Made by a program: the position numbers and the translations under genes. Positions 1 through 64,000 of a stretch of DNA of 64,000 bases are shown here, piece after piece. The stretch spans positions 1,054,001 to 1,118,000 of the forward strand of contig NZ_CP102592.1 of NCBI RefSeq assembly GCF_025666195.1, given 5' to 3'. Each line of letters opens with the position of its first letter. Within the stretch, counting starts at the first letter, position 1. This DNA comes from Xanthomonas sp. CFBP 8443 (GTDB lineage: Bacteria; Pseudomonadota; Gammaproteobacteria; Xanthomonadales; Xanthomonadaceae). The notes under the pieces were generated by a model, which did no database searches, was not told where the DNA came from, and saw only the letters and a list, made by a program, of their open reading frames with translations.

Positions 1-615
1 GACGCGCTGCAGGTGCTGCGCCAGGTCAAGCAGGGCGGGCAGGAGGTGTTCTACCGCAGCGACCAGCACTGGACCCAGCCGGCCGCCGACGCGGTGGCCG
101 TGGCGGTCGCCGCGCAGGTCCGCCAGCAGGTGCCGCGGCTGCAGGGCCAGGACGGCACCGGCATGGCCCTGGGCAGCGAGATCACCGAGCGCCGCTTCGG
201 CGACTTGGCCGAACTGTTCCTGACCGACGCGCAGCGCAAGGCGGTGGGCCGCGACACCTTCACCGTGCGCCGCCAGTCCGATCAGCAGGCGCTGCTGGAC
301 GACGCGCCGGCGCCGCTGCATGTCACCGGGCACAGCATGGTGCAGCCGTATTTCGGCTTCCCGCAGAAGCTGTCCAATCTGCTCGATCGCCCGGTGTCGG
401 TGAACTGGAAGCCCGGCAACGTCGGCCCCTGGGTGATGCTGCTGGAATACCTGGAATCGCCCGAGTTCCAGAAGACCAAGCCGCAGGTGCTGGTGTGGCA
501 GATGTTCGAGCCGTCCTATGGGCAGGGCCCGGATGCGCGCGGACAGTGGGACAACGCCTCGATCATGAGCGCGCAGCAGTGGCAGGCGCGCCTGCACAAG
601 GCCCTGGGACAGTAA
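1..615 (+). CDS. AlgJ/AlgX-like SGNH O-acyltransferase, 5'-truncated by window edge
   Basis: This is the C-terminal part of a periplasmic SGNH-fold acyltransferase of the AlgJ/AlgX type, which moves acyl groups onto exopolysaccharide. The frame is open from base 1, so the start lies outside the window; 204 residues are visible. The family's DxHW motif is seen as SDQHW (visible residues 20-24), giving the catalytic Asp and His. A GHSM motif has Ser at visible residue 112, a plausible nucleophile. The gene ends 4 bases before a second SGNH-like gene and begins a tight run with MBOAT, carrier protein, adenylating enzyme and AlgF-like genes. The family is clear; the polysaccharide and the acyl group are unknown. 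Confidence 0.8.
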   Translation, partial: DALQVLRQVKQGGQEVFYRSDQHWTQPAADAVAVAVAAQVRQQVPRLQGQDGTGMALGSEITERRFGDLAELFLTDAQRKAVGRDTFTVRRQSDQQALLDDAPAPLHVTGHSMVQPYFGFPQKLSNLLDRPVSVNWKPGNVGPWVMLLEYLESPEFQKTKPQVLVWQMFEPSYGQGPDARGQWDNASIMSAQQWQARLHKALGQ

Positions 616-619
616 GCCG

Positions 620-1744
620 ATGAGTGCACGTCCCGGCGCGCCTGCGCCCCTGCCTGCGGCGGCCCCGGCGCGCGCGCACGTGGTCACCGCGGTGGTGGTG
701 GTGCTGCTGCTGGTCGCCGGGCTGTTGTCCGGTGGCTGGATGCTGGGCCGCGCGCCGCTGCCGGCGGCGTCGCTGGCGCCGGCGCGCTGGGCCGACGGCG
801 AGGCCGGCCGCGCGATCAATCAGGCGCTGAAGCTGCCGCTGCAGGCGCAGGCCGACCTGGCCGGCGCGGCGTTGCGTTATCGGCTGCTCGGCGATGCCGG
901 GCCGCAGGTCGCGCTGGGCTGCCCAGGCTGGCTGTTCTACCGCGACGGCTTGCGTCCGCCCGCCGGCGCCGGCGAAGCGGTGTTCGCCCAGCGCGTGCGC
1001 TTGATGCGGCATTGGGCGCGGCAGCTGCAGGCGCAGGGCGTGCAGTTGCTGGTGGTGGCGGTGCCGGACAAGTCGCGGATCGAGCAGGCGCACACCTGCG
1101 GCCTGCGCCATTCGGCGCCGATGCGCGCGCGGCTGGGGCAATGGCACCAGGCGCTGGCCGCCGCCGGCGTGGCCTCGACCGACCTGCTGCCGGTGCTGCA
1201 GGCCGGCGACGCGCCGGTGTTCTTCCGCACCGACGTGCACATGAACCGGATCGGCGCGCAGCGCGCCGCCGATGCGGTGGCGGCCTCGGCGTTGCCGCTG
1301 CTCGGTGGGCGCGGCGCGCAGGCCTTCGCGGTCGGCGCGCCCGGCGCGCCGACGCCGCGGATGGGCGACCTGATCGTGCTGGCCGGGCTGGAACATGCGC
1401 CGCCGGCCTGGCGCCCGGCGCTGGACCGCGAGCCGCAGCAGACCATCGCGCCGCTGCGCAGCGGTGGCCTGCTCGACGACACGCCGCCGGTGGAGGTGCT
1501 GCTGCTGGGCAGCTCCAACGGGCGCCGCAGCCTGTTCGGCGAACGCCTGGGCCACGCCCTCGGCCGCGAAGTGTGGAACCAGAGCCTGGACGGCGGCCAG
1601 TTCTCCGGCGCGTTGCTGGCGGCCTGGCCGCAGCGCAGGCAATGGCCGCCGAGCCTGAAGCTGGTGGTCTGGGAATTCTCCGAAATGGCCCTGTCGCTGC
1701 CGCTGACCGACGGCGAACGCGCGGCGCTGGCCGAGATCGACTGA
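620..1744 (+). CDS. Second AlgJ/AlgX-like SGNH acyltransferase-type protein
   Basis: This 374-residue protein has an N-terminal membrane anchor (about residues 19-42, Val/Leu rich) and a periplasmic SGNH-like domain. The Asp-His part of the active site appears as TDVHMN (Asp at residue 205), with Met where AlgJ/AlgX proteins normally have Trp. A GSSNG motif places a candidate nucleophilic Ser near residue 298. ATG at 620 follows the previous stop by 4 bases, so the two are translationally coupled. Two SGNH proteins with one MBOAT partner suggests paralogous transfer steps, or a catalytic plus a binding subunit as with AlgJ and AlgX. Function is inferred from fold motifs and context. Confidence 0.7.
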   Translation: MSARPGAPAPLPAAAPARAHVVTAVVVVLLLVAGLLSGGWMLGRAPLPAASLAPARWADGEAGRAINQALKLPLQAQADLAGAALRYRLLGDAGPQVALGCPGWLFYRDGLRPPAGAGEAVFAQRVRLMRHWARQLQAQGVQLLVVAVPDKSRIEQAHTCGLRHSAPMRARLGQWHQALAAAGVASTDLLPVLQAGDAPVFFRTDVHMNRIGAQRAADAVAASALPLLGGRGAQAFAVGAPGAPTPRMGDLIVLAGLEHAPPAWRPALDREPQQTIAPLRSGGLLDDTPPVEVLLLGSSNGRRSLFGERLGHALGREVWNQSLDGGQFSGALLAAWPQRRQWPPSLKLVVWEFSEMALSLPLTDGERAALAEID

Positions 1745-1757
1745 GCGCCGACCGACG

Positions 1758-3338
1758 ATGCTGTTCAACTCCTTCCTGTTCCTGCTGATCTTCCTGCCGG
1801 TCGCGCTGGGCGTGCACTACCTGCTCGGCGCGCTGCAGCCGCGCCTGGCCGCGCTATGGCTGTGCGTGGCCTCGATCGTGTTCTACGGCTGGTGGAACCC
1901 GCAGTTCGTGGTGCTGCTGGCCGGCTCGATCGTGTTCAACTACCTGGTCAGCCTGGCGATCCTGTCGCTGGCCAAGCGCCCCAGGCTGCAACTGCTGGTC
2001 ACCGCGCTGGGCGTGGCCGCCGACCTGGTGCTGCTGGTGCACTACAAGTACTTCGCGGCGATGGTCACCTTCGCCCACGACGCTGGTTTCAACGTCGGCC
2101 CGATGGATGCGTTGATCCTGCCGCTGGGCATTTCCTTCTTCACCTTCACCCAGATCGGCTACCTGCTCGACTGCCGCGCCGGCGTGGTCAACGACCGCAG
2201 CCCGCTCAGCTACGTGCTGTTCGTGACCTTCTTCCCGCACCTGATCGCCGGCCCCATCCTCCACCACAAGGAGATGATGCCGCAGTTCAGCAAGCGCGAG
2301 ACCTACCGCTTCCACGCCGACAACCTGTCGGTCGGCGGCATGCTGTTCGTGATCGGCCTGGCCAAGAAAGTGCTGCTGGCCGACAGCATCGCGCCGTACG
2401 CCGACGCCGGTTTCGCCAGCACCGGCGAGGTGCAGTTCTGGGGCGCGTGGGCCACCGCGCTGAGCTACGCGCTGCAGCTGTACTTCGATTTCTCCGGCTA
2501 TTCGGACATGGCGCTGGGCCTGGCGCGGATGTTCGGCATCCGCTTCCCGCTCAACTTCAACTCGCCCTACAAGGCGACCAGCGTGATCGATTTCTGGGCA
2601 CGCTGGCACATGACCCTGACCCGCTACATCACCGCCTACCTGTACTACCCGGTGGCGATGGCGGTGACCCGCTGGCGCACCCGCCACGGGCGCGCCACCG
2701 GCCCGGCCGCGGTGGCCTCGGCCGGCGGCTTCGCCTCGATGATCGTGCTGCCCACGGTGTGGGCGATGGGCCTGGCCGGGATCTGGCACGGCGCCGGCCT
2801 GCAGTTCCTGATCTTCGGCCTGCTGCATGCCGCCTACCTGGCGATCAACCACGCCTGGCGCATCTTCGTCGGCGGGCGCAAGCCGGCGGCGCTGCGCACG
2901 CTCAACCCGCTGCAGCATGCCGGCTACCTGCTGCTGACCTTCGTCGCGGTGCTGTTCGCGCAGGCGTTCTTCCGCGCCGACGGCGTGCACGCGGCGTGGC
3001 AGCTGGTGCAGGGCATGGCCGGCCTGCGCGGCTGGGAAAGCCTGGACAACCTCGGCCACATCGCCGGCATGGGCGCGGCCGACGGCTGGCGCCTGCTGGC
3101 CGGTCACCACCTGCAGCTGCTCTACATCGCCGGATTGCTGGCGGTGGTGTGGCTGGCGCCCAACGCGCACCAGATCATGGGCGTGTATTCGCCTGCGCTG
3201 GCCAAGCCGAGTCCGGCACCGCGCGCGTGGATGCGCTGGCAGCCCAACCTGCCGTGGCTGCTGCTGATGCTGTCGCTGCTCGCGCTGTGCCTGTCGAGCC
3301 TGCACAAAGAATCGCGTTTCCTCTATTTCCAGTTCTGA
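1758..3338 (+). CDS. MBOAT-family membrane acyltransferase (AlgI/DltB-like)
   Basis: This 526-residue polytopic inner-membrane protein belongs to the MBOAT family, which includes AlgI (alginate acetylation), WssH (cellulose acetylation) and DltB (teichoic acid D-alanylation). It opens with the typical MLFNSFLFLL segment. The two conserved histidines are seen in WARWHMTL (His near residue 284) and GIWHGAG (His near 344). AlgI-type proteins pass an acyl group across the membrane to periplasmic SGNH transferases; DltB takes its aminoacyl group from the carrier protein DltC. Here the next gene is a carrier protein, so a DltB-like donor with AlgJ-like acceptors is the best reading. It follows the SGNH gene by 13 bases. 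Confidence 0.9.
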   Translation: MLFNSFLFLLIFLPVALGVHYLLGALQPRLAALWLCVASIVFYGWWNPQFVVLLAGSIVFNYLVSLAILSLAKRPRLQLLVTALGVAADLVLLVHYKYFAAMVTFAHDAGFNVGPMDALILPLGISFFTFTQIGYLLDCRAGVVNDRSPLSYVLFVTFFPHLIAGPILHHKEMMPQFSKRETYRFHADNLSVGGMLFVIGLAKKVLLADSIAPYADAGFASTGEVQFWGAWATALSYALQLYFDFSGYSDMALGLARMFGIRFPLNFNSPYKATSVIDFWARWHMTLTRYITAYLYYPVAMAVTRWRTRHGRATGPAAVASAGGFASMIVLPTVWAMGLAGIWHGAGLQFLIFGLLHAAYLAINHAWRIFVGGRKPAALRTLNPLQHAGYLLLTFVAVLFAQAFFRADGVHAAWQLVQGMAGLRGWESLDNLGHIAGMGAADGWRLLAGHHLQLLYIAGLLAVVWLAPNAHQIMGVYSPALAKPSPAPRAWMRWQPNLPWLLLMLSLLALCLSSLHKESRFLYFQF

Positions 3339-3351
3339 CAAGGTGAACCCC

Positions 3352-3582
3352 ATGGACATGCAGACCCTCCAGACCCAGCTAACCGACATCGTCGAGAGCG
3401 TGATCGGTACCCGCGTGCAGCCCGACGAATACATGGAGTCGCTGTTCGACTCGATGTCCAAGGTGCAGCTGATGGTCGAGGTCAAGGACCGCCTCGGCGT
3501 GACCCTGCCGATCGACGAGATCGACACGCTGGTCGAATCGGTGCAGGTGCTGGCCGACTACGTCGCCGCGCACCAGCGCTGA
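3352..3582 (+). CDS. Acyl/peptidyl carrier protein, DltC-like
   Basis: This small acidic carrier protein has 76 residues from the chosen start. The 4'-phosphopantetheine site is in the motif FDSMSK, with Ser34 as the expected attachment point, followed by the usual helix of a carrier domain. I chose ATG 3352 because AAGGTGA lies 6-7 bases upstream; GTG 3343 would add three residues but falls inside that ribosome-binding site. It lies between the MBOAT gene and a DltA-like adenylating enzyme, the arrangement of dlt loci, so it probably carries an aminoacyl thioester to the membrane transferase. A fatty acyl cargo is less likely given the partner enzyme. Confidence 0.88.
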   Translation: MDMQTLQTQLTDIVESVIGTRVQPDEYMESLFDSMSKVQLMVEVKDRLGVTLPIDEIDTLVESVQVLADYVAAHQR

Positions 3583-3608
3583 GCCGGGCCACCAGCGGAG
3601 CCGCCGCC

Positions 3609-5084
3609 ATGCGCTTTGATTTCGACCAGTGCCGTTTCGTCGAGCGCGAGCAGGCGCCGCATGCGCCGGCGTTGCGCGATGCTGCCGGCGTGCTGGACTG
3701 GGCCGGGCTGTACCAGGCCACGCAGGACTGGATCGCGCGCGCGCAGCAGGCCGGCGTGCAGCCTGGCCATGCGTTGGTGATTTCCGGCCATAAGCAGTCC
3801 GCCTTCGTGGTGGCCATGCTCGGCTGCCTGCAACTGGGCGTGACTTACGTGCCGGTGGACACCATCAATCCGCCGGCGCGGCTGCAGCGCATCACCGCGC
3901 TGGTGCATGCCGCGGCGGTCTACGACGCGGCGGCCGATACGTTCGGCCCCGGCGCCGACGACGCGCGCGCGCTGGCGGTGCCGGACCTGGCCTACATCAT
4001 GTTCACCTCCGGCAGCACCGGCGATCCCAAGGGCGTGCAGATCGGCCGCGACAGCGTGGCGCTGTTCGCCGGCTGGATCCGCGATTGCCTGGCGCTGGGG
4101 CCGGCGCCGGCGTTCCTCAACCAGATGCTGTTCAGCTTCGATTTCTCGCTGTTCGACCTGTGCGGCGCGCTCGGCCTGGGCGGCTGCTGCGTGCTGTGCC
4201 CGCGCGAGGTGATCGCCGACAGCGAACGCTTCGTCGACCACCTGCGCGATGCCGATGTGGCGGTGTGGGCGTCCACGCCCTCGTTCGTGCGCCAGCAGCT
4301 GCTCAACCCGCGCTTTTGCGCCGAACACCTGCCCACGCTGCAGGTGTTCGTGTTCGGCGCCGAATCTTTGACCCCGCGCTTGGCCGAAGAGTTGTGGGCG
4401 CGCTTCCCGCAGGCGCGTATCGTCAACTCCTATGGCCCGACCGAAGCCACCTGTTCCACCACCTGGGTGGAGATCGATGCCGCACTGCGCGCGGCCGCGC
4501 CCAACCCGTTCCCGATCGGCGTGGCCAAGCCGTATGCGCAGGTGTTCATCGACGGCGGCGAGATCTGCATGGCCGGCGACCACGTGATGCGCGGCTATCT
4601 GGAGCGCCCGGACCTGGACCAGGGCGTGCTGTTCGAGCACGACGGCAAGCGCGCCTACCGCAGCGGCGACCTGGGCGAAATCGATGCGCAGGGCCGCCTC
4701 TATTTCCGCGGCCGCAAGGACGACCAGATCAAGCTCAACGGCTACCGCATCGAACTGGCCGAAGTGGATGCGGCGCTGTCCACCCTGGACGGCGTGGTCG
4801 CCGGTGCGGCGGTAGTGCTGCGCCGGCCAGACGGCAGCCTGGTGCGGATGATCGGCTTCGTCGAACTGGCCGCGCCGGGCGCAGGCGCAGTGCAGCCGCT
4901 GCCCGACGCCTTGCAGGACTGGAAGCGGCAGCTCGGCCAGCGCGTGCCGCCATACATGATTCCCTCCGAACTGATCGCCGTGGACGCGTTGCCCACCGGC
5001 GCCACCAACAAGGTCGATCGCAAACAACTGGAGCAGCGCTACGCACTGGCGCGCACGCTCCGCAGCCAGGAAACCAAACGATGA
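3609..5084 (+). CDS. Amino acid adenylating enzyme, DltA-like
   Basis: This 491-residue stand-alone adenylation-domain protein should activate an amino acid with ATP and load it on the adjacent carrier protein. Visible core motifs are FTSGSTGDPKG (about residues 132-142), NSYGPTEAT (from 273), YRSGDLGEI (from 350), the GRKDDQIKLNGYRIE hinge region, and NKVDRK with the catalytic Lys near 468. Overall it looks closest to D-alanine ligase DltA, including the STPSF segment. Two binding-pocket positions differ: the DltA Cys that contacts D-alanine corresponds to Gly250 (FVFGAES), and the FDFSLF segment puts Phe at pocket positions. The substrate is therefore uncertain; it may be larger than D-alanine. 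Confidence 0.88.
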   Translation: MRFDFDQCRFVEREQAPHAPALRDAAGVLDWAGLYQATQDWIARAQQAGVQPGHALVISGHKQSAFVVAMLGCLQLGVTYVPVDTINPPARLQRITALVHAAAVYDAAADTFGPGADDARALAVPDLAYIMFTSGSTGDPKGVQIGRDSVALFAGWIRDCLALGPAPAFLNQMLFSFDFSLFDLCGALGLGGCCVLCPREVIADSERFVDHLRDADVAVWASTPSFVRQQLLNPRFCAEHLPTLQVFVFGAESLTPRLAEELWARFPQARIVNSYGPTEATCSTTWVEIDAALRAAAPNPFPIGVAKPYAQVFIDGGEICMAGDHVMRGYLERPDLDQGVLFEHDGKRAYRSGDLGEIDAQGRLYFRGRKDDQIKLNGYRIELAEVDAALSTLDGVVAGAAVVLRRPDGSLVRMIGFVELAAPGAGAVQPLPDALQDWKRQLGQRVPPYMIPSELIAVDALPTGATNKVDRKQLEQRYALARTLRSQETKR

Positions 5085-5767
5085 AACCGATCATGACCCT
5101 GCTTGCCGGCGCGGTGCTGGCCCTCTCGCCGCTGGCCGCCAGCGCCCAGCAGGGCGCATCGGAAGGCCGCCTCGCGCAGCTGTATGCCGCGCGCCCGCCG
5201 GCCGGTTCGGCGTTCGTGCGCGTGCTCAACCCGGGCAGCGCCGCGCTCGCGGTCGGCGTCGGCAACGGTGCCGAGCAGCGCATCGGCCCGGCCGTCCGCG
5301 CCACCCGTTACGCCATCGTCGAAGGCGGCAAGCCGTTCGCGGTACGCGTGGCCGGCAAGGCGCGCCAGCAGGCGCAGGTCGCCGCCGGCAGCTTCACCAC
5401 GCTGGTGCTGGACCCGGCCGCGCCGGCGCGGCCGCTGGCGGTACTGGCCGACGGCGGCGGCAGCAGCGACGCGCTCAAGGCCGAGATCCGTTTCTACAAC
5501 CTGGCCAGCGGTTGCAGCCAGGCGCGGCTGGCGATGGCCGACAACGGCCCGGTGGTGTTCCCGACGGTCGCCGCGGGCGCCAGCAGCGCGCGCGCGATCA
5601 ACCCGGTCCAGGCGCGCCTGGTCGCCGCGTGCGGCGGCAAGGACAGCGCGCCGTTGGCGCTGCCGCCGTTGCAGCCCGGCGACCACTACAGCCTGTTCCT
5701 GAGCGGCAGCGCCGCCGCGCCGGTCCTGCAGGGCCAGCTCAGCGGCACCGATCCGGTGGGCCGCTGA
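5081..5767 (+). CDS. AlgF-like periplasmic protein of polysaccharide acylation
   Basis: The start at ATG 5081 overlaps the stop of the adenylating enzyme (ATGA). The 228-residue product has a clear signal peptide ending LAASAQQ (cleavage near residue 23) and two similar beta-rich halves with an FVRVLNPG and a later IRFYNLASG segment, as in AlgF. AlgF-family proteins work in the periplasm with AlgI and AlgJ/AlgX in acylation of alginate and, as WssG, of cellulose; their biochemical role is an acyl relay or adaptor. Presence of this protein beside DltA/DltC-like genes is what makes the locus a hybrid. Family assignment rests on size, signal peptide, segments and context. Confidence 0.75.
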   Translation: MKPIMTLLAGAVLALSPLAASAQQGASEGRLAQLYAARPPAGSAFVRVLNPGSAALAVGVGNGAEQRIGPAVRATRYAIVEGGKPFAVRVAGKARQQAQVAAGSFTTLVLDPAAPARPLAVLADGGGSSDALKAEIRFYNLASGCSQARLAMADNGPVVFPTVAAGASSARAINPVQARLVAACGGKDSAPLALPPLQPGDHYSLFLSGSAAAPVLQGQLSGTDPVGR

Positions 5768-5769
5768 GC

Positions 5770-6903
5770 GTGATCGAGCGCGCCGTCTTCCGCGAAGACC
5801 ATGCCCTGTTCCGCGAACAGGTGCGGCGTTTCATCGACGCACAGATCGCCCCGCACTACGCGCAATGGGAACGCGACGGCATCACGCCGCGTTCGCTGTG
5901 GCGCGCGGCCGGCGCCGCCGGCCTGCTCAACTGCCAGCTGCCCGAGCCCTACGGCCTGGGCGGCGACTACGGGCATGCCGCCTGCGTGATCGAGGAACTG
6001 GCGCGGGCCAATTTCCTCGGCATCGGCTTCTCGATCCATTCGGACATGGCCGCGCCGTACCTGATGCAGTACGGCAGCGACGCGGTACGCGATGCCTGGC
6101 TGCCGAAGATGGCGCGCGGCGAGGCGATCGGCGCGATCGCGATGACCGAGCCCGGCGCCGGCAGCGACCTGAAGGCGATCCGTACCCGTGCCGAACGGCA
6201 CGGCGATCACTACCTGCTCAACGGCCAGAAGACCTGGATCACCAACGGCAGCAACGCCGACGTGGCGGTGGTGGTGGCCACGGTGGCGCCGGAGCTGGGC
6301 GCGCGCGGATTGACCTTGTTCTGCGTCGATACCGCGCTGCCCGGCATCAGCCGCGGCGCGCCGATGGCCAAGATCGGCCAGCACGCGCAGGACACCAGCG
6401 AGCTGTTCTTCCAGGACGTGGCGGTGCCGGTCTCGCACCTGCTCGGCGAGGAGCAGCGCGGCTTCGACTACCTCGGCGAACAGCTGGCTGCCGAACGCCT
6501 GGCGATCGCGCTGCGCGCGGCCGCCTCGGCCGAAGGCATGCTCGCCGAGACCATCGCCTACGTGCGCCAGCGCAAGGCGTTCGGCCGCCACCTGATCGAC
6601 CACCAGAACACCCGCTTCGTGCTCGCCGATGCGGCCGCGCGGCTGGCGATGCTGCGCAGCTTCCTCGACCAGTGCCTGGACGCGCAGCTGCAGGGCCGGC
6701 TGCAGGCCACCACCGCGGCGATGGCCAAGCTCAACGCCACCGAGATCCAGGGCCAGGTGCTGGACGCGCTGCTGCAGCTGCACGGCGGCTACGGCTACAG
6801 CAGCGAGTACGGCATCGGCCGCGCCTGGGCCGACGCGCGCGCGTTGCGCATCTTCGGCGGCACCAGCGAGATCCTGCGCGACATCATCGGCCGCGCGCTG
6901 TAA
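5770..6903 (+). CDS. Acyl-CoA dehydrogenase family flavoprotein, possibly acting on the carrier-bound acyl group
   Basis: GTG 5770 starts 2 bases after the algF-like stop. The 377-residue product is a full-length acyl-CoA dehydrogenase: AMTEPGAGSD and GQKTWITNG line the flavin/substrate site, and the C-terminus has QLHGGYGY and RIFGGTSEI. The residue before GTS is Gly, not the Glu of medium-chain enzymes; a candidate catalytic base is Glu242 in AAERLAI, the position used by isovaleryl-CoA and long-chain enzymes. In pyrrole antibiotics an enzyme of this family oxidises prolyl-S-carrier protein, and its partners are a stand-alone adenylating enzyme and carrier of the same sizes as here. A similar oxidation of a carrier-bound amino acid is an inference, not shown. 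Confidence 0.85.
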   Translation: MIERAVFREDHALFREQVRRFIDAQIAPHYAQWERDGITPRSLWRAAGAAGLLNCQLPEPYGLGGDYGHAACVIEELARANFLGIGFSIHSDMAAPYLMQYGSDAVRDAWLPKMARGEAIGAIAMTEPGAGSDLKAIRTRAERHGDHYLLNGQKTWITNGSNADVAVVVATVAPELGARGLTLFCVDTALPGISRGAPMAKIGQHAQDTSELFFQDVAVPVSHLLGEEQRGFDYLGEQLAAERLAIALRAAASAEGMLAETIAYVRQRKAFGRHLIDHQNTRFVLADAAARLAMLRSFLDQCLDAQLQGRLQATTAAMAKLNATEIQGQVLDALLQLHGGYGYSSEYGIGRAWADARALRIFGGTSEILRDIIGRAL

Positions 6904-6938
6904 CAAGCGCCACGGCTTCTGCCGAGGCGTGCACGGCG

Positions 6939-7955
6939 CTACTGGCGCCCGGCGCGCCACTGCCGGCGCAGCGCCTGCGCGCGCGGGGTGTCCTGCGACA
7001 GCCACGGATCCAGCGCGAAGGCGAAGATGCCGGCGGCGCCGCTGGCGTGCGCCCATGCCAGCTGCTTGCGGATGCGCGCGGCATCGGCGGTCTGCGCCTG
7101 GAAGTTGCTGCCGTCGGCGGCCGAGCTCGGCAATTGCTCGAACAGTTCGACCACCACGTCGAAGTCGACCTGGCGCGCGCGCAGCAGCGCCAGCAGCGGA
7201 TCCACGCCATCCAGGTTGTCCAGCCCGGCCACGCCGACCCCGTCCTGCACCATCGGCCGCAGCGGCACCTGGTCGAGGATGCGGGTCCACAGCTGCGCCA
7301 GCGAGCCGTCGGTCTGCAGCCGGCTGAAATAGGTGGAGATCGCGGTCGGCTGCGCGGTGCCGGCGCTGGCCGCAGCGCAGAACGCGGCGAGCCAGGCGCA
7401 CAGGCGCTGCTGGCGCTCGTCCTGCGCCCAGTGGAACTGCTCCAACTCGTAGGGCAGGTACCAGCCGTCGAAGTTGCCCTGCGCGGCCCACGGCGCGCGC
7501 AGCAGGTAGGCGCGGGCGTTGTCCAGGGTCAGCGCCAGGAAGGCATCCAGCGCGGCCAGGTCCGGCGTCTGCAGCGCCTTCCACCAGCCGCTGTGGTAGG
7601 GCAGGCCGACCCGCACCCGCAAGCCCGCCGCAGCGGCGGTGGAGAAGATCAACTGCATCACGCTGTCCGGCACGTCCCAGTCCGCATCGCCGCCGCTGCC
7701 GTACAACCCTGCCCACTGCACCACGATCTGGCGGCAGCCCATGCGCTGGGCCAGCGCCATGTGCTGCTGCCAGTCCTGCGCGCTCATTTCCAGGTGGCTG
7801 CGCCAGGGCTGGATGAAACCGCCGTCGAACCGCGGCGGGTTGGCGCAGCCCGGCAGCAGGCTCGCGCCGAACGCGGCAGGCGCGAGCACGGCCAGCCGTA
7901 GCAGGTCGCGGCGACTGAGCGGGAAGGGACGGGATCCAGGGCGAGCGTTGTTCAT
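6939..7955 (-). CDS. Putative DUF4434-like lipoprotein (predicted TIM-barrel glycosidase)
   Basis: This 338-residue protein converges on the acylation locus. The N-terminus has a twin-arginine motif (LSRRDLLRLA) followed by LLPGC, so it may be Tat-exported and lipid-anchored. The mature part starts with GGFIQPW and contains VVQWAGLYG, a conserved WYLPYELEQF and repeated barrel-like strands, which match my recollection of DUF4434 proteins, predicted (beta/alpha)8 enzymes found near exopolysaccharide genes. Glu in YLPYELE is a possible catalytic acid, by inference. ATG 7955 is preceded on its strand by GGAAGC. A role in trimming or releasing the modified polysaccharide fits the neighbourhood. 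Confidence 0.65.
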   Translation of the reverse strand: MNNARPGSRPFPLSRRDLLRLAVLAPAAFGASLLPGCANPPRFDGGFIQPWRSHLEMSAQDWQQHMALAQRMGCRQIVVQWAGLYGSGGDADWDVPDSVMQLIFSTAAAAGLRVRVGLPYHSGWWKALQTPDLAALDAFLALTLDNARAYLLRAPWAAQGNFDGWYLPYELEQFHWAQDERQQRLCAWLAAFCAAASAGTAQPTAISTYFSRLQTDGSLAQLWTRILDQVPLRPMVQDGVGVAGLDNLDGVDPLLALLRARQVDFDVVVELFEQLPSSAADGSNFQAQTADAARIRKQLAWAHASGAAGIFAFALDPWLSQDTPRAQALRRQWRAGRQ

Positions 7956-8235
7956 TGCTTCCGCGAGCGGCGAGGTCCAGGCATGTTTCTACACCATCGC
8001 CCAGAAAGATCGCGTGGCGCGGCGCGTACTGGCCGGCTGCCGGTCATGTTGCCGATGCGGTTCGATGACCGGCGGTTCGGCGCGCACGTACTCACCGACT
8101 TGCGTGGCTGGGCATGTTGCCGCTGCAGCGCATTCGGGGAGGGATGTCTGCGCTGTCGGCGCCGCGCCGCGTGCGCATGCTCGCTGGCGTGCGCCATCGC
8201 TGCGAGGACGGCGGCGTGGCGACGCAACGCCGAAA
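7956..8235. other. Intergenic, no gene seen
   Basis: Between the DUF4434-like gene start and the ettA terminator I see no open frame with coding character, no RNA gene and no repeat. It must hold the promoter of the minus-strand DUF4434-like gene, but no convincing hexamers stand out. Confidence 0.4.
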
Positions 8236-8269
8236 CGCAAACGGCCGCGCAAGGGCGCGGCCGTTTGCG
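8236..8269 (-). terminator. Hairpin terminator of ettA
   Basis: A perfect 15-bp inverted repeat (8236-8250 with 8255-8269, 4-base loop) lies 20 bases past the ettA stop. On the minus strand it is followed by only three T residues, so it may act as a stabilising hairpin or a weak intrinsic terminator. Confidence 0.7.
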
Positions 8270-8288
8270 GGAACGCTTGCCTGCAGGC

Positions 8289-9950
<1,662 letters not shown>

Positions 9951-10088
9951 GGGGTCTCCGTAGGCGCAGGACGCCCGCCGGCCGGAGCCGGAAGGCGACG
10001 AAATGGATACCCGCGATTATAGCGGCACCGGCGTTGGCACGTCCGCGCCGACATGCACGCGCCGCGTGCGGACGCGGCGATGCCGGGG

Positions 10089-11588
10089 CTAGGGGCGCGC
10101 CGTCGGCATCTGGCCGGCGCGACGCTGACGCTGCCGGTAGCGCAGCGTGCACGCCACCAGCAGCAGCATCGCCAGCCACTCGCTTGCCAGCGCCGTCTGC
10201 ATCGCCGCCAGGCTGCCGCCGCCGTGCGCATGCGCGTAGACCGCGCCCAGCGCCGCCGGCCCCAGGCCCATCGCGGCCTGCAGGATGGTGGAGAGCATGG
10301 CGCTGCCGGCACCGGCGTGCTCGGTCGGCACCTGCGACAGGCCGATGCGGTAGAAGCAGGCCACGATCCACGCCTGGCCGGCCCCGATCAGCGCCGTCGG
10401 CGCCGCCAGGTCGCGCCAGCCGGGATGCGGCCAGGCCGCGTGCAGCGTCCAGGCCAGCGCCAGCAGGCCCAGCATCTGCACCGTACAGCCCAGCAGCAGC
10501 GTGGGCAGCAGCCCGAACCGGGCCACCGCACGCGCGCTGACCAATGCCGAGCAGAAATACGCCGCGCCGAGCACGATGAAGGCATTGCCCGACTGCAGCG
10601 GTGACAGTCCCGCGCCGGCCTGCAAGGTCAGCGCGAGCACGAACATGAAGCCGCTCCAGCAGGCGAAGAACAGCGCGCCCAGCAGCAGCGCGAAGCGCAC
10701 GCTGGGCAGGCGCAGCAGCGCCGGCGGCAACAGCGGCTGGCGGCCGCGGCGTTCCTGCCATGCCTCGGTACGGGCCAGCGCCACCAGCAACGGCAGCGTC
10801 GCGGCCAGCACCGCCAGGCACGGCGCGGACCAGTGCAGCGTGGGGCCGAGCGCCAGCGGCAGCAGCAGGCAGGCCAGGAACAGCCCCAGCAGGCCGGCGC
10901 CGGCCAGGTCCGGCGGCGTCCGCCGCGCGGCGCGGGTCTCCGGCACCGAGCGCAGGCCCGCCAGCGCCAGCACGCAGAACGGCAGGTTGATCAGGAAGAT
11001 CGCGCGCCAACCGGAACCGGCGATGTCGGCGCTGACCAGGGTGCCGCCCAGCACCTGGCCGATGACGAACGCGATCCCGCCCAACGAGCCGTACAGCGCC
11101 AGCGCACGCGCATGCGCCTCGCCGCGCAGGCTGACGTGGATGGTGGCGAGGATCTGCGGCACCGCCAGCGCCGCGCCCAGGCCCTGCAGCACGCGCCCGG
11201 CCAGCAGCGCCGCCACCGATCCGGCCGCCCCGCACAGCAACGAGGCCAAGCCGAACAGCAGCACCCCGGCGGCGAACACCCGGCGCCGGCCCAAGTTGTC
11301 GCCCAGTCGCCCGCCCGCGGCCAGGCCCACCGCGAAGGCCACGCCGTACACCGCCACGATCAGTTCCAGCGCCATCGCCGAGGCGTGCAGCGTGTGGGCG
11401 ATGGAGCCGAGGGCGACATTGATGATGGAAAAGTCGATCAGCGGCAGCATCTGGCCGATCAGCAGGATCGCCAGCCCGCGTGCGCCCAGGGTCGGCGCCG
11501 CGGCGTCGGGGTGGGCGCACCGCGGCGGGTGCCGGTCGCGGCGATCGACGGGCGTGGGTGCGGCGGGGGAGGGACAGGAGGTGGTCAT
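10089..11588 (-). CDS. MFS transporter, DHA2-like multidrug exporter
   Basis: This 499-residue protein has many hydrophobic segments consistent with the 14-helix DHA2 group of drug:proton antiporters. The first helix reads LAILLIGQMLPLIDFSIINVAL, split here as LAILLIGQMLPLIDF and SIINVAL, with the family's D-x-x-I-x-N-V-A-L pattern. GGRLGDNLGRRRVF is the loop 2-3 motif and VLQGLGAALAVPQI resembles the motif after helix 4. The start at 11588 gives a Pro-rich cytoplasmic tail; no clear internal start is better. It is divergent from an XRE-type regulator, so that protein probably controls it. Substrate unknown. Confidence 0.88.
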   Translation of the reverse strand: MTTSCPSPAAPTPVDRRDRHPPRCAHPDAAAPTLGARGLAILLIGQMLPLIDFSIINVALGSIAHTLHASAMALELIVAVYGVAFAVGLAAGGRLGDNLGRRRVFAAGVLLFGLASLLCGAAGSVAALLAGRVLQGLGAALAVPQILATIHVSLRGEAHARALALYGSLGGIAFVIGQVLGGTLVSADIAGSGWRAIFLINLPFCVLALAGLRSVPETRAARRTPPDLAGAGLLGLFLACLLLPLALGPTLHWSAPCLAVLAATLPLLVALARTEAWQERRGRQPLLPPALLRLPSVRFALLLGALFFACWSGFMFVLALTLQAGAGLSPLQSGNAFIVLGAAYFCSALVSARAVARFGLLPTLLLGCTVQMLGLLALAWTLHAAWPHPGWRDLAAPTALIGAGQAWIVACFYRIGLSQVPTEHAGAGSAMLSTILQAAMGLGPAALGAVYAHAHGGGSLAAMQTALASEWLAMLLLVACTLRYRQRQRRAGQMPTARP

Positions 11589-11698
11589 GGCGCGCAGTAT
11601 GCGAACCCTCTAAACTGGTACAAGTAGTTATTTATCATGGTACTGGCGCTTCCTGCCTGTGACTCGGTTCGATGCGCGGACCCGGACGGAGAACACCA
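11589..11698. promoter_or_regulatory. Divergent promoter region between MFS exporter and XRE regulator
   Basis: The stretch 11610-11645 is AT-rich in a GC-rich setting. On the minus strand TTGTAC (11623-11618) and CATACT (11601-11596) are 16 bases apart and could drive the exporter with almost no leader. TGGTAC occurs twice, at 11616 and 11638, 22 bases (about two helical turns) apart, a possible operator pair. No experimental support. Confidence 0.35.
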
Positions 11699-12649
11699 AT
11701 GCTCAATGATCGGCTGTCTCCCACCAGCGCTGCGGCGGGCAGCGCCGCCGTCGCCACGCACGGCCCGGCGCTGGCCGTCGAACGCGCCCGTGCGCTCGGC
11801 GCCTTCCTGCGCGCGCGCCGCGAGAGCCTGGATCCGGCGCGGTTGGGCCTGCCGCGTGCCGGCAGGCGCCGCACGCCGGGCCTGCGCCGCGAGGAGGTGG
11901 CCGCGCTCGCCGATGTCGGCGTCACCTGGTACACCTGGCTCGAACAGGGCCGGCCGGTGCGCGCCTCCGCGCGCGTGCTGACCGCCATCGCCGGCGCCCT
12001 GCAGTGCTCGGATGTGGAGACCGGCCACGTGCTGGCGCTGGCCGGCCTGGGCGATGCGGTGCAGCGGCTGCAGCCGCCGTGCGAGCGGCTGACCGATACC
12101 GGGCGCATGCTGCTCGATCAGCTCGGTCCCTGGCCGGCGATGCTGCAGAGTCCGCGCTTCGACATCCTGGGCGCCAACCTCGCTTTCGAACGTCTGATGG
12201 GAGTGACCCTGGCGGAGCTGCCCGAAACCGACCGCAACTGCGTCTACCAGGCGTTCACCAACCCGTGCTGGCGCGCGCGCCTGGTCGACCGGGACAACGT
12301 CCTGCAGCAGATGGTGGCGCTGTTGCGCGCCGCCATGGGCGAGCACCTGGGCGAACCGGCATGGGAGCGCCTGCTGGCGCGGTATCGCGACGCCTCGTCC
12401 GAGTTCGACGCGCTGTGGCGGCAACGGCGCGAGGTGCGCGGCGTGGAAAACCAGCTCAAGCGCTTCCACCATCCGCAGGTCGGCGAGCTGCAGCTGCAGC
12501 AGGTCAACTGGTGGTCGGCGCCGCGCAACGGCAACCGGCTGGTGGTCTACCTGCCTGCCGACGAAGCGGCGCGGACGGCGCTGCTGCAGCTGCATGCGCA
12601 GCCGGCCGGCGTCGCCGCGGCGGGCAGTGGCGAAGCGCACCGCCACTGA
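11699..12649 (+). CDS. XRE-family transcriptional regulator with MmyB-like ligand domain
   Basis: From ATG 11699 (GGAGAA 5 bases upstream) the product has 316 residues. An N-terminal helix-turn-helix includes LGAFLRARRESLDP, the hallmark RRTPGLRREEVAALA and VTWYTWLEQGR. The C-terminal part, with LLDQLGPWPAMLQSPRFDIL and a conserved NLAFERLMG segment, matches the MmyB-like PAS-type domain that binds fatty-acid-like ligands in actinobacterial relatives. An upstream ATG at 11672 would add nine residues but lacks a ribosome-binding site. Divergent orientation makes the adjacent MFS exporter the likely target, with ligand-responsive repression an inference. Confidence 0.88.
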   Translation: MLNDRLSPTSAAAGSAAVATHGPALAVERARALGAFLRARRESLDPARLGLPRAGRRRTPGLRREEVAALADVGVTWYTWLEQGRPVRASARVLTAIAGALQCSDVETGHVLALAGLGDAVQRLQPPCERLTDTGRMLLDQLGPWPAMLQSPRFDILGANLAFERLMGVTLAELPETDRNCVYQAFTNPCWRARLVDRDNVLQQMVALLRAAMGEHLGEPAWERLLARYRDASSEFDALWRQRREVRGVENQLKRFHHPQVGELQLQQVNWWSAPRNGNRLVVYLPADEAARTALLQLHAQPAGVAAAGSGEAHRH

Positions 12650-12887
12650 GCGTGGGTGTCTGGCGCGCATGCGCGGGTTGGCGGCGCGGGGCAGGAGGGC
12701 AATGTGACCGCAGGGGCCGCCGCAATGCCGACGTCGCCCACGCGGACATACAAAGGAAAAACAGGTCGAAAAGTAACGGTCGCTTACTCGTTTCCAGCAA
12801 GCTGAATGCGTAACCGGTTCCAGCAGGAAGCGGTTCAGACGCCGGGCGCATTAATGCAGTCGTGACACCAAAAGTGACGGAGCAGCC

Positions 12888-13355
12888 ATGAACACCACAC
12901 GCATTGCCACCCTTGCCCTTTCGTCCCTGCTGGCGCTGGGTTTCATGGCGCCGCCGGCCTTCGCCCGCGACGGTTGGGGCGATCGCGACCGCGACCGTCA
13001 CGGCTGGAACGACAACGACCGCGGCCGCGATCGCGACTGGCACGACCGGGATCGCGACCGCGACCGCCGCTGGCGCGAACGCGAACGCCACGACGACCGC
13101 CGCTACTACAGCCAGGGCTACCGCGACGGCTACCGGCGCCGTCCGGACGTCGTCTACTACCGCCATCCCGGCCCGCCGCCGTGGGCGCGCGGCCAGCGCT
13201 ACTACGGACCCAACTACGTGGTCTACGACTACGACCGCTACCAGGTGCGGCGTCCGCCGTACGGCTACCGCTGGGTCCGCGACGACCGCGGCAACCTGCT
13301 GATGGTCGCCATCGCCAGCGGCATCATCGCCGACCTGGTGCTCAACGGCCGTTGA
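12888..13355 (+). CDS. RcnB-like periplasmic protein with Asp/Arg/His-rich segment
   Basis: This 155-residue secreted protein starts with a signal peptide ending PPAFA (cleavage near residue 26). The middle is a low-complexity run of Asp, Arg, His and Trp (DRDRDRHGWNDND and similar). The C-terminal third matches the RcnB family: PPPWARGQRYYG, a YDYDRYQVRRPPYGYRWV segment (split here as YDYDRYQV and RRPPYGYRWV) and a final hydrophobic helix LLMVAIASGIIADLV. RcnB in enterobacteria modulates nickel and cobalt export by RcnA; no RcnA is nearby, so a metal role here is only suggested. AGTGACGGAGC before ATG 12888 is the likely ribosome-binding site, and a strong terminator follows. Confidence 0.8.
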   Translation: MNTTRIATLALSSLLALGFMAPPAFARDGWGDRDRDRHGWNDNDRGRDRDWHDRDRDRDRRWRERERHDDRRYYSQGYRDGYRRRPDVVYYRHPGPPPWARGQRYYGPNYVVYDYDRYQVRRPPYGYRWVRDDRGNLLMVAIASGIIADLVLNGR

Positions 13356-13375
13356 TCCGGGCCACTGGGCACGCC

Positions 13376-13408
13376 ACGACGGCCTCCTGCGGGAGGCCGT
13401 CGTCGTTT
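13376..13408 (+). terminator. Intrinsic terminator of the RcnB-like gene
   Basis: A 12-bp perfect stem (13376-13387 with 13392-13403, loop TGCG) is followed by CGTTTTG, 20 bases past the stop codon. It separates this gene from glyA. Confidence 0.85.
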
Positions 13409-13478
13409 TGGTTCGCCGCCGGCCCTGCGCGGGGCTTAAACTAGCGGTCTGCCTTTTGTCCATGCCCCTGGAGACCCG

Positions 13479-14732
13479 ATGTTCCCGCGCGACGCCCGCA
13501 TCGAAACCTACGATCCCGAACTGGCCCAGGCCATCGCCGCCGAAGCCGGCCGCCAGGAAGACCATGTCGAGCTGATCGCCAGCGAGAACTACTGCAGCCC
13601 GCGGGTGATGGAAGCCCAGGGCAGCCAACTGACCAACAAGTACGCCGAGGGCTATCCGGGCAAGCGCTACTACGGCGGCTGCGAATTCGTCGACATCGCC
13701 GAGCAGTTGGCGATCGACCGGGTCAAGCAGCTGTTCGGCGCCGACTACGCCAACGTGCAGCCGCACAGCGGCTCGCAGGCCAACCAGGCGGTGTACTTCG
13801 CGCTGCTGCAGCCGGGCGACACCATCCTGGGCATGTCGCTGGCCCACGGCGGCCATCTGACCCACGGCGCCAAGGTCAACGCCTCCGGCAAGCTGTTCAA
13901 CGCGGTGCAGTACGGGGTGAACGAGCAGGGCCTGATCGACTACGACGAAGTCGAGCGGCTGGCGCTGGAGCACAAGCCGAAGATGGTCGTCGCCGGCTTC
14001 TCCGCGTATTCGCAGAAGATCGACTGGGCGCGCTTCCGCGCCATCGCCGACCAGGTCGGCGCGGTGCTGTTCGTGGACATGGCGCACGTGGCCGGCCTGG
14101 TCGCCGCCGGCGTGTATCCGAGCCCGATGGACCACGCGCACGTGGTCACCTCGACCACCCACAAGACCCTGCGCGGCCCGCGCGGCGGCATCATCCTGGC
14201 CAAGGGCGCGAGCGAGGAACTGGTCAAGAAGCTGCAGTCGATCGTGTTCCCGGGCATCCAGGGCGGCCCGCTGATGCACGTGATCGCGGCCAAGGCGGTG
14301 GCGTTCAAGGAAGCGCTGGAGCCGGAATTCAAGGACTACCAGCAGCAGGTGGTGAAGAACGCGCAGGCGATGGCCAAGACCCTGATCGCGCGCGGCTACA
14401 AGATCGTCTCCGGCGGCACCGAGAACCACCTGATGCTGGTGGACATGATCGGCAAGGACGTGTCCGGCAAGGACGCGGAAGCCGCGCTGGGCAAGGCCCA
14501 CATCACCGTCAACAAGAACTCGGTGCCCAACGACCCGCGCTCGCCGTTCGTGACCTCGGGCCTGCGCCTGGGCACCCCGGCCATCACCACCCGCGGCTAC
14601 CTGGAGCAGGACAGCATCGACCTGGCCAACTGGATCGCCGACGTGCTCGACGCCCCGGCCGATGCCGCGGTCATCGCCCGCGTGCGCGAGGCGGTGACCG
14701 CGCAGTGCAGGAAGTATCCGGTGTATGGCTGA
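13479..14732 (+). CDS. glyA: Serine hydroxymethyltransferase
   Basis: This 417-residue cytosolic PLP enzyme interconverts serine and glycine while charging tetrahydrofolate, the main source of one-carbon units. The start MFPRDARI is preceded by a GGAG box. Key segments are [23 protein letters not shown], and [14 protein letters not shown], with the PLP-binding Lys at residue 229. Length equals that of the E. coli enzyme (417). It heads the glyA-nrdR-riboflavin block. A heptamer-repeat element begins 4 bases after the stop. Confidence 0.98.
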
Positions 14733-14736
14733 GGTG

Positions 14737-14868
14737 TCGGGACTCGGGACTCGGGACTCGGGACTCGGCACAGCGCCGGCTCCCGCATCCGCTGGCATGG
14801 CCATTGGGCCGGCCGGTCGATGGATTCCGCTTTTCACCGGGTTCCGAGTCCCGGGTCCCGAGTCCCGG
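14737..14868 (+). repeat. Heptamer inverted-repeat element A (GGGACTC type), glyA-nrdR
   Basis: The left arm (14737-14769) is four-plus tandem copies of CGGGACT. The right arm (14837-14868) is the inverted counterpart, with GAGTCCC units. GCTTTT at 14829 lies just inside the right arm. The two arms could pair into a long hairpin around a core of about 67 bases. Confidence 0.9.
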
Positions 14869-14876
14869 CTTTCCTG

Positions 14877-15407
14877 ATGCACTGCCCCTTCTGCCAGCAC
14901 ACCGACACCCGCGTGATCGATTCGCGCGTGTCCGAGGACGGCGCGACGATCCGCCGGCGCCGCGAGTGCGAGGCGTGCGGCGAGCGCTTCAGTACGCTGG
15001 AGACGATCGAGCTGAAGCTGCCGACGGTGATCAAGAGCGACGGCGGCCGCGAGGCCTTCGATGCGCGCAAGCTGCGCACCAGCTTCGACCGCGCGCTGCA
15101 GAAGCGGCCGGTGGCCGAGGAGCAGATCGAGGCGGCGGTGCGCGCGGTGGTGCACCAGCTGCGCATGTCCGGCGAGCGCGAGCTGCCGTCGATCCGGGTC
15201 GGCGAATACGTGATGGCCGAGCTGCGCAAGCTCGACCATGTCGGCTACGTGCGCTTCGCCTCGGTGTACCGCAGCTTCCAGGACGTGGCCGATTTCCGCG
15301 AGGAGATCGAGAAGCTCGAACGCGAGTTGCCGGTGGGCAGCGAGCAGTTGCCGCTGCTGGACCTGGTCCGCGTCGACAAGCCGGGCGACAAGTCCGGCAA
15401 GCGCTGA
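14877..15407 (+). CDS. nrdR: Transcriptional repressor NrdR
   Basis: This 176-residue protein has an N-terminal zinc ribbon (CPFC and CEAC pairs) and an ATP-cone domain. NrdR binds NrdR boxes before ribonucleotide reductase genes and represses them according to bound ATP/dATP. The N-terminus [17 protein letters not shown] fixes the start at ATG 14877. The frame is open upstream to 14820, but that extension would translate the right arm of repeat element A ([11 protein letters not shown]), so it is not part of the protein. Placement beside ribD is the usual gammaproteobacterial arrangement. Confidence 0.97.
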
Positions 15408-15412
15408 CCGGC

Positions 15413-15889
15413 ATGCGCATCGTCTGCCTGGCCGAGGCGCCGCAGCACATCCCGGCGCTGGCCAGCGAACACCTGCAGGCGTTCGGCCCGCTGCTGCCGG
15501 AATGGGCGCTGGACGAGGCCGAAGCCGACCTGCGCAGCCACCGCTGCGACAGCCGCATCCCGACCACCTGGATCGCGCTCGACGGCGACGACTGGCTCGG
15601 TTCGGTCAGCCTGCTGCAGAACGACGACGCGCGCATCCGCCAGTTCTCGCCGTGGCTGGCGACGCTGTACGTGCGCCCGCAGGCGCGCAGCGGCGGACTC
15701 GGCGCGCAATTGGTCGCGCATTGCGTGCAGGCCGCGGCGCGGCTGCAGGTAGGCTACCTGTATCTGTATTGCCAGCCGCATCTGGTGCCGTTCTACCAGC
15801 GCCTGGGCTGGCAGCCGCATGTGCAGCTGCCGCTGGGGCCGCTGCAGGTGACGGTGATGCGCATCGACGCCGGCGCGCTGGCGGCATGA
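15413..15889 (+). CDS. GNAT-family N-acetyltransferase
   Basis: This 158-residue protein is a single GNAT domain. The acetyl-CoA binding loop is seen in LYVRPQARSGGLGAQLVAH (19 residues), and a late LPFYQRLGW-like stretch reads LVPFYQRLGWQ. It starts 6 bases after nrdR and its stop overlaps the ribD start (ATGA), so it is co-translated within the nrdR-ribD run. The substrate cannot be read from sequence; amine or protein N-termini are typical for the family. Confidence 0.85.
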   Translation: MRIVCLAEAPQHIPALASEHLQAFGPLLPEWALDEAEADLRSHRCDSRIPTTWIALDGDDWLGSVSLLQNDDARIRQFSPWLATLYVRPQARSGGLGAQLVAHCVQAAARLQVGYLYLYCQPHLVPFYQRLGWQPHVQLPLGPLQVTVMRIDAGALAA

Positions 15890-17004
15890 GCGGCAGCGAG
15901 ATGGGCGGGTTTTCCGCCGACGATCATCGGCACATGGCGCAGGCGCTGCGCCTGGCCGAGCGCGGCGCCTACACCACGCGCCCCAACCCGATGGTGGGCT
16001 GCGTGCTGGTGCGCGACGGCGAGGTGGTCGGCGAGGGCTTCCACCAACGTGCCGGCGGCCCGCACGCGGAGGTGTTCGCGCTGCGCGACGCCGGCGCGCG
16101 TGCGCGCGGCGCCACCGCCTACGTGACCCTGGAGCCGTGCGCGCATTTCGGGCGCACGCCGCCGTGCGCGCTGGCGTTGATCGAGGCCGGGGTGACCCGC
16201 GTGGTGGCGGCGATGGCCGACCCGTTTCCGCAGGTCAACGGCGGCGGCTTTGCGCTGCTGCGCGAGGCCGGCATCGAGGTCCGCAGCGGGCTGATGGACA
16301 CGCAGGCGCGCGCCTTGAACCGCGGCTTCCTGTCGCGGGTGGAGCGCGGCCGGCCGTGGCTGCGGGTCAAGCTCGGCGCCAGCCTGGATGGGCGCACCGC
16401 GCTGGCCAGCGGCGAATCCAAGTGGATCACCGGCGCGGCCGCGCGCCACGACGTGCAGCGCTGGCGCGCGCGCGCCGGGGCGATCCTGACCGGTGCCGGC
16501 ACCGTGCTGGCCGACGATCCGTCGCTGACGGTGCGCCTGGATGACGGTACCGATGTGGTGCCGCCGCTGCGCGTGGTGCTGGATGCGCAGCTGCGCACGC
16601 TGCAGCGGGCCAAGGTGCGCGATGGCGCCGCGCCGACGCTGTACCTGCACGCGCCGGGGCTGGCGCCGCCGCCGCTGCCGGGCGCCGAGTTCGCCGCGGT
16701 CGCGATGCAGTCCGGTCGCCTCGATCTGGCCGCGGCGCTGCGCCTGCTCGCCGAGCGCGGCATCAACGAAGTCCAGGTCGAAGCCGGTGCGACCCTGGGC
16801 GGGTCGCTGCTGCGCGCCGGCCTGGTCGACGAAGTGCTGCTGTACCTGGCGCCGCTGCTGCTCGGCGACGCCGCGCGCCCGCTGCTGGCCGGCCTGGGCA
16901 TCGACACGATGGCGCAGCGCGTGCCGCTGCGCTTGCTGGAGACCCGCCAGGTCGGCGACGACCTGCGCCTGCTGCTGCGTCCGGCGGCGGCGGACGCCGG
17001 GTAG
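15886..17004 (+). CDS. ribD: Bifunctional riboflavin deaminase/reductase RibD
   Basis: This 372-residue enzyme performs the second and third steps of riboflavin synthesis. The N-terminal deaminase domain has the zinc motif GGPHAEVFALRDAG and EPCAHFGRTPPC, with the expected His and two Cys ligands. The C-terminal reductase domain starts around residue 150 (PWLRVKLGASLDGRTA) and contains SKWITG and the NADPH-binding EAGATLGGSLL segment. ATG 15886 overlaps the previous stop. It lies just upstream of an FMN riboswitch, which would control the downstream rib genes rather than ribD itself. Confidence 0.97.
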   Translation: MSGSEMGGFSADDHRHMAQALRLAERGAYTTRPNPMVGCVLVRDGEVVGEGFHQRAGGPHAEVFALRDAGARARGATAYVTLEPCAHFGRTPPCALALIEAGVTRVVAAMADPFPQVNGGGFALLREAGIEVRSGLMDTQARALNRGFLSRVERGRPWLRVKLGASLDGRTALASGESKWITGAAARHDVQRWRARAGAILTGAGTVLADDPSLTVRLDDGTDVVPPLRVVLDAQLRTLQRAKVRDGAAPTLYLHAPGLAPPPLPGAEFAAVAMQSGRLDLAAALRLLAERGINEVQVEAGATLGGSLLRAGLVDEVLLYLAPLLLGDAARPLLAGLGIDTMAQRVPLRLLETRQVGDDLRLLLRPAAADAG

Positions 17005-17159
17005 CGGCAACCGGCATCTGCTGCGCCGGTGTGCTGTCGCCACGGCGCACGGTTGCCGCCTTCGCCGTGACGCTACGTCCCATCGGTGGCCCGCCCGCCG
17101 CAGCGGGTGCCAAGCCGCGCCCTGCTAGAATGCGCACGCCGGTTCGCCGGCACCACAAA

Positions 17160-17327
17160 CGTCTTCAGGGCGGGGTGCGATTCCCCACCGGCGGTAGGTG
17201 CGTTCGCGCACGAGCCCGCGAGCGCTTGGACAGAGGCAACCGGCACGCAGTGCCGGTGCCGCTGCGCAAGGTCAGCAGATCCGGTCCGATGCCGGAGCCG
17301 ACGGTATAGTCCGGATGAAAGAAGACG
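17160..17327 (+). promoter_or_regulatory. FMN riboswitch (RFN element)
   Basis: The conserved core is nearly complete: CTTCAGGGCGGGGTGCGATT, CCCCACCGGCGGTA, GAGCCCGCGAGCG, GGTCAGCAGATCCGGT, GGAGCCGACGGTATAGTCC and GGATGAAAGAAGA. The last segment pairs with the first to close P1. FMN binding should lower expression of ribE and downstream genes. A hairpin at 17334-17353 (8-bp stem, loop TCGC) and a T-rich stretch at 17393 lie between the aptamer and ribE at 17409 and could form the expression platform. It also accounts for the 404-base gap after ribD. Confidence 0.96.
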
Positions 17328-17408
17328 GCCTTCGCGCAGCCTCGCGGCTGCGCGCGCGCCTGTTTGCCTTGTGGCGTTTTTCGCTCACCATCCTTGCGAG
17401 AAACGTTT

Positions 17409-18008
17409 ATGTTCACCGGAATCATCGAAGGCGTCGGCCGCCTGGCCGCGCGCCAGCCGCAGGGCGGCGACATCCGCTTCACCTTCTCCACCGGCAGCCT
17501 GCCGTTCGCCGACGTGCAGCTCGGCGAGAGCATCGCGGTCAACGGCGTGTGCCTGACCGTGGTCGCCTTCGACGCGGCGTCGTTCCAGGCCGATGCGTCC
17601 ACCGAGACCCTGTCGCTGACCACGCTCGGCGCGCTCGCCGAAGGCGCGGCGCTGAACCTGGAGCGGGCGATGCGCCCGACCGACCGCCTCGGCGGGCACC
17701 TGGTCAGCGGCCATGTCGACGGCCTTGGCAGCGTGCTGTCGATCCACGAGGACGCGCGCGCGCAACGCTGGCGCTTCGCCGCGCCGCCGGCGCTGCTGCG
17801 CTACATCGCCAAGAAGGGCTCGATCTGCGTGGACGGGGTCAGCCTGACCGTCAACGAAGTGGACGCCGCCGGGTTCGAGGTCGCGCTGATTCCGCACACG
17901 GTGGCCAACACCGCGTTCGCGCAGACCGCCGTGGGCGCCGCGGTGAACCTCGAAATCGACCTGGTCGCGCGCTACGTCGAACGCCTGCTGCAAGGCCGCG
18001 ACGGCTGA
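17409..18008 (+). CDS. ribE: Riboflavin synthase alpha subunit
   Basis: The product has 199 residues and makes riboflavin from two molecules of 6,7-dimethyl-8-ribityllumazine. It starts MFTGIIEGVG, the signature of the family, and the second lumazine-binding repeat begins around GGHLVSGHVDG. A longer frame from 17364 is open but the FMN riboswitch leader lies there, so ATG 17409 is the start. It is the first gene after the riboswitch. Confidence 0.97.
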   Translation: MFTGIIEGVGRLAARQPQGGDIRFTFSTGSLPFADVQLGESIAVNGVCLTVVAFDAASFQADASTETLSLTTLGALAEGAALNLERAMRPTDRLGGHLVSGHVDGLGSVLSIHEDARAQRWRFAAPPALLRYIAKKGSICVDGVSLTVNEVDAAGFEVALIPHTVANTAFAQTAVGAAVNLEIDLVARYVERLLQGRDG

Positions 18009-18098
18009 CGCCACCCGTCCTTGCTCCCGATGGCCGTGTCGCCGCAGCCCGCGCTGCCGGCGCCGCGGCGCCACCTCCTGCGAATCCTGCGAGTCCCC

Positions 18099-19304
18099 AT
18101 GTCACCGTCCACTGCCCCCAGCCTGAACTTCGCCCCCGTCCCCGAGCTGCTGGAAGAGATCCGCGCCGGCCGCATGGTGGTCATCGTCGACGACGAGGAC
18201 CGCGAGAACGAGGGCGACCTGATCATGGCCGCCGAACTGGTCAAGCCGTCCGACATCAATTTCATGGTCACCCATGCGCGCGGCCTGGTGTGCCTGTCGC
18301 TGACCCGCGAGCGCTGCGCGCAGCTCGGGCTGGCGCCGATGGTCCAGCACAACACCGCGCAGTTCCACACCAACTTCACCGTCAGCATCGAAGCGGCCGA
18401 GGGCGTCACCACCGGCATCTCCGCCTACGACCGCGCGCATACCGTGCGCACCGCGGTCAAACCCGACGCCAAGCCGCACGACCTGAGCCAGCCCGGCCAC
18501 ATCTTCCCGCTGATCGCCCAGCCCGGCGGCGTGCTGACCCGCGCCGGCCACACCGAGGCCGCCGGCGACCTGCCGCTGCTGGCCGGGCTGGAGCCGGCCG
18601 GGGTGCTGGTGGAGGTGCTCAATCCCGACGGCAGCATGGCGCGGCGCCCGCAGCTGGAGGAATTCGCGCGCCTGCACGGGCTGAAGATGGGCTCGATCGC
18701 CGACCTGATCGCCTATCGCCTGGCCACCGAGCACACCGTCGAGCGCATCGACGAGCGCGCCATCGAGACCGAGTTCGGCGGCTTCACCCTGGTCACCTAC
18801 CGCGACCGCATCGCCCACGACCTGCATTTCGCGCTGGTCCGCGGCACCCCGGACGCGGACACGCCGACCCTGGTGCGGGTGCAGGTGGAGAACCCGCTGG
18901 CCGACCTGCTGCACTGGCGCCGCGACGATTTCGGCGTGGCCGCCAGCGACGCGCTGCGCGCGATCGCCGACGCCGGCAGCGGGGTGATGGTGGTGCTGTC
19001 GGCGCCGCGCGACAGCCAGGCGCTGCTGGCGCGGTTGCGCAAGCAGCCCGACGTGGTCGCCAACAGCAAGGACGTGGGGCAGTGGCGGCGCAACGGCGCC
19101 GGCAGCCAGATCCTGGCCGACCTGGGCCTGGGCAAGCTGCGCGTGCTGGGCACCCCGCGCCGCCAGGTCGGCCTGGCCGGGTTCGGGCTGGAGGTGGTGG
19201 AGCATGTGGAGGTGGGGTCGGGACTCGGGACTCGGGACTCGGGACCCGGGCGGGACCGGGGACCGGGGACCGGGGACCCGGAACGGCAAGAGCCAACGGC
19301 ATGA
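18099..19304 (+). CDS. ribB: 3,4-dihydroxy-2-butanone-4-phosphate synthase with degenerate GTP cyclohydrolase II domain
   Basis: The 401-residue product makes the four-carbon precursor of riboflavin. The N-terminal RibB domain is intact: VDDEDRENEGDLIMAAE, VTHARGLVC, and FTVSIEA. The C-terminal half aligns in position with GTP cyclohydrolase II, but the Cys zinc cluster and catalytic core of active RibA are absent, so this half is probably not an active cyclohydrolase (the RibBX situation known in Proteobacteria); a separate ribA is expected elsewhere. The natural end is near GLEVVEHVEV; the last 30 or so residues ([17 protein letters not shown]) come from repeat element B. Start ATG 18099 is preferred over 18021. 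Confidence 0.92.
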   Translation: MSPSTAPSLNFAPVPELLEEIRAGRMVVIVDDEDRENEGDLIMAAELVKPSDINFMVTHARGLVCLSLTRERCAQLGLAPMVQHNTAQFHTNFTVSIEAAEGVTTGISAYDRAHTVRTAVKPDAKPHDLSQPGHIFPLIAQPGGVLTRAGHTEAAGDLPLLAGLEPAGVLVEVLNPDGSMARRPQLEEFARLHGLKMGSIADLIAYRLATEHTVERIDERAIETEFGGFTLVTYRDRIAHDLHFALVRGTPDADTPTLVRVQVENPLADLLHWRRDDFGVAASDALRAIADAGSGVMVVLSAPRDSQALLARLRKQPDVVANSKDVGQWRRNGAGSQILADLGLGKLRVLGTPRRQVGLAGFGLEVVEHVEVGSGLGTRDSGPGRDRGPGTGDPERQEPTA

Positions 19305-19381
19305 AACCCGCGGCCTGCTTTTGCTTTTCCGGGTCCCTGGTCCCCGGTCCCTGGTCCCGGCTCGACGGTCCCCGGTCCCGG
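19218..19381 (+). repeat. Heptamer inverted-repeat element B, chimeric arms, ribB-ribH
   Basis: The left arm (19218-19281) first has GGGACTC units, then switches to GGGACCG units. The right arm (19328-19381) contains mainly the inverted GGGACCG type. AGAGCC and CTTTTGCTTTT lie inside the arms. The left arm encodes the C-terminus of the RibB protein. Confidence 0.88.
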
Positions 19382-19423
19382 CTGCACTGCTAAACTCTCC
19401 AACCCCCTGAACCCGCCACCGCC

Positions 19424-19891
19424 ATGACCCACTACGAAGGCGACCTCCGCGCTCCCGAAGCGGCCCGGTTCGCGATCATCGCCAGCCGCTGGAACGCGCG
19501 CATCACCGACGTGCTGGTCGCCGGCGCGCGCGAAAGCCTGTCCGGCAACGGCATCGCCGACGAGGCGGTGGACGTGATCCGCGTGCCCGGTGCCTGGGAA
19601 CTGCCGCTGGCTGCCGCGCGTCTGGCCGCCGCCGGCAAGCACGCAGCGATCATCGCGCTGGGCTGCGTGATCCGCGGCGACACCCGACACTACGAGCACG
19701 TGGCCGACGGCTGCGCCGAAGGCCTGCTGCGGGTGTCGCTGGATTTCCGCATCCCGGTGCTCAACGGCGTGCTGGCGGTGGAGCGGGTCGAGGACGCCGA
19801 GGCACGCGCCGGCGGCAGCCACGGCAACAAGGGCGAGGAAGCGGCGCTGACCGCGTTGGAAATGGTCAATCTTCTGGAGCTGCTGCCGTGA
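19424..19891 (+). CDS. ribH: 6,7-dimethyl-8-ribityllumazine synthase
   Basis: This 155-residue enzyme condenses the RibB product with the ribityl uracil to form lumazine, the substrate of RibE. Conserved segments are [44 protein letters not shown] (with the catalytic His) and [14 protein letters not shown]. It is followed by nusB with a GTGA overlap, the common order in gammaproteobacteria. Confidence 0.97.
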
Positions 19892-20361
19892 ACAAGTCCG
19901 CTGGCCACAAGCACGTCCGCCGCGACGGCGTCGATCCGGTGCTGCGTTCGCGCGCGCGCCGGCGCGCGCTGCAGGCGATCTACGCCTGGCAGATCGCCGG
20001 CGGCACCGCGCAGCACGTGATCGCGCAGTTCGCGCACGAGCAGGCGCACGAACTGGCCGACCTGATCTATTTCGAGAACCTGGTCGAAGGCGTGCTCAAG
20101 CACCGCGCCGAACTGGACGCGGCGCTGGTCGGCTACCTGGACCGCGCGGTCGAGGAAGTGGACGCGATCGAGCGCGCGGTGCTGCGCCTGGCCGCCTACG
20201 AACTGCTGCATCGCCAGGACGTGCCGTACCGCGTGGTGATCAACGAAGCGATCGAGACCGCCAAGCGGTTCGGCTCCGAACACGGCCACACCTACGTCAA
20301 CGGCGTGCTCGACCGCGCCGCGCTGGAATGGCGCGCGGTGGAGTCGGGGGGCGCCGCCTAG
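19888..20361 (+). CDS. nusB: Transcription antitermination factor NusB
   Basis: This 157-residue all-helical RNA-binding protein joins NusE on boxA to promote rRNA antitermination. Typical segments are [32 protein letters not shown] and [18 protein letters not shown]. It starts with GTG at 19888, overlapping the ribH stop, so translation is coupled. Repeat element C begins 8 bases after the stop. Confidence 0.97.
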
Positions 20362-20368
20362 GCGGCGC

Positions 20369-20557
20369 GGGGTTCGGCATTGGGGATTGGGGATTCGCAA
20401 GAGCGGCTTCCCGGTAGCCATCGTTGATCGCGCGAAGGAATGCATTCGCGGCAATGCTTGGCGACCGTAGGCCTCGACCCCGAATCCAGCACGCTTCCCG
20501 GTGAATGGCGGCCCATCCCGGCTATTGCAATCTCCAATCCCGCATCCCCAATCCCGG
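20369..20557 (+). repeat. Heptamer inverted-repeat element C (GGGGATT type), nusB-thiL
   Basis: The left arm (20369-20397) carries TGGGGAT units, the right arm (20528-20557) carries ATCCCCA and related units in the opposite sense. The core is about 130 bases, with GCAAGAGCGG just inside the left arm. The right arm ends 8 bases before the thiL start. Confidence 0.85.
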
Positions 20558-20564
20558 CCCCCAA

Positions 20565-21539
20565 ATGCCCGAATTCGATCTGATCGATCGCCTGCGTGCC
20601 CGGATCGGGGTGCGCGACGACGTGCCGCTGGGGATCGGCGACGATGCGGCGCTGCTGCAGCCGCCGCCGGGCGAGCAGTTGGCGATCACCACCGATACGC
20701 TCAACGCCGGCGTGCACTTTCCGCCTGAGACCGCGCCGGCCGATGTGGGCTGGAAGACGCTGGCGGTGAACCTGTCCGATCTGGCCGCGATGGGCGCGCA
20801 GCCGCGCTGGTGCACGCTGTCGCTGTCGTTGCCGCACGAGGATGCGGGCTGGATCGACGCCTTCGCCGACGGCTTCTTCGCGCTGGCCGACGCGCACGCC
20901 ATCGTGCTGGCCGGCGGCGACACCACGCGCGGGCCGCTGTCGCTGTCGGTCACCGCGATCGGCAGCGTGGCGCCCGGCGCCGCCTTGCGCCGCGACGGCG
21001 CGCAGCCGGGCGACGAGATCTGGGTGACCGGCCGCCCCGGCGAGGCCGCCGCCGCGCTGGCGCTGTGGCAGGCCGGACGCCTGGACGTGGCGCAGGTCGC
21101 TGCCGATCCGATTCACGAGCATTTGCGCCAGCGCCTGCTGCGGCCGTCGCCGCGGGTGCAGGCTGGATTGCGCCTGCGCGGGCTGGCGCACGCCTGCGTC
21201 GACATCTCCGACGGTCTGCTGGCCGACCTGGACCACATCTGCGTACGCAGCGGGGTCGGCGCCGAACTATGGCTGGCCGCGTTGCCGGCCGCCGCCGCAC
21301 CGGCGGAGGCGGATGCCGCGCAGGTGCACGCCTGGCAACTGGGCGGCGGCGACGACTACGAGCTGTGCTTCACCGCCGCACCGGCGCAGCGCGCGGCCAT
21401 CGTGCAGGCGCTGCAGGCGATCGGCGAGGACGCGACGCCGATCGGCCGCATTGTCGCGGGCAGCGGCATCGTCGTACGCGACGCGCACGGCCAGCCGTGG
21501 CAGCCGCCGCGGCGCGGCTACGAGCATTTCGCCGGTTAG
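20565..21539 (+). CDS. thiL: Thiamine-monophosphate kinase
   Basis: This 324-residue enzyme phosphorylates thiamine monophosphate to the cofactor thiamine diphosphate. It starts MPEFDLIDRLRARIG and shows VPLGIGDDAALL, ITTDTLNAGVHF, LAVNLSDLAAMGAQPRW, and the late GGGDDYELCFTA motif of the family. The frame is open from 20505, but that part would translate the right arm of repeat element C (NPGPQ-type residues), so ATG 20565 is chosen. Confidence 0.96.
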   Translation: MPEFDLIDRLRARIGVRDDVPLGIGDDAALLQPPPGEQLAITTDTLNAGVHFPPETAPADVGWKTLAVNLSDLAAMGAQPRWCTLSLSLPHEDAGWIDAFADGFFALADAHAIVLAGGDTTRGPLSLSVTAIGSVAPGAALRRDGAQPGDEIWVTGRPGEAAAALALWQAGRLDVAQVAADPIHEHLRQRLLRPSPRVQAGLRLRGLAHACVDISDGLLADLDHICVRSGVGAELWLAALPAAAAPAEADAAQVHAWQLGGGDDYELCFTAAPAQRAAIVQALQAIGEDATPIGRIVAGSGIVVRDAHGQPWQPPRRGYEHFAG

Positions 21540-21562
21540 GGACTTCGAGTCGCTTCGCGCCG

Positions 21563-21690
21563 TACCCTCACCCCAACCCTCTCCCGATGGGAGAGGGGCT
21601 AAGCACGCCGCGGCTGTTCCCCTTCTCCCGTCAGGATGGGCCCCCTTTTCGGCGGAAGGTGCCCCGCAGGGCCGGATGAGAGAAGGCCAG
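21563..21690. repeat. Degenerate dispersed intergenic repeat
   Basis: The stretch starts CCTCACCCCAACCCTCTCCC, contains an 8-bp stem CCTCTCCC-GAT-GGGAGAGG, and continues with CTTCTCCCGTCAGG and GATGAGAGAAGGCC. It resembles, from memory, a dispersed repeat common between Xanthomonas genes. It fills most of the 319-base gap before the next gene; the rest (21691-21858) shows nothing recognisable. Confidence 0.5.
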
Positions 21691-21858
21691 GTGCCTGATC
21701 GACGGCCACAAGCGCGCCACCATACCGTGCCGCACTGCGGCGTGAAGTCGCCCGTACCCGCTGGTATGGTCGCGGCACTCGACACCCCCACGTCGCGTGT
21801 TCGTAACCGTATCTGGCAGCTGGGCCATTCCGACCCGGCGCCGTTTGGGAGGCAGTAC

Positions 21859-23439
21859 ATGCGTACGTCCGTGTCCCGCTGCATCGCCCTGTGCGCGATG
21901 CTGTTGTTCTCCGCCGCCGCCTTCGCCGGCGGCTTCAGCAAGCAGTATCAGACCATCCCGGGTTGGGACGGGACCAAGCTCGGCGCGCTGGTGCTGGTAC
22001 CGCAGGGGCAGGGCGACGGGCCGTTCCCGCTGGTGGTGATGCCGGCCAGCTGGTCGCTGCCCAACCTGGAATACGTGGGCCGCGCCAGCGAACTGGCCAG
22101 CAATGGCTACGTGGTGGTCAGCTACACCTCGCGCGGGTTCTGGGATTCGGCCGGGCAGATCGACATCGCCGGAGCGGCGACGGTCGAGGACGTCAGCGCG
22201 GTGATCGACTGGGCGCTGGCCAACACCCCGGCCAATGCCAATGCGATCGGCGTCTCCGGCATTTCCTACGGTGCCGGCACCAGCCTGCTCGCCGCCGCGC
22301 GCGATCCGCGGATCAAGGCGGTCGCCGCGCTCAGCGGCTGGGCGGACCTGCAGGCCTCGCTGTACGCGAACGCCACCGTCAGCGAGCAGGGCGTGGCCCT
22401 GCTGGTCGCCTCCGGCGCGATCACCGGCCGGCCCGGCCCGGACCTGGCGCAGATCAGCGCGCGGGTCGCGGTCGGCGACTACGACGGCGCGGTGCAGGGC
22501 TTCCTGCCCAAGGCCGGCGAGCGCGGCGTGATCAACGAGCTGCAGGCGCTCAACCGCAACCGCCCGGCGGTGCTGCTGGCCAATGCGTTCAACGACGGCC
22601 TGTTCCCGCCGAACCAGTACATCGACCTGTACAACCGCCTGACCGTGCCCAAGCACCTGATGTTCAGCCAGGGCGACCACGCCACCGCCGAACTGCCGGG
22701 CGCGCTCGGCCTGCCGAACGAGATCTACACCGAGACCACCCGCTGGTTCGACCACTACCTCAAGGGCCAGGCCAACGGCGTGGACAGCGAGCTGCCGGTG
22801 CAGCTGTCCACCCTCGGCGGTACCTGGCTGCGCTATGCCGACTGGAACAGCGTGCAGGCCGGCGCGACCCGCTACGGACTGACCCGCCCGAGCGGCCTGC
22901 TGGCGCCCACCGGCACGTTGGCCGGCGCGACCAGCACCGGCTGGAGCCACCGCATCGCCACCGGCGTGCCGACCCTGGCCGATTCGGGCGTGTTGCTGGT
23001 CAGCGGCCTGCTGCAGGGCCTGGGCGCGCCGGTCACCACCTCGATCCCGCTGGTGACCCGCAGTGGCGCCGCGGTCTGGGCCGGCCCGGCGTATGCCAGC
23101 ACCAAGCGCCTGGCCGGCAGCCCGTCCCTGCGCGTGACCGTGACCCCGAGCCAGGCCAACGTGTCGCTGTTCGCCTACCTCTACAGCATGGACGGCCTGG
23201 GTGTGGGGAAATTGCTCACCCATGCGCCGTACTCGCTGCGCAACGCGACCCCGGGCGTGGCGACCACGATCGATCTGCCGCTGCAGGCGACCGCCGCCGA
23301 GATCCCGGCCGGCAACCGCCTGGTGCTGGTGGTCGACACCACCGATCCGCGCTACACCTCGGCCAGCCGCTTCGGCGGCAGCGTCAGCTTCAGTTCGCCG
23401 GCGGCGGCGCCGTCGAGCCTGAGCGTGCCGCTGCACTGA
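21859..23439 (+). CDS. Secreted alpha/beta hydrolase (CocE/X-Pro dipeptidyl-peptidase-like)
   Basis: The 526-residue product begins with a signal peptide ending AAAFAGG (cleavage near 22). The catalytic domain has GVSGISYGAGTS with the nucleophile in GISYG, NAFNDGLFPP with a candidate acid Asp, and SQGDHATAELPG with the His. A C-terminal beta-rich domain (from about residue 330) fits the jelly-roll of CocE/NonD and X-Pro dipeptidyl-peptidase proteins. It is probably an exported esterase or peptidase; the substrate is unknown. It is a single gene bounded by a hairpin terminator. ATG 21859 is chosen since the signal peptide starts there. Confidence 0.82.
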   Translation: MRTSVSRCIALCAMLLFSAAAFAGGFSKQYQTIPGWDGTKLGALVLVPQGQGDGPFPLVVMPASWSLPNLEYVGRASELASNGYVVVSYTSRGFWDSAGQIDIAGAATVEDVSAVIDWALANTPANANAIGVSGISYGAGTSLLAAARDPRIKAVAALSGWADLQASLYANATVSEQGVALLVASGAITGRPGPDLAQISARVAVGDYDGAVQGFLPKAGERGVINELQALNRNRPAVLLANAFNDGLFPPNQYIDLYNRLTVPKHLMFSQGDHATAELPGALGLPNEIYTETTRWFDHYLKGQANGVDSELPVQLSTLGGTWLRYADWNSVQAGATRYGLTRPSGLLAPTGTLAGATSTGWSHRIATGVPTLADSGVLLVSGLLQGLGAPVTTSIPLVTRSGAAVWAGPAYASTKRLAGSPSLRVTVTPSQANVSLFAYLYSMDGLGVGKLLTHAPYSLRNATPGVATTIDLPLQATAAEIPAGNRLVLVVDTTDPRYTSASRFGGSVSFSSPAAAPSSLSVPLH

Positions 23440-23452
23440 ATGTGCGTGTGAC

Positions 23453-23481
23453 GGAAAGGCCGGCGCGATGCCGGCCTTTCC
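23453..23481 (+). terminator. Hairpin terminator after the secreted hydrolase
   Basis: A perfect 12-bp stem GGAAAGGCCGGC / GCCGGCCTTTCC with a 5-base loop lies 13 bases past the stop. The T-run after it is short. Confidence 0.75.
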
Positions 23482-23505
23482 TGTATCCGGCCGCCAGCCC
23501 GTGGC

Positions 23506-23561
23506 GGAAATTACGCGGAATTTACGCCGCGACCGGCGTCGGCCGATAGCGACTTTACGGC
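23506..23561 (+). promoter_or_regulatory. Candidate KdpE-type operator upstream of torF-kdp
   Basis: Two adjacent 11-bp direct repeats, GGAAATTACGC (23506-23516) and GGAATTTACGC (23517-23527), differ at one base. A third, GACTTTACGGC, lies at 23551. Phase-matched direct repeats with TTTACG cores are typical of OmpR/KdpE-family sites. They precede the TorF porin gene and kdpFABC, so potassium-responsive control is plausible but unproven. Confidence 0.4.
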
Positions 23562-23616
23562 CCCGCGCCGGAACATGACCAGGTCGGCGGAACGGTTCCG
23601 CCCTGGACCTCACGTC

Positions 23617-24345
23617 ATGCGTTCCCCGCTTCCCCGCATCGCCCGCCGGCCCATGTCGCGCGGCGCGCTCGCGCTTTCCCTGCTTGCCTGCGCGGCATCG
23701 GCGCACGCCGCCAGCGTCAGTGGCAACGCCACGCTGACCAGCGACTATGTCTGGCGCGGCAGCACCCAGAGCGACGGCGATCCCGCCGTGCAGGCCGGCC
23801 TGGCGCTGGCCGCCGACAACGGCGCATACGCGTCGCTGTGGGCTTCGTCGATCAAGTTCGACAGCGCCCCGCACGCCAGCACCGAAGTCGACGGCGTGCT
23901 CGGCTGGCGCGGCCAGTGGACGCCGGACTGGGCCTGGGACGCGAACCTGACCCGCTACCAATACCCCTCGGCCGCCGCGCTGAACTGGACCGAGCTGGGC
24001 GCGACCGTGACCTGGAAGCAGCGCGTGTGGGCGCAGCTCGGCTGGTCCGACGACGCGCTGGCCAGCGACAGCACCGGCACCTATGCGCAGCTCGGCGCGC
24101 GCTATCCGTTCAACGAGCGCTTCCGCGTCGAGGCGGCGGTCGGCCATTACTGGCTCGCCCGCGGCTACGCCGACAGCTACAGCCATGGCTTGGTCAGCGC
24201 GGTGTTCGCCCTGCCCAGCGGCCGCCAGGGCGGCCCCGGGCTGGAGCTGCGGCTGACCGCGCACGACAGCGACCGCGCCGCCGAGCGGCTGTTCCCCGGC
24301 ATGGCCGGCGCGCGCGTCGAAGCCGCGCTGCAAGCCACGTTCTGA
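23617..24345 (+). CDS. TorF family putative outer-membrane porin
   Basis: From ATG 23617 the product has 242 residues, with a signal peptide ending ASAHAAS. The mature part reads SGNATLTSDYVWRGSTQSDG, split here as SGNATLTSDY and VWRGSTQSDG, the hallmark start of the TorF/Gcw_chp porin family, followed by alternating aromatic beta strands (LWASSIKFD, WDANLTRYQY) and a C-terminal Phe. An earlier ATG at 23575 would precede an implausible Arg-rich leader. It sits 18 bases before kdpF, so it probably belongs to the kdp transcript and may provide an outer-membrane path for the potassium system; that link is inference. Confidence 0.8.
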   Translation: MRSPLPRIARRPMSRGALALSLLACAASAHAASVSGNATLTSDYVWRGSTQSDGDPAVQAGLALAADNGAYASLWASSIKFDSAPHASTEVDGVLGWRGQWTPDWAWDANLTRYQYPSAAALNWTELGATVTWKQRVWAQLGWSDDALASDSTGTYAQLGARYPFNERFRVEAAVGHYWLARGYADSYSHGLVSAVFALPSGRQGGPGLELRLTAHDSDRAAERLFPGMAGARVEAALQATF

Positions 24346-24363
24346 TTCCCTAGGAGAGATGAC

Positions 24364-24456
24364 ATGCCGACCTGGCTATCGCTGATCTGCGGCGTGGCGG
24401 TGATCGTCGCCGCCGGCTACCTGCTGTACGTGATTCTGCGTCCCGAAGACTTCTGA
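24364..24456 (+). CDS. kdpF: K+-transporting ATPase subunit KdpF (small)
   Basis: This 30-residue single-helix peptide reads MPTWLSLICGVAVIVAAGYL for its first 20 residues, then ends LYVILRPEDF. It matches KdpF (29 residues in E. coli), which stabilises the KdpFABC complex in the inner membrane. TAGGAGAG lies 4 bases before ATG 24364, and kdpA follows after 15 bases. It is too short for most automatic gene lists. Confidence 0.92.
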   Translation: MPTWLSLICGVAVIVAAGYLLYVILRPEDF

Positions 24457-24471
24457 GCCGAGACCGCCGAC

Positions 24472-26193
24472 ATGATCGATACATTGCTTGTCTATGCGCT
24501 GGCGCTGCTGCTCGGCTGGCCGCTCGGCCTGTACCTGTCCAAGGTGATGCGCGGTGCGCCGATGCGCAGCGACGCGCTGTTCGGCTGGATCGAGCGGCCG
24601 TTGTACCGGCTGCTCGGCACCGATCCGGCGCAGGGCATGAGCTGGCGCGGCTACGCTGCCGCGTTCCTGGCCAGCAACCTGGTGCTGGGCGTGCTGGTGT
24701 TCGCGCTGTTCGTCACCCAGGCCTGGCTGCCGCTGAATCCCGACGCGGTGCCGAACATGCGCTGGGACACCGCGCTGCACACCATGGTCTCGTTCCTGAC
24801 CAACACCAACCAGCAGCACTACTCCGGCCAGGCGCAGCTGTCGTACCTGTCGCAGGCGGTGGGCGTGGTCGGGTTGCAGTTCGTCACCCCGATGATGGGC
24901 CTGGCGCTGGTGGTGGCGACGTTGCGTGCATTGTTCGGTGGGCGAGCGGCCGCAGCGAACGGCGGTTCGCAGACTGCGACGCTCAGCGTCGACGAGGCCG
25001 ACGTCGGCAACTACTGGGCCGACGTGATCCGGCCGACGCTGCGCTTCCTGCTGCCGCTGTGCCTGCTGTGGACGGTGCTGCTGACCCAGCAGGGCGTGCC
25101 GTCGACGCTGGCTGCCGGTCCGGTGGCGACGCCGCTGGACGCCAGCGCCGGCATGGCCACGCAGAAGATCCCGCTCGGCCCGGTCGCGGCGATGGTGGCG
25201 ATCAAGCAGCTCGGCACCAACGGCGGCGGCTGGTACGGCCCCAACAGCGCGATGGCGCTGGAGAACCCGACCCCGTTCTCCAACCTGCTGGAAATGCTGG
25301 CGATCGTGCTGATCCCGGTCGCGATCGCGTTCATGGTCGGGCCGTTCACCGGGCGCCGCAAATTCACCGCGCTGGTGTTCGGCAGCATGCTGGCGATGTC
25401 GCTGGCCTCCACCGCGGTGGCGGTGTGGTCCGAAGGCCATTCGGCCAGCACCGCGAGCGCGGCGCTGATGGAAGGCAAGGAAGTGCGCTTCGGCGCCGAT
25501 GCGTCGGCGGCATGGTCGGCGCTGACCACGCAGACCTCCAACGGCTCGGTCAATGCGATGCACGATTCGCTGGCGCCGCTGACCGGCGGCGTGGCCATGG
25601 TCGATATGCTGGTCAACGCGATCTGGGGCGGCATCGGCTGCGGCTTGCAGCAGTTCCTGGTGTACCTGCTGCTCAGCGTGTTCCTGGCCGGGCTGATGAC
25701 CGGGCGTACGCCGGAACTGTTCGGCCGCAAGATCGAGGCTGGCGAAGTGCGCCTGCTGGCCTTGCTGGTGCTGCTGCAGCCGCTGGTGCTGCTCGGCTTC
25801 ACCGCGCTGACCCTGGCCATGCCGGCGGCCATCACCGCCACCTCCAATCCCGGCTTCCACGGCATCAGCCAGGTGTTCTACGAGTACACCTCGGCGTTCG
25901 CCAACAACGGCTCGGGCTTCGAAGGCCTCGGCGACGGTATTCCATGGTGGAACCTGACCTGCACGCTGGTGCTGATCCTGGGCCGCTATCCGGCGCTGAT
26001 CGTGCCGCTGGTCGTGGCCGCGCAGATGGCGCGCAAGCGCGTGGCGCCGGAAACCGGCGGCAGCCTGCAGGTGGAAACGCCGACCTTCGCGCTGACCCTG
26101 ATCGCGGTCATCGCGGTCCTGACCGTTCTGCAATTCACGCCGGCACTGGTGTTGGGCCCGATCGCCGATCACCTGACGCTTGCCGCGCACTGA
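24472..26193 (+). CDS. kdpA: K+-transporting ATPase subunit KdpA
   Basis: This 573-residue, multi-helix membrane protein is the potassium-selective channel-like subunit of the Kdp pump. The first selectivity loop contains [11 protein letters not shown], and another reads [15 protein letters not shown] with the GTNGGG filter-like motif. A later pore loop is [12 protein letters not shown]. Size is slightly above that of E. coli KdpA (557). It follows kdpF and precedes kdpB. Confidence 0.97.
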
Positions 26194-26203
26194 GACCACG
26201 ACC

Positions 26204-28264
26204 ATGAGCACTCCGCTTCCGCAAGCTTCTTCCTCGGTCCACAAGCCCGGTCTGCTCGACGGCCCCGCGTTGCGTGCGGCGCTGCGCGCCAGCGTGCTGA
26301 AACTCTCGCCGCGCCATCTGCTCGGCAGCCCGGTGATGGCGGTGGTATTCGCCGGCACCTTGCTGTCGGCCTTGATCACCGCGGCCGGGCAGGGCGCGCC
26401 CGGCTTCGGCTGGGCGGTGACCGCGATCCTGCTGCTCACCGTGCTGTTCGGCAATTTCGCCGAAGCGGTAGCCGAGGCGCGCGGCCGCGGCCAGGCCGCT
26501 TCGCTGCGGCGCGCGCGCAAGGACCTGGTGGCGCGCCGGGTGAGCAGCGCGCAACTGGATGGCGAAACCAGCATTCCCGCCGCGGAGCTGAAGCCCGGCG
26601 ACCTGGTGGTGATCTCCGCAGGAGAGCTCATTCCGGCCGACGGCGAGATCGTGCACGGCGTGGCCACCATCAACGAGGCCGCGGTCACCGGCGAATCGGC
26701 GCCGGTGCTGCGCGAGGCCGGCACCGATCGCTCCGGCGTGATCGGCGGCACCAAGGTGCTGTCCGACGAGATCGTGGTGAAGGTCACCGCCGAGCCGGGG
26801 CATAGCTTCCTGGACCGGATGATCGCGCTGGTCGAAGGCGCCAACCGGCAGAAGACCCCGAACGAGATCGCGCTGACCATGCTGCTGGCGGCGATGACCC
26901 TGACCTTCCTGATCGTGGTCGCCACCTTGCCGGTGATCGCCGGCTTCGTCGGCGTGCGCATCGACCCGCTGCTGCTGATCGCGCTGCTGGTGTGCCTGAT
27001 CCCGACCACTATCGGCGGGCTGTTGCCGGCGATCGGCATCGCCGGTATGAACCGCGCGCTGTCGGCGAACGTGCTGGCCAAGTCGGGCAAGGCGGTGGAG
27101 GTGGCCGGCGACGTCGATGTGCTGCTGCTCGACAAGACCGGCACCATCACCTACGGCGACCGCCAGGCCACCGCGTTCCATGCGCTCAGCGGCGTCGATG
27201 CGGCGCAGCTGCGCGAGGCGGCGATGCTGTCCTCGCTGGCCGACCCGACCCCGGAAGGCAAGTCGATCGTGCGCCTGGCGCGCGAGCAGGGCCTGCCGCC
27301 GGCCGACCCGGATGGCGCCAGCTTCGTCGCCTTCACCGCGCAGACGCGCATGTCCGGCGTCGACCTGCCCGCGCAGGGGCCACACCCGCCGCGTTCGATC
27401 CGCAAGGGCGCGGCCGATGCGCTGATCCGCCACGTCACCGCGCTGGGCGGGCAGGTGCCGGCGGAACTGAAGGGGCGGGTGGAGCAGGTCGCGCGCAGCG
27501 GCGCCACGCCGCTGGTGGTGGCCGAGGGCCGGCACGTGCTCGGCGTGGTCGAGCTGTCGGACGTGGTCAAGCATGGAGTGCGCGAGAAGTTCGCGCGGCT
27601 GCGCGCGATGGGCGTCAAGACGGTGATGATCACCGGCGACAACCCGCTCACCGCCGCGGCGATCGCCGCCGAGGCCGGCGTCGACGACTACATCGCCGAG
27701 GCCACGCCGGAGGACAAGCTCGCGCGCATCCGTGCCGAGCAGGCCGGCGGTCGCCTGGTGGCGATGGTCGGCGACGGCACCAACGATGCGCCGGCGCTGG
27801 CCCAGGCCGATGTCGGCCTGGCGATGAACTCGGGCACGCAGGCGGCCAAGGAAGCCGGCAACATGGTCGATCTGGATTCGGATCCGGCCAAGCTGCTGGC
27901 GGTGGTGGAAGTGGGCAAGCAGCAGCTGATCACCCGCGGCGCGCTGACCACCTTCTCGCTGGCCAACGACGTGTCCAAGTATTTCGCGATCCTGCCGGCG
28001 CTGTTCGCCGCCTCGATCCCGCAGATGGCCGCGCTGAACGTGATGCGCCTGTCCAGCCCCACCCATGCGGTGCTGGCGGCGTTGATCTTCAACGCGCTGG
28101 TGATTCCGGCGCTGATCCCGCTGGCGCTGCGCGGCGTGCGCTTCACCCCGGCCACGGCGACCTCGCTGCTGCGCCGGAACATGCTGATCTACGGCGTCGG
28201 CGGCGTGCTGCTGCCGTTCGTCGGGATCAAGCTGATCGACTTGCTGCTGGTGGCGCTGGGCTGA
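26204..28264 (+). CDS. kdpB: K+-transporting ATPase P-type subunit KdpB
   Basis: This 686-residue P-type ATPase powers potassium uptake. The phosphorylation motif DKTGTIT has the acceptor Asp at residue 310, the actuator motif VTGESAPV is present, and [12 protein letters not shown] is the hinge motif. The nucleotide domain shows [14 protein letters not shown] 26204 is used, with the frame open to 26180 but no better site upstream. It lies 10 bases after kdpA. Confidence 0.97.
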
Positions 28265-28305
28265 GCCTGGCACCGATCTTCCGCTTCCTTTCCGGATCTC
28301 CCGCG

Positions 28306-28947
28306 ATGAACGTTTCCCCGGTTTCCCTTTCCTGTCGCGAACCGCTGCGCTGGCGCGCCGCGGTGGTGCTGCCGCTGCTGGTGCTGGGCGCCGCCGCGCT
28401 GTACTCGTTGCTCGCTACCCTGTTCGCCGGCGCGCTGTTCCCGGCGCAGGCCAACGGCAGCCTGCTGCAACGCGACGGCCGCGTGCTCGGCTCGGCGCTG
28501 GTCGCGCAGCCGTTCGCCGCGCCCGGTTACTTCCAGCCGCGGCCGTCGGCGGCCAAGTTCGACCCGATGGCCGCGGCTGGCAGCAACCAGGCGCGCAGCA
28601 ATCCCGAACTGCAGCAGCGCATCGCCGACGCGCGCACAGCATTGGCCGCGCGCGACGGCGTCGCCGCGGCACAGGTGCCGGACGACCTGCTGACCCAGTC
28701 CGGCAGCGGCCTGGACCCGGACATCAGCGTGGCCGCGGCGCAGCAACAGGTGGCGCGCGTGGCCAACGCCCGCGAGCTGCCGGTCGCGACCGTCGCCGCG
28801 CTGGTCGCCGCGCAGGTGCAGCCGCGCCAGTTCGGCGTGCTCGGCCAGCCGCGGGTGAATGTGTTGGCGTTGAACCTGGCGTTGGATGGAGCCGGGACTC
28901 GGGACTCGGGACCCGGGACTCGGGAAAATCAAGAACAAAAGCAATAA
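28306..28947 (+). CDS. kdpC: K+-transporting ATPase subunit KdpC
   Basis: This 213-residue subunit has one N-terminal membrane helix (about residues 17-40) and a periplasmic domain. Family features are GYFQPRPSAAKFDP, SGSGLDPDIS and a C-terminal LGQPRVNVLALNLAL. KdpC assists ATP binding and complex assembly. The natural end is near LALDGA; the final 18 residues ([17 protein letters not shown]) are encoded by the left arm and core of repeat element D. It overlaps no other gene and is followed by kdpD after the element. Confidence 0.95.
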   Translation: MNVSPVSLSCREPLRWRAAVVLPLLVLGAAALYSLLATLFAGALFPAQANGSLLQRDGRVLGSALVAQPFAAPGYFQPRPSAAKFDPMAAAGSNQARSNPELQQRIADARTALAARDGVAAAQVPDDLLTQSGSGLDPDISVAAAQQQVARVANARELPVATVAALVAAQVQPRQFGVLGQPRVNVLALNLALDGAGTRDSGPGTRENQEQKQ

Positions 28948-29004
28948 GCCGACGGCCCGCGCTGTACGCTCTGCGAGTCCCGAGTCCCGAGTCCCGAGTC
29001 CCGA
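28891..29004 (+). repeat. Heptamer inverted-repeat element D (GGGACTC type), kdpC-kdpD
   Basis: Left arm 28891-28924, right arm 28973-29004, with ACAAAAGC in the core close to the left arm. It encodes the last residues of KdpC and ends 9 bases before kdpD. A hairpin here could uncouple kdpFABC from kdpDE expression. Confidence 0.9.
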
Positions 29005-29013
29005 ACCGCACCT

Positions 29014-31704
29014 ATGCCCGATCCCCGCACCCAACAGGCCGACGCCTTGATCGGCGCGCTCCAGCGCGAGCGCGGCGGGCGCCTGACCGTGTTCCTGGGC
29101 GCGGCGCCGGGCGTGGGCAAGACCTACGCGATGCTGTCGCGCGCGCGGCAGCTGCAGCAGCAGGGCAGCGAGGTGGTGGTCGGGGTGGTCGAGACCCATG
29201 GCCGCGCGGAGACCGCGGCGCTGCTCGACGGGTTGACCGTGCAGCCGCGGCGGCGCGTGGAGTACCGCGGCCGCACGCTCGAGGAAATGGACCTGGACGC
29301 GCTGCTGGCACGGCGCCCGCCGCTCGTGCTGGTCGACGAACTGGCCCATCGCAACGCGCCCGGCAGCCGCCACGAGCGGCGCTGGCAGGACGTGCAGGAA
29401 CTGCTCGACGCCGGCATCGACGTCTACAGCACGGTCAACATCCAGCACCTGGAAAGCCTCAACGACGTGGTCCACCGCATCACCGGCATCCGCGTCGGCG
29501 AGACCGTGCCCGATGCGATCTTCGACCGGCTGCGCGACATCGTGCTGGTCGACCTGCCGCCGCGCGAGCTGATCGAGCGCCTGCAGCAGGGCAAGGTGTA
29601 CCTGCCCGAGCAGGCCGGGCAGGCGCTGCAGGCCTTCTTCTCGCCGTCCAACCTTGCCGCGCTGCGCGAACTGGCGATGCAGACTGCGGCCGACCGCGTC
29701 GACAACGACCTGCGCGACGTGCAGGCCGCGCAGGGCCGCACCGGCGTGGCGCTGCGGCGGCGGGTGCTGGTGGCGATCGACGGGCGCGGCCAGTCCGACT
29801 ACCTGGTGCGGGTGGCGCGGCGCCTGGCCGAGCGCCGCGGCGCGCCATGGAGCGTGGTCACCGTGCAGACCCAGGCGCAGCCGGAAGAAGCGTGGCAGCT
29901 GGAGATCGATCGCGCCTTCGCGCTGGCGCGCAGGCTCGGCGGCGACGCGGCGCTGCTGCATGGCGCCAGCGTGGCCGATGCGCTGCTCGACCATGCCGCG
30001 CACAACGGCGTGTCCACGCTGCTGCTCGGCCGCACCCGCGAGCGGCCGCTGGCGCGGATGATCAACCGCACCCTGACCCAGCAACTGCTGCAGCGCGGCG
30101 CGCACTACGAACTGGTCATCATCAGCTCGCCGGAAGCGCGCGCACGCGCGCGGCGGCGCTGGCGCAGTCCCGGCCACTGGCTGTCGCGCGACGACCTGGC
30201 GTTCGCCACCGTCGCTTCGCTGCTGGCGGTGGCGGTGGCCTGGATCGCCGAACGCTGGGTCGGCATCGACGACCTGTCGATGGTGTTCATCGTCGCGGTG
30301 GTGATGGTCGCGGCGAAGACGCGCATGGCCGCGGCGGTGCTGTCGGCGTTGCTGAGCTTCTTCGCCTACAACTTCTTCTTCATCGAACCGCGCTACACGC
30401 TGCACATCGGCGCGCGCCAGGGCCTGGTCACGGTGCTGCTGTTCCTGGTCGCGGCGCTGGTCGCCGGGCGGCTGGCGTCGCGGCTGCGCATGCAGGTGCT
30501 GGCGCTGCGCGCGGCCAACGCGCAGACCACCGCGCTGCAGCGGCTGGGCCGCGAACTGACCAGTGCCGCCGACCTGGGCCAGGTGCTGGAGGCCGGGCGC
30601 CGTGCGCTGGCCGCCACGCTGGAAGCGGAAGCGTGGGTGCGGCTGCAGCCGCTGGAGGCGGCGCACGCCGCGGCGCAGGACGGCGCGCACGACTACGCGC
30701 CGTCGATGGCGGCGGTGGACCGCAGCGCCGCCGACTGGGCGCAGCGCCACGGCCAGGCCACCGGCCGCTTCACCGACACCCTGGCCGGCGCCAGCTGGTG
30801 GTTCCTGCCGGTGCGCCACGAACGCGGCGCGATCGGCGTGGTCGGGCTGAAGTTCGCTGCCGGCGTGCAGCGCCCCGGGCTGGAGCAGCAGCGTCTGGCC
30901 GAGGCCATGGTCGAGGACATCGGCCAGGCCGCGCTGCGCACGCGGCTGGTCGCCGACCTGGAAAGCGCGCGGGTCAGCGGCGAGACCGAGCGCCTGCGCT
31001 CGGCGTTGCTGTCGTCGGTGTCGCACGACCTGCGCTCGCCGCTGGCGGCGATGATCGGCGCCGCCAGCAGCCTGTCCAGCTATGGCCAGGCGATGGACGC
31101 CGACGACCGCCGCAGCCTGCTGGAGACGATCCAGCTGGAAGGCGAGCGCCTGGACCGCTACATCCAGAACCTGCTCGACATGACCCGGCTCGGCCACACC
31201 GGGCTGACCTTGAACCGCGACTGGATCGGCGTGGACGAACTGATCGGCTCGGCCGCGCGGCGGCTGCAGCGCTACCAGCCGCAGGTGCGGCTGGACATCG
31301 CGCTGGCGGCGGACCTGCCGACGCTGTGGGTGCACCCGGCGCTGGTCGAGCAGGCGATCTTCAACGTGCTGGAGAACGCGGCGAAGTTTTCGCCGCAGGA
31401 CGAGGCGATCCGCGTCGCCGCGGCGATGGTCGACGGGCGCCTGCGCATCGATATCGGCGACCGCGGCCCGGGCATTCCCGAGGACGAGCGCGCGCGCATC
31501 TTCGACATGTTCTACAGCGTCGAGCGCGGCGACCGCGGCCGCCACGGCACCGGCCTGGGCCTGACCATCTGCCAGGGCATGATCGGCGCGCACGGTGGCA
31601 GCGTCGAGGCGCTGCCCGGCGCCGATGGCCGCGGCACCACGATCCGCATTACCCTGCCGCTGATCGAACCCGCCGCCCCGCCGCCCCGCCCCGATGCCGA
31701 CTGA
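29014..31704 (+). CDS. kdpD: Osmosensitive K+ channel sensor histidine kinase KdpD
   Basis: This 896-residue inner-membrane kinase senses potassium limitation and turgor. The N-terminal KdpD domain has Walker A GAAPGVGKTYAML, followed by a universal-stress-like domain (about residues 245-370). Four membrane segments lie around 395-495, then a GAF-like region. The HisKA segment SSVSHDLRSPLAAMIGA has the phosphoacceptor His at residue 671, and the ATPase domain shows ENAAKFS, DRGPGIP and GTGLGLTIC. E. coli KdpD has 894 residues. It overlaps kdpE by 11 bases. Confidence 0.97.
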   Translation: MPDPRTQQADALIGALQRERGGRLTVFLGAAPGVGKTYAMLSRARQLQQQGSEVVVGVVETHGRAETAALLDGLTVQPRRRVEYRGRTLEEMDLDALLARRPPLVLVDELAHRNAPGSRHERRWQDVQELLDAGIDVYSTVNIQHLESLNDVVHRITGIRVGETVPDAIFDRLRDIVLVDLPPRELIERLQQGKVYLPEQAGQALQAFFSPSNLAALRELAMQTAADRVDNDLRDVQAAQGRTGVALRRRVLVAIDGRGQSDYLVRVARRLAERRGAPWSVVTVQTQAQPEEAWQLEIDRAFALARRLGGDAALLHGASVADALLDHAAHNGVSTLLLGRTRERPLARMINRTLTQQLLQRGAHYELVIISSPEARARARRRWRSPGHWLSRDDLAFATVASLLAVAVAWIAERWVGIDDLSMVFIVAVVMVAAKTRMAAAVLSALLSFFAYNFFFIEPRYTLHIGARQGLVTVLLFLVAALVAGRLASRLRMQVLALRAANAQTTALQRLGRELTSAADLGQVLEAGRRALAATLEAEAWVRLQPLEAAHAAAQDGAHDYAPSMAAVDRSAADWAQRHGQATGRFTDTLAGASWWFLPVRHERGAIGVVGLKFAAGVQRPGLEQQRLAEAMVEDIGQAALRTRLVADLESARVSGETERLRSALLSSVSHDLRSPLAAMIGAASSLSSYGQAMDADDRRSLLETIQLEGERLDRYIQNLLDMTRLGHTGLTLNRDWIGVDELIGSAARRLQRYQPQVRLDIALAADLPTLWVHPALVEQAIFNVLENAAKFSPQDEAIRVAAAMVDGRLRIDIGDRGPGIPEDERARIFDMFYSVERGDRGRHGTGLGLTICQGMIGAHGGSVEALPGADGRGTTIRITLPLIEPAAPPPRPDAD

Positions 31705-32428
31705 CTCCCACGCCGATCCGATTCCGCCGCCGCGCGTGCTGGTCATCGACGACGAGCCGCAGATCCGGCGCTTCCTGGACATCAGCCTGCGCGCGCAGGG
31801 CTACCGCGTGCTGCAGGCGGCCACCGGCGGCGACGGCCTGGCGCAGCTGGCCGCGCACGGCGCCGAACTGGTAGTGCTCGACGTCGGCCTGCCCGATCAG
31901 GACGGGCACAGCGTGCTGCGCGAACTGCGCCAGTGGTCCACGGTGCCGGTGATCATGCTCACCGTGCGCGCCGGCGAAACGGAGAAGGTGCAGGCGCTGG
32001 ATGCCGGCGCCAACGACTACGTGACCAAGCCGTTCGGCGTGCAGGAACTGATGGCGCGGATCCGCGTGCTGCTGCGCATGCAACCGGCCGCCGGCGAAGC
32101 CGAGCCGGTGTTCGACGACGGCCACCTGCACATCCACCTGGGCCTGCGCGAGGTGCGCCTGGATGGCGAGCCGCTGCCGCTGAGCCGCAAGGAATATGCG
32201 TTGCTGGCGCTGCTGCTGCGCCACAGCGGGCGCGTGCTCACCCAGCCGCAGCTGCTGCGCGAAGTGTGGGGGCCGACGCATCAAGAGGACACCCATTATC
32301 TGCGCATCCTGGTCGGCAAGCTGCGGCAGAAGCTCGGCGACAGCGCGGTGGCGCCGCGCTACATCGCTACGGAGCCGGGTGTGGGGTTGCGTTTCATCGG
32401 GGTGCAGAGCAATCCTGAGTTTCGTTGA
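31694..32428 (+). CDS. kdpE: Response regulator KdpE
   Basis: This 244-residue OmpR-family regulator has a receiver domain (VLVIDDEPQIRRFL, phosphoacceptor Asp63 in VVLDVGLPDQDG, TKPFGVQEL) and a C-terminal winged helix (LTQPQLLREVWGP, THYLRILVGKLRQKL). It should activate kdpFABC when phosphorylated by KdpD. The start lies inside the kdpD 3' end, an overlap usual for this pair. Candidate target repeats lie upstream of the torF-like gene. Confidence 0.97.
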   Translation: MPTDSHADPIPPPRVLVIDDEPQIRRFLDISLRAQGYRVLQAATGGDGLAQLAAHGAELVVLDVGLPDQDGHSVLRELRQWSTVPVIMLTVRAGETEKVQALDAGANDYVTKPFGVQELMARIRVLLRMQPAAGEAEPVFDDGHLHIHLGLREVRLDGEPLPLSRKEYALLALLLRHSGRVLTQPQLLREVWGPTHQEDTHYLRILVGKLRQKLGDSAVAPRYIATEPGVGLRFIGVQSNPEFR

Positions 32429-32564
32429 TGTCTGGGTGCGGCGATATCGCGTGCGTCGCTATAGTTGCGCCGATAAGCGCTGCCGCGACTGGATGGCTCA
32501 TGGATCAGGCCGGCACGCTCCAGTGCTTGATCATGGTTGCTGACAGGTAGCGTAGTGTTCAAAG

Positions 32565-32667
32565 CATTTCACGCCCTACGGGCGCGAGTCACTTTTCTTT
32601 GCTTGTGCAAAGAAGCGCTTTACAGCAGCCGAAGGCTGATCAAAGTAACCAAAAGAAAGCACACCCC
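32565..32667. repeat. Dispersed intergenic repeat with inverted ends
   Basis: ACTTTTCTTTGCTTGTGCAA at 32591 and CAAAGTAACCAAAAGAAAGC at 32641 are imperfect inverted copies. This type of sequence is, from memory, widespread between genes in Xanthomonas and relatives. It is the main identifiable feature of the first half of the 619-base gap after kdpE; the remainder up to 32841 shows only GC-rich sequence. Confidence 0.5.
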
Positions 32668-32841
32668 GTCCTCGCGCCTTCCGCGCTGCGCGCTCCAGGT
32701 CCGCGGGGGCGGCGGGGATTCGCGGAAGGGGCTCCTGCCCCTGCCGCGAACGACGCGCATCCATGCGCGTCGCCCTTCGGGTTTTTCCCCGCCACGCCCG
32801 CCGCTGCGGAAGGGACCCGGTAAGTCAAAAGCCAATCCACG

Positions 32842-32931
<90 letters not shown>

Positions 32932-33047
32932 GGTGATCAGAAAATGCAGCGCATGGCCAAGGGATGCGACGGCGTCGATCAGAATTGCGGGGCGCTAACC
33001 TTCTCTGCACGCGCGAGCTGCACTTTTCCCGGTCTTCGCTCAGCTAC

Positions 33048-33276
33048 TTATCCAGCAGCACCTCTCCCGGATCGAGAACGCCGTCCGGGTCCAGCGCGCG
33101 CTTCACCGCGCTGCGTCCAGCGTCGCCGCGTCGAAGGCCTGCGCCATGTGGTCGCGCTTGGCCGCGCCGATGTCTGCGTTCGCCCGACAGCGTGCCGTCC
33201 AGCAGCCTGAACAGCCGTGGCTATGCATCTGCGAGTGGTGCTGGGGCGTACTGGTGCCGACGTGCAGGTTGCCGGG
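33048..33276 (-). pseudogene. Decayed 3' fragment of an FAD-linked oxidase gene
   Basis: Read on the minus strand, this stretch is a damaged copy of the 3' end of the oxidase at 34630-36015. It ends VKRALDPDGVLDPGEVLLD plus stop (taa at 33050-33048), against VKRALDPDGILNPGKVLPDR in the intact gene. Blocks such as GTCCGGGTCCAGCGCGCGCT and CGTCGAAGGCCTGCGCCATG are shared base for base. A 4-base deletion near 33107 and further indels near 33170 and 33200 break the frame. The copy stops where the hydrolase gene ends, so it looks like a truncated duplicate. Confidence 0.8.
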
Positions 33277-34233
33277 TCAGCGCACGGGTGCTGCCGGACG
33301 CGTATCGCCGGTGTCGCGCAATGCGGCATCCAGGAACGCCGTGGTCCGCGTCCAGCTGTCCGCGCGCGCTGCGGTCAGTCCTGACGGCGTGCCGCCGCCG
33401 AAGCCGATGTCTTCCTGCAGCGTGGTCTCGGTCGGCGCCAGGCCGAAGGCGAAATGTCCGCCCTGTGGGTATTGCAGCACGCTGACCTGGTGGGCGAACT
33501 GGCGCCGCCGCAGCCGCTCGGCAATCGCATCGGCCATCTGTGCGGACGGCCACACCTGGTCCTGCGCGCTGGCGATCAGCAGCACCGGGCCGTGGATGCG
33601 TTCGACCGGGATCCTGGCAGGGCTGTCGGCGGCGACCGCCTTGCCGCTGTGCGTGTAGAGATCGAGCAAGCCCTTGCAATCTGGACAGGGCGCGAAGGGC
33701 ACGTAGGCCAGCGGCGTGCCGGCCAGGGTCCACGAGCTGGCCGCTGCGCCGCCGCTGCGGTCGATGCCCTGCCAGACCACGTCCGATGGCGATGCGGCGA
33801 CCACCGCAGCGATGCGCGCATCGTGCGCAGCCAGCGTCAGTGCGGCTTCGGCGCCCTTGGACAATCCCAGCACGGCGATCCGCGGCGGCGCTGCCGGGCC
33901 TTGCTGCGCCAGGTAGTCGATGCCGGCCTGCAGCCGTTCCAGTGGGATCGCACTGAGTTGCGACGGCAGGCCAGGCCCATTGAAGTAACTCTGTGCGAGC
34001 GCGACGTAGCCCTGCTCGGCCAGGCGCCTGGCGATGCGCTTGGCCCAGGCGCGTCCGCCTTCCGCGCCGCCCAATACCAGCACCGCCGGGTGCGCCGCAG
34101 TGTCCTCGGGCGTGTACAGCGTGGCGGAGAGCGTCGCGGTCTCGATCGAGCGCTCGGCGATCGGCTGCGCCGTCGCGACGCCGCAGCCGGCCAGCCATGC
34201 AACGGCGGCCGCGAGGCCGAATCTGATCGTCAT
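33277..34233 (-). CDS. Alpha/beta hydrolase lipoprotein (BAAT/dienelactone-hydrolase-like)
   Basis: From ATG 34233 (AGGAA 9-10 bases upstream on its strand) the product has 318 residues. The N-terminus MTIRFGLAAAVAWLAGCG is a signal with an LAGC lipobox. The hydrolase core has VLVLGGAEGG (oxyanion region), LGLSKGAEAAL with nucleophile Ser, a late Asp in SAQDQVWPS and GGHFAFG with His. The arrangement matches the BAAT C-terminal/acyl-CoA thioesterase-type hydrolases. Substrate unknown. It is wedged between a decayed oxidase fragment and a region of repeats. Confidence 0.78.
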   Translation of the reverse strand: MTIRFGLAAAVAWLAGCGVATAQPIAERSIETATLSATLYTPEDTAAHPAVLVLGGAEGGRAWAKRIARRLAEQGYVALAQSYFNGPGLPSQLSAIPLERLQAGIDYLAQQGPAAPPRIAVLGLSKGAEAALTLAAHDARIAAVVAASPSDVVWQGIDRSGGAAASSWTLAGTPLAYVPFAPCPDCKGLLDLYTHSGKAVAADSPARIPVERIHGPVLLIASAQDQVWPSAQMADAIAERLRRRQFAHQVSVLQYPQGGHFAFGLAPTETTLQEDIGFGGGTPSGLTAARADSWTRTTAFLDAALRDTGDTRPAAPVR

Positions 34234-34511
34234 GAAGCGCCGTTCCTGGTGTGGGCGCTCGGGTCGCGGCACGGATGCGCCGCACGTCCCCGTTCGCACC
34301 GCGGCACTATCGTGCATTCATGCCTCGGTCGCATGGCCGGATGGTCATGCCTTGACGCCGGCGAGGCGACGTCGACTGTGCAGGTGCTGCCAACAATGCG
34401 AGTCGCGGCTGCCGACTGGGCATCTCCCGCAAACGTGGCCAGGGTTGGCCCCGTGTGCCACAGGATGGTTCAGCCTCGACAGGTTACGACGTTGTCAGCC
34501 TTTTTCGCTTC

Positions 34512-34548
34512 GTTCGTCGCGGCTGAAGCCGCTCCTACAAAAAGCGGT
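34512..34548. repeat. REP-like palindrome
   Basis: The core GCGGCTGAAGCCGC (34519-34532) is a 14-base palindrome followed by TCCTACAAAAAGCGG. GCGGCTTCAGCCGC with TGTAGGAG is a common repetitive palindrome in Xanthomonas and Pseudomonas by recollection. It lies in the 396-base gap between hydrolase and oxidase; 34234-34511 otherwise shows nothing recognisable besides the hydrolase promoter region. Confidence 0.6.
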
Positions 34549-34585
34549 CGCCGGTTGCCTGCACGCGGCATCAGGCCGATTCTTG

Positions 34586-34625
34586 CGAGTCCCGAGTCCC
34601 GAGTCCCGAGTCCCGAGTCCCGAGC
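34586..34625 (-). repeat. Heptamer element E, single arm
   Basis: Five tandem copies of CGAGTCC lie 4 bases past the stop of the minus-strand oxidase gene. No matching opposite arm is present; the position where it would be expected is occupied by the REP-like palindrome. This is the only half element found. Confidence 0.85.
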
Positions 34626-34629
34626 CGCG

Positions 34630-36015
34630 CTATCTGTCCGGCAACACCTTCCCCGGATTGAGGATGCCGTCCGGGTCCAGCGCGCGCTTCACCGCGCGCA
34701 TCGCGTCCAGCGTGGCCGCGTCGAAGGCCTGCGCCATGTAGTCGCGCTTGGCCACGCCGATGCCGTGCTCGCCCGACAGCGTGCCTTCCAGCGCCAGCAC
34801 CAGCGCGAACAGGCGCGGCAGCGCGGCGTGCGCACGCGCGGTCTCGGCGGCATCGTCGGGCGCGTACATGATGTTGACGTGCAGGTTGCCGTTGCCGGCG
34901 TGGCCGAAGGCGACGATCGGCAGGTCGAACTCCGCCGCCAGCGCTTCCACCCCGGCCACCAGTTCGGGGATGCGCGACACCGGCACCACCACGTCTTCGT
35001 TGATCTTGCCCGGCTTGATCGTGCGCAGCGCCGGCGACAGCGCGCGGCGCGCGGCCCACAGCCGGTCGCGCGCGGCGCCGTCGGTGGCCACGTCCAGCGA
35101 CAGCAGGCCGTCGCCTTCGGCCGCCGCGCCCAGCGCCTGCAATGCATAGGGCAGGGTGTCGTGGTCGCCGTCGGCTTCGATCAGCAGCATCGCGCCGGCC
35201 TCGGGCACGTCGCTGCCGTTGCGGCGCAGCAGCGCGATCGCGCTGCGGTCCATGAATTCCAGCATCGCCGGCGTGGTCGGCTGCGCCATCAGCCGCGACA
35301 CCGCCGCCGCGGCGCTGCCGGCATCGCGGTAGAACGCACGCAGTCCGGCCTGCGCCAGCGGCCGCGGCGACAGCTTCAGCGTGGCCTCCACGATCAGCGC
35401 CAGGGTGCCTTCGCTGCCGACCAGCAGATGGGTCAGGTCGTAGCCGGTGGCGTCCTTGGTGTAGGCGCCGCCGCAGCGGATCAGCTCGCCGGTGCCGGTC
35501 ACCGCGACCACGCCGAGCACGTTGTCGCGGGTGGCGCCGTACTTCACCGCGCGCGGGCCACCGGCATTGGTCGACAGGTTGCCGCCGATGCTGCAGATCT
35601 CGGCGCTGGACGGATCCGGCGGCCAGAACAGGCGGTGCGGCATCAGCGCCTGCTGCAGGTCGCCGTTGAGCACGCCCGGTTCGACCACCGCGCAGCGGTC
35701 CTGCGGGCGCAGCTGCACGATGCGGTTCATGCGCGCGAACGACAGCACCACGCCGCCGCCGAATGGCACCGCGGCGCCGGCGGTGCCGGTGCCGGCGCCG
35801 CGTGCGACGATCGGCACGCGATGCGCGCGGCAGGCGCGCACGATCGCCTGCACCTGCTCGCGGGTCTGCGGCAGCGCCACCGCGTCGGCCAACGCCCAGC
35901 GCCGCGAATCGTCCTCGCCGTAGCTGCGGCGACTGGCGTCGTCGGTGCGCCAGCCGTCGCCGCCGAGCAGTGCGGCGAGGGTATCGGTCAGGGCGGCTGG
36001 CAAGGGCGTGGTCAT
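34630..36015 (-). CDS. FAD-binding oxidase, GlcD/D-lactate dehydrogenase family
   Basis: This 461-residue flavoprotein of the VAO/PCMH fold oxidises a 2-hydroxy acid such as D-lactate, glycolate or D-2-hydroxyglutarate. FAD-binding segments VPIVARGAGTGTAG, GGNLSTNAGGPRAVKYG and VGSEGTLALI are visible. The C-terminal part has GHAGNGNLH, GEHGIGVAKRDYM and LDPDGILNPGKV. Start ATG 36015 overlaps the stop of the upstream membrane protein gene (ATGA). A decayed copy of its 3' end lies at 33048-33276. Confidence 0.92.
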   Translation of the reverse strand: MTTPLPAALTDTLAALLGGDGWRTDDASRRSYGEDDSRRWALADAVALPQTREQVQAIVRACRAHRVPIVARGAGTGTAGAAVPFGGGVVLSFARMNRIVQLRPQDRCAVVEPGVLNGDLQQALMPHRLFWPPDPSSAEICSIGGNLSTNAGGPRAVKYGATRDNVLGVVAVTGTGELIRCGGAYTKDATGYDLTHLLVGSEGTLALIVEATLKLSPRPLAQAGLRAFYRDAGSAAAAVSRLMAQPTTPAMLEFMDRSAIALLRRNGSDVPEAGAMLLIEADGDHDTLPYALQALGAAAEGDGLLSLDVATDGAARDRLWAARRALSPALRTIKPGKINEDVVVPVSRIPELVAGVEALAAEFDLPIVAFGHAGNGNLHVNIMYAPDDAAETARAHAALPRLFALVLALEGTLSGEHGIGVAKRDYMAQAFDAATLDAMRAVKRALDPDGILNPGKVLPDR

Positions 36016-36557
36016 GGTGGCGAACGCGGTGCGGGAGAGGAGGGCGGCTGCAGCAGTTTCCAGGCGCCGACCGCCGCCGCCAGCGGCAGCCACACCCAGC
36101 GCAGTTCCGACAGCAGGGTGGCGACGCCGCGCGCGCCGAAGAAGCCGTTGGCGAACGGCGACACCCGGATCGGCCGCCACGGCGCGAACCAGCGGTGCTC
36201 GCTCCACGGCCACGCCAGCGCGACGCCGAGCCCGCCGGAGGTCATGGCGTCGAGCAGCGGGTGCGAGACGGTGCACACGAACATCCACGTCGTCGCCTGC
36301 AGCGCGCCGGCGCGCAACGGTCGGTGCAGCAGCGCGCCGAGCACGGCCAGCAACGCGGCGAACAGCAGCGAATGGCTGGCGCCGCGATGGCCGAACGCAT
36401 CGGCGTAGGGAATGTGCAGGGCGAACGCGACCACGTCCAGGTCCGGCAGCATCGACGCGGCGATGCCGGCGCCGAGCAGGCGCCCGGAGATGCGTCCGCG
36501 ATCGGCGGCGGCCCACAGCGCCAGCGGCACCGCGGCGTGGGTGAAGATGCTGGGCAT
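36012..36557 (-). CDS. YdjM-like metal-dependent hydrolase family membrane protein
   Basis: This 181-residue integral membrane protein shows the DUF457/YdjM pattern: MPSIFTHAAVPLAL at the start, LPDLDVVAF, HRGASHSLLFA and SHPLLDAMTSGG. The conserved His and Asp residues led to the name metal-dependent hydrolase, but activity is not established for the family. It starts 1 base after yraN on the minus strand and overlaps the oxidase start, forming part of an lpoA-yraN-ydjM-like-oxidase run. Confidence 0.85.
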   Translation of the reverse strand: MPSIFTHAAVPLALWAAADRGRISGRLLGAGIAASMLPDLDVVAFALHIPYADAFGHRGASHSLLFAALLAVLGALLHRPLRAGALQATTWMFVCTVSHPLLDAMTSGGLGVALAWPWSEHRWFAPWRPIRVSPFANGFFGARGVATLLSELRWVWLPLAAAVGAWKLLQPPSSPAPRSPP

Positions 36558-36558
36558 G

Positions 36559-36927
36559 TCAGCAGTCGTCGGCGCGGAATGCGTCGCGCAGCCAGGTCAG
36601 CCGCGGCGGTTCGCCGTCGGCCTCGACCACATCGAAGCGGCACGGCCAGTTCGCGTAGTGCGGGTGCGCGGCCAGGAACAGCTGCGCGGCCAGCACCAGC
36701 CGGCGGCGCTTGCGCAGGTCGACCGAGGCGGCACCGCCGCCGAATGCGTCGGTGCGCCGGTAGCGCACCTCGACGAACACTAGGCACTGCGCCTGCTGCA
36801 TCACCAGGTCCAGTTCGCCGCCGCGATAGCGCACGTTCGCGGCGATCAGTTGCAGCCCGGCGCGCTCCAGTTCGGCGCGCGCCGCCGCTTCCACGTCGTT
36901 GCCGCGTTGCCGGCGGTCAACGCCCAT
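36559..36927 (-). CDS. yraN: YraN family endonuclease-like protein (UPF0102)
   Basis: The 122-residue product is a small restriction-endonuclease-like fold protein of unknown function. Conserved features are [30 protein letters not shown], and FVEVRYRR with the PD-(D/E)xK-like Glu. Start ATG 36927 lies 11 bases inside the upstream lpoA 3' end. The lpoA-yraN order is widespread in gammaproteobacteria. Confidence 0.92.
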
Positions 36928-38641
36928 CGGGCAGCGGCGTCGCGCGCCCGCCGCTGAAGGTGGACCAGGCCGGAGTGCGCAGGATGTTGCCGAAGCCGTC
37001 CAGGTGCAGCACGCCGGTGGCGCCGCGCAGGTTGGCTTCGGCGCCGGTGGCGAGCTTTTCCAGGTAGGCGCTGATCTGCCAGGCGTCGTAGCCGAACGCG
37101 AACAGGCGCCCGGCCGGGCCGCGCGCGGTCGGCAGGGTCTCGGCCACGCTGGTCGCCGCCGGCAGGCCGCCGACGCCGCGCACGTTCCACAGTTCGCTCG
37201 GGTAGGCGATGCCGTCCAGCACCAGGTCGTCCTCCGCCTTGCCGGTGCCCAGCACGAGCTGCGAGGTCGCGACCCGGCTCTTGCCGGCGAAACCGGCCAG
37301 CGCCAGCTGCGGCGCCAGCGCGCGCGCGGTGCCGCCCTTGACCGCCAGGAACACCGCGTCGGCGGCGCCGGCATTGCGCAGCTGCGCGCCGACATCGCCC
37401 GGCGTCTCTGCCACGCTGACGCTGGCCACGACCTTGCCGCCGCGCTCGCTGAAGCGCTCGCGGAACGCGGCCACCGCACGGCGGCCGTTGTCGTCGTTGC
37501 TGCCGATCACCAGCGCGTTGCGGCGCTCGTGCGCCAGCAGGTATTCGGCGGCGGCGATGCCGTCGTCTTCCGGCGCCAGCGAGAAGCCGGCGCTGCCGGC
37601 GGGCGGGGCGGCGGTACCGCGGTTCAGCGCCAGCAGCGGCACCGGCAGCGCATCGCGCGCGAACAGCGCGCTGACCTCGTCGCGGCCGAGCGGGCCGACC
37701 ACGAAGTCGGCGCCGCCATCGATCGCCTTCTGGTAGGCGGCCAGCGCGCCGGCGGCGGTGCCGGTGGTGTCGATGAAGTTGATCTCCGGGCGGCGCCGGG
37801 TCTCGCCGTAGTAGCCGGCGAGCAGGCCGTCGCGCACCGGCGCGGCCGCGGTGGCCAGGCTGCCGCTCAGCGGCAGCAGCACCGCCAGCTTGGCCGGCGG
37901 GCGATAGCCGTCGCGCTCGGCGGGGGGGCGCTTGCTGGTGTCGAAGCCCCATTGCGCGCCGCGGTCGAACGGGCGCGGCAGCGGCAGGCCGCGGCTGATC
38001 AGCGCGCGCCCGGCGAAGTTGTACAGCGGGTCGCCGGCCGGCAGCGCGGCGGCGCGCGCCTGCAGCGTGGCGTCGTTCAAGGCGGCCAGCAGGCGCACGA
38101 TGGCGCGCTGGTTGTCGGTGCGCGCCTGGCCGGTCAGGCCGATATCGGCGCGGGCGCGTTCGTCCAGCGCCGCGTTGCCGTCGCCGGTGCCTTCCAGCGC
38201 CTGCGCGCGGGCCAGGTGCCAGCGTGCGCGCAGGTTCTGCGGCACCGCCTGCGGATCGCTGCCCAGCGCCTGCAGCGCCTGCGCCGGCTGCCGGTCGACC
38301 AGCGCCAGCTCGGCGTTGACCAGGGCCAGCCGCACCTTGCTCAGGCCCGACAGCTGGCGCGGCTGCACCTGCGCCACCAGGCTGCGCGCGCGCGCGACGT
38401 CCCCGGCCTCGTACCAGGCGAAGGCGGCATCGGCCAGCAACTGATTGCGCTCGCTGCCGGTGGCGCCGGCGGCCTGCGCTTCCAACTGCTGCGCCGCTTC
38501 CCGCGGCTTGCCCTGGTCCAGCAGCGCCAGCGCCGCGGACTGGGCCGGCGACGCGCTCTGGGTGACGCTGGTGGTGGCGCAGCCGGCGAACAGCAGCGCC
38601 AGCAGCGACAGGGCGGAAATCCTTGCGAATCGCTTGTTCAT
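36917..38641 (-). CDS. lpoA: Penicillin-binding protein activator LpoA-like lipoprotein
   Basis: This 574-residue lipoprotein starts [20 protein letters not shown] with the lipobox LFAGC. The N-terminal half is a TPR-like helical domain; the C-terminal half (from about residue 245, [18 protein letters not shown]) is a periplasmic-binding fold, as in LpoA/LppC. LpoA spans the periplasm from the outer membrane and activates the class A synthase PBP1a. Start ATG 38641 is divergent from rsmI, a standard arrangement. Confidence 0.92.
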
Positions 38642-38722
38642 TTCTGGTCCATTCGGCAGGGCACGCCGGGGCGCGCCGGGGAAAACCGCTACGATTCTAC
38701 CCTTGACCATGGAAAGCCGTAG

Positions 38723-39547
38723 ATGAGCGCCCAGCCCGGAACCCTGCACGTTGTCGCCACGCCGATCGGCAACCTCGCCGACCTGACGCCGCGCGCGCAG
38801 GAGGTGCTGCGCGCGGTCGCCGCGATCTGCGCCGAGGACACCCGCCGCAGCGGCCAGCTGCTGGCGCATTTCGGCATCGACAAGCCGCTGCTGGCGCTGC
38901 ACGAGCACAACGAAGAGGCGCTGGCGCAGCGCATCGTCGCGCGCCTGCTCGGCGGCGACTCGCTGGCCCTGGTCAGCGACGCCGGCACCCCGCTGGTCAG
39001 CGACCCGGGCTACCGGCTGGTGCGCGCGGCGCGCGAGGCCGGGGTGCGGGTCAGCCCGGTGCCCGGCGCCTGCGCGGCGATCGCCGCGCTCAGCGTGGCC
39101 GGCCTGCCCAGCGACCGCTTCAGCTTCGAAGGCTTCCTGCCGGCCAAGGCCTCCGCCCGCCGCGAGCGCCTGGCACGCCTGGCCGGCGAGCCGCGCACGC
39201 TGGTGTTCTACGAGTCCTCGCATCGCATCGTCGAATCCCTGGCCGACTGCCGCGCCGCGTTCGGCGACGCGCGCCCGGCGGTACTGGCGCGCGAACTGAC
39301 CAAGCTGTTCGAGACCGTGCTCGACGGCAGCCTGGCCGACCTGCAGGCGCGGGTGGAAGCCGACGACAACCAGCGCAAGGGCGAGTTCGTGCTGATCGTG
39401 CAGGGCGCCGGCGACGATGCCGACGCGCAACTGGCCGAAGGCCGCCGCGTCTACGCCACGCTGAGCGAACACCTGCCGCCGTCCACCGCCGCCAAGCTGG
39501 CCGCGGAAATCACCGGCGCGCCGCGCAAGGCGTTGTACGGCGGCTGA
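38723..39547 (+). CDS. rsmI: 16S rRNA (cytidine1402-2'-O)-methyltransferase RsmI
   Basis: This 274-residue SAM-dependent enzyme modifies C1402 in the ribosomal P site. Features are LHVVATPIGNLADLTPRA, CAEDTRRSGQLLAHFGI, LVSDAGTPLVSDPGYRL and the late EFVLIVQGA motif. It is divergent from lpoA with 81 bases between starts. The gene ends before a lower-GC cassette on the other strand. Confidence 0.97.
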   Translation: MSAQPGTLHVVATPIGNLADLTPRAQEVLRAVAAICAEDTRRSGQLLAHFGIDKPLLALHEHNEEALAQRIVARLLGGDSLALVSDAGTPLVSDPGYRLVRAAREAGVRVSPVPGACAAIAALSVAGLPSDRFSFEGFLPAKASARRERLARLAGEPRTLVFYESSHRIVESLADCRAAFGDARPAVLARELTKLFETVLDGSLADLQARVEADDNQRKGEFVLIVQGAGDDADAQLAEGRRVYATLSEHLPPSTAAKLAAEITGAPRKALYGG

Positions 39548-39624
39548 GGCGGACGCAATACCGCGCGCATGCCGGCTGACCTGCCGCGTGCGATCGCCAA
39601 CCGCCGCTCCCAGCCAATGCGTTG

Positions 39625-40089
39625 TCAGGCGACTGCCGGGTATCGGAACCCTGCTTGTTCGGCTTCCCATCCCAGCATCGCCAACCCGATGCTCTTGGGA
39701 ACGGGCTTCTCGCCGCTTCGGTAGTACGCCAGCATGCGCCGGCTCACGCCCAATGCCGCGGCCGCCGAATCCAGCGTCAGGTCGTGGCGATGCATCCAGG
39801 CGATGATCTGCTGGTGCGAGTAGTCACCGGCCTGCTCAATGGCGAGTGCCCGTAGGTTGTCACTGGCGAGCGCTAGGTCATCGTTGCCGTCGAAGATGAC
39901 GCCACGTTTCCATTCATCGAGCGAGACCTTGTAGAAGACATGCGGCATCCGCGCCTTCTTCAGGGACGGATGCGAGGCCAGGACGTCGCTTAGATCGACC
40001 CTGCAAGTGAAGCCGTCGGCGAAGGTCAACGCAAGTTCGCCAATATCTACGGCCTTCACCTGGGTAATGACGAATTGAGGCTGGTTCAT
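39625..40089 (-). CDS. DUF2442-like protein with C-terminal helix-turn-helix
   Basis: The 154-residue product starts at ATG 40089. The N-terminal part (IGELALTFADGFTCRVDLSD) matches the small DUF2442 beta domain; the C-terminal half carries a helix-turn-helix, SAAAALGVSRRMLAYYRSG. It overlaps by 4 bases with a DUF4160-like gene upstream. Such adjacent pairs recur in bacteria and may be toxin-antitoxin-like modules, with this protein as antitoxin and autoregulator; that role is inference. The base composition is noticeably less GC-rich than the neighbours, suggesting acquisition. Confidence 0.75.
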   Translation of the reverse strand: MNQPQFVITQVKAVDIGELALTFADGFTCRVDLSDVLASHPSLKKARMPHVFYKVSLDEWKRGVIFDGNDDLALASDNLRALAIEQAGDYSHQQIIAWMHRHDLTLDSAAAALGVSRRMLAYYRSGEKPVPKSIGLAMLGWEAEQAGFRYPAVA

Positions 40090-40316
40090 GGATTCAACTC
40101 CTGCCATCGGGTGACGAGGGCGGCCTTGTTTGCGGCGGCCCATTCGAGTGCCGCACTCAGCTCGCGCCGGCTTAGGCGGCCAGCCAGAACCGCAAGGGTT
40201 TCGATAACGATCAAGGCTTCTCGACCATCCTTGGTACGGACGTGGAAATGTGGTGGAAGATGGTCGGCCGCGTACATCGTGATGACGCTGTTGGCGAAAC
40301 GGACGATCGTCGGCAT
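40086..40316 (-). CDS. DUF4160-like small protein
   Basis: The 76-residue product starts MPTIVRFANSVITMYAADHL and contains HLPPHFHVR, the conserved His-Pro-Pro-His-Phe-His segment of DUF4160. It lies directly upstream of, and overlaps, the DUF2442-like gene. The frame is open to 40400 but ATG 40316 matches the family start. Molecular function is unknown; it is the likely effector if the pair is a toxin-antitoxin-like system. Confidence 0.78.
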   Translation of the reverse strand: MPTIVRFANSVITMYAADHLPPHFHVRTKDGREALIVIETLAVLAGRLSRRELSAALEWAAANKAALVTRWQELNP

Positions 40317-40457
40317 ACGTCCAAAATAGTGCAACCATTGCATCGACGCAAGGGTGGGCCGCCCTGCGGGCGCGTGCCAGCCTGAAAGGGTGGTCATCAC
40401 AGCCAGGCTAAAGCCTCCGAACCCGGGGGGTCTGCGGGAGGTCTCGAGATCTGGAAA

Positions 40458-40830
40458 AAGTGGCGGAGCCGGCCGATAAGCCGGGTTCTGTCGTGGACAG
40501 TCATTCTTCTAGGCGCCGCGTCACCGCGGCGCTCGAGCAACCTACCCGGACCCGACGCGGGCAGCGCCATGAGGTCCCTATTTGGTCTTGCTCCAGGTGG
40601 GGTTTGCCGTACCGGTCCGTTACCGGACTCGCGGTGCGCTCTTACCGCACCATTTCACCCTTACCGGTCTGCTTGCGCAGACTTAGGCGGTATCTTTCTG
40701 TTGCACTGATCCGTCGGCTCGCGCCGCCCAGGCGTTACCTGGCACCTTGCCCTATGGAGCCCGGACTTTCCTCGGCACCCTTTGCATCGAAATGCACCGG
40801 ATGACGCGACTGTCTGGCCGACTCCGCCAT
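40458..40830 (-). ncRNA. rnpB: RNase P RNA (M1 RNA)
   Basis: Read on the minus strand it begins GGCGGAGTCGGCCAGACAGT, continues with GAGGAAAGTCCGGGCTCCAT and AGGTAACGCCTGGG, and ends AGAACCCGGCTTATCGGCC. These are the conserved blocks of bacterial class A RNase P RNA, which matures tRNA 5' ends. The terminal P1 helix pairs 40816-40829 with 40461-40474. A short T-run (40460-40455) follows, and GACAAT (40840-40835) could be the -10 element. Confidence 0.96.
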
Positions 40831-40864
40831 GGGTATTGTCGCATGTGCGGCGCCTTCGCGCCGC

Positions 40865-40963
40865 GCGGGATCGGGTGCCGGGAAAAAGCGGCGGGAGCGA
40901 CACGCCTCGCTTTTGCTTTGGCTCTTACCGGAACCCGAGTCCCGAGTCCCCGGTCCCGAGCCC
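40865..40963 (-). repeat. Heptamer inverted-repeat element F, end of the NRDE-family gene
   Basis: On the minus strand the first arm (40963-40929) has CGGGACT/CGGGACC units and encodes the C-terminus of the NRDE protein. The core contains AAAGCAAAAGCG and GCTTTTTCCC. The second arm (40890-40865) is degenerate (CCCGGCACCCGATCCCGCG). Confidence 0.75.
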
Positions 40964-41713
40964 TTCCAGCCGCGTCTCCCCTAAAAACACCCCGTCCGCA
41001 CCGAAGCGGCGCTCGTGGATCCAGCCGTGTCCGTCGCCGTCCACCGCCACGATGGTGCTGGCGCGGGTGCCGTAGTCGTGGCCGCGGATGAAGGCCGGCG
41101 ACAGGCGCCGCTCCAGTTCCAGGCCCACGCCGGTGTCGGGCAGCTGCGCGTCGGCGGCGATGGTCTCGTCGGCCAGCGCTCGCCATAGCGGGGCCAGGTC
41201 CTCGTCGCCTGCGGCGATCCAGTCGGCCACGGTGTCGCACAGGCGCGCGGTCTTCGGCCAGGGCGCGTCCAGCGCGCCGTTGGACATGCCGTGGATGCCG
41301 GGCGCCAGGCGCTGCCGGGCAGGCGGGTGGTTGCCGATGTATTCGGCGCCGTCGGCGTCGGCCAGCAGCAGGTTGAACGGCGGGTAGGCGTCGGCGCGCA
41401 GCGCCAGGGCGGCGGCGAAGGCGGCCGCCGGATCGGTGCCGGCCAGATAGTCGGCGACCAGGGCGCCACGCGAGGCGCCGGACATCGACGCCAGCGGATC
41501 GCGCACGTTGGTGACCACGGTGCAGCGGCCGGCGTCGTCTAGGCCCACCCAGCTGCCGCCCGAGCGCAGGTCGCGTCCGGCCAGCACGCGTTGCGCCGGA
41601 GCCGCCCAGCGCTGCAGCGGGGCAGTCGGGCGGGCATGGAATTCGTCGCGGTTGCCGACCAGCAGCAGGCGCCAGCGCGGGTGCGAGCGGAGGGCGAGGG
41701 CGACCAGGCACAT
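40925..41713 (-). CDS. NRDE family protein (TANGO2-like)
   Basis: The 262-residue product begins MCLVALALRSHP and contains LLLVGNRDEFHARPT, the NRDE signature, with an N-terminal Cys that suggests an Ntn-hydrolase-like fold. Other features are GGSWVGLDDAGRCTVVTNVRDP and the TIVAVDGDG segment. TANGO2-family proteins have been linked to haem or lipid handling, but the bacterial role is unsettled. ATG 41713 is chosen over an open extension to 41803. The last residues (GLGTGDSGLGFR) come from repeat element F. Confidence 0.88.
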   Translation of the reverse strand: MCLVALALRSHPRWRLLLVGNRDEFHARPTAPLQRWAAPAQRVLAGRDLRSGGSWVGLDDAGRCTVVTNVRDPLASMSGASRGALVADYLAGTDPAAAFAAALALRADAYPPFNLLLADADGAEYIGNHPPARQRLAPGIHGMSNGALDAPWPKTARLCDTVADWIAAGDEDLAPLWRALADETIAADAQLPDTGVGLELERRLSPAFIRGHDYGTRASTIVAVDGDGHGWIHERRFGADGVFLGETRLEGLGTGDSGLGFR

Positions 41714-41851
41714 AGGCCGCCGATTGTGCGGCTTTGCGCAGTGGCGCGCGAGCCGGCCGGCCGCCGGCACGGCAGCCGACCGCCGTCTTAACGCCCTGTG
41801 CACAGGGCTGAATTTTCCCCCAATCTCAAAATATGAGACGAAACAGCAACT

Positions 41852-41860
41852 TGTGGATAA
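41852..41860 (-). promoter_or_regulatory. Consensus DnaA box upstream of the mraZ promoter
   Basis: TTATCCACA is present exactly on the minus strand (41860-41852). It lies about 70 bases upstream of the candidate -35 element of the division cluster, in an unusually AT-rich part of the 328-base gap. DnaA control of the cluster is possible but unproven. Confidence 0.5.
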
Positions 41861-41930
41861 GCTTTGAACAAGTCTCTAAAGAATGGCGCAAGCCATTGAT
41901 GTGGCTGGCGATTTATCGGTCGCAAAGTTG

Positions 41931-41958
41931 TTGACAACCTTTCGCGCGCTGCTAAGGT
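41931..41958 (+). promoter_or_regulatory. Candidate sigma-70 promoter of the mraZ cluster
   Basis: A perfect -35 TTGACA at 41931 is followed 16 bases later by TAAGGT (41953-41958). The leader would start near 41965 and include the MraZ-like boxes. No other hexamer pair nearby is as good. Confidence 0.55.
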
Positions 41959-41976
41959 GGGCACCTGAGGGAAAAC

Positions 41977-42001
41977 CGGGTTTTTTGTGGTTTTTCGTGG
42001 T
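41977..42001 (+). promoter_or_regulatory. Candidate MraZ operator (three 10-bp spaced repeats)
   Basis: CGGGT (41977), GTGGT (41987) and GTGGT (41997) are spaced exactly 10 bases apart with T-rich spacers. MraZ is known to bind direct TGGG-type repeats separated by 5 bases before its own gene, so this is the likely autoregulatory site. Confidence 0.55.
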
Positions 42002-42041
42002 TCAATGACCGCCCAGGCGGATTTGGAAAGGTGTAGGCGTC

Positions 42042-42488
42042 GTGTTTCAGGGCGAGACCGCAATCACAGTGGACGACAAGGGGCGTATGGCGGTTCCCAC
42101 CGCGTACCGCGACCTCGTCGTGCGCGCGAGCGGCAATCGGCTGGTGCTGACCTACAACCCGTTCGAGGCCGGATGCCTGTGGCTGTACGCGGAAAAGGAA
42201 TGGGAGCGGGTCCGTGACGACGTCATGGCCAAGCCCAACACCCAGCGCGTGGTGCGGATCCTGCAGCAGAAGCTGGTCGGTTCCTCGGCCGCGCTGGAGC
42301 TGGACGCCAACAGCCGCATCACCATCCCGCCGAGCCATCGCGCTGCGGTGGGCATCGAAAAGCGCGCCGTGCTGTTAGGCATGGGCGACAAGTTCGAACT
42401 ATGGAGCGAGCAGGCTCATCGCGCACTGATCCAGCAGACATTGTCTGATGAGGATCTGGGCGATGGATTGCTCGATCTGAAGTTGTGA
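42042..42488 (+). CDS. mraZ: Transcriptional regulator MraZ
   Basis: This 148-residue protein has two AbrB-like swapped-hairpin domains, each with a conserved Asp-Arg pair: [17 protein letters not shown] and [16 protein letters not shown]. MraZ forms rings and represses the division cluster by binding repeats before its own gene, seen here upstream. It starts with GTG 42042; the overlap with rsmH (GTGA) couples the two. Confidence 0.96.
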
Positions 42489-43552
42489 GCCGGGGTGTCC
42501 GGATGCGCGGACAGGCGCAGGCCGGTCACCTTCCGGTGTCGCAACCGCCGGCGGCGCATGTGCCGGTGTTGTTCGCGCAGGTCATGGACGGGCTGCAGGT
42601 GATCGAAGACGGAATCTATCTGGATGGCACGTTCGGGCGTGGCGGACACGCGCGCGGGGTGCTGCACAAACTCGGCCCGGGAGGCCGGCTGCTGGTGATG
42701 GACAAGGATCCCGAGGCGATCGCCGAAGCCGAACATGCGTTCGGTGGCGACGCGCGGGTGAGCATCCGTCGCGGCAGCTTCGCCGAACTGGGACAGTGGG
42801 ACGCCGCCGCCGACCTGGACGGGGTGCTGTTCGACCTGGGCGTGTCCTCGCCGCAGCTGGACGTGGCCGAGCGCGGTTTCTCGTTCGGCAAGGACGGCCC
42901 GCTGGACATGCGCATGGACCCGGATGCCGGCGAGAGCGCCGCGCAATGGTTGGCGCGCGCCGACGAACGCGCCATCGCCGACGTGCTGTGGACCTACGGC
43001 GACGAACGCCAGAGCCGGCGCATCGCCCGCGCGATCGTGGCGCGCCGCGCCGAGCAGCCGCTGACCCGCACCGCGCAGCTGGCCGAGCTGATCGCCAGCG
43101 TGATGCCGCGCGGCGACAGCAAGACCCACCCGGCCACGCGCAGCTTCCAGGCGATCCGCATCCACATCAACCGCGAACTGGCCGACCTCGAAGCCGGGCT
43201 GGACGCGGCGCTGGCCAAGCTCAAGCCGGGCGGCCGGCTGGCGGTGATCAGCTTCCATTCGCTGGAAGACCGCATCGTCAAGCAGTTCATGAACCGCCAC
43301 GCCAAGGCCCCGCCGAGCAACCGCCGCCTGCCCGAAGCGCAGGCGTTCGTGCCGACCCTGCAACTGCATGGCGGCGCGATCAAGGCCGATGCCGACGAAC
43401 TGGCCGGCAACCCGCGGGCGCGCAGTGCGGTGTTGCGGGTGGCTGAGAAGCTGGGATTGGGGATTGGGGATTCGGGATTGGAAGAGCGCTCTTCCCGAAT
43501 CTCCAATGCCCAATCCCCAATCCCGGCGTCTCCGCCAGGAGACGCCCAATGA
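42485..43552 (+). CDS. rsmH: 16S rRNA (cytosine1402-N4)-methyltransferase RsmH
   Basis: This 355-residue SAM-dependent enzyme acts at the same nucleotide as RsmI. Motifs are [45 protein letters not shown], and the late [18 protein letters not shown] 42485 overlaps the mraZ stop; ATG 42503 is an alternative. The core ends near [11 protein letters not shown]; the last 25 residues are translated from repeat element G. The stop overlaps the ftsL start. Confidence 0.95.
43451..43526 (+). repeat. Heptamer inverted-repeat element G (GGGGATT type), rsmH-ftsL
   Basis: Left arm 43451-43480 (TGGGGAT units), right arm 43492-43526 (inverted units ending AATCCCGG), with a core of only about 11 bases (AGAGCGCTC). 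It lies wholly inside the rsmH reading frame and forms the protein's tail. It is the most compact copy. Confidence 0.88.
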
Positions 43553-43812
43553 GCCGGCTGCTGCTCGTCGTGTTGCTCGCCTGCACCATCGCCTCGGCGA
43601 TCGGGGTGGTGTACATGCGCCATCGCCATCGCCAGCTGTTCGTCGAGCTGTCGCGGCTGGAGCACAACCGCGACGAGTTGAACATCGAGTTCGGCCGGCT
43701 GCAGCTGGAGCAGGCGACCTGGGCGGAAAGCAATCGCGTCGATCAGGTCGCGCGCGAGCGGCTGGGCATGAAGTTCCCGGAAACCGGCGACATCGTGGTG
43801 GTGCGGCCATGA
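43549..43812 (+). CDS. ftsL: Cell division protein FtsL
   Basis: This 87-residue bitopic protein has an N-terminal membrane helix (about residues 3-20, [20 protein letters not shown]) and a periplasmic coiled coil with heptad leucines ([19 protein letters not shown]). FtsL joins FtsQ and FtsB in the divisome and helps activate FtsWI. ATGA overlaps at both ends tie it to rsmH and ftsI. Confidence 0.95.
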
Positions 43813-45676
43813 GCAAGACCGGCCGCAACCGCCCGCGCAGCAACTTCAATCTCCGTGGCCGGCTGGTGCTGGTCGGCGCGGCGCTGAGCCTGTGCTCGGT
43901 CACGCTGATCGGCCGCGCCGCCTACGTGCAGATCATCAACAGCGATTTCTACCAGCGCCAGGGCGAGGCGCGCTACCTGCGCGAACTGCCGATCGCGACC
44001 TCGCGCGGCATGATCACCGACCGCAACGGCGAGCCGCTGGCGGTGTCCACGCCGGTGGAGTCGATCTGGGTCAATCCGCAGGAACTGCTGCGCAATCCCG
44101 ACCGCATTCCGCAGCTGGCGCGGGCGCTGGAACTGTCCAGCGACGAGCTGGCCGCCAAGCTGTCGCAGAAGTCGGACAAGGAGTTCATGTACCTCAAGCG
44201 CCGGATCAATCCGGACAAGGCGCATGCGGTGGTCGCGCTCGGCATCCCGGGCGTGTTCTCGCAGCGCGAGTTCCGCCGCTTCTACCCGCAGGGCGAAGCG
44301 ATGGCGCACGTGCTCGGCTTCACCAACATCGACGACCGTGGCCAGGAAGGGCTGGAGCTGGCGTTCGACGAATGGCTGCGCGGCAAGCCCGGCTCCAAGC
44401 GCGTGATCCGCGACCGCAAGGGCGCGATCGTGGAGAGCATCGACCTGGTCAAGCCGGCCGAGCCGGGCAAGGACCTGACCCTGAGCATCGATCGCCGCAT
44501 CCAGTTCCTGGCCTACAAGCAGCTGCGCAACGCGCTGGAAGAGAACAAGGCGGCCGCCGGTTCGATCGTGATCGTGGACGTGAAGAGCGGCGAAGTGCTG
44601 GCGATGGTCAACCTGCCGACCTACAACCCGAATGCGGTCAGCGGGGTCAATTCCGACGCGCGCCGCAACCGCGCGGTCACCGACCTGGTCGAGCCGGGGT
44701 CGACGATGAAGCCGCTGACGGTGGCGACCGCGTTGCAGGCAGGGGTGGTGACGCCCAATACCATCATCGACACCAACCCGGGGTTCATGACCCTGGGCCG
44801 TTACACCATCCGCGACGTGCCGCGCAACAACGGCGTGCTCAACGTCACCGGCGTGATCACCCGCAGCTCCAACATCGGCGCGGCCAAGATCGTCGCCAAG
44901 CTGGACGACCAGGCGTTCTACAAGTCGGTGCGCAACTTCGGCTACGGCACGGCGCCGCACAGCGGCTTCCCCGGCGAATCGGCCGGCGTGGTGTCGCATC
45001 CGGGCAGCCGCAGCTGGTACGGCACCACCAAGACGACCATGTCCTACGGCTATGGCCTGTCGGTGACGCCGCTGCAGATCGCCACCGCCTACACCGCGCT
45101 GGGCAACGGCGGCAAGTTGATGCAGCCGACCTTCGTCAAGGGCCAGCACCAGGAGCCGCGCGAAGTGATCAGCCCGGAAGTGGCGCGGGAAGTGGTGGCG
45201 ATGATGGAGACCGTGGTGACCCAGGGCGGCGCCAAGGGCGCGGCGATCCTCGGCTACCACGTCGCCGGCAAGACTGGCACCGCGCGCCTCAACGGGCCGG
45301 GCGGCTATATCCGCGGCCACTACAACGCGCTGTTCGCCGGCCTGGTGCCGGCGACCAATCCGCGCTTCGCCACGGTCATCGTGATCAACGATCCGCAGGG
45401 CGCCAAGTATTACGGCGGCCTGGTCTCGGCGCCGGTGTTCCACAACGTGATGGAAGGGGCGCTGCGGCTGATGGACGTGCCGCCGGACGACATCCAGGCG
45501 TGGCTGGCGGCGCAGGCCGCCGGCAAGAGCGGCCACGCGCCGCCGCCGCCGGTGGAGCCGGATCCGGCCCTGGTGCCCGACGCCGCCACCGAGGTGGAAG
45601 CGGCACTGCCCAGCGCGCGTGCTGTCGCGCCGCCGCCGCCGGTTGCACAGCCGGTGCCGTTGCAGGAGACCCGCCA

Positions 45677-45680
<4 letters not shown>
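43809..45680 (+). CDS. ftsI: Division transpeptidase FtsI (PBP3)
   Basis: This 623-residue class B penicillin-binding protein cross-links septal peptidoglycan. A membrane helix (about residues 15-38) is followed by the pedestal domain ([15 protein letters not shown]) and the transpeptidase with active-site Ser298 in [16 protein letters not shown] and the AGKTGTARL box. The protein is longer than E. coli FtsI (588) because of a Pro/Ala-rich C-terminal tail of about 50 residues. It starts inside the ftsL stop. Confidence 0.97.
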
Positions 45681-47169
<1,489 letters not shown>

Positions 47170-47173
<4 letters not shown>

Positions 47174-48708
47174 AGCGCCTGCCGCTGTCGATGCTCGCGC
47201 ACTGGGCCGGCGCCGAACTGCATGGCGACGACGTGGCGATCGACGCGATCGCCCACGACACCCGCACGCTGGCGCCGGGCAGCCTGTACGTGGCGCTGCG
47301 CGGCGAGCGTTTCGACGGCCACGACTTCGTCGCCGACGCCGCCGCGCGCGGCGCCAGCGCGCTGCTGGTGCAGGCGCTGCAGCCGCAGGTCGAACTGCCG
47401 CAGATCCTGGTCGCCGACACCCAGCTGGCGCTGGCGCGGATCGCCGCCGGCATGCAGCGCGGCCGCGCCACGCGCGTGGCGGCGATCACCGGCAGCAACG
47501 GCAAGACCAGCGTCAAGGCGCTGCTGCTGGCGATCCTGCAGCACGCCTGCCAGGTGAACGGCGGCAGCGTCTACGCCAACCCCGGCAACCGCAACAACGA
47601 GATCGGCCTGCCGCTGGCGGTGATCGAGGCGCCGGACGCGGCCGACTACGCGATCTACGAGATGGGCGCCGGCAAGCCGGGCGACATCGCCTACCTGACC
47701 GACATCGTCGCTCCGCACGCGGCGCTGGTGAACAACATCGCCCCGGCGCACCTGGAACGCATGGGCAGCCTGCTCGGCGTGGCCGAGACCAAGGGCGCGA
47801 TCTACGCCGCGCTGCCGCCCGACGGCACCGCGGTGATCAATGCCGACGATGCGTTCGGGCTGTGGTTCGAACAGCGCCTGCCGGCGCCGCTGACCCCGCG
47901 CGTGCTGCGTTTCGGCCTGCAGGCCAGCGCCGAGGTCACCGCCACGCAACTGCGCGTGGGCGCGGACCGCTCGCAGTTCGTGCTGGTCACCCCGCACGGC
48001 GAGGTCGACGCGACGCTGCCGCTGCCCGGTCGCCACAACCTGATGAACGCATTGGCCGCCGCCTCGCTGGCGCTGGCGCTGGACATCGCGCCGACGCTGA
48101 TCGCCGCGGGCCTGGCGCAGGTGCAGCCGGTGCCGGGCCGGCAGATCGCGCACACGCTGCCCGGCGGCGCGGTGCTGATCGACGACAGCTACAACGCCAA
48201 TCCCGGTTCGCTGGCCGCGGCGATCGATGCGCTGGCCGCCGCCGGCGGCGAACGCTGGCTGGTGCTGGGCGACATGCGCGAACTCGGCGACGGCGCCGAG
48301 GCGCTGCACGCCAGCGGCGGCCGCCGTGCCCGCGACGCCGGCCTGACCCGGCTGTACGCACTGGGCCCGCTGAGCGCGGTCGCCGCGCAGGCCTTCGGCG
48401 AGAACGGACGCGTGTTCGACAGCCATGCGGCGTTGATTGCGGCACTGCGTGCGGACCTTCGCGCAGCCGGGACCGGGGACCGGGGACCGGGGACCCGGGA
48501 ACAGCAAGAGCACAAGCAGGTACACACATCGATGCATCAACACAATCGCGCGACGCCGGTCGGCGCCGACGCCGCGCTTTCCCCGGTCCCCGGTCCCCGG
48601 TCCCCGGTCCCGGCCACCATCCTCGTCAAAGGCTCCCGCGGCAGCGCTATGGACAAGATCGTGAGCGCGCTGCTGGCGCAGGGTGAGGAGACGCCGCATG
48701 CTGCTTGA
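47170..48708 (+). CDS. murF: MurF ligase carrying an in-frame 50-residue repeat-element insert
   Basis: MurF adds D-Ala-D-Ala to the UDP-muropeptide. The 512-residue product is about 60 longer than E. coli MurF (452). Core motifs are [41 protein letters not shown] and [10 protein letters not shown]. Between the helix ending LRADLRA and the conserved [10 protein letters not shown] strand, residues about 433-482 are encoded by repeat element H ([11 protein letters not shown] ... [11 protein letters not shown]). The frame is intact on both sides, and the essential C-terminal domain continues to the end at 48708, overlapping mraY. Confidence 0.95.
48467..48614 (+). repeat. Heptamer inverted-repeat element H (GGGACCG type), inside murF
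   Basis: Left arm 48467-48500 has GGGACCG units, right arm 48578-48614 the inverted CGGTCCC units; ACAGCAAGAGC lies inside the left arm and GCGCTTT before the right arm. The total is 148 bases and the murF frame passes through without a stop. Confidence 0.92.
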
Positions 48709-49783
48709 ACTGTCCCGCTGGCTGCAGCAGCTGGAGAGCCTGTTCGGGCTGTTCGGTTACCTCACCTTCCGCGGCATCCTGGCGGCGCTGACCTCGCTGT
48801 TCCTGTCGCTGTGGCTGGGCCCGGCGGTGATCCGCAGGCTGGCGCAGTTCAAGGGCGGCCAGCCGATCCGCAAGGACGGCCCGCAGACCCACTTCTCCAA
48901 GGCCGGCACGCCGACCATGGGCGGCTCGCTGATCCTGCTCACCGTGCTGCTGTCGGTGCTGCTGTGGGGCGACCTGCGCAACCGCTACGTGTGGCTGGTG
49001 CTGGCGGTGATGCTGGCGTTCGGCGTGATCGGCTGGTACGACGACTGGATCAAGATCGTGCGCCGCGACCCGAACGGGTTGAAGTCGCGCTGGAAGTACC
49101 TGCTGCAGTCGATCTTCGGCCTGGCCGCCGGCCTGTTCCTGTACTACACCGCCGACGTGCCGGCCGCGATCACCTTCTACATCCCGATGTTCAAGTCGAT
49201 CGCGCTGCCGCTGGCCGGGATCAGCTTCGTCGCCATCGCCTACTTCTGGATCGTCGGCTTCTCCAACGCGGTCAACCTGACCGACGGCCTGGACGGGCTG
49301 GCGATCATGCCCACGGTGCTGGTGGCCTGCGCGCTGGGCGTGTTCGCCTACGCTTCGGGCAACGCGGTGTTCTCGGCCTATCTGAAGATCCCCTCGATTC
49401 CCGGCGCCGGCGAACTGATCATCATCTGCGCGGCGATCGCCGGCGCGGGGCTGGGGTTTCTGTGGTTCAACACCTACCCGGCGATGGTGTTCATGGGCGA
49501 CATCGGCGCGCTGGCGCTGGGCGCGGTGCTCGGCACCATCGCGGTGATCGTGCGCCAGGAACTGGTGCTGGTGATCATGGGCGGCGTGTTCGTGATCGAG
49601 ACGTTGTCGGTGATGATCCAGGTCGCCTCGTTCAAGCTCACCGGCAAGCGCGTGTTCCGCATGGCGCCGATCCACCACCACTTCGAGCTGAAGGGCTGGC
49701 CCGAGCCGCGGGTGATCGTGCGCTTCTGGATCATTTCGGTGGTGCTGGTGCTGGTCGGCCTGGCCACGTTGAAGGTGCGCTGA
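48698..49783 (+). CDS. mraY: Phospho-MurNAc-pentapeptide translocase MraY
   Basis: This 361-residue, 10-helix membrane enzyme makes lipid I from UDP-MurNAc-pentapeptide and undecaprenyl phosphate. Conserved loops are [32 protein letters not shown] with the DD motif, [10 protein letters not shown] and the His-rich [14 protein letters not shown] 48698 follows GGTGAGGAG and lies inside murF. Size matches E. coli (360). Confidence 0.97.
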
Positions 49784-51105
49784 TGAACGACAGCACGCGC
49801 CAGGCGACCCGACTGGAGGCCATCGGCGGCCGCTACGACCCGTGGCTGCTCGGCGCCGTGGTGGCGCTGGCCTCGCTGGGCGTGGTGATGGTCGGCTCCA
49901 GCTCGATCGAGCTGACCGTCAGCCCGTTCTACTACCTGACCCGGCACCTGCTGTTCCTGGCCGGCGGCATCGGCCTGGCGATCTGGACCATGCGCACCGA
50001 GCTGAAGAACATCGAGCAGTACAACCAGCTGCTGCTGCTGGCCTGCTTCGGTCTGCTGATCGTGGTGTTCGTGCCGGGGCTGGGCAGCAGCGTCAACGGC
50101 GCGCGGCGCTGGATCAACCTGGGCATCTCCAAGTTCCAGACCGTGGAAGCGGTCAAGGTGCTGTACATCGTGTGGCTGTCCAGCTACCTGGTGCGCTTCC
50201 GCGACGAGGTCAACGCGACCTGGCCGGCGATGCTCAAGCCGCTGGGCGTGGCGGTGGCGCTGGTCGGCCTGCTGCTGATGCAGCCGGACTTCGGTTCCTC
50301 CACGCTGCTGCTGGCGATCACCGCCGGCATGCTGGTGCTGGGCGGGGTCAACCTGCCGCGCATGTCGATGCCGATCGTGATCGGGCTGCCGGTGTTCGCC
50401 TTCATCGCGATCCTGGAGCCGTACCGCCTGCGCCGCATCACCTCGTTCCTGGACCCGTGGGCCGACCAGCTCGGCTCCGGCTATCAGCTGTCCAACGCGC
50501 TGATGGCGGTGGGCCGCGGCGAACTGTTCGGGGTCGGCCTGGGCGGTTCGGTGCAGAAGCTCAACTACCTGCCCGAAGCGCATACCGATTTCATCTTCTC
50601 GGTGATCGCCGAGGAACTGGGCTTCACCGGCGTGTGCCTGATCATCGCGCTGTACGCGCTGCTGGTCGGCCGCGCGTTCTGGCTGGGCATGCGCTGCGTG
50701 GAAATGAAGCGCCACTTCTCCGGCTACATCGCCTTCGGCATCGGCCTGTGGATCAGCCTGCAGAGCTTCGTCTCGGTCGGCGTGAATCTGGGCATCCTGC
50801 CGACCAAGGGCCTGACCTTGCCGCTGATCTCCGCCGGCGGTTCCAGCGTGCTGATGACCTGCGTGGCGATGGGCCTGCTGCTGCGCGTGTCCTACGAACT
50901 CGATCGCGCCGAACGCCAGGTGGCGAAGGTGCGCAGCGATGCGGCGCCGCCGGTCAGGCAGACCGTGGACAGCGCCGAGGACCTGCAGGCCGCGCGCGAG
51001 GCCAGCGCCAGCGCGGTGGCCGCGGCGATCCAGGCCGGCACCCCGGCGCGCGGCACCAGCCGCATGCAGCCGCGGGTCGAGCCGACCTTCGGGAGGCTGG
51101 GATGA
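49783..51105 (+). CDS. ftsW: Division peptidoglycan glycosyltransferase FtsW
   Basis: This 440-residue SEDS-family membrane protein polymerises septal glycan with FtsI. Visible family segments are [47 protein letters not shown], split here as YQLSNALMA and [30 protein letters not shown] and [12 protein letters not shown]. The start overlaps the mraY stop by one base and the stop overlaps murG. Confidence 0.97.
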
Positions 51106-52412
51106 GTGCGTCCGTGCCGCTGGTCACCACCGCGACCGCATCCGCTGCGGACGCCGCGTCGCGCCCGGTGATGATCCTGGCCGGCGGTACCGGCGGGCAC
51201 ATCTTCCCGGCGCTGGCGGTGGCCAAGGTGCTGCGCGCGCGCGGCGTGCCGGTGGTGTGGCTGGGCGCGGCCGGGCGCATGGAAACGCAACTGGTGCCGC
51301 AGCACGGCATCGAGATCGACACCATCGAGATCGGCGGCCTGCGCGGCAAGGGCGCGCTGGCGCTGTTCGGCGCGCCGCTGCGGGTCATGCGCGCGATCCG
51401 CGCCGCCGGCTTCGTGCTGCGCCGGCGGATGCCGCGCGCGGTGGTCAGCTTCGGCGGCTTCGCGGCCGGCCCGGGCGGCATCGCCGCGCGCCTGATGAAA
51501 CTGCCGTTGCTGGTGCACGAACAGAACCGCGCCCCGGGCCTGACCAACAAGGTGCTGTCGCGCGTCGCGCGTCGCGTGCTGACCGGGTTCCCGGGCAGCT
51601 TCGCCGCGCGCGAGGAAGCGGTGGGCAACCCGGTGCGCGCCGAGATCGCCGCGCTGGCGCCGCCGGCGCAGCGCCTGGCCGCGCGCGACGGCGCGGTGCG
51701 GCTGCTGGTGCTCGGCGGCAGCCAAGGCGCGCGTGCGCTGAACCAGGCGCTGCCGCGCGCACTGGCCGCGCTCGGCGCGCAGGTCGAGGTGCGCCACCAG
51801 TGCGGCGAAAAACTGCGCGACGAAGCGGCCCAGGCCTATGCCGACGCCGGCGTCGCCGCCAGCGTCGAAGCCTTCATCGGCGACATGGCCGCGGCCTACG
51901 CCTGGGCCGACCTGATCGTATGCCGCGCCGGCGCCTCGACCCTGGCCGAACTGTGCGCGGTCGGCATCGGCAGCGTATTGGTGCCGTTCGCCGCCGCGGT
52001 CGACGACCACCAGACCCGCAACGCCGAATACCTGGTCGAACGCGGCGCCGCCGTGTTGCTGAAGCAGGACGACGCCCTGGCGACCAACCTGCAGGGCGTG
52101 CTGCGCGACCTGCTCGGCAACCCCGCACGTCGCCTGTCCATGGCCGACGCCGCCCGCAGCCTGGCCAAGCCGGATGCGGCCGAGCGGATCGCGGACATCA
52201 TTTTGGAAGAGGCCGGGACCGGGGACCGGGGACCGGGGACCCGTAGCGGGACCAGGGACCAGGGACCGGGGACCGGCGACAAGCAAGATCAACAGCAGAA
52301 GCCTATGCACACAGACAATCTCCACGGCCAGGCGCGCAGCGCCGCCGCTCCGCTTTTTCCGGGTCCCCGGTCCCCGGTCCCCGGTCCCGCCGCGAACGGA
52401 GTTCGCGCATGA
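51102..52412 (+). CDS. murG: MurG glycosyltransferase with repeat-derived C-terminal tail
   Basis: MurG adds GlcNAc to lipid I to make lipid II on the inner face of the membrane. The 436-residue product contains [61 protein letters not shown] and [11 protein letters not shown]. Family members end near ADIILEE (E. coli MurG 355 residues); the last 66 or so residues here are translated from repeat element I ([10 protein letters not shown] ... [11 protein letters not shown]). The stop overlaps murC, so element I sits between coupled genes. Confidence 0.95.
52212..52390 (+). repeat. Heptamer inverted-repeat element I (GGGACCG type), murG-murC
   Basis: The left arm (52212-52276) is extended, with GGGACCG units, an irregular middle and GGGACCA units. 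The right arm (52355-52390) has CGGTCCC units preceded by GCTTTTT. ACAGCAGAAGCC lies in the core. It encodes the MurG tail. Confidence 0.9.
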
Positions 52413-53845
52413 TCCGCCGTCTCCACGACACCGGCGACCTGGTCCGCGCGTTCCCGCGCGTGCACTTCGTCGGCATCGGTGGCACCGGCATGAGCGGCAT
52501 CGCCGAGGTCATGCTGACCCTGGGTTACGAGGTCTCCGGTTCGGACAACGCCGACAACGCGGCGACGCGGCGCCTGGTCAAGCTCGGCGCGCGGGTGATG
52601 CGCGGGCATTCGGCGGCCAACGTGCTCGGCACCGACTGCGTGGTGGTGTCCAGCGCGATCCGCGACGACAACCCGGAGCTGATGGAGGCGCGCAGCCAGC
52701 GCATCCCGATCATGCCGCGCGCGGCGATGCTGGCCGAGCTGATGCGCTTCCGCCGCGGCATCGCGGTGGCCGGCACCCACGGCAAGACCACCACCACCAG
52801 CCTGGCCGCGGCGGTGCTCAGCGAAGGCGGGCTGGATCCGACCTTCGTCATCGGCGGCCAGCTGCTCGCCGCCGGCGCCAACGCCAAACTCGGTGGCGGT
52901 CAGTGGCTGGTGGCCGAGGCCGACGAGAGCGACGGCAGCTTCCTGCGCCTGAATCCGCTGATTTCGGTGATCACCAACATCGACGCCGATCACCTGGAGA
53001 ACTACGGCAACGATTTCGCCCGCGTGCAGGCCGCGTTCGCCGAATTCCTGCAGCGCCTGCCGTTCTACGGGCTGGCGGTGCTGTGCATCGACGATCCGGA
53101 AGTGGCCGCGCTGGCCGCCAAGACCCCGCGCCACGTGATGAGCTACGGGCTCAGCGAGAACGCCGACGTGCGCGCCGAGGACGTGGTCCAGCACGGTCCG
53201 CACATGCGCTTCACCCTGCGCCTGCCGGAAGGCAGCAGCACGCCGGTGACGCTGGCCCTGCCGGGCCGCCACAACGTGCTCAACGCATTGGCCGCCGCCG
53301 CGATCGGCTGGCAGCTGGGCGTGGCGCCCGAGGCGATCGCCAGCGCGCTGCAGAGCTTCGCCGGCATCGGCCGCCGCTTCAACGACCTGGGCGAAGTGGT
53401 CACCGCCAGCGGCGCGCGCGTGCGCCTGGTCGACGACTACGGCCACCATCCGCGCGAGCTGGCCGCGGTGTTCGCCGCTGCGCGCGGCGGCTGGCCGGAC
53501 AAGCGCCTGGTGGTCGCGTTCCAGCCGCATCGCTACAGCCGTACCCGCGACCAGTTCGATGCCTTCGCCGCGGTGCTGTCGGAAGTGGACGCGCTGGTGC
53601 TCAGTGAAGTCTATCCGGCCGGCGAGACGCCGATCCCCGGCGCCGACGCGCGCTCGCTGGCGCGCGCAATCCGTGCGCGCGGCCGCAGCGAGCCGGTGGT
53701 GGTCGGACAGGTCGCCGAACTCAGCGACGTGCTGCCGGACGTGCTGCAGGACGGCGACCTGCTGCTGATGATGGGCGCCGGCGACATCGGCTACGTCGCC
53801 CAGCACATCGCCCAGGACGGTTTCGCTGCGGGGGGGAAGGCATGA
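52409..53845 (+). CDS. murC: UDP-MurNAc-L-alanine ligase MurC
   Basis: This 478-residue ligase adds the first amino acid, L-alanine, to UDP-MurNAc. It shows [43 protein letters not shown], and [12 protein letters not shown]. The ATG overlaps the murG stop. murB, which follows murC in many bacteria, is not here; ddl follows directly. Confidence 0.97.
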
Positions 53846-54801
53846 GCGCGCCGACCTTCGCGCCGCCGCGCCACACCGACCCGGCCGTGTTCGGCCGCGT
53901 CGCGGTGCTGCTCGGCGGCACCTCCAGCGAACGCGAGGTGTCGCTGGATTCGGGCCGCAACGTGCTCGAGGCGCTGCGCGCGCGCGGCGTCGACGCGGTC
54001 GCGGTGGACGGCATCCCGGCGCTGGCGCAGGCGCTGGTGGAGAAGCGCTTCGACCGCGTGTTCAACGTGCTGCACGGTCACAACGGCGGCGGCGAAGACG
54101 GCATCGTGCAGGGCCTGATGGACGCGTTTGGCGTGCCGTACACCGGCTCGCCGGTGCTCGGCTCGGCGCTGAGCATGGACAAGGTGCGCACCAAGCAGGT
54201 GTGGCTGTCGCTGGGCCTGCCGACGCCGCGCTACGTGCGCCTGGCGGCGACCGCGCAGGCCGACGCGATCCACGCGGCGGCGGCGCAGATCGGCCTGCCG
54301 GTGATCGTCAAGCCGGCCAACGAAGGCTCCAGCGTCGGCGTGACCCGCGTGTTCGAGCCGGCGCAGCTGGACGAGGCGGTGGCGTTGGCCGCGCGCTACG
54401 ACGGCGAGCTGCTGATGGAGCAGATGATCGTCGGCGACGAACTGACCGTGGCGATCCTCGGCGACACCGCACTGCCGTCGATCCGTATCGTGCCCAAGGG
54501 CCAGTGGTACGACTACCACGCCAAGTACGTGGCCGAGGACACCCAGTACCTGTGCCCGGGCCTGGACGGCGAAGACGAGCGCGCGCTCGGCGAACTGGCG
54601 CTGGCCGCGTTCCGCGCCGCCGGCTGCCGCGGCTGGGGCCGCGTGGACGTGATGCGCGACGGCGCCAGCGGCGCCTTCGCACTGCTGGAAGCCAACACCG
54701 CACCCGGCATGACCAGCCACTCGCTGGTGCCCAAGGCCGCGCGCCAGGCCGGCATCGGCTTCGAGGAACTGGTGTGGCGGGTGTTGGAGCAGACGCTGTG
54801 A
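53842..54801 (+). CDS. ddl: D-alanine-D-alanine ligase
   Basis: This 319-residue ATP-grasp enzyme forms the dipeptide used by MurF. Segments include [52 protein letters not shown] and [18 protein letters not shown] 53842 overlaps the murC stop. Repeat element J begins 2 bases after the ddl stop. Confidence 0.97.
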
Positions 54802-54803
54802 TT

Positions 54804-54940
54804 TCGGGACTCGGGACTCGGGACCCGGGACTCGGAGCGCCGCGCGCTGCCGATGCGCTGCTGCGCCCGAGCAAGCGCGCGCGCATCCTTGCCAAGGGCG
54901 CCGCTTTTATTAGTCCCGAGTCCAGAGTCCCGAGTCCCGG
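54804..54940 (+). repeat. Heptamer inverted-repeat element J (GGGACTC type), ddl-ftsQ
   Basis: Left arm 54804-54835, right arm 54911-54940, with GCTTTTATTA just before the right arm and GAGCAAGCGC in the core. It fills the space between ddl and ftsQ. Confidence 0.9.
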
Positions 54941-54961
54941 CATCCGCCGCGAGGCGGATGC

Positions 54962-55792
54962 ATGAGCACCCTCCTGCGCATCCTCGCCTGGGTGCTGGCG
55001 CTGGCGTTGGTCGCGCTGCCGGTGGTGGCGGTGCTCAACGGCTGGGTCGGCGCCGAGCGCTGGCCGCTGAGCCGGCTGCAGGTCAGCGGCGATTTCAAGC
55101 GGGTGCCGGCCGAGCAGCTGCGCCAGGTGGTGTTGCCGTACGCGCGCCGCGGTTTCTTCGCGGTGCGCCTGCAGGACGCACAGGACGCGATCGAGCGGCT
55201 GCCGTGGGTGGAGAGCGCGCGGGTGCGCAAGCGTTGGCCGGACGTGCTGGAAGTGCGGGTCACCGAGCACCGTCCGTTCGCGCGCTGGGGCGCCGACCGC
55301 ATGCTGTCCGAGCAGGGCCGCATCTTCGCGCTGCCGAGCGAACTGCGCGGCATGGCGCTGCCGCAGCTGGCCGGGCCGGACGCCAAGGCGCAGGACGTGG
55401 TCGCGCTGTACAACGAATCGCGCGCGCTGTTCGCGCCGGCCGGGCTGCCGGTCAATGGCGTGGCGATGGACGCGCGCGGCAGCTGGTCGCTGCAGCTGGG
55501 CGAGGACGTGCAGATCGTGGTCGGCCGCGACGACGCCCGCACGCGCCTGGCACGCTTCGCCCGCGTGCTGCCGCAACTGGTCACGCCGGAGCAGGCGCCG
55601 ATCGCGCGCGCCGACCTGCGCTACACCAATGGGTTCACGGTCGAAAGGCGGGGATCGGAGATTCGAGATTCGGGATCGGGAAAGAAACCGGCTTCGCAAC
55701 GCTCCGCTTCCGTCGATCTGCCACGCATCCCAAGCCAGCCTGCCTTCACCAATCTCAAATCCCGAATCTCAAATCCCGGCTCCAAGACATGA
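54962..55792 (+). CDS. ftsQ: Cell division protein FtsQ with repeat-derived tail
   Basis: This 276-residue bitopic protein has one N-terminal helix (residues about 3-24) and periplasmic POTRA and beta domains: LQVSGDFKRVPAEQLRQVV and LPWVESARVRKRWPDVLEV. It scaffolds FtsL/FtsB in the divisome. The conserved end is DLRYTNGFTV; the last 50 or so residues (from GSEIRDSG to LKSRISNPGSKT) are encoded by repeat element K. Its ATGA stop overlaps ftsA. Confidence 0.94.
   Translation: MSTLLRILAWVLALALVALPVVAVLNGWVGAERWPLSRLQVSGDFKRVPAEQLRQVVLPYARRGFFAVRLQDAQDAIERLPWVESARVRKRWPDVLEVRVTEHRPFARWGADRMLSEQGRIFALPSELRGMALPQLAGPDAKAQDVVALYNESRALFAPAGLPVNGVAMDARGSWSLQLGEDVQIVVGRDDARTRLARFARVLPQLVTPEQAPIARADLRYTNGFTVERRGSEIRDSGSGKKPASQRSASVDLPRIPSQPAFTNLKSRISNPGSKT
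55649..55779 (+). repeat. Heptamer inverted-repeat element K (divergent GGGATTC type), end of ftsQ
   Basis: Left arm 55649-55681 contains GGAGATTC/GAGATTCGGG units, right arm 55750-55779 contains AATCTCAAATCCCG units. The arms match each other though both differ from the other types. It lies in the ftsQ frame. Confidence 0.8.
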
Positions 55793-57024
55793 ACCGCAAA
55801 GGCGACAAATCCCTCATCGTTGGACTGGACATCGGCACCTCCAAGGTCGTCGCGCTGGTCGGCGAGTATTCGCCCGGCAACCCGATCGAGGTGATCGGCA
55901 TCGGTTCGCACGAATCGCGCGGGCTCAAGCGCGGCGTGGTGGTGGACATCGAATCCACCGTGCAATCGATCCAGCGCGCGGTCGAGGAAGCCGAGCTGAT
56001 GGCCGGCTGCGAGATCCGCTCGGTGTACGCGTCGATCTCCGGCAACCACGTGCAGTGCAAGAACTCGCCCGGCATCGTGCCGATCCGCGACGGCGAAGTG
56101 ACCTGGAACGACCTGGACCGGGTGCTGGAAGCGGCCAAGGCGGTGGCGATCCCGGCCGACCAGCGCATCCTGCACGCGATCCCGCGCGAGTACGTGCTCG
56201 ACGATTCGCAGGAAGGCATCCGCAATCCGGTCGGCATGACCGGCGTGCGCCTGGAGGTGCACGCGCACCTGGTGGTGTGCGCGCAGTCGGCGGCGGCCAA
56301 CATCAGCAAGTGCGTGCAGCGCTGCGGCCTGCAGGTGGATGACCTGATCCTGTCCTCGCTGGCGTCCTCGGTCGCGGTGCTGACCGCCGACGAGCGCGAG
56401 CTGGGCGTGGTGCTGGTCGACATGGGTGCCGGCACCACCGACCTGGCGGTGTTCGTGCAGGGCGCGATCTGCCACACCGCCTCGCTGCCGATCGCCGGCG
56501 ACCACGTCACCAACGACATCGCGCACATGCTGCGCACGCCGACCCCGGAAGCCGAGCAGATCAAGGTGCGCTACGCCTGCGCGCTGGCGCAGCTGGCCAC
56601 CGCCGAGGAAAGCATCCAGGTGCCGAGCGTCGGCGACCGCCCGCCGCGGCGCATGCCGCGCCACTCGCTGGCGCAGGCGGTGCAGGGCCGCTACGAGGAG
56701 ATCTTCGAGATGGTGCAGGCCGAACTGCGCCGCTCCGGTTTCGAGGAACTGGTGCGCGCCGGCATGGTGCTGACCGGCGGCGCCTCGAAGATGGAAGGCG
56801 TGGTCGAACTGGCCGAGGAAATGGTGCAGATGCCGGTGCGCGTGGGCATTCCGCAGCACGTCACCGGCCTGGGCGAAGTAGTCGGCAACCCGGTGCACGC
56901 CACCGGCGTGGGCCTGCTGCTGATGGGCAGCCAGATCGAACACCCACGGCGTCCGTCGCTGCCGACCGGGCGCGCCGGCAGCTTGTTCAAGAAATTGAAG
57001 AATTGGTATCGCGGCGAGTTTTGA
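55789..57024 (+). CDS. ftsA: Cell division protein FtsA
   Basis: This 411-residue actin-like ATPase tethers FtsZ to the membrane. It begins MNRKGDKSLIVGLDIGTSKV and has VGEYSPG, VEEAELMAGCEI, VLVDMGAGTTDLAVF, LTGGASKMEGV and a C-terminal amphipathic LFKKLKNWYRGEF helix that binds the membrane. ATG 55789 overlaps the ftsQ stop. Repeat element L begins 3 bases after the stop. Confidence 0.97.
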   Translation: MNRKGDKSLIVGLDIGTSKVVALVGEYSPGNPIEVIGIGSHESRGLKRGVVVDIESTVQSIQRAVEEAELMAGCEIRSVYASISGNHVQCKNSPGIVPIRDGEVTWNDLDRVLEAAKAVAIPADQRILHAIPREYVLDDSQEGIRNPVGMTGVRLEVHAHLVVCAQSAAANISKCVQRCGLQVDDLILSSLASSVAVLTADERELGVVLVDMGAGTTDLAVFVQGAICHTASLPIAGDHVTNDIAHMLRTPTPEAEQIKVRYACALAQLATAEESIQVPSVGDRPPRRMPRHSLAQAVQGRYEEIFEMVQAELRRSGFEELVRAGMVLTGGASKMEGVVELAEEMVQMPVRVGIPQHVTGLGEVVGNPVHATGVGLLLMGSQIEHPRRPSLPTGRAGSLFKKLKNWYRGEF

Positions 57025-57027
57025 AAG

Positions 57028-57202
57028 CCGGGACTCGGGACCCGGGACTCGGGACCCGGAACAGCAAAAGCGGAGAGCGGAAGGGCGGAGAGAGACGGTA
57101 AGCGGTAACGGCAACATCCACTAAGAAAATAGCCGGCGCGAAAGGCCGGGCAGGGAATCGAAGCTGCTTTTCGAGTCCCGAGTCCCGAGTCCCCAGTCCC
57201 GG
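57028..57202 (+). repeat. Heptamer inverted-repeat element L (GGGACTC type), ftsA-ftsZ
   Basis: Left arm 57028-57060 and right arm 57171-57202 are matched; ACAGCAAAAGCG follows the left arm and GCTGCTTTTC precedes the right arm, so the inner pair AAAAGC/GCTTTT is clear. It ends 23 bases before ftsZ and could insulate ftsZ from upstream transcription. Confidence 0.92.
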
Positions 57203-57225
57203 CCCCATAACAAGAGGAAACGGAC

Positions 57226-58446
57226 ATGGCGCATTTCGAACTGATTGAAAAGATGGCACCCAATGCGGTAATCAAGGTGGTCGGCGTGGGCGGCGGCGGC
57301 GGCAACGCGGTCGCGCACATGGTCAGCAGCAGCGTGGACGGCGTGGAGTTCATCACCGCCAACACCGACTCGCAGGCGATCAAGAACTGCGGCGCCAAGC
57401 TGCAGCTGCAGCTCGGCACCAACGTCACCAAGGGCCTGGGCGCCGGCGCGAATCCGGAAGTGGGCCGCCAGGCCGCGCTGGAAGACCGCGAGCGCATCAT
57501 GGACGCGCTGCAGGGCGCGGACATGGTGTTCATCACCGCCGGCATGGGTGGCGGCACCGGTACCGGCGCTGCCCCCGTGGTGGCGCAGCTGGCCAAGGAG
57601 ATGGGCATCCTGACCGTGGCCGTGGTCACCAAGCCGTTCCCGTTCGAGGGCCGTCGGCGCATGCAGGTCGCGCTGAAGGGCATCGAGGAACTGAGCCAGC
57701 ATTGCGACTCGCTGATCACCATCCCCAACGAAAAGCTGATCACCGTGCTCGGCCGCAACGCCACCATGATCCAGGCGTTTCGCGCCGCCAACGACGTGCT
57801 GCAGGGCGCCGTGCAGGGCATCGCCGACCTGATCGTGCGTCCGGGCCTGATCAACGTCGACTTCGCCGACGTGCGCACCGTGATGTCGGAAATGGGCCTG
57901 GCGATGATGGGCACCGGCTCGGCCCGCGGCGACGACCGCGCGCAGGCGGCGGCCGAAGCGGCGATCCAGAACCCGCTGCTGGACGACGTCAACCTGGCCG
58001 GCGCCAACGGCATCCTGGTCAACATCACCGCCGGCCCGGACTTCACCATGGCCGAGTTCGACGAGATCGGCCGCACCATCGAAGGCTTCGCCTCGGAAGA
58101 CGCGACCGTCGTGGTCGGCACCGTGCTCGACCCGGACATGCAGGACGAGGTCCGCGTGACCGTGGTCGCCACCGGCCTGAACCGCGCCGTGTCGCGCCAG
58201 ACCCAGCGTCCGGAGCAGCGCGCGCCGATCAAGCTGGTGCGCAACGCGACCACCGGCCAGCCGGAATTCGGCGACTTCGAGCATGGCGGCGACGCCGTGT
58301 CCAAGGCGGTCGGCGGTGCGATGGGCCTGGGCCTGCGTCGCCCGAGCAGCGATGCGATGGGCTCGTCCGCGCCGGCACCGGCCGCGGCCGATCTGCCCAA
58401 CGACTACCTGGACATTCCGGCGTTCCTGCGCCGCCAGGCGGACTGA
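57226..58446 (+). CDS. ftsZ: Cell division GTPase FtsZ
   Basis: This 406-residue tubulin homologue forms the Z ring. The GTP-binding parts are VGVGGGGGNAVAHM and the tubulin signature AGMGGGTGTGAAPVVA; the synergy loop is DFADVRTVMSEMG. The C-terminal peptide YLDIPAFLRRQAD binds FtsA and ZipA. AAGAGGAAAC before ATG 57226 is a good ribosome-binding site. A strong terminator follows. Confidence 0.98.
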   Translation: MAHFELIEKMAPNAVIKVVGVGGGGGNAVAHMVSSSVDGVEFITANTDSQAIKNCGAKLQLQLGTNVTKGLGAGANPEVGRQAALEDRERIMDALQGADMVFITAGMGGGTGTGAAPVVAQLAKEMGILTVAVVTKPFPFEGRRRMQVALKGIEELSQHCDSLITIPNEKLITVLGRNATMIQAFRAANDVLQGAVQGIADLIVRPGLINVDFADVRTVMSEMGLAMMGTGSARGDDRAQAAAEAAIQNPLLDDVNLAGANGILVNITAGPDFTMAEFDEIGRTIEGFASEDATVVVGTVLDPDMQDEVRVTVVATGLNRAVSRQTQRPEQRAPIKLVRNATTGQPEFGDFEHGGDAVSKAVGGAMGLGLRRPSSDAMGSSAPAPAAADLPNDYLDIPAFLRRQAD

Positions 58447-58524
58447 CCGCGCCAGGCCGGCCTTGCGCCGGCCGCAACACCGCCGATCGGGACTGTTCGC
58501 CCGATCGGCGCGCCGTGTCCTTTG

Positions 58525-58555
58525 CTGCCGGGTCGTCTCGACCCGGCAGGTTTTT
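58525..58555 (+). terminator. Intrinsic terminator of the division cluster
   Basis: An 11-bp perfect stem (58525-58535 with 58539-58549, loop TCT) is followed by GTTTTT. A second perfect 11-bp hairpin at 58481-58510 lies just upstream. Together they close the mraZ-ftsZ transcription unit. Confidence 0.9.
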
Positions 58556-58610
58556 GCGACCGCGACGCCGGCATGCGCCAGCGTTGCGCAAATAGGACGC
58601 TGTGACTGTA

Positions 58611-58639
58611 TTGTTAAAATTTGGCTAAACGCGTGATAT
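58611..58639 (+). promoter_or_regulatory. Candidate lpxC promoter
   Basis: TTGTTA (58611-58616) and TGATAT (58634-58639) are 17 bases apart in an AT-rich stretch, 50 bases before lpxC and after the ftsZ terminators. This supports separate expression of lpxC. Confidence 0.5.
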
Positions 58640-58690
58640 TCTCAATTTCGTTCAGTTCCCGTCTGAGCGGACGTTCCCAGACTGTCTCCC

Positions 58691-59602
58691 ATGACCCAGC
58701 AACGCACCCTCAAGAACACGATCCGCGCCACCGGCGTAGGCCTGCATAGCGGCGACAAGGTGTACATGACGCTGCGTCCGGCGCCTGCCGATCATGGCAT
58801 CGTGTTCCGTCGGGTCGACCTGGAACCGGCGGTGGAAGTGCCCGCCGATGCCGAGCTGGTCACCGAGACCACGCTGTGCACCGGGCTCAGTCGCGGCGAC
58901 GCCAAGATCCAGACGGTGGAACACCTGATGTCGGCGATGGCCGGCCTCGGCGTGGACAATGCCATCGTCGAACTGTCCTCGGCCGAATTGCCGATCATGG
59001 ACGGTTCCTCCGGCCCGTTCGTATTCCTGCTGCAGTCCGCGGGCATCGTCGAGCAGGGCAAGCCCAAGCGCTTCATCCGCATCAAGCGTCCGGTAGAAGT
59101 GCGCGACGGCGACAAGATCGCCCGCTTCGATCCCTACGACGGCTACAAGCTCGGTTTCACCATCCAGTTCGACCACCCGATGATCCCGGCCAAGCAGTCG
59201 CGCCAGGAAATCGAGTTCTCGACCATGGCCTACATCAAGGAAATCTCCCGCGCGCGCACCTTCGGCTTCATGCGCGACCTGGAGTACATGCGCGAGCGCA
59301 ACCTTGGCCTGGGCGGGTCGATGGACAACGCCATCGTGCTCGACGAGTTCCGTGTGCTCAACGACGACGGCCTGCGTTACGCCGACGAGTTCGTGCGGCA
59401 CAAGATCCTCGATGCGATCGGCGACCTGTACCTGGCCGGCGGCGCCATCCTCGGCGCCTACGAAGGCTACAAATCCGGCCACGCGCTGAACAACAAGCTG
59501 GTCCGCGCGCTGCTCGCCGAGCAGGCCGCATGGGAGTGGGTGAGCTTCGACGGCGGCGCGCAACCGGCGCCGGTGGCCTACGGGGCCGTGGCCTACGCCT
59601 AA
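58691..59602 (+). CDS. lpxC: UDP-3-O-acyl-N-acetylglucosamine deacetylase LpxC
   Basis: This 303-residue zinc enzyme carries out the committed step of lipid A synthesis. It starts [20 protein letters not shown] and shows [15 protein letters not shown] with zinc ligand His78, [12 protein letters not shown], and [13 protein letters not shown] with later His in the [10 protein letters not shown] segment. Length is that of E. coli (305). Confidence 0.98.
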
Positions 59603-59751
59603 AGTTCGGCGCCCCGCAGCCGGGGTGGCCCGCGGTCACGAAATGGGGCGATCCGTCCCACGCTTCGTCCGCTCTTAACTTCTATTTAACGAATCGGTAA
59701 CGACCTCGAGGCCGGCGCCCGTTAGGATGCGTCGGGTCAGGTCGTGCGTGT

Positions 59752-60228
59752 CTACGTACGCAGACCGTTACGGCCGGAGGTCGTAGCTGCTTCAGGCGTC
59801 GTGGAGTCGACGTCCTGCAAGGATGCCAGCGCGTCGCGCAATCCTTTGTGCGTCGCTGCGGAAACCGGTGCTGGCTTGTTTCTTGCCTGCTGCATTGGGG
59901 AATGCGCAGGTGAAGTCGCAATCTTGACGGTCACCCTGGTGGCCTTCAGCCCGAGGGATCGGGCCGCAGCGAGGATATCGGCCTCGGCGAGCCTGACCCG
60001 GGCATGCCAGACCGGAGAGTAAACGAGAAAAACGAGCTGTTCGCCGTTCACATTGGCCAACCGGCAACGGGAGGCCAGGTTCGGCGGCAGATGGGGGCGC
60101 AACTGTCGGTCCAGCGCGTCGAGCCACAGGGCACGTCGCAACGGGTCGCCCACCTTGTCCGCCAATGCGGCGTCCAACGCCGGCATCGGCGCGGTGGTAT
60201 GGCCCTCGCCGGACTTTCGCTTAGACAT
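59752..60228 (-). CDS. dciA: DUF721 protein, DciA-like
   Basis: The 158-residue product belongs to DUF721, whose members include DciA, the ancestral loader of the replicative helicase DnaB. Visible segments are GDPLRRALWLDALDRQLRP, ANVNGEQLVFLVYSPVWHARVR (split here as ANVNGEQL and VFLVYSPVWHARVR) and a C-terminal disordered tail. It converges with lpxC and its start is only 10 bases from the divergent M23 peptidase gene. Confidence 0.82.
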   Translation of the reverse strand: MSKRKSGEGHTTAPMPALDAALADKVGDPLRRALWLDALDRQLRPHLPPNLASRCRLANVNGEQLVFLVYSPVWHARVRLAEADILAAARSLGLKATRVTVKIATSPAHSPMQQARNKPAPVSAATHKGLRDALASLQDVDSTTPEAATTSGRNGLRT

Positions 60229-60238
60229 GAAAACTCAT

Positions 60239-61186
60239 ATGGCGTTTAAGAAGATCGTAATCAATTCACGTGAAAAGGGGATCAAGGACCTGCCGTGGCG
60301 ACTGCGCGAGTTCGCAGACCGGCGTCCCCTGGCCGTGCTCGGTGCGGTGCTCGGCGTGGGCATGGTACTCGGCATCGGCGTCAGCGCCGCGACCGGCCTG
60401 GCCGGTTCGGCGCAGCTGCGGGCCAAGGTGCAAAAGCAGGATGCGGAACTGGCGCAGGTGCGCCGCGACGCGCAGACCCAGGTCAACGCGCTGGCCGCGC
60501 GGCTGGGCGAACTGCAGGCGCAGGCCACGCGGCTGAACGCGCTCGGCGAACGCCTGACCCGGATGGGCAAGCTGCAGGACGGCGAGTTCGACTTCGACCA
60601 GCCGGTCGGCGTCGGTGGCGGTGACGACGAGGTCAGCCAGGACATGCCGGCGCCGCAGCTGGACAAGGAACTGGACGGGCTGCAGCAGCAGTTCGCCACC
60701 TCCGGCCAGCAGCTGTCGGTGCTCGAATCGCTGCTGTTCGACCACCAGCTCGATCAGAACGCGGTGCCGTCGCAGATGCCGATCCGCAACAGCTACATCA
60801 CCTCCGGCTTCGGCGGCCGCGCCGATCCGTTCGGCGGCGGTGCCGGTAACCACAAGGGCATCGACTTCCACGCCAACGTCGGCGATCCGGTGCTGGCCGT
60901 GGCCGATGGCGTGGTCAGCTACTCCGGCGTGCGCGGCGGCTACGGCAACGTGGTCGAGGTCGACCACGGCAACGGCTATGTCACCCGCTACGCGCACAAT
61001 TCGCGGCTGTCGGTGAAGGTCGGCGATCTGGTGCGGGTCGGCCAGGAAGTGGCCAAGGCCGGCTCCACCGGCCGTTCCACCGGCGCGCACGTGCATTTCG
61101 AGGTGTGGAAGGACGGCGTGGTGATGAATCCGGCCAAGTTCCTCGGCGATGGCGCCACCCCGGTGGGCCGCCGCGGCCGCGGCTGA
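60239..61186 (+). CDS. M23 family metallopeptidase, membrane-anchored
   Basis: The 315-residue product has a membrane helix at about residues 31-52 ([19 protein letters not shown]), a coiled-coil stretch ([18 protein letters not shown]) and a C-terminal LytM/M23 domain. The zinc motifs NHKGIDFH and HVHFEV are complete, so it is likely an active endopeptidase that cuts peptidoglycan cross-links. ATG 60239 is used; ATG 60227 is possible and would overlap the divergent dciA start. It precedes secA with a hairpin between. Confidence 0.88.
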
Positions 61187-61240
61187 CGGATCGCTGGGGC
61201 GGCGATGCCGGCGCTTGAATCGCCGGGACCCGCCCCAAGC

Positions 61241-61283
61241 TACAATAGGCTTTGCCACGACAGGGCGCCTCGCGCCCTGTTTC
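61241..61283 (+). promoter_or_regulatory. secA upstream region: -10-like element and hairpin
   Basis: TACAAT at 61241 resembles a -10 box, with no good -35 at normal spacing. A 9-bp hairpin (61260-61268 with 61272-61280) follows directly and is succeeded by TTCGTTTG. It may terminate the M23 gene transcript or lie at the start of the secA leader. Confidence 0.45.
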
Positions 61284-61349
61284 GTTTGCGGCCCTTCGAT
61301 TCCCTGGGGATTGGGCCGTACGGGCGTTCCTTTCCAACCGGTTCCTTCA

Positions 61350-64000
<2,651 letters not shown>

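Follow-up and report, generated by a model that had tools for sequence, protein, structure and literature searches.

Seven neighbouring genes at the start of a 64,000-nucleotide stretch of the Xanthomonas sp. CFBP 8443 genome (contig NZ_CP102592.1, positions 1,054,001 to 1,118,000; the whole stretch is called the window below) are probably the modifying part of an exopolysaccharide operon of the nfr type and work as a carrier-fed aminoacylation relay. We place the probability of this reading at roughly 70%. Judged from the sequences, the run is by ancestry a hybrid of the Dlt and alginate-type machines. The gene content, gene order, conservation, catalytic residues and ancestry behind this reading were observed directly and are described first.

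The modification genes belong to an eleven-gene run with an nfr synthase

The first-pass annotation had described a tightly spaced run of two SGNH proteins, an MBOAT protein, a carrier, an adenylating enzyme, AlgF and a dehydrogenase, and had treated positions 1 to 7955 as one unit. Open reading frames read together with Pfam matches confirmed all of these genes, which lie nearly without gaps across positions 1 to 6903. The unit itself needed redrawing: positions 6939 to 7955 hold a minus-strand DUF4434 gene outside the run, and the run begins 8.8 kb 5' of the window with wecB, is unbroken from there with intergenic spacing of -4 to +26 bases, and totals 11 genes. The features are as follows.

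1 to 615, plus strand: SGNH1, the 3' part (last 204 codons) of a 345-aa AlgX/AlgJ-type SGNH protein that starts 423 bases upstream of the window (extended locus, L002:19578)
620 to 1744, plus strand: SGNH2, an AlgJ-like SGNH protein with a hydrophobic N-terminal anchor (residues 21-39)
1758 to 3338, plus strand: MBOAT protein of 526 aa (Pfam MBOAT) with the C-terminal acyl-shuttle hexapeptide FLYFQF
3343 to 3582, plus strand: carrier protein of 79 aa, phosphopantetheine serine within an FDSMS motif, PP-binding above cut-off
3609 to 5084, plus strand: stand-alone adenylating enzyme of the amino-acid type, a Dlt-related ligase with an altered pocket
5081 to 5767, plus strand: AlgF-like periplasmic protein (Pfam AlgF, 62 bits; cut-off 34)
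5770 to 6903, plus strand: acyl-CoA dehydrogenase-like flavoprotein, GTG start, catalytic Glu242 kept, accessory
6939 to 7955, minus strand: convergent DUF4434 gene (Pfam DUF4434, 171 bits), a YbcH homologue

The ALGX domains of both SGNH proteins and the MBOAT, PP-binding, AMP-binding, AlgF and acyl-CoA dehydrogenase domains scored over their Pfam curated cut-offs; the AMP-binding C-terminal domain of the ligase fell slightly under its own. A tRNA scan of the window found none.

An upstream search for a polysaccharide synthase had been suggested, and one was found. Directly upstream, in the same run, are wecB, a bcsB-like gene, nfrB and nfrA, and because nfrB and nfrA stand at the start of the same run we conclude that the synthase sought is a c-di-GMP-type NfrB/NfrA system. 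NfrB carries GT2 domains and an MshE-type c-di-GMP motif that was over cut-off in NCBIfam and profile searches. It matched NCBIfam PRK15489 with 1150 bits (cut-off 537) and remained under the strict NfrB equivalog model (641 of 1170 bits). NfrA is an outer-membrane protein (PF13283, 66 bits; cut-off 25), and WecB, the enzyme of UDP-ManNAc supply (PF02350, 372 bits), overlaps the next gene by 4 bases. The DUF4434 protein is 28% identical to E. coli YbcH (2e-12). Homologues of NfrB, NfrA, YbcH and WecB are thus all present, as in the Nfr/N4 glycan receptor system; the E. coli K-12 nfr operon consists of nfrB, nfrA and ybcH, whereas the modification genes found here are absent there. In excerpts of two mBio papers on nfr, the NfrB/NfrA polymer is proposed to consist of ManNAc and to be the receptor for phage N4 in E. 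coli.

Gene order is conserved across 52 loci

We entered 59 loci (our own, nine from an earlier search and 49 fetched stretches) and kept 52 distinct ones, our own included. The loci dropped were L102, which has an internal deletion in the cluster; L192, which was fetched for its dehydrogenase and whose ligase match is another AMP-binding enzyme; and L101, L147, L152, L173 and L191, whose genomes were already represented. A ligase match at a contig edge in G694 was left outside the set. NfrB and NfrA were found beside the ligase in 51/52 loci, the exception being a 6.4-kb contig end (L143) on which just the final three genes are visible, and AlgF is relocated in L005. The cluster also occurs in environmental Pseudomonas, P. 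cremoricolorata among them. The carrier lies beside the ligase in every locus (45 by tblastn, 5 by pattern and 2 by frame reading). The DUF4434 gene is a conserved neighbour in 51 of the 52, on the opposite strand in 50, and the stretch 3' of the dehydrogenase, read by eye in five loci, held no other common enzyme.

As a comparison we took 71 loci of other A-domain genes from the same scan (14 Gram-negative Dlt-type and 57 others, some of them short, the smallest 4.9 kb); at 1e-5 none held NfrB, NfrA, either SGNH protein, AlgF, DUF4434 or the dehydrogenase. The MBOAT, carrier, ligase and AlgF genes, whose co-occurrence in other genomes had been put forward as a check, do occur together: the complete order from NfrB to AlgF was present in 50/52 loci and in 0/71 comparison loci. 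The divergence of eight other genes tracked that of the ligase, with rank correlations of 0.73-0.88 over pairs of 38 loci from related, and so not independent, genomes. On plasmids we found no close relative of the ligase or the MBOAT protein (best 42% and 44%).

The catalytic and motif residues are similarly retained. The tested NfrB residues (TED, QxxRW and MshE-type) are kept in 51/51 loci, apart from one glycine kept in 50/51, and the catalytic residues D162/H164/S253 of SGNH1 and D205/H207/S299 of SGNH2 are each present in 51/51. His344 and FLYFQF of the MBOAT protein were found in frame in 51 of the 52 loci; in L178 the gene is frame-shifted, with FLYFQF visible in another frame.

The transfer genes are of the alginate type

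AlgX carries a second, carbohydrate-binding domain. Full-length SGNH1, whose N-terminus resembles a signal peptide, matched ALGX with 236.9 bits and no other domain at E up to 0.1, which sets the run apart from alginate-type O-acylation systems, as does the presence of a carrier and a ligase. The best PDB match of its window part was AlgJ (2e-10), and SGNH2 likewise matched ALGX (218.5 bits) and AlgJ (2e-18). The AlgF-like protein matched AlgF itself (PDB 6czt, 5e-9). An MBOAT protein with a fused FXYXXF tail, an AlgJ-like SGNH protein and AlgF are shared with AlgI/AlgJ/AlgF/AlgX and PatA/PatB, as described in parts of PMC12148441 and PMC10641220.

The MBOAT protein was further compared with those of Dlt loci. 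DltB was the only NCBIfam model it matched, at 175 of 375 bits and so below cut-off, and it falls outside the DltB clade in a tree that contains no experimentally known AlgI, being 25-30% identical to the DltB of six Dlt loci. The MBOAT proteins of all 19 Dlt loci have 372-425 aa and no shuttle peptide, versus 526 aa with FLYFQF here. A separate reading frame ending in FXYXXF was seen in 16/19 Dlt loci, a count that has no chance control. In the nfr-type run the peptide lies inside the MBOAT protein, fused at its C-terminus in the arrangement of acetyl systems, and the spacing of the listed genes leaves no room for a further one between them. Excerpts of PMC12148441 give an acyl-tyrosine shuttle as shown for PatA and describe one for DltX.

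These likenesses raise the alternative of ordinary O-acetylation of the nfr polymer from acetyl-CoA by the MBOAT protein, the SGNH pair and AlgF, with the ligase and carrier belonging to an unrelated pathway. According to the available parts of both mBio papers, certain nfr clusters contain alginate-type or O-acetyltransferase genes, and neighbouring genes of this type are read there as acetyltransferases; among MBOAT relatives at 58-62% identity the sources name some AlgI or alginate O-acetylase and others DltB. However, the carrier and ligase are placed between MBOAT and AlgF in 51/52 loci (all but L005), and one sister nfr cluster pairs a carrier with an FkbH loader, instead of the ligase, beside the same kind of MBOAT protein. 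We consider O-acetylation very unlikely.

The ligase is related to DltA but lacks the D-alanine-selecting cysteine

Of the NCBIfam models, DltA scored highest on the ligase (337 bits, under the cut-off of 560), the carrier's best PDB match was a D-alanyl carrier protein (2e-4), and the ligase's nearest neighbours in the tree were Dlt-type ligases of Achromobacter. The carrier is poorly conserved, with a median of 38% identity to our own. A simple explanation would be plain D-alanylation, in which the ligase and carrier are effectively DltA and DltC and D-alanyl esters are placed on the polymer; D-alanine is the usual cargo of the DltA family, of which D-serine has also been reported as a cargo (excerpt of PMC12071552). 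Yet the ligase, MBOAT and carrier all score below the DltA, DltB and DltC cut-offs, and 8/11 positions of the ligase pocket differ from those of the Dlt-type ligases in Achromobacter and Photorhabdus. The position of the selector cysteine (Cys269 of B. cereus DltA), which we placed via the FCGE motif that DltA-type genes of the fetched loci carry, is glycine in the ligases of 52/52 loci. Of 24 comparison ligases, 16 have cysteine there, and the seven Dlt-type enzymes of Achromobacter are all among them. In the part of PMC4176424 that bears on this residue, the C269A change in Bacillus cereus DltA lowered affinity for D-alanine and raised that for L-alanine. Given this pocket, we regard D-alanylation as unlikely.

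Asp178, which matches the amino-group-binding aspartate of DltA, is retained in all 52 ligases. The pocket code reads DFFS-V-G-(A)-S-C-S-K in GrsA numbering, at positions mapped by motif; it is not known to fit an established code and names no amino acid. Because the D-alanine-selecting cysteine is absent from the pocket, the cargo, as read from the sequence, is probably a small amino acid other than D-alanine.

Taken together, the earlier proposal that Dlt-type loading was merged with alginate-type transfer held up, with a Dlt-related ligase, an MBOAT protein outside the DltB clade with a fused FLYFQF, and an AlgJ/AlgF set. Its amino-acid loading part stood insofar as the Dlt-related pair is present; with glycine in place of cysteine, the cargo of this pair is probably not D-alanine.

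The dehydrogenase is conserved but optional

The dehydrogenase looks intact and was found in 41/52 loci, directly after AlgF in each. The eleven loci that lack it are nine of the Pandoraea type plus S. daejeonensis and G932; searched genome-wide at 1e-100, G663, G662 and G221 held none. In ten of the eleven loci the ligase selector residues are unchanged at all 11 positions, and glycine occupies the selector position with or without the dehydrogenase. The enzyme is closest in sequence and fold to long-chain acyl-CoA dehydrogenase (LCAD). Its glutamate at the LCAD position, E242, is present in 41/41 loci and also in 9/9 comparison acyl-CoA dehydrogenases, and thus does not discriminate.

Two readings of its role were weighed. 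The enzyme may oxidise the carrier-bound amino acid, as the first-pass annotation suggested, so that a dehydroaminoacyl group, or a keto acid derived from it by hydrolysis, reaches the polymer; this would extend the aminoacylation relay. The invariant glutamate, the fixed place after AlgF, conservation like that of the ligase (median 68% vs 66%) and 16 clade-specific sites (against seven paralogues and two solved relatives) favour it. Same-fold dehydrogenases act on carrier-bound proline (4irn) and cysteine (7xp7) according to their entry titles, and the prolyl-ACP/PCP dehydrogenases (4irn, RedW) and ColB1 share the fold and, by entry titles and model names, a carrier-bound amino acid substrate. 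ColB1 is 33% identical to the enzyme over the structural alignment; LCAD is nearer to it. Among 262 genomes from the family of our own genome, a close form (at least 88%) occurs in five, always with the ligase (both partial in G261); three other genomes hold relatives at 45-53% without such a ligase. We rate carrier-bound oxidation as possible at less than even odds, given the loci that lack the enzyme with ligase selectors mostly unchanged.

Alternatively, the substrate may be an acyl-CoA, the enzyme shaping a precursor or being accessory; the aminoacyl group would then reach the polymer in unoxidised form only. The closeness to LCAD, the absences just described and a nearest outside relative that sits in a CoA-type gene neighbourhood point this way. 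The operon, however, holds no other recognised CoA enzyme, and the strict position and strong conservation of the dehydrogenase argue against it. This reading, too, is plausible without being probable.

Sites covarying with dehydrogenase loss, with three lineages fixed, were found in none of NfrB, SGNH1, SGNH2, the ligase and AlgF. MBOAT sites 241 and 384 fit the loss, but at least two MBOAT sites did so in 30/84 lineage triples, so these sites are no evidence. Three NfrA sites also fit the loss with the three lineages fixed; the control over lineage triples covered the MBOAT sites.

The Plt set of ligase, carrier and dehydrogenase was the basis for considering pyrrole-2-carboxylate. We disfavour it: the dehydrogenase scored 197 bits on the NCBIfam RedW-type model (cut-off 650) and 166 bits with prolyl-ACP dehydrogenase vs 338 with LCAD, and the ligase matched a solved prolyl-carrier ligase with 186 bits vs 237 for DltA.

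A proposed carrier-fed relay

From these observations we infer the polymer's identity, the direction of transfer, the type of amino acid and the dehydrogenase's role. WecB would supply UDP-ManNAc, which c-di-GMP-activated NfrB would polymerise for export by NfrA. With ATP, the ligase would activate a small alpha-amino acid and load it onto the carrier. At the cytoplasmic face the MBOAT protein would then pick the aminoacyl group off the carrier and transfer it to Tyr523 within its own FLYFQF. From there it may pass to the serines of SGNH2 (membrane-anchored, AlgJ-like) and SGNH1 (soluble, AlgX-like), with AlgF as a bridge, and on to hydroxyls of the outgoing polymer. The dehydrogenase would be an optional step.

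The relay resembles Dlt (DltABCDX) in ATP-dependent amino acid loading on a stand-alone carrier, transfer by MBOAT and SGNH proteins, and ligase family. It differs in the fused shuttle peptide, the pocket not of the D-alanine type, the AlgX-type SGNHs, AlgF, the upstream synthase NfrB and an MBOAT protein of another clade. AlmF and AlmG act in the lipid A glycylation of Vibrio, where transferase and acceptor differ from those of the nfr-type cluster. That system is also alike in its Gram-negative ligase and carrier and in an amino acid esterified to an envelope glycan (AlmE: excerpt of PMC12930378). Neither of the two nfr mBio papers uses the words alanine, acyl, carrier or Dlt in its main text, and among the open-licence PMC papers listed there was none on a ligase and carrier together with nfr or an alginate-type MBOAT.

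According to a section of PMC12148441 (2025), Dlt aside, MBOAT-SGNH pathways have no carrier, evidently since they use acyl-CoA. The nfr-type clusters appear to break this rule, with a fused-peptide MBOAT protein beside a carrier and a loader. If our reading is true, nfr clusters formerly read as acetylating would be aminoacylating, the proposed phage receptor polymer would bear a testable substituent that alters its charge, and a swapping of loading modules would come into view.

The sister cluster with FkbH suggests that loading modules are exchangeable between nfr clusters. More tentatively, and with real doubt, nfr exopolysaccharides may in general be decorated by carrier-fed MBOAT-SGNH relays with swappable loaders, either a non-D-alanine ligase with optional on-carrier desaturation or FkbH with a glyceryl-type acid. 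Were this so, a dehydroaminoacyl ester would be a new polysaccharide substituent, and these relays would make up a general class of envelope acylation whose chemistry is set by the carrier rather than by CoA.

A polysaccharide synthase upstream of the acylation genes

The window is G000:C1:1054001-1118000 in a genome of one contig of 5.24 Mb. We followed the gene run beyond the window into the 20 kb upstream (L002). The first-pass annotation had asked for a polysaccharide synthase there, and we found an nfr system. The genes are as follows.

L002:11193-12386, same direction as the run, wecB, with the epimerase domain
L002:12383-14602, same direction, bcsB-like gene
L002:14609-16753, same direction, nfrB, product 42% identical to E. 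coli NfrB
L002:16750-19575, same direction, nfrA, with the NfrA_C domain
window 1-615, plus strand, SGNH1, 3' part (the window begins inside the gene, which starts at L002:19578)
window 620-1744, plus strand, SGNH2
window 1758-3338, plus strand, MBOAT
window 3343-3582, plus strand, carrier
window 3609-5084, plus strand, adenylating enzyme (ligase)
window 5081-5767, plus strand, AlgF
window 5770-6903, plus strand, acyl-CoA dehydrogenase, GTG start
window 6939-7955, convergent, DUF4434 gene, product 28% identical to E. coli YbcH

NfrB scored 1150 bits on NCBIfam PRK15489 and carries an MshE-type c-di-GMP motif. Because nfrB, nfrA and wecB lie directly upstream in the same direction, the missing synthase is the nfr system. 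Published work proposes that this system makes a polymer of ManNAc and acts as receptor for phage N4 (PMC8669469, PMC8669472). The intergenic gaps, counted from wecB through the dehydrogenase, are -4, 6, -4, 2, 4, 13, 4, 26, -4 and 2 bases, and the eleven genes look like one operon. A bcs-type cellulose gene set precedes the nfr run (L002:1-9919; GH8 and BCSC_C domains), so that two synthase systems are near neighbours. Past the run lie ordinary genes: an ABC ATPase (8289-9950, minus), an MFS transporter (10089-11588, minus), an HTH regulator with a MmyB-type domain (11672-12649, plus) and serine hydroxymethyltransferase (13479-14732, plus).

The gene order is conserved in 50 of 52 loci

The ligase is present in 6 of 297 genomes of its own family (in one, G261, as a partial gene) and in 1 of 369 of its own class, that one being the genome studied here. 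It also occurs in 13 of 378 genomes of the family of a Pandoraea and, within a Pseudomonas genus, in 8 of 398. In the family of an Achromobacter, 60 of 268 genomes gave matches (E 1e-120): 23 hold the ligase type at 57-71% identity, and the other 37 only relatives at 54% or less. We collected 59 loci including the named ones and kept 52 after removing five repeats and two misfits.

NfrB and NfrA lie upstream of the ligase in 51 of the 52 loci, the remaining locus being a 6.4-kb contig. Co-occurrence of MBOAT, carrier, ligase and AlgF, a check the earlier annotation had called for, extended to a common order: NfrB, NfrA, SGNH1, SGNH2, MBOAT, carrier, ligase, AlgF in 50/52. The exceptions are Stenotrophomonas daejeonensis, with AlgF before SGNH1, and the short contig, which shows only the end of the run. 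The DUF4434 gene adjoins the run in 51/52. The same scan supplied two sets of control loci, 14 with Gram-negative Dlt-type ligases and 57 with other A-domains, and no locus of either set contained NfrB, AlgF or the dehydrogenase. In a same-genus cluster (L102, G261:C1:3109000-3128999), the stretch from SGNH1 to mid-ligase is missing and the dehydrogenase match covers residues 27-222 only. A second dehydrogenase copy (59%), in Diaphorobacter (L192:9474-10604, G666:C1), lies outside any nfr cluster beside an AMP-binding enzyme and would make a good comparison enzyme.

The ligase and the MBOAT differ in ancestry

The MBOAT ends in FLYFQF in 51/52 loci; in the 52nd, L178, which has a shifted frame, the peptide is visible in another frame. 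A 2025 study showed PatA to acylate a tyrosine in a C-terminal FXYXXF peptide, and described the same peptide in the Dlt microprotein DltX (PMC12148441). The peptide is fused to the MBOAT here, whereas in 16 of 19 Dlt loci an FXYXXF peptide stands at the end of a frame of its own no more than 6 kb away; the MBOATs of those 19 loci are 372-425 aa long and none ends in the peptide. Beyond its DltB-aligned part the MBOAT has hydrophobic segments at 446-464 and 498-516, as PMC12148441 describes for fused-peptide MBOATs. The fused FLYFQF and the extra segments therefore give the MBOAT the architecture of the CoA-fed kind, yet a carrier and a ligase adjoin it. In that account, MBOAT-SGNH pathways other than Dlt are said to have no carrier protein (PMC12148441).

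When 65 ligases are placed in one tree, the 52 enzymes of the nfr type fall together as a single group (100/100), and their neighbours are Dlt-type ligases of Achromobacter; the program warns of meetings between some long branches. Both types of ligase occur in the genome of Achromobacter pestifer (G664). The MBOAT shares 25-30% identity with DltB from six Dlt loci; a tree built without experimentally known AlgI separates 22 MBOATs of its kind from these at 100/100. The sole NCBIfam model matched was DltB, at 175 of 375 bits, and relatives at 58-62% are named AlgI, alginate O-acetylase or DltB at source. For placing the MBOAT, architecture decides more than tree or names. The proposed merger of Dlt-type loading with alginate-type transfer is supported: judged by sequence, the cluster is a hybrid by descent, with the ligase on the Dlt side and the MBOAT the other way.

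The ligase pocket argues for a cargo other than D-alanine

In DltA of Bacillus cereus the amino group is bound by Asp197, and the choice between enantiomers depends in large part on Cys269; C269A lowers affinity for D-Ala and raises it for L-Ala (PMC4176424). All 52 nfr-type ligases keep the Asp and have Gly, not Cys, at the selector (Cys269) position, and 46 are identical at all 11 pocket positions (DFFS-V-G-A-S-C-S-K). Dlt-type ligases of Achromobacter and Photorhabdus have the pocket DLYS-L-C-G-T-V-A-K, and the pattern in Fictibacillus, Periweissella and Streptococcus is DLMS-[LY]-C-G-S-V-A-K. Because the Asp is kept, Cys is replaced by Gly and the pocket is unlike that of Dlt-type ligases, these residues argue that the cargo is a small alpha-amino acid but not D-alanine; the pocket does not name it.

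Among 24 comparison ligases the selector is Cys in 16, Ile in 5, Gly in 2 and Ala in 1. The Ile type occurs in Dlt-like ligases of Kosakonia, Pectobacterium, Pluralibacter and another enterobacterium (L017-L020, L023), each with a separate frame ending in FXYXXF, and perhaps marks another cargo in Gram-negative Dlt systems. Two Desulfovibrionaceae ligases (L033, L037) have a third pattern, DNFS-x-G-G-V-C-I-K.

A proposed transfer path

We propose that the ligase would take the amino acid and hand it to the carrier, from which it would pass to the MBOAT tyrosine, then to an SGNH serine and finally to a polymer hydroxyl. A carrier with a DSL/DSM motif is present in 52/52 loci, the MBOAT His in 51/52 (the exception is L178), and the Asp, His and Ser of both SGNH proteins in 51/51. 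SGNH2 begins with a hydrophobic anchor and SGNH1 with a signal-peptide-like segment, which matches the AlgJ/AlgX-like split; Pseudomonas aeruginosa AlgF binds AlgJ and AlgX (PMC10641220).

The component families are all known; of the wiring, a carrier and ligase beside a fused-shuttle MBOAT on an nfr polymer, we found no report in open-licence PMC papers. The two papers on nfr do note alginate-type or O-acetyltransferase genes in clusters of this sort, but their main texts use none of the terms carrier, acyl, Dlt and alanine (PMC8669469, PMC8669472).

Loading modules may be exchanged between nfr clusters

Among 14 Achromobacter-family genomes without an nfr-type ligase, one (G674) encodes a 62% identical MBOAT that also ends in FLYFQF. 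It lies in a sister nfr cluster (L207, G674:C1:1613000-1632999, minus strand) with NfrB, NfrA, AlgF, SGNH1, SGNH2, an FkbH protein (TIGR01686, 323 bits against a cut-off of 147), a carrier (above the PP-binding cut-off) and a convergent DUF4434 gene. A glyoxalase-family protein there is methylmalonyl-CoA epimerase-like, below that model's cut-off. The cluster has the FkbH loader, the carrier and the epimerase-like gene instead of a ligase and a dehydrogenase. In polyketide pathways, proteins of the FkbH type put glyceryl groups onto carriers. This single cluster shows a second carrier beside an MBOAT of the nfr kind, with a different loader.

In S. daejeonensis (L005/L101), NfrB, SGNH2, MBOAT (82%), carrier and ligase are 74-82% identical to those of the Xanthomonas locus, whereas NfrA, AlgF and SGNH1 have diverged to 37-48%, and the dehydrogenase is absent from the cluster. 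In a comparison with both clusters, NfrA is nearer to that of the G674 cluster (48% versus 30% to the Xanthomonas one), as is SGNH1 (53% versus 49%); AlgF is nearer to neither (44% and 45%). The S. daejeonensis cluster thus looks like a recombinant. The sister cluster in G674 suggests that loading modules may be exchangeable between nfr clusters.
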